From Candidatus Aerophobetes bacterium Ae_b3b (lineage in GTDB: Bacteria; Aerophobota; Aerophobia; Aerophobales; AE-B3A): a DNA stretch of 11,663 nt. A program made the translations under genes and the position numbers. The DNA lies in NCBI GenBank assembly GCA_005223085.1, contig NJBP01000061.1, forward strand, positions 1 through 11,663, written 5' to 3'. Below are positions 1 to 11,663 of this stretch, in pieces. Every line of letters begins with the position of its first letter. Position 1 is the stretch's first letter. The notes beneath the pieces are model-generated. The model saw only the letters and a program-made list of their open reading frames with translations. It was not told where the DNA came from and searched no databases.

Positions 1-275
1 AGAGAAAGAAATCCCTTTAGTTTAGCTAATGGATTATCACTAACGTTATTCTTTCTCCGGGTAGGAGGAGAGAAAAGCGGTCTCCCTTGCATCATAGCCC
101 AGGAGGCCCTTACAAACTTGTTAGCGCAGACGACCTTAGCGAGTCTTTCATCTTTACCTTCTTCTACCAAATGGTCAAAGAACTCCCTAAAATAAGGATT
201 ATGCGGCCGCAGCGAATGAGGATTTATCCCAACGTGCTGTCTTTTTTTGTAAGCTTTAGGTTTGCTCTTTACCAT
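1..275 (-). pseudogene. IS110-like transposase, C-terminal part only, cut by window edge
   Basis: An open frame runs from an ATG at 275 to the left edge (91 codons, no stop seen). A good ribosome binding site, GGAGGT, lies 8 nt before the ATG, and an in-frame TGA sits just upstream, so the frame cannot extend further in that direction. The protein reads NPYFREFFDHLVEEGK at about residues 26-41, then a stretch containing CANKFVRASWAMMQGRP, then a basic tail. This order (NP-x-FR-x-FF, L-x-x-x-GK, a basic helix ending W-A-M) resembles the C-terminal Transposase_20 region of IS110/IS1111 DEDD transposases. The N-terminal DEDD domain should precede it but was not found in the ~700 bp upstream, so it looks like a 5'-truncated remnant with a fortuitous or secondary start. 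Family assignment is by motif memory only. The alternative is a short unrelated gene continuing outside the window. Confidence 0.5.
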
Positions 276-972
276 AATGCTACCTCCTCATTCTAGTTGA
301 CTGGTGGTTACGTGATAGCCGGTAAAGAGCAACTGAACAAGATCAAAGAGTGATCTAACTATCCTAACTCATTACTCTTTCTACCATACCAGGGAACCAG
401 AGTTCGAATAGCTATTCTGTGTCACTAAGGCGACTTAGAGAAGATTGATCTCCGAAGACCAAAGCTTAGGAGCTTGACAACTTATAGAGAAGAACTTTTT
501 TCCACAATACCACAGACCACATAGAGATTCCAGTCTATGGTTCTACAGTGTGATTAGAACCACTCCTATCTCCTAAAAACACTGAGAGACAATTGCAAAA
601 CCATAACTGTCTGTTTTCGCCGATCTGACCGGAGTCTTCTGATAAGGATCTCTGAGAATACAGAAAGAGGTGAGACTGAGCTCGTTAGAGAGGATGTGGG
701 GGAATACTTAGCGGAATACCCATGAAAAAGCAAGATGACTGGTTGGCGCAATCTTTTTCGTTGTTGTACTTGGTAAGATATTTCTTTAGATTTGGGATGG
801 CGACTCTTATACCAAATCTCTTTGTTCGCTACATGAGATCCTCCGAGAACGATATGCCGGTCCATCTCCCGGGGTGATTGACAAAAATATAAACCAAGGT
901 AATAAGTATACGGGTAGTGCCAATACGTTGCCAAAGATAAGCCTAAAGGGCTGATGATAATTTGACAACGAG
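276..972. other. Gene-free stretch upstream of the M16 genes
   Basis: About 700 bp without a convincing gene. Open frames here have unlikely composition or are antisense extensions of the M16 gene. I read the minus strand at 300-600 for the missing N-terminal part of the IS110-like transposase and did not find it. A small perfect inverted repeat, AGATCA/TGATCT with a 5-nt loop, lies at 340-356 without a following T-run. A promoter-like -35 box is at 878-883. If the neighbouring transposase were intact, an IS110 end would be expected here, but no terminal repeats were recognised. Confidence 0.5.
878..905 (+). promoter_or_regulatory. Candidate sigma-70 promoter for the M16 pair
   Basis: A perfect TTGACA box (878-883) is followed after 16 nt by TAATAA (900-905), a poor match to TATAAT. 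Transcription would start near 912, giving a leader of about 60 nt before the M16 gene. The -35 is strong and the -10 weak, so this is only a candidate. Confidence 0.3.
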
Positions 973-2550
973 ATGATTACGATGAAACAATCCAGGTCTG
1001 GTTCTAGAGGGAATCCTGTGTGCAGACGATATTTTTTGTTTTCGGCGTTAGTAACGGTGGGAGTAGCTGCCCTGTTGTTGGTATCTTTGGCAGTCGCCAA
1101 TGGCCAAGATCTCGAGCTACGCGAGGCCGTACAGAAATTCATTTTGGACAATGGTCTTAGAATCCTGATGGTCAAGCGTGAGTGTTCACCGACAGTCTCC
1201 TTCCGAGTGTTGTTCAAGACCGGGGGCGTTGACGAGCCCCGCGGGAAGGCAGGACTCGCCCATGTCCTTGAACACATGATGTTCAAAGGGACAACCACCA
1301 TAGGTACCAAAGATTATGAAAAGGAGCGCATTCTCCTGGAAAAAGTGGACGAGTTGGCTGAGAGGCTTCTGAGAGTCCAGGACACCGAGAGAGGTTCCCA
1401 GGAGATCGAGCTACTGAGACAGGCATTGCAAGCTGCTCAGGCTGAGGCAGAAATGTATATACAGGCGGGGGAACTCAATAGAATATATGATGAGAATGGT
1501 GCAGTCGGTTTCAACGCAGCAACTTGGCAAGATGGAACTATGTATATGGTCTCACTCCCCTCAAACCGACTGGAGCTATGGGCTCGGCTGACCACCGACT
1601 CCATTGCCAATCCAGTTTTCCGTCAGTTCTACCGAGAGCGGGATGTCGTAGTTGAGGAGCGCCGTCAGCGTACCGAGACCGATCCCACCGGACTCCTGAC
1701 AGAACAGTTTCTCGCTGCAGCGTTCATAGCCCACCCCTATGGGAGACCGACAGTCGGCTGGCTATCCGATTTGGAACGGATGGTCCGGAGTGACCTTAGA
1801 CAATTTTATGGACGCTATTACATCCCCAGCAACGCAGTCATTGCCGTGATGGGTGGTATTCAACCAGAGCAAGATATCGAGATCATTCGCAGGTACTTCT
1901 CGGTCATCCCTCCGGGAAAGCCCCCACCCCAGGTAGTGACCCGGGAGCCCCAACAGCAGGGGGAACGTCGGGTGGTAGTTAAATTCGATGCTGGGCCGGA
2001 AGTATTTGTTGGCTACCATAAGCCTACCTATCCCGACCGGGCAGCGTATGTGTTTGATGTGATCGATATTCTTTTGACTGGTGGCAGGACTTCTCGTTTG
2101 TTCAAACGAATGGTGATCCAAGAACGGCTGGCGTTATCGGTGAAGACCGGATCCAGTCTCCCTGGAAACCGGTATGATAATCTCTTCTTCTTCCATGGGG
2201 TTCCCCAGGTCCCTCATACCAGCCAGGATCTGGAAAGGATCTTGTATGAGGAAATTGAACGGCTGAAAACTGAAGCGGTTACTGCGCGGGAGCTCCAGAA
2301 GGTAAAGAATCAAGTGCGGGTAGATTTTATCTACACTCTTCAGTCGAACGAGGGCCTAGCTTCTCAGCTCGTGTACTACGAGGCCTTCTTCGGTGGCTGG
2401 GAGAGAATGCTCGAGTATCCCGGTATGATTGAGTCGATTACCCCTGAGGAGATTATGGAAGTTGCTCAAACCTATCTGATCGAGGACAATCGGACCGTGG
2501 CCACGCTAGTAAAAAAGGCGCAGGAGACAGAAATGATCAGAGGAGAGTAG
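973..2550 (+). CDS. M16 family zinc metallopeptidase, catalytic subunit
   Basis: 525 aa. A basic start and a hydrophobic stretch at about residues 20-43 form a Sec signal peptide, probably cleaved after the alanine/glycine-rich end, so the enzyme should be exported. The inverted zinc motif HVLEH is at 97-101 (His97, Glu100, His101). The third ligand is probably Glu229 in the segment ERDVVVEER. Between them, about residues 117-165 are a charged, coiled-coil-like insertion, which makes the spacing longer than the ~77 residues of classical pitrilysins; this insertion is common in bacterial M16 proteins. The C-terminal M16 domain has lost the R/Y substrate pair: the aligned positions are Val381 and Leu388. 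The partner encoded 3 nt downstream supplies that pair, so the active form is probably a heterodimer that degrades peptides in the periplasm. Start: ATG 973 and ATG 982 are both possible, and neither has a strong ribosome binding site. Function as a peptidase is secure; substrate is unknown. Confidence 0.9.
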   Translation: MITMKQSRSGSRGNPVCRRYFLFSALVTVGVAALLLVSLAVANGQDLELREAVQKFILDNGLRILMVKRECSPTVSFRVLFKTGGVDEPRGKAGLAHVLEHMMFKGTTTIGTKDYEKERILLEKVDELAERLLRVQDTERGSQEIELLRQALQAAQAEAEMYIQAGELNRIYDENGAVGFNAATWQDGTMYMVSLPSNRLELWARLTTDSIANPVFRQFYRERDVVVEERRQRTETDPTGLLTEQFLAAAFIAHPYGRPTVGWLSDLERMVRSDLRQFYGRYYIPSNAVIAVMGGIQPEQDIEIIRRYFSVIPPGKPPPQVVTREPQQQGERRVVVKFDAGPEVFVGYHKPTYPDRAAYVFDVIDILLTGGRTSRLFKRMVIQERLALSVKTGSSLPGNRYDNLFFFHGVPQVPHTSQDLERILYEEIERLKTEAVTARELQKVKNQVRVDFIYTLQSNEGLASQLVYYEAFFGGWERMLEYPGMIESITPEEIMEVAQTYLIEDNRTVATLVKKAQETEMIRGE

Positions 2551-2553
2551 ACC

Positions 2554-4011
2554 ATGGTGGAAAGAGACAAGCAAGAGCATGGCAGGATTGGGTATTCACT
2601 TTTCGTAGCGTCCCTAGTCGTCATTATTATCTCAGCAGCATTTTTCGTGGAGGGGGCAGCCCGTCCAGCCGAACTCGATCCCACCGCCGAGCTTCCCCAT
2701 CCGTCTGAACTCATCTTCGAACCTCTTGAGTTTACTCCCCCAGAGCCGGAGCGGATGGAACTCGACAACGGAATAGTTCTCTATCTACTCGAGGATCATG
2801 AACTGCCGATTGTTAAGGCACAGACGTTCATTCGAGCGGGCTCGGACTATGACCCGCCCGATAAGGTGGGACTAGCCTCATTGACGGCTGAGGTGATGAG
2901 GACGGGTGGTACCAAGGGTATGACCGGAGATGAGGTAGATGAGCGTCTGGAGTTCCTCGCTGCTTCAGCGTCGGCCTCCGGGTTCTCCACCTTGAGTGAA
3001 CACCTGGATGAGGTGATCGCACTATTTGCCGACATTCTGATGTATCCGATTTTCGAGGAGGCGAGGCTGGAGGTGGCCAAGCACCGCACCCTGGAGTTGA
3101 TCCGGCGCGAATATGATCGACCCACCCAGGTCGCAATTCGTGAGTTCAGCAAAAAGGTAGCCCAAGGACATCCCTTGAGCTGGTTTCCCACCGGGGAAAC
3201 CATCCGAAACATCACCCGGGAGCACCTTATCAACTTCCATCAAAGATTCTACCATCCGGGTAACCTGATTCTCGCTGTTGCAGGGGATTTTGAAAGAGGT
3301 GAGTTGATCGAAAAGATTGAAACCGCCTTTGCCAAGTGGGAACCAGTGGAGATCGATTTTCCCCAGATTCCCGCCCTGCCACCAGAATCGGAACGGACCA
3401 TCTACTATGCAGCTAAAGAGATTGGTCAGAGTACCATCATCATGGGTCATCCGGCCCTGCGGCAGAAAGACCCGGAATTCCTTCCCTTCAATTTGATGAA
3501 CCGGATTCTAGGAGGTAGCGCTACCGGGGATGACCGGCTGTTCCGGGAGATCCGAGAAAGACAGGGACTAGCCTATGCGGTTGGTAGCTTTGTCTCGGGA
3601 GGGCAGCGCTATCGCGGGATCTTTGGAGCGTACGCAATTGTGCGAGCCGATGCCACTGGAAGAGCTATCCAGCTTCTCCTGGAAGAGCTCGAGCGTATTC
3701 GGACTGAGGCAGTAAGCCGACAGGAGTTGAAGAAGACCCAGAACGCGATCATTAACCAGTTTGTGTTCCAATACACCTCAGCGCTGGAAATCGCAGCTCG
3801 AGCGGCCTCCCTTGAGTTTTATGACCTCCCTGGGGACTATTATAAGACTTACCTGGAGCGAATCGAAGAAATAATTCCGGAGGAGATCTTGCAGGTTGCT
3901 CGAGAGCACCTGCGCCCGGATGAGATGAAGATCATGGTGGTGGGCTCGAAGGAGTTATTCGATCGAGATTTGGAAACCTTTGGAGAAGTAGTTACCATCG
4001 ATCTGAAGTAA
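2554..4011 (+). CDS. M16 family protein, non-catalytic partner subunit
   Basis: 485 aa, starting 3 nt after the stop of the catalytic subunit, with AGGAGAG 7 nt before the ATG, so the two are co-translated. Residues 15-33 form a hydrophobic N-terminal segment (signal peptide or anchor), followed by a Pro/Glu-rich linker to about residue 65. Where HxxEH should stand, the sequence is LASLTAEV: the zinc histidines are Ser109 and Glu113 and the catalytic glutamate is Ala112. It therefore cannot bind zinc in the usual way. The C-terminal domain keeps FREIRERQGLAYAV with Arg332 and Tyr339, the R/Y pair that positions substrate in M16B enzymes. Known M16B heterodimers, for example from Sphingomonas sp. 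A1, divide labour in this way. The inference is that this chain closes the chamber and binds substrate while its neighbour cleaves. Confidence 0.88.
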   Translation: MVERDKQEHGRIGYSLFVASLVVIIISAAFFVEGAARPAELDPTAELPHPSELIFEPLEFTPPEPERMELDNGIVLYLLEDHELPIVKAQTFIRAGSDYDPPDKVGLASLTAEVMRTGGTKGMTGDEVDERLEFLAASASASGFSTLSEHLDEVIALFADILMYPIFEEARLEVAKHRTLELIRREYDRPTQVAIREFSKKVAQGHPLSWFPTGETIRNITREHLINFHQRFYHPGNLILAVAGDFERGELIEKIETAFAKWEPVEIDFPQIPALPPESERTIYYAAKEIGQSTIIMGHPALRQKDPEFLPFNLMNRILGGSATGDDRLFREIRERQGLAYAVGSFVSGGQRYRGIFGAYAIVRADATGRAIQLLLEELERIRTEAVSRQELKKTQNAIINQFVFQYTSALEIAARAASLEFYDLPGDYYKTYLERIEEIIPEEILQVAREHLRPDEMKIMVVGSKELFDRDLETFGEVVTIDLK

Positions 4012-4124
4012 GAAAGACAAAAATTATGATGGCAAGATAGTATACCATTCAGAGCACATAATCCAAAAATGAGCTAATTTTTCGAAGCTCCCTGGTCGTG
4101 ATCCAATACAGAGGGTTGAATAAA

Positions 4125-5306
4125 ATGAGAGGTAAGATTCACCCCATCCGGAAAACAGGGGTTGTTATTGCGTTATGTGTGTCCATCTGGTGGGTCACCG
4201 CCCCCATTCCTCCAGCGATGAGTTCCCCCTCCGCGGTCACTAATTCAGGCGTCATTGAGGAGACTTTTGTTCCTGGGGGAGCTAACGTGCGCGTCGAGGT
4301 GTGGATCGATAACCTCAACATTCCATGGTCTCTCGTATTTCTCCCTGACGGAAGAGCCCTGCTCAGCGAAAGGTCTGGACGAATAAGACTTATTAAAGAT
4401 GGAGTACTCCAGGAAAAACCCTATGCTGAACCGGGAGCCGTCCACTATGGTGAAGGAGGCCTAATGGGTCTTGCCCACCATCCGGAGTTTCCCAGACAGC
4501 CATATATTTATGCGATGCACACCTACAGAAAAAAGGAGGAACTCTACAACAGGGTCATCAGGCTGCGGGATTTGGGAGATCAAGGAGTTCTTGATCGGGT
4601 AATAGTAGACGAGATTCCGGGAGGGCAAAATCACAACGGCGGAAGAATTGCTTTTGGACCCGACGGTATGCTCTACGTTACAACAGGTGAGACATTCAAT
4701 GCTGAGTTGGCACAGAATCTTCATTCACTTGGCGGGAAGATTTTGCGTGTTACGCCCGAGGGAGCAATTCCGAGGGATAATCCATTTCCAGATTCTCCCA
4801 TATACTCATATGGGCACAGAAATCCGCAGGGACTGGCCTGGCATCCTGAAACGAAGGATCTTTTCGCTTCCGAGCATGGCCCTTCGGGAGAATTTTTCAA
4901 GTTTGCTCACGATGAGATCAATGTGATTATCAAAGGGGGAAATTATGGGTGGCCAGAGGTTATCGGGAGAGGCGGTAAGAAACCCTATATCGACCCACTG
5001 GTGCTGTGGAAGAAAACCACGCCCCCTTCAGGAATCGCCTTCTACAGAGAAGATCTCTTTGTGGCAACCTTGAGAAGCAACGCGCTCATCAGGATTAGAC
5101 TAAAAAGAACGGGAAACCATTCCTATACGGTTGAGGGAATAGAGAGGTGGTTTGCAGAGGATTATTCCAGGGGAAAATTTGGACGGATACGAGATGTGGT
5201 GGTTGGCCCTGAGGGATTTCTTTATTTTCTGACCAGCAACAGGGATGGCAGGGGTAGACCACGATCCAATGATGATAAGGTGTATCGGATTGTGCCGCAA
5301 AACTGA
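4125..5306 (+). CDS. Secreted glucose/sorbosone dehydrogenase family protein (PQQ-type aldose dehydrogenase)
   Basis: 393 aa from ATG 4125, which has a GAGGG element about 9 nt upstream; a GTG at 4098 would add nine residues and is less likely. A basic N-terminus and hydrophobic stretch (about residues 11-30) indicate a Sec signal peptide. The six-bladed beta-propeller family is recognised by PWSLVFLPDGRALLSER (about 67-83), a GEGGLMGLAHHPEF segment, QNHNGGRIAFGPDG (about 168-181), YGHRNPQGLAWHP (about 229-241), SEHGP (about 250-254) and NYGWP (about 273-277). In soluble PQQ glucose dehydrogenases the histidine equivalent to the one in QNHNGG is the catalytic base, and it is present here (His170). 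The family oxidises aldoses in the periplasm with PQQ and calcium; some members have no demonstrated activity. The gene lies about 110 bp after the M16 pair and could be read from it or separately. No PQQ synthesis gene is in the window. Confidence 0.87.
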   Translation: MRGKIHPIRKTGVVIALCVSIWWVTAPIPPAMSSPSAVTNSGVIEETFVPGGANVRVEVWIDNLNIPWSLVFLPDGRALLSERSGRIRLIKDGVLQEKPYAEPGAVHYGEGGLMGLAHHPEFPRQPYIYAMHTYRKKEELYNRVIRLRDLGDQGVLDRVIVDEIPGGQNHNGGRIAFGPDGMLYVTTGETFNAELAQNLHSLGGKILRVTPEGAIPRDNPFPDSPIYSYGHRNPQGLAWHPETKDLFASEHGPSGEFFKFAHDEINVIIKGGNYGWPEVIGRGGKKPYIDPLVLWKKTTPPSGIAFYREDLFVATLRSNALIRIRLKRTGNHSYTVEGIERWFAEDYSRGKFGRIRDVVVGPEGFLYFLTSNRDGRGRPRSNDDKVYRIVPQN

Positions 5307-5505
5307 CCGCGAGCTTACAACATGCTCCCATTCTCATAGGGACCATAAAAATACGTTAGTTGACTAGGCCCCATCAATTAGTATGCAACTATTACAAAAA
5401 TAGGAAGCACGGGGGTGTTTATTTGAGCGAAGGAAAGAAGAAAGAGTGGAACAGAAGTGGGATACCCCGGGCAAAGATTGGTGAAATGATATGAAAGGGT
5501 GAAAG

Positions 5506-6144
5506 TTAGCTACAGTTTCTGTTTTCTGCGCAGGTGAATTTTCGGAATACATCGAAAAAAGCTAAGTTCTCATCTTTTTGAATTTTTACTCCTGCCTTTC
5601 TGATATTGCTTTTTGTATCCCGATTAATATTGAATCCGAAAAACGCTCTCGTAAATGGATTATGGATATGTTCCAAAAGAGCAATGAGTTTATTTTTACT
5701 TAAAACATGCTCTATGAGTAGTATTCTTCCATCGTATTTTAGAACCCTTTTCATTTCTTTCACTGTTTCTACCGGGTCAGGAACTGAGCACAACAGGAAA
5801 GTCGCCACGATGTGATCAAACTGATTATCAGGAAAATCCAGGTTCTGTGCGTCCATAAGATAAAATCTTACCTCCAAACCGAGGTCTTTTGCTCGAATCT
5901 TTGCTCTTTCTAACATGTTTGGACTTATATCGATTGCAGTAACTTTTGCCTTCTTATTATAATAGGGAAAGTTCTTTCCAGTACCAACTCCGATCTCTAG
6001 AATTTTACCAGAAAGGCTGCCTAGCATTCCTCTTCGGAACTTTCTAAATAGTCGTTTCTCTACCTCGTTTTCAAAGAAGTCATAATAGTTTGCAATACGA
6101 TCGTATTTTCTTCGCACGTTTGCTGTGTTTTTCGATTTAGACAT
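5506..6144 (-). CDS. Class I SAM-dependent methyltransferase (UbiE/Methyltransf_11-like)
   Basis: 212 aa. I chose ATG 6144 rather than the longer frame from 6189 because GGGGGAG ends 5 nt before it and YDRIANYYDFFE then lies near the N-terminus, as in relatives. SAM motif I is ILEIGVGTGKN (48-58) and motif II contains AIDISPNMLERA (70-81). The later motifs are MDAQNLDFPDNQFD (97-110), ATFLLCSVPDP (114-124) and RVLKYDGRILLIEH (133-146). The overall pattern matches small soluble methyltransferases often annotated as phosphatidylethanolamine or quinone methyltransferases; the substrate cannot be read. It is not ArsM-like: the only cysteines are Cys119 and two near the C-terminus. The gene is clearly AT-richer than the + strand genes it converges with, which suggests a separate origin. 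The 200 bp to the dehydrogenase gene contain no obvious terminator. Confidence 0.85.
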   Translation of the reverse strand: MSKSKNTANVRRKYDRIANYYDFFENEVEKRLFRKFRRGMLGSLSGKILEIGVGTGKNFPYYNKKAKVTAIDISPNMLERAKIRAKDLGLEVRFYLMDAQNLDFPDNQFDHIVATFLLCSVPDPVETVKEMKRVLKYDGRILLIEHVLSKNKLIALLEHIHNPFTRAFFGFNINRDTKSNIRKAGVKIQKDENLAFFDVFRKFTCAENRNCS

Positions 6145-6219
6145 GTGATCTCCCCCTTGGTTATTCTTAATTCTTCTCTTTACCGACACAAATCATCACG
6201 CACTGGTACAGGTTCTGGG

Positions 6220-6587
6220 TTATGTAGCTCTTTTTTCTTCTGACAGCAGATCAATCACCAAGGCGCCGGTCCACGAGAAATTATCTGCACCCAGATCTTT
6301 TCCTGACAAAGGACTTGGCACTTTTCTGGTCCTCGGCGTTCCTATATATGCCACATTGCAATTGCGTGCACCGGAGGCTGGGTTATTGCTGAGGTTTTTA
6401 TCCGGGGAGCATAGCGAGAAAGCTCGGTTTACCAGAATTCAGGTCCAAGAAAATACTCACCCCTGTACCGAAAGATGATATGGGGGAGCATCCCGTTGGC
6501 CCATTGTCCCTCAAACAGACACAAAAGCTCCCTTTGAGCTCTTTCCTGATGGCGCTCCCATTCACGATCATTTCTCCCAGAACTCAC
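6220..6587 (-). pseudogene. Decayed GH63-like glycosidase (mannosylglycerate-hydrolase type)
   Basis: Read on the minus strand from 6587, the frame gives GQWANGMLPHIIF, then YFLGPEFW, then an in-frame TAA, then in the same frame YAPRIKTSAITQPPVHAIAM. A one-base shift near 6348 continues as YRNAEDQKSAKSFVRK. After a large gap relative to the family, another frame gives NFSWTGALVIDLL and a stop at 6222-6220. These blocks, in this order, match the (alpha/alpha)6-barrel glycosidases around GH63 mannosylglycerate hydrolase: QW-x-x-GM-x-PHI-x-F, YFPGP, TSGITQPP and the C-terminal FSWTAAL. Family members are around 400 aa or more; the N-terminal part and most of the middle are missing here. The remnant lies between the transferase operon and the methyltransferase and follows the operon on the same strand. 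It is dead by stop, frameshift and deletion. Confidence 0.65.
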
Positions 6588-6617
6588 CCTTCCTGAGAAT
6601 ATCGAGAATCTGTGGTA

Positions 6618-7301
6618 TTAGTGCGTATTGAGAGATAGCTCGTCAAGCCTACCACTGAGGAAATCTAATTCGGGCGATCCTGCCTTTCTATACCTTCTCA
6701 AACTCAGCTTAAGCCGGACTAAGTCTTCAACATCGTCTACATCAAAGCGCTCCTCTAAAAGACTGTAGGTCAGTCCTAGACGCTTTACCGCCCCTAAAGT
6801 CTGATTCAACACTTTATCTGTTCCCCAGTTTATGTTCTGAAAAATCTTTCCCTCAAAGTGAGAGAGCCCCAGAAGATAATATCCTCCATCCAACGATGGC
6901 CCAATCACACACTGGCGGTTCTCTAACTTCTTAAATGCCGTAAGGACAACTTCCTTATCAAGGAGGGGAATGTCCGTTCCCACAATCACAATTTCACGGG
7001 CACCTTTTGCGAAAGCAAACCGGAAAGCGTTGGACATCCGCTGCCCTAAGTTATCTCCTCTCTGGGGAAATAGCTTTGAGCGGCCACCCAGCCAGCTTGA
7101 AAGCTTCTCTCTTTTATCAGCGGGAGTATAAAATATGAATCTCTCAGAACTCATGTCGCTGGTTTTCTTTAGGAGCAGTTCGACAAACGTCCGATAGAGA
7201 AAGGCTGCTTTATCTTTGCCAATACTTTGCGCTAATCTTGTTTTGACACATCCGGGCTCTGGGTACTTCACAAATATAATCAAAATACGTTCTAAAGGCA
7301 C
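6618..7301 (-). CDS. DUF2064 transferase (rSAM/selenodomain-associated transferase, family 1)
   Basis: 227 aa from a GTG at 7301, with GAGG 7 nt upstream. It has a nucleotidyl/glycosyltransferase GT-A fold: KYPEPGCVKTRLA at 12-24 (the P-x-x-G-x-VKTRL nucleotide-binding loop), GTDIPLL at 108-114, and GPSLDGGYYLLGL at 134-146. These are the defining blocks of DUF2064/TIGR04282, named for co-occurrence with radical-SAM/selenoprotein clusters. The reaction is not established; relatives resemble CofC-type nucleotidyltransferases and sugar transferases. The gene starts 38 nt after the flavoprotein gene on the same strand and is the last member of a three-gene set that includes the family-2 partner. 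No radical SAM gene is in the window. Length is normal and the frame intact. Confidence 0.87.
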   Translation of the reverse strand: MPLERILIIFVKYPEPGCVKTRLAQSIGKDKAAFLYRTFVELLLKKTSDMSSERFIFYTPADKREKLSSWLGGRSKLFPQRGDNLGQRMSNAFRFAFAKGAREIVIVGTDIPLLDKEVVLTAFKKLENRQCVIGPSLDGGYYLLGLSHFEGKIFQNINWGTDKVLNQTLGAVKRLGLTYSLLEERFDVDDVEDLVRLKLSLRRYRKAGSPELDFLSGRLDELSLNTH

Positions 7302-7339
7302 GCTTTTTCCTCACTGGCTGGCATTTGTTTACCCTCTTC

Positions 7340-8773
7340 CTAGATCTTCTTTACCAACTTCAAAAGAGACTTTACCCACCGATTATTCAGTTTCTCCAGG
7401 AGCGCTTTGGTAGCAGTTGTCTTAACTACCTCAGAGAGTGTCGGATAGATGAAGACCACCTCAGAAATCTTAGAAAGAGGTATCTTCAGTGATTTGGCGA
7501 TAAGGAAACCCTGAATAGTCTCGGACGCCCCAGTACCCACAACGTGAGCCCCCAGAATAAGACCTTTTTTATTGACAATTACTTTCACCAGTCCCTCTTT
7601 TGCTACGTCGGTAATTGCACGGTCACATTCTGAAAAGCTGGTTCTATAGATCCGTATGTTCTTATGTTTCCTGCGGGCCTCCTCTTCAGTTGATCCCAGA
7701 TGAGCCAACTCTGGTTCCGTAAATAGTGCCCACCCCGCATTATCGTAGTTGGCCTTCTGCCAGAGGGGTCTGGAGAATAGTGCATTCCTCACACAGATTT
7801 GCGCCTGATAGGCTGCCATGTGACTGAAGAGGTACGGCCCTACAACATCACCACAGGCAAAGATATTCCTGTTCGTTGTCTCGAGGTGGGCACCGACAGT
7901 GATACCTTCTGGTGTAGACGCTACCCCGCACCTTTCCAACCCAAGCCCTTCTGTGTTAGGTGCTCTCCCTACAGCAACTAGCACCCGCTCACCTGAAATC
8001 TGCTGGACATTCTTGTTTTTGTCCTCCAAAGTAGCATAAACGATCCCATCGCTCTGGGTGAATTTTACTGCTTTTCTGCCAGTCAAAATTTCGATTCCTT
8101 CACTCTTAAATTTTCGCTCCAGAATCTCAGCCATCTCCCGGTCTTCTCTAAAAAGAATCGTTTCCATCATCTCTACCAGGAAAATTCTCACCCCCAACCT
8201 CTGAAGCGCCTGAGCCAACTCGACGCCAACGGGGCCCCCTCCCAAAATAATCATATCCTCAGGCAGTGTCTCCAAATCAAAAACGTTCTCATTGGTTAAA
8301 TAATCGATCTTCCCCAATCCTTCAATGGCCGGAGTAACCGGATGTGAGCCAGTGGAGATGACGCATTTCTTAAATCGGATGGCTTCGTCTCTTACCCGTA
8401 TAGTTTCCTCATCCACAAAGTGTGGACTGCCAAAAACTACAGTAGTTCCTTTCTCCTCGATAACTTCGGCAGTCTCGTGAGCGGAAACCTCGTGCATGAT
8501 GCGGCGTACATGCGCCATTACGTTATGGCTGCTTACCACAAAGTCACCCTGGATTCCCAAGCCAAATTCTGCGGTTCGCCCCACAAGGTGTACTACTGAA
8601 GCGGACTTTAGTAGTGCCTTGGAAGGAACACAGCCAGACCAGGTGCAATCACCTCCCAATCTCCTCTTTTCTACAATGCAGGTTTTCGCACCCAGGAGTG
8701 TCGCGGCGGTTGCCGCAAATAGGCCCCCTGCACCCCCTCCAATAACCACCATATCAAAATCACGCCTTTTCAC
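7340..8773 (-). CDS. FAD/NAD(P) disulfide oxidoreductase, MerA/lipoamide-dehydrogenase-like, atypical active site
   Basis: 477 aa. The start is GTG 8773, fixed by AGGGAGAG ending 5 nt before it; an ATG at 8778 meets a stop after one codon. Domains: FAD-binding VVIGGGAGG (9-17), redox cysteines in GGDCTWSGCVPSK (Cys43, Cys48), NAD(P)-binding LGGGPVGVE (177-185), a second FAD motif containing ACGDVVGPYLFSH, and the dimerisation domain. In lipoamide dehydrogenase the C-terminal motif is HPTxxE with a catalytic His; here it is YPTLSE with Tyr443 and Glu448. Mercuric reductase has a Cys pair at its C-terminus and usually an HMA domain; this protein has neither (it ends LLKLVKKI). It is therefore neither enzyme, though databases may call it one. 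It lies 15 nt after the family-2 transferase gene and 38 nt before the family-1 gene, a neighbourhood I recall from other rSAM/selenodomain clusters. The electron acceptor is unknown. Confidence 0.88.
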   Translation of the reverse strand: MKRRDFDMVVIGGGAGGLFAATAATLLGAKTCIVEKRRLGGDCTWSGCVPSKALLKSASVVHLVGRTAEFGLGIQGDFVVSSHNVMAHVRRIMHEVSAHETAEVIEEKGTTVVFGSPHFVDEETIRVRDEAIRFKKCVISTGSHPVTPAIEGLGKIDYLTNENVFDLETLPEDMIILGGGPVGVELAQALQRLGVRIFLVEMMETILFREDREMAEILERKFKSEGIEILTGRKAVKFTQSDGIVYATLEDKNKNVQQISGERVLVAVGRAPNTEGLGLERCGVASTPEGITVGAHLETTNRNIFACGDVVGPYLFSHMAAYQAQICVRNALFSRPLWQKANYDNAGWALFTEPELAHLGSTEEEARRKHKNIRIYRTSFSECDRAITDVAKEGLVKVIVNKKGLILGAHVVGTGASETIQGFLIAKSLKIPLSKISEVVFIYPTLSEVVKTTATKALLEKLNNRWVKSLLKLVKKI

Positions 8774-8788
8774 AGCATCTCTCCCTGG

Positions 8789-9487
8789 CTAACAAGCGCT
8801 TTTTTTCTTTTTCGCGATGCCATCGTACTTTACTGCCAACCGAGATGGAGATACACCTAGCAAATAGCTCAGCATATACCACACATCACGGGAGCACTGC
8901 CTGAGAATTCCGTTTTCCACGAATCTTCGGGCTGATGTTACTGCCGTCCCGGGAAATAGATAGATGTGTGTCCTCTTTCGCGCTTTTTGCAACAGCCGCA
9001 CATCCTCATACAAGGGCCAGTTAGGAAAACCGCCTATGGCGTGGAAAAAAGATGTGCGTATCACAATACCCTGATCGCCAAAGCGGGTTAATACTGAATT
9101 AAGTCGATTGCACATGGCATAGAAATTAAGCACTGGATGTTTGACATCAAGCGCTAATCGAAAAACACCAACATTTACCTTATCATCCTGAAAAAACGGC
9201 CGAAGCTGTACAAAAGCACAGGGCGGCAGTTTGGTATCAGCGTGAAGAAAAAGAAGAACATCACCCGAGGCACGGGCCGCCCCGGCATTACACTGATATC
9301 CTCGTCCCCGTTCAGAGCGGGCCACAATAGCTCCCAGTTTCTCCGCCACATGAACTGTCTTGTCGTCACTTTTTCCATCAGCAACAATTATCTCAACATC
9401 CGGGTCAAGTTGACGCAGGTGTCTAATGCAGGTACCTATGAGCTTCTCTTCGTTTAGCGTTGGAACAATAACCGAAAAAGTGATCAA
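8789..9487 (-). CDS. Family 2 glycosyltransferase (rSAM/selenodomain-associated transferase, family 2)
   Basis: 232 aa. The start is TTG 9487, chosen because AGGAGG lies 6 nt before it and SVIVPTLNEE then falls at residues 5-14, as is normal. GT-A motifs: IVADGKSDDKT (34-44), GYQCNAGA (63-70), FLHADT (80-85, the metal-binding HAD), RFGDQGIVIR (135-144), GGFPNWPLYEDVRL (152-165). These fit TIGR04283. The C-terminus is very basic (four lysines) and ends Ser-Ala-Cys. The substrate is unknown; enzymes of this group are soluble or weakly membrane-associated. It is the first intact gene of the operon, and its TTG overlaps the TGA of the truncated zwf reading frame (TTGA). Translation may therefore be coupled to that fragment, and the ribosome binding site itself lies in DNA at the breakpoint. 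Confidence 0.88.
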   Translation of the reverse strand: MITFSVIVPTLNEEKLIGTCIRHLRQLDPDVEIIVADGKSDDKTVHVAEKLGAIVARSERGRGYQCNAGAARASGDVLLFLHADTKLPPCAFVQLRPFFQDDKVNVGVFRLALDVKHPVLNFYAMCNRLNSVLTRFGDQGIVIRTSFFHAIGGFPNWPLYEDVRLLQKARKRTHIYLFPGTAVTSARRFVENGILRQCSRDVWYMLSYLLGVSPSRLAVKYDGIAKKKKSAC

Positions 9488-9834
9488 AAACTCCCTCCTC
9501 TGCAGTCATGTGTACGATCGACCCTGCTAATGAATTCCGCAAAGTGTGAATAGGTCATATTATTTTGAAGATCCATGGGATAGTAGTACACTTGTTTCAA
9601 GAATTGTGATAAGCTTTTCTGGTTCACTTGCGCTATGAACTTTTCAGGATTTAGTAGTTCTGTAAATTTATCTTTGGTAATGAGACGCCTGGCAACACAA
9701 ACTATGGGGATCTTATCGTTAATAATTTCTTTTACATATAGATTGTAAAGCGCTGGTATCAATTTTCTCTTGGTCAGGTCTCCAGTAGCGCCAAATATTA
9801 TGATGATAGCACCATAACCGATTTTTCTACTCAC
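9484..9834 (-). pseudogene. zwf: Glucose-6-phosphate dehydrogenase, N-terminal fragment
   Basis: 116 codons from GTG 9834 (AGAGGAGA just upstream) to TGA 9484. The N-terminal Rossmann motif is intact: IIIIFGATGDLTKRK at 10-24, then LIPALYNLY; GATGDL is the NADP-binding loop of G6PD. Similarity continues through YYYPMDLQNN and HFAEFISRVD, then ends in a short unrelated tail just before the expected FYLA-x-P block. G6PD is usually 450-510 aa, so about three quarters, including the substrate site (RIDHYLGK), is missing and is nowhere else in the window. It cannot be an active enzyme. The few codons before its start match the end of pgi (15 codons ending ARGEM), so this copy begins within a pgi/zwf junction. 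It is AT-richer than the operon that follows. Confidence 0.83.
9494..9499 (-). promoter_or_regulatory. Ribosome binding site that fixes the TTG start of the glycosyltransferase
   Basis: AGGAGG lies 6 nt upstream of TTG 9487. It sits inside the last codons of the truncated zwf frame, at or just beyond the point where zwf similarity ends, so it may have come with the glycosyltransferase gene. Confidence 0.65.
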
Positions 9835-9875
9835 ATCTCTCCTCTTGCCAGTATCTTTCCTGTTTTGATTTTGTA
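9788..9875. repeat. Direct repeat of pgi/zwf junction, left copy (88 bp)
   Basis: Matches 11517-11604 in the same orientation over 88 bp with 5 mismatches and no gaps. On the minus strand it covers the last 14 codons plus stop of pgi and the first 16 codons of zwf (to Phe-Gly-Ala). This copy continues into more zwf on its left but has no pgi sequence to its right, the opposite of the other copy. Confidence 0.93.
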
Positions 9876-9927
9876 ATATGTGTGTATGTAATGGTAAATT
9901 AAGTAATGAGGAACTCTCCCCTATCAT

Positions 9928-10346
9928 AAAATAATTGGAACTTCAGAACGCAACTATGATCTTTCACCCTATTGGTGACGAAGAAACAAGATGGGAGACC
10001 CTGAAATACTAGAAGAAATCAGCCTAGAAGCGACCGGGACGTTAAAATTCAATTAAACCAAGAAGTAAGAGAGGGCATTGAGAAAAGATATAACGAATAT
10101 TGCTTTTCTTTTCCAGAAATAGTCTCAACATCAAGAGAATTCGAAAAAGTGATCGGTGAGATAGTCAATCCACCTTGCAAAGTACAGTGATTCCTATAGT
10201 TCCTCCGGATTGTCTTCAAATAAAATTCGGCACACGAGATATCAGGGAAAATGGGAAACAGGACCTCTCGTGCCCTGAGCGAATCCAAAGTCGACACCAG
10301 TCCCACTAAATACTATTGTCATAGAATTCTTGATTTTCTGGTCATT
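9928..10346 (+). pseudogene. Gene-free stretch with a degenerate, frameshifted + strand coding remnant
   Basis: No intact gene in about 420 bp. On the + strand, one frame from about 10010 to 10190 gives protein-like sequence (EVREGIEKRYNEYCFSFPEI, then EFEKVIGEIVNPPCKVQ, then TGA). Overlapping that stop, the next frame continues as VIPIVPPDCLQIKFGTRDIR to about 10310. Upstream, 9940-10011, ATMIFHPIGDEETRWETLKY in yet another frame may belong to it. The composition (rich in Glu, Lys, Arg and Ile) looks like a real protein broken by frameshifts; I do not recognise the family. The minus-strand open frame at 10049-10306 is probably its shadow. No terminator or RNA gene was seen. Confidence 0.35.
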
Positions 10347-11417
10347 TTAGTAGTACTCCATGTGATTTAATATGTCCAGTAGCCGTATCTTTTTTACGGC
10401 CGTTATACTATCAGCCCCCCCATAATATATCAATAGATCCTTTTTATTTAAATCTGCTATTGCAGCGGTGGGGAAAACTACACTATTAACGAATCCGGAA
10501 GTTTCGTAATCTTCAGTTGGGTAAAATAGGGGTTCGTTTTCTGGAGATCTTGCCAATATCTTTTCCGGGTTTTTAAGGTCCAGTAAAGTAGCACCAGCGC
10601 TGTAAACATTTTTACCTCCCACTTTTTTAACACCATGATATATTTCCAGCCATCCTTGGTCAGTCTTTATTGGAGGTGTTCCTGGACCAATTCTTTCGCT
10701 TTCCCATGAATTTTCTCTTGGTTCGATAATACTTTTCTCTTTTCCCCAATAAATAAGGTCAGGTGAATGGGAAATCCAGATAGAAGGCTTGCTAAATTCA
10801 AAAAAACCCTCTGGACGGTGCAATGCAACAAATTTTCCATCTATTTTTTCGGGAAAAATGACGACATCCTTATTCTGCTCTCTAAATATGATCCCCTTTC
10901 TTTGCCAATCTACTAGATCTTCTGATACAGCCAAAGAAGTACATACCCCTTCTTTTGCGGAAACAGTAACATAACTCATGGCGTATTGGTCTCTTAACTT
11001 CATGATTCTTGGATCTTCTACCCCATACTGTCCTTCCTGCGGGGTGCCGGTAAAAACGGGTTTATTGCCAATATATTCAACATCAAAACCATTTTCATTC
11101 AGGATTACCTTTCTAAAATGCGAAAAAGTTGTCAATCTGCAGGTACCATTCTTAAGATGAATTACATGCTCTTCTTTGCCTACAATATCTAATTTATCTA
11201 TCTTTTCAATACCTATTTTATAACCTTTTCCAGGCACTACAATTGGGCAATGAATTAATTTGCCTTTATGCATATGTGGTTGTTCTGCAACCCTGATATA
11301 TAACATAATCTTACCGTTGGGAAGCCGAATAGCTGCAGGATTTAATGCACCTTTTACTTGCCAATTCTGAAAAGAAGGCTTCACATCTTCCGGTTTTATC
11401 AAAAGTTTGTTTTTCAT
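10347..11417 (-). CDS. GH130 family beta-mannoside phosphorylase or related glycosidase
   Basis: 356 aa from ATG 11417, with GGTGG about 6 nt upstream; a GTG three codons earlier is less likely. Five-bladed propeller blocks of GH130: GALNPAAIRL (23-32), YGVEDPRIM (131-139, with Asp135 the usual catalytic acid), DVVIFPEKIDGKFVALHRP (184-202), GPGTPPI and GWLEIYHG (244-262), YSAGATLLDL (272-281), VVFPTA (313-318) and YYGGAD (331-336). GH130 enzymes mostly phosphorolyse beta-1,4- or beta-1,2-mannosides to mannose 1-phosphate in the cytoplasm; no signal peptide is present, which agrees. The exact linkage cannot be read from sequence. The gene is AT-rich and sits between two copies of the pgi/zwf junction. 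Its ATG overlaps the TGA of the broken zwf frame (ATGA), so it may be translated by coupling from the pgi transcript. Confidence 0.88.
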   Translation of the reverse strand: MKNKLLIKPEDVKPSFQNWQVKGALNPAAIRLPNGKIMLYIRVAEQPHMHKGKLIHCPIVVPGKGYKIGIEKIDKLDIVGKEEHVIHLKNGTCRLTTFSHFRKVILNENGFDVEYIGNKPVFTGTPQEGQYGVEDPRIMKLRDQYAMSYVTVSAKEGVCTSLAVSEDLVDWQRKGIIFREQNKDVVIFPEKIDGKFVALHRPEGFFEFSKPSIWISHSPDLIYWGKEKSIIEPRENSWESERIGPGTPPIKTDQGWLEIYHGVKKVGGKNVYSAGATLLDLKNPEKILARSPENEPLFYPTEDYETSGFVNSVVFPTAAIADLNKKDLLIYYGGADSITAVKKIRLLDILNHMEYY

Positions 11418-11563
11418 CCTGCCCACCTGCTAATATTTTTTGATTTCGATTTTATAACCATCCACCTTGCTTTGATTAAATGATCAACCTCCAATAAAAG
11501 AAAGCCGAGGTGGCCTGCACCAAATATTATAATGATAGCACCATAACCGATTTTCTTACTCAC
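11414..11563 (-). pseudogene. zwf: Start of zwf, broken after about 16 codons, fused to unrelated sequence
   Basis: 49 codons from GTG 11563. Residues 1-16 (to IIIIFGA) equal the zwf start in the left copy apart from one Arg/Lys change. After Gly-Ala the expected TGDL is replaced by GHLGFLLLEVDHL and a basic tail, ending in a TGA that overlaps the GH130 start codon. The GTG overlaps the pgi stop by 4 nt (GTGA), as expected for a native pgi-zwf operon, so the join to pgi is original and the join on the other side is a breakpoint. It encodes no enzyme; at most it acts as a coupling leader for GH130. Confidence 0.75.
11430..11495 (-). pseudogene. Possible second pgi C-terminal remnant upstream of GH130
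   Basis: In the frame one base off the broken zwf frame, the minus strand reads Ile-Gly-Gly-stop-SFNQSKVDGYKIEI, then KKY and TAG. This parallels the real pgi end in the window (LGVNPFNQPNLEMYKIE) with FNQ and YKIE identical, although the DNA is well diverged. It could be the tail of a different pgi that once preceded GH130, which would explain the recombination. The similarity is short and contains a stop, so chance is possible. Confidence 0.28.
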
Positions 11564-11604
11564 ATCTCTCCTCTTGCCAGTATCTTTCCTGTTTCGATTT
11601 TGTA
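11517..11604. repeat. Direct repeat of pgi/zwf junction, right copy (88 bp)
   Basis: Partner of 9788-9875. This copy has authentic pgi sequence to its right and foreign sequence to its left. The two copies enclose about 1.64 kb holding GH130 and the degenerate + strand remnant. All five differences are substitutions, including an adjacent pair at the zwf second/third codon. Confidence 0.93.
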
Positions 11605-11663
11605 CATTTCAAGGTTTGGTTGATTGAAAGGGTTGACACCGAGCTTTCTCCATCTTTCCAGCT
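11560..11663 (-). CDS. pgi: Glucose-6-phosphate isomerase, C-terminal end (cut by window edge)
   Basis: Only the last 33 codons are in the window, entering from the right edge and ending at TGA 11560. The segment LGVNPFNQPNLEMYK matches the conserved C-terminal block of phosphoglucose isomerases, [LI]G-[IV]-[ND]-PF-[DN]-QP-x-[VL]-E-x-x-K, in which the Gln and the final Lys are active-site residues. The enzyme interconverts glucose 6-phosphate and fructose 6-phosphate in the cytoplasm. It could equally be the isomerase half of a transaldolase-isomerase fusion; the visible part cannot tell. The stop overlaps the start of zwf by 4 nt, so pgi and zwf formed one operon feeding the oxidative pentose phosphate pathway before zwf was broken. 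Confidence 0.75.
   Translation of the reverse strand, partial: LERWRKLGVNPFNQPNLEMYKIETGKILARGEM

Follow-up and report, generated by a model that had tools for sequence, protein, structure and literature searches.

Sugar-gene clusters of DPANN archaea and a related bacterial contig

The closest described counterparts of the locus considered here are clusters of sugar-metabolism genes in DPANN archaea. A tal-pgi-GH130 arrangement occurs in Pacearchaeota PFCU01000048 (L028), pgi-zwf pairs are present in DPANN L116 and L123, and in Pacearchaeota DPANNHV_H1.bin.39 (L077) a gene for an MGH1-like glycoside hydrolase lies directly upstream of zwf. Among bacteria, an operon of L086 combines genes of the TIGR04282, TIGR04283 and FAD-oxidoreductase families, adjoining one another on one strand.

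The window, by which we mean the whole stretch of 11,663 bp that was analysed, is an entire contig (C58 of 86) of a bacterial metagenome-assembled genome of 2.04 Mb which is 88.6% complete; the assignment to the bacterial domain is based on genes identified by eye, among them DnaX, RecR, GroEL, HslU, MviN and S20. The window carries the same families as the L028, L116 and L123 clusters, with the same neighbour pairs and strand, but its zwf is broken, its pgi/zwf junction occurs twice, and a bacterial dispersed element and a glycosyltransferase (GT)-FAD-TIGR04282 operon lie among the pieces (Table 1). The MGH1-zwf pair of L077 has a counterpart in two pieces, 67% and 62% identical to the Pacearchaeota protein and on the same strand as zwf, although in the window they belong to a pseudogene, and 3 kb of other genes lie between it and zwf. 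The three families of the L086 operon also adjoin on one strand in the window, whereas their order differs and the start of the leading gene overlaps the stop codon that closes the zwf stub.

We consider it likely that the window records a horizontally acquired and decaying DPANN-type sugar-metabolism island, comprising pgi, zwf, GH130 and the MGH1-like gene, in a bacterium whose relatives are without pgi and zwf. The transfer appears to have been directed from archaeon to bacterium, and this would be a rather clear instance of sugar genes of DPANN type within a bacterial genome, caught in the middle of their decay. The mechanism, consisting of transfer, duplication and deletion, is ordinary; partial tandem duplications and pseudogenes in other transferred islands likewise show a short direct repeat and two differently deleted copies, with no essential difference from the present locus. 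The interesting part is the donor and, to our knowledge, transfer from a DPANN archaeon to a bacterium has rarely been documented.

Table 1. Features of the window in order of descending coordinates
Feature	Position	Strand	Evidence or content
pgi 3' end (last 33 codons and stop)	11560-11661	-	translation LERWRKLGVNPFNQPNLEMYKIETGKILARGEM*; cut by contig end
88-bp repeat, right copy	11517-11604	-	last 14 pgi codons and 47 nt of zwf
GH130, intact, beta-mannoside phosphorylase family, DPANN-type	10347-11426	-	PF04041, E 1.7e-47, profile 84-319/320
Dispersed intergenic element, worn copy (76%)	10179-10293	+	between GH130 and left repeat
88-bp repeat, left copy	9788-9875	-	last 14 pgi codons and zwf start
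Truncated zwf, 116 codons, GTG start	9487-9834	-	PF00479, E 1.2e-20; TIGR00871 positions 4-107 of 486
TIGR04283 glycosyltransferase, first gene of run	8789-9487	-	E 7.5e-67, profile 2-221/221; abuts zwf break
FAD/NAD disulphide oxidoreductase, GT run	7340-8773	-	profile matches
TIGR04282 (DUF2064) protein, GT run	6618-7301	-	profile matches
MGH1-like glycoside hydrolase pseudogene, N-terminal piece	6339-6554	-	PF22422, E 5.2e-10; internal stops
MGH1-like pseudogene, C-terminal piece	6241-6318	-	62% identical to L077 protein residues 409-434

The repeated pgi/zwf junction

An earlier, sequence-only reading had described two 88-bp direct repeats with five mismatches and no gaps, containing the end of pgi and the start of zwf, and this description was borne out in both copies on the minus strand. 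The copies align without gaps and are identical at 83 of the 88 positions (94%), a match far above chance given that the best ungapped 88-mer match in 200 mononucleotide shuffles reached at most 47. All five differences are transitions, which fits the expectation for drift, and a divergence of about 6% implies that the duplication is not fresh. The right copy passes from the end of pgi into a zwf start (GTG at 11563), and homology to zwf is lost after 47 nt, at codon 15-16, in agreement with that reading. The left copy passes from 14 pgi codons into 116 codons of zwf; here the broken zwf had been recognised correctly, its length of about 110 codons needed correction, and the statement that no pgi is present was not quite right. 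Since the window is the entire contig, pgi runs past its end.

The two copies bracket 1641 bp that contain the GH130 gene, complete and in the place given to it earlier, together with non-coding sequence; the degenerate stretch 9876-10306, read in four pieces, matched nothing in Pfam. Joining the copies would restore pgi-zwf, as had been pointed out, and the geometry of the repeats agrees with this. The best reading of the 88-bp repeat is that it has no function of its own and is the overlap left by two deletions.

On the reading that we favour, the cluster would have come from a DPANN archaeon or from a source close to one, and its pgi/zwf junction would have been duplicated during or after acquisition, the simplest route being a local tandem duplication that took in pgi, zwf and GH130. 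Of the two copies, one may then have kept pgi and GH130 and lost zwf after codon 15-16, while the other would have lost all of pgi except 14 codons. A rearrangement could subsequently have cut the surviving zwf at codon 116 and joined it to the TIGR04283 operon. The order given here for the duplication and deletion steps is tentative.

Direct repeats bracketing 1641 bp, whose joining restores the continuity of pgi-zwf, are also what an insertion with duplication would leave, if a molecule carrying the pgi/zwf junction and GH130 had entered by Campbell-style homologous recombination at a resident, already foreign junction. This geometry is the part of that earlier suggestion which stands. The insert itself holds only GH130 and non-coding sequence and is free of integrase, plasmid and phage genes; Rfam and tRNA scans for a site gave nothing, a phage collection yielded no match, and the lone plasmid match covered 62 bp inside a GH130 gene. 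Because nothing element-like lies between the repeats, we rank integration second. Moreover, the insert includes an old copy of a native dispersed element (see below), a sequence that only an incoming molecule from the same lineage would bring with it, and a repeat at 94% identity is not fresh. We regard such an insertion as unlikely.

The remainder of zwf and a second pgi were also sought in the genome, as the sequence-only reading had proposed. No G6PD_C domain, no further G6PD N-domain that would indicate a second zwf and no other PGI were found anywhere in the 88.6%-complete assembly, and the idea of recombination between two paralogous pgi loci has no second pgi to support it.

DPANN affinity of GH130 and zwf

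The GH130 protein shares 71% identity with a Woesearchaeota sequence (L014). A 53-sequence tree places the two as sisters (98/96) within a clade of 20 rows (support 99/99) that is composed almost entirely of DPANN. GH130 proteins from its own order are distant, at 29-44% identity, the best-scoring of them at 36-44%. For zwf, the window sequence and three DPANN sequences form a clade with support 99/92. The N-terminal MGH1-like piece is closest to the Pacearchaeota gene that adjoins zwf in L077, other matches to the L077 protein among 41 genomes being at 26-40%; for this gene the DPANN affinity is by identity only. The pgi fragment is 64-67% identical over 22-24 amino acids to the pgi of Pacearchaeota L028, of DPANN L116 and L123, and of bacterial L009, so that one bacterial pgi matches about as well as those of DPANN, and the 33 visible codons are too short for a tree test of origin.

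Neither zwf nor PGI found a match in the relatives sampled from the order and family (16 genomes, completeness 69-93%); at such completeness an absence from any one genome counts for little, but its recurrence across 16 of them is not weak evidence. The MGH1-like gene was not found in the family of the window genome. With zwf and PGI missing across the sampled order, nothing points to a native central-metabolism operon that could have been broken, and the earlier description of the locus as a broken central-metabolism operon, which overlooked the foreign character of the genes, does not apply to these DPANN-like genes. Comparison with close relatives, suggested as a way to find an intact pgi-zwf without GH130, revealed no relative with an intact ancestral arrangement, and the relatives searched in the order carry neither pgi nor zwf.

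One bacterial sequence alone cannot give the direction of a transfer, and the genes might in principle be ancestral in the bacterium and have been acquired by DPANN archaea from such bacteria. This we consider very improbable, given that GH130 is nested in a broad, 20-row DPANN clade, that zwf lies inside DPANN clades and that members of the order lack pgi and zwf matches. DPANN bins may be contaminated, two of the GH130 relatives being labelled Chloroflexi and Thaumarchaeota, and we therefore infer the direction from clade composition. The bins in question, L018 (Thaumarchaeota) and L019 (Chloroflexi), hold DPANN-type GH130 genes that probably reflect binning contamination or further transfers.

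The four genes of the putative island differ in their state of preservation. GH130 shows the full-length PF04041 fold and has all 78 residues that do not vary among 16 DPANN homologues, and for that reason the gene is probably still in use. Its product matches the NCBIfam mannobiose phosphorylase models below their cut-offs. If any member of the island is still in use, it may be GH130, of predicted mannoside phosphorylase type, and possibly pgi. By contrast with the full-length GH130, the truncated zwf covers a small N-terminal part of the glucose-6-phosphate dehydrogenase profile and the C-terminal domain is missing, while the MGH1-like gene has lost about 290 codons between its two pieces.

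A more far-reaching version of these events can be envisaged, in which an entire cluster for the oxidative pentose phosphate pathway and mannosides (pgi-zwf-GH130-MGH1, possibly including tal) was taken from a DPANN archaeon and shed gene by gene, GH130 being kept and the zwf stub becoming a translationally coupled leader of the glycosyltransferase operon. We put this forward as a speculative and rather doubtful extension.

Native DNA among the DPANN-like pieces

The right part of the window has a GC content of 0.378, against about 0.43 for the genome and 0.45-0.52 for the left part, and the drop, from about 0.48, falls at 9487. In tetranucleotide make-up the right part lies within the tail of the genome, where 8% of 2-kb windows are equally deviant. 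The switch in both taxonomic affinity and GC content at 9487, the position of the foreign part at a contig end and the abrupt cut in zwf at the same point would all be expected if a DPANN contig had been joined to a bacterial contig, in assembly or binning, near 9487, at the 88-bp repeat or at both. A mis-joined or mis-binned DPANN contig, to which GH130, zwf and the GC content pointed, was nevertheless dropped in view of the dispersed element and the MGH1-like remnant. A join at a restriction site (GATC) at 9487 was also considered and set aside.

The dispersed element is about 165 bp long, its 3' part forming an inverted repeat, and the worn copy in the window is flanked by DPANN-like pieces on both sides. 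It has 33 matches in the window genome (about 30 copies), 14 in another genome of the same genus (G001) and further ones across its family and order; copies are located on contigs C5, C11, C15, C49, C73, C74 and others, several of them between core genes. Good copies score 240 bits and the window copy 77 bits, whereas 343 DPANN genomes gave only chance-level fragments, the best at 45.5 bits over 34 bp. Judged by this distribution, the element is native to the lineage of the bacterium, and it is embedded in the foreign part. It may represent a MITE or a palindromic repeat family specific to the order, and an Rfam scan gave no match for the window copy.

The MGH1-like remnant provides the converse case, DPANN-like sequence on the bacterial side, beyond the GT-FAD-TIGR04282 operon. 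Given the placement of the native element and of this remnant, an artefact would require several independent joins to the same donor, and the interleaving of DPANN-like and native DNA argues against a chimera of assembly or binning. Furthermore, the repeat copies differ at five of 88 sites and are thus not one sequence used twice, and the break in zwf falls at the start of a gene, as would not be expected of a random join. The 88-bp repeat is probably not an assembly error, and we rate an artefact of either kind as distinctly improbable; the assembly join at an 88-bp overlap proposed in the sequence-only reading is disfavoured by the lineage-specific element between GH130 and the left repeat and by DPANN-like remnants to either side of native genes. 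The locus is a warning that a real scar can take the form of a short repeat at a contig end, and the dispersed element offers a way of separating scar from assembly error without reads.

Alignment to many zwf genes shows that homology is kept up to the motif HDCRG, which places the break no more than about 10 bases from where the glycosyltransferase begins. The stub closes with a stop codon (TGA, 9486-9484) that shares bases with the TTG start of the following gene (9487) as TTGA (9487-9484), and an AGGAGG motif ahead of this start sits within the zwf reading frame (9484-9500 region). The truncated zwf may now provide the translation start of the glycosyltransferase, through the TTGA overlap behind the AGGAGG in zwf codons.

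At the opposite end of the contig, positions 1-972 comprise nearly 1 kb without a convincing open reading frame. The frame at 3-275, which has no Pfam match, was considered as the end of an IS110-type transposase, an idea that found no support (E 0.015, 27%). Within the same region a 119-bp sequence (391-509) is repeated on contig C53 (88%), beside a transposase-like gene, and on contig C75 (85% over 68 bp).
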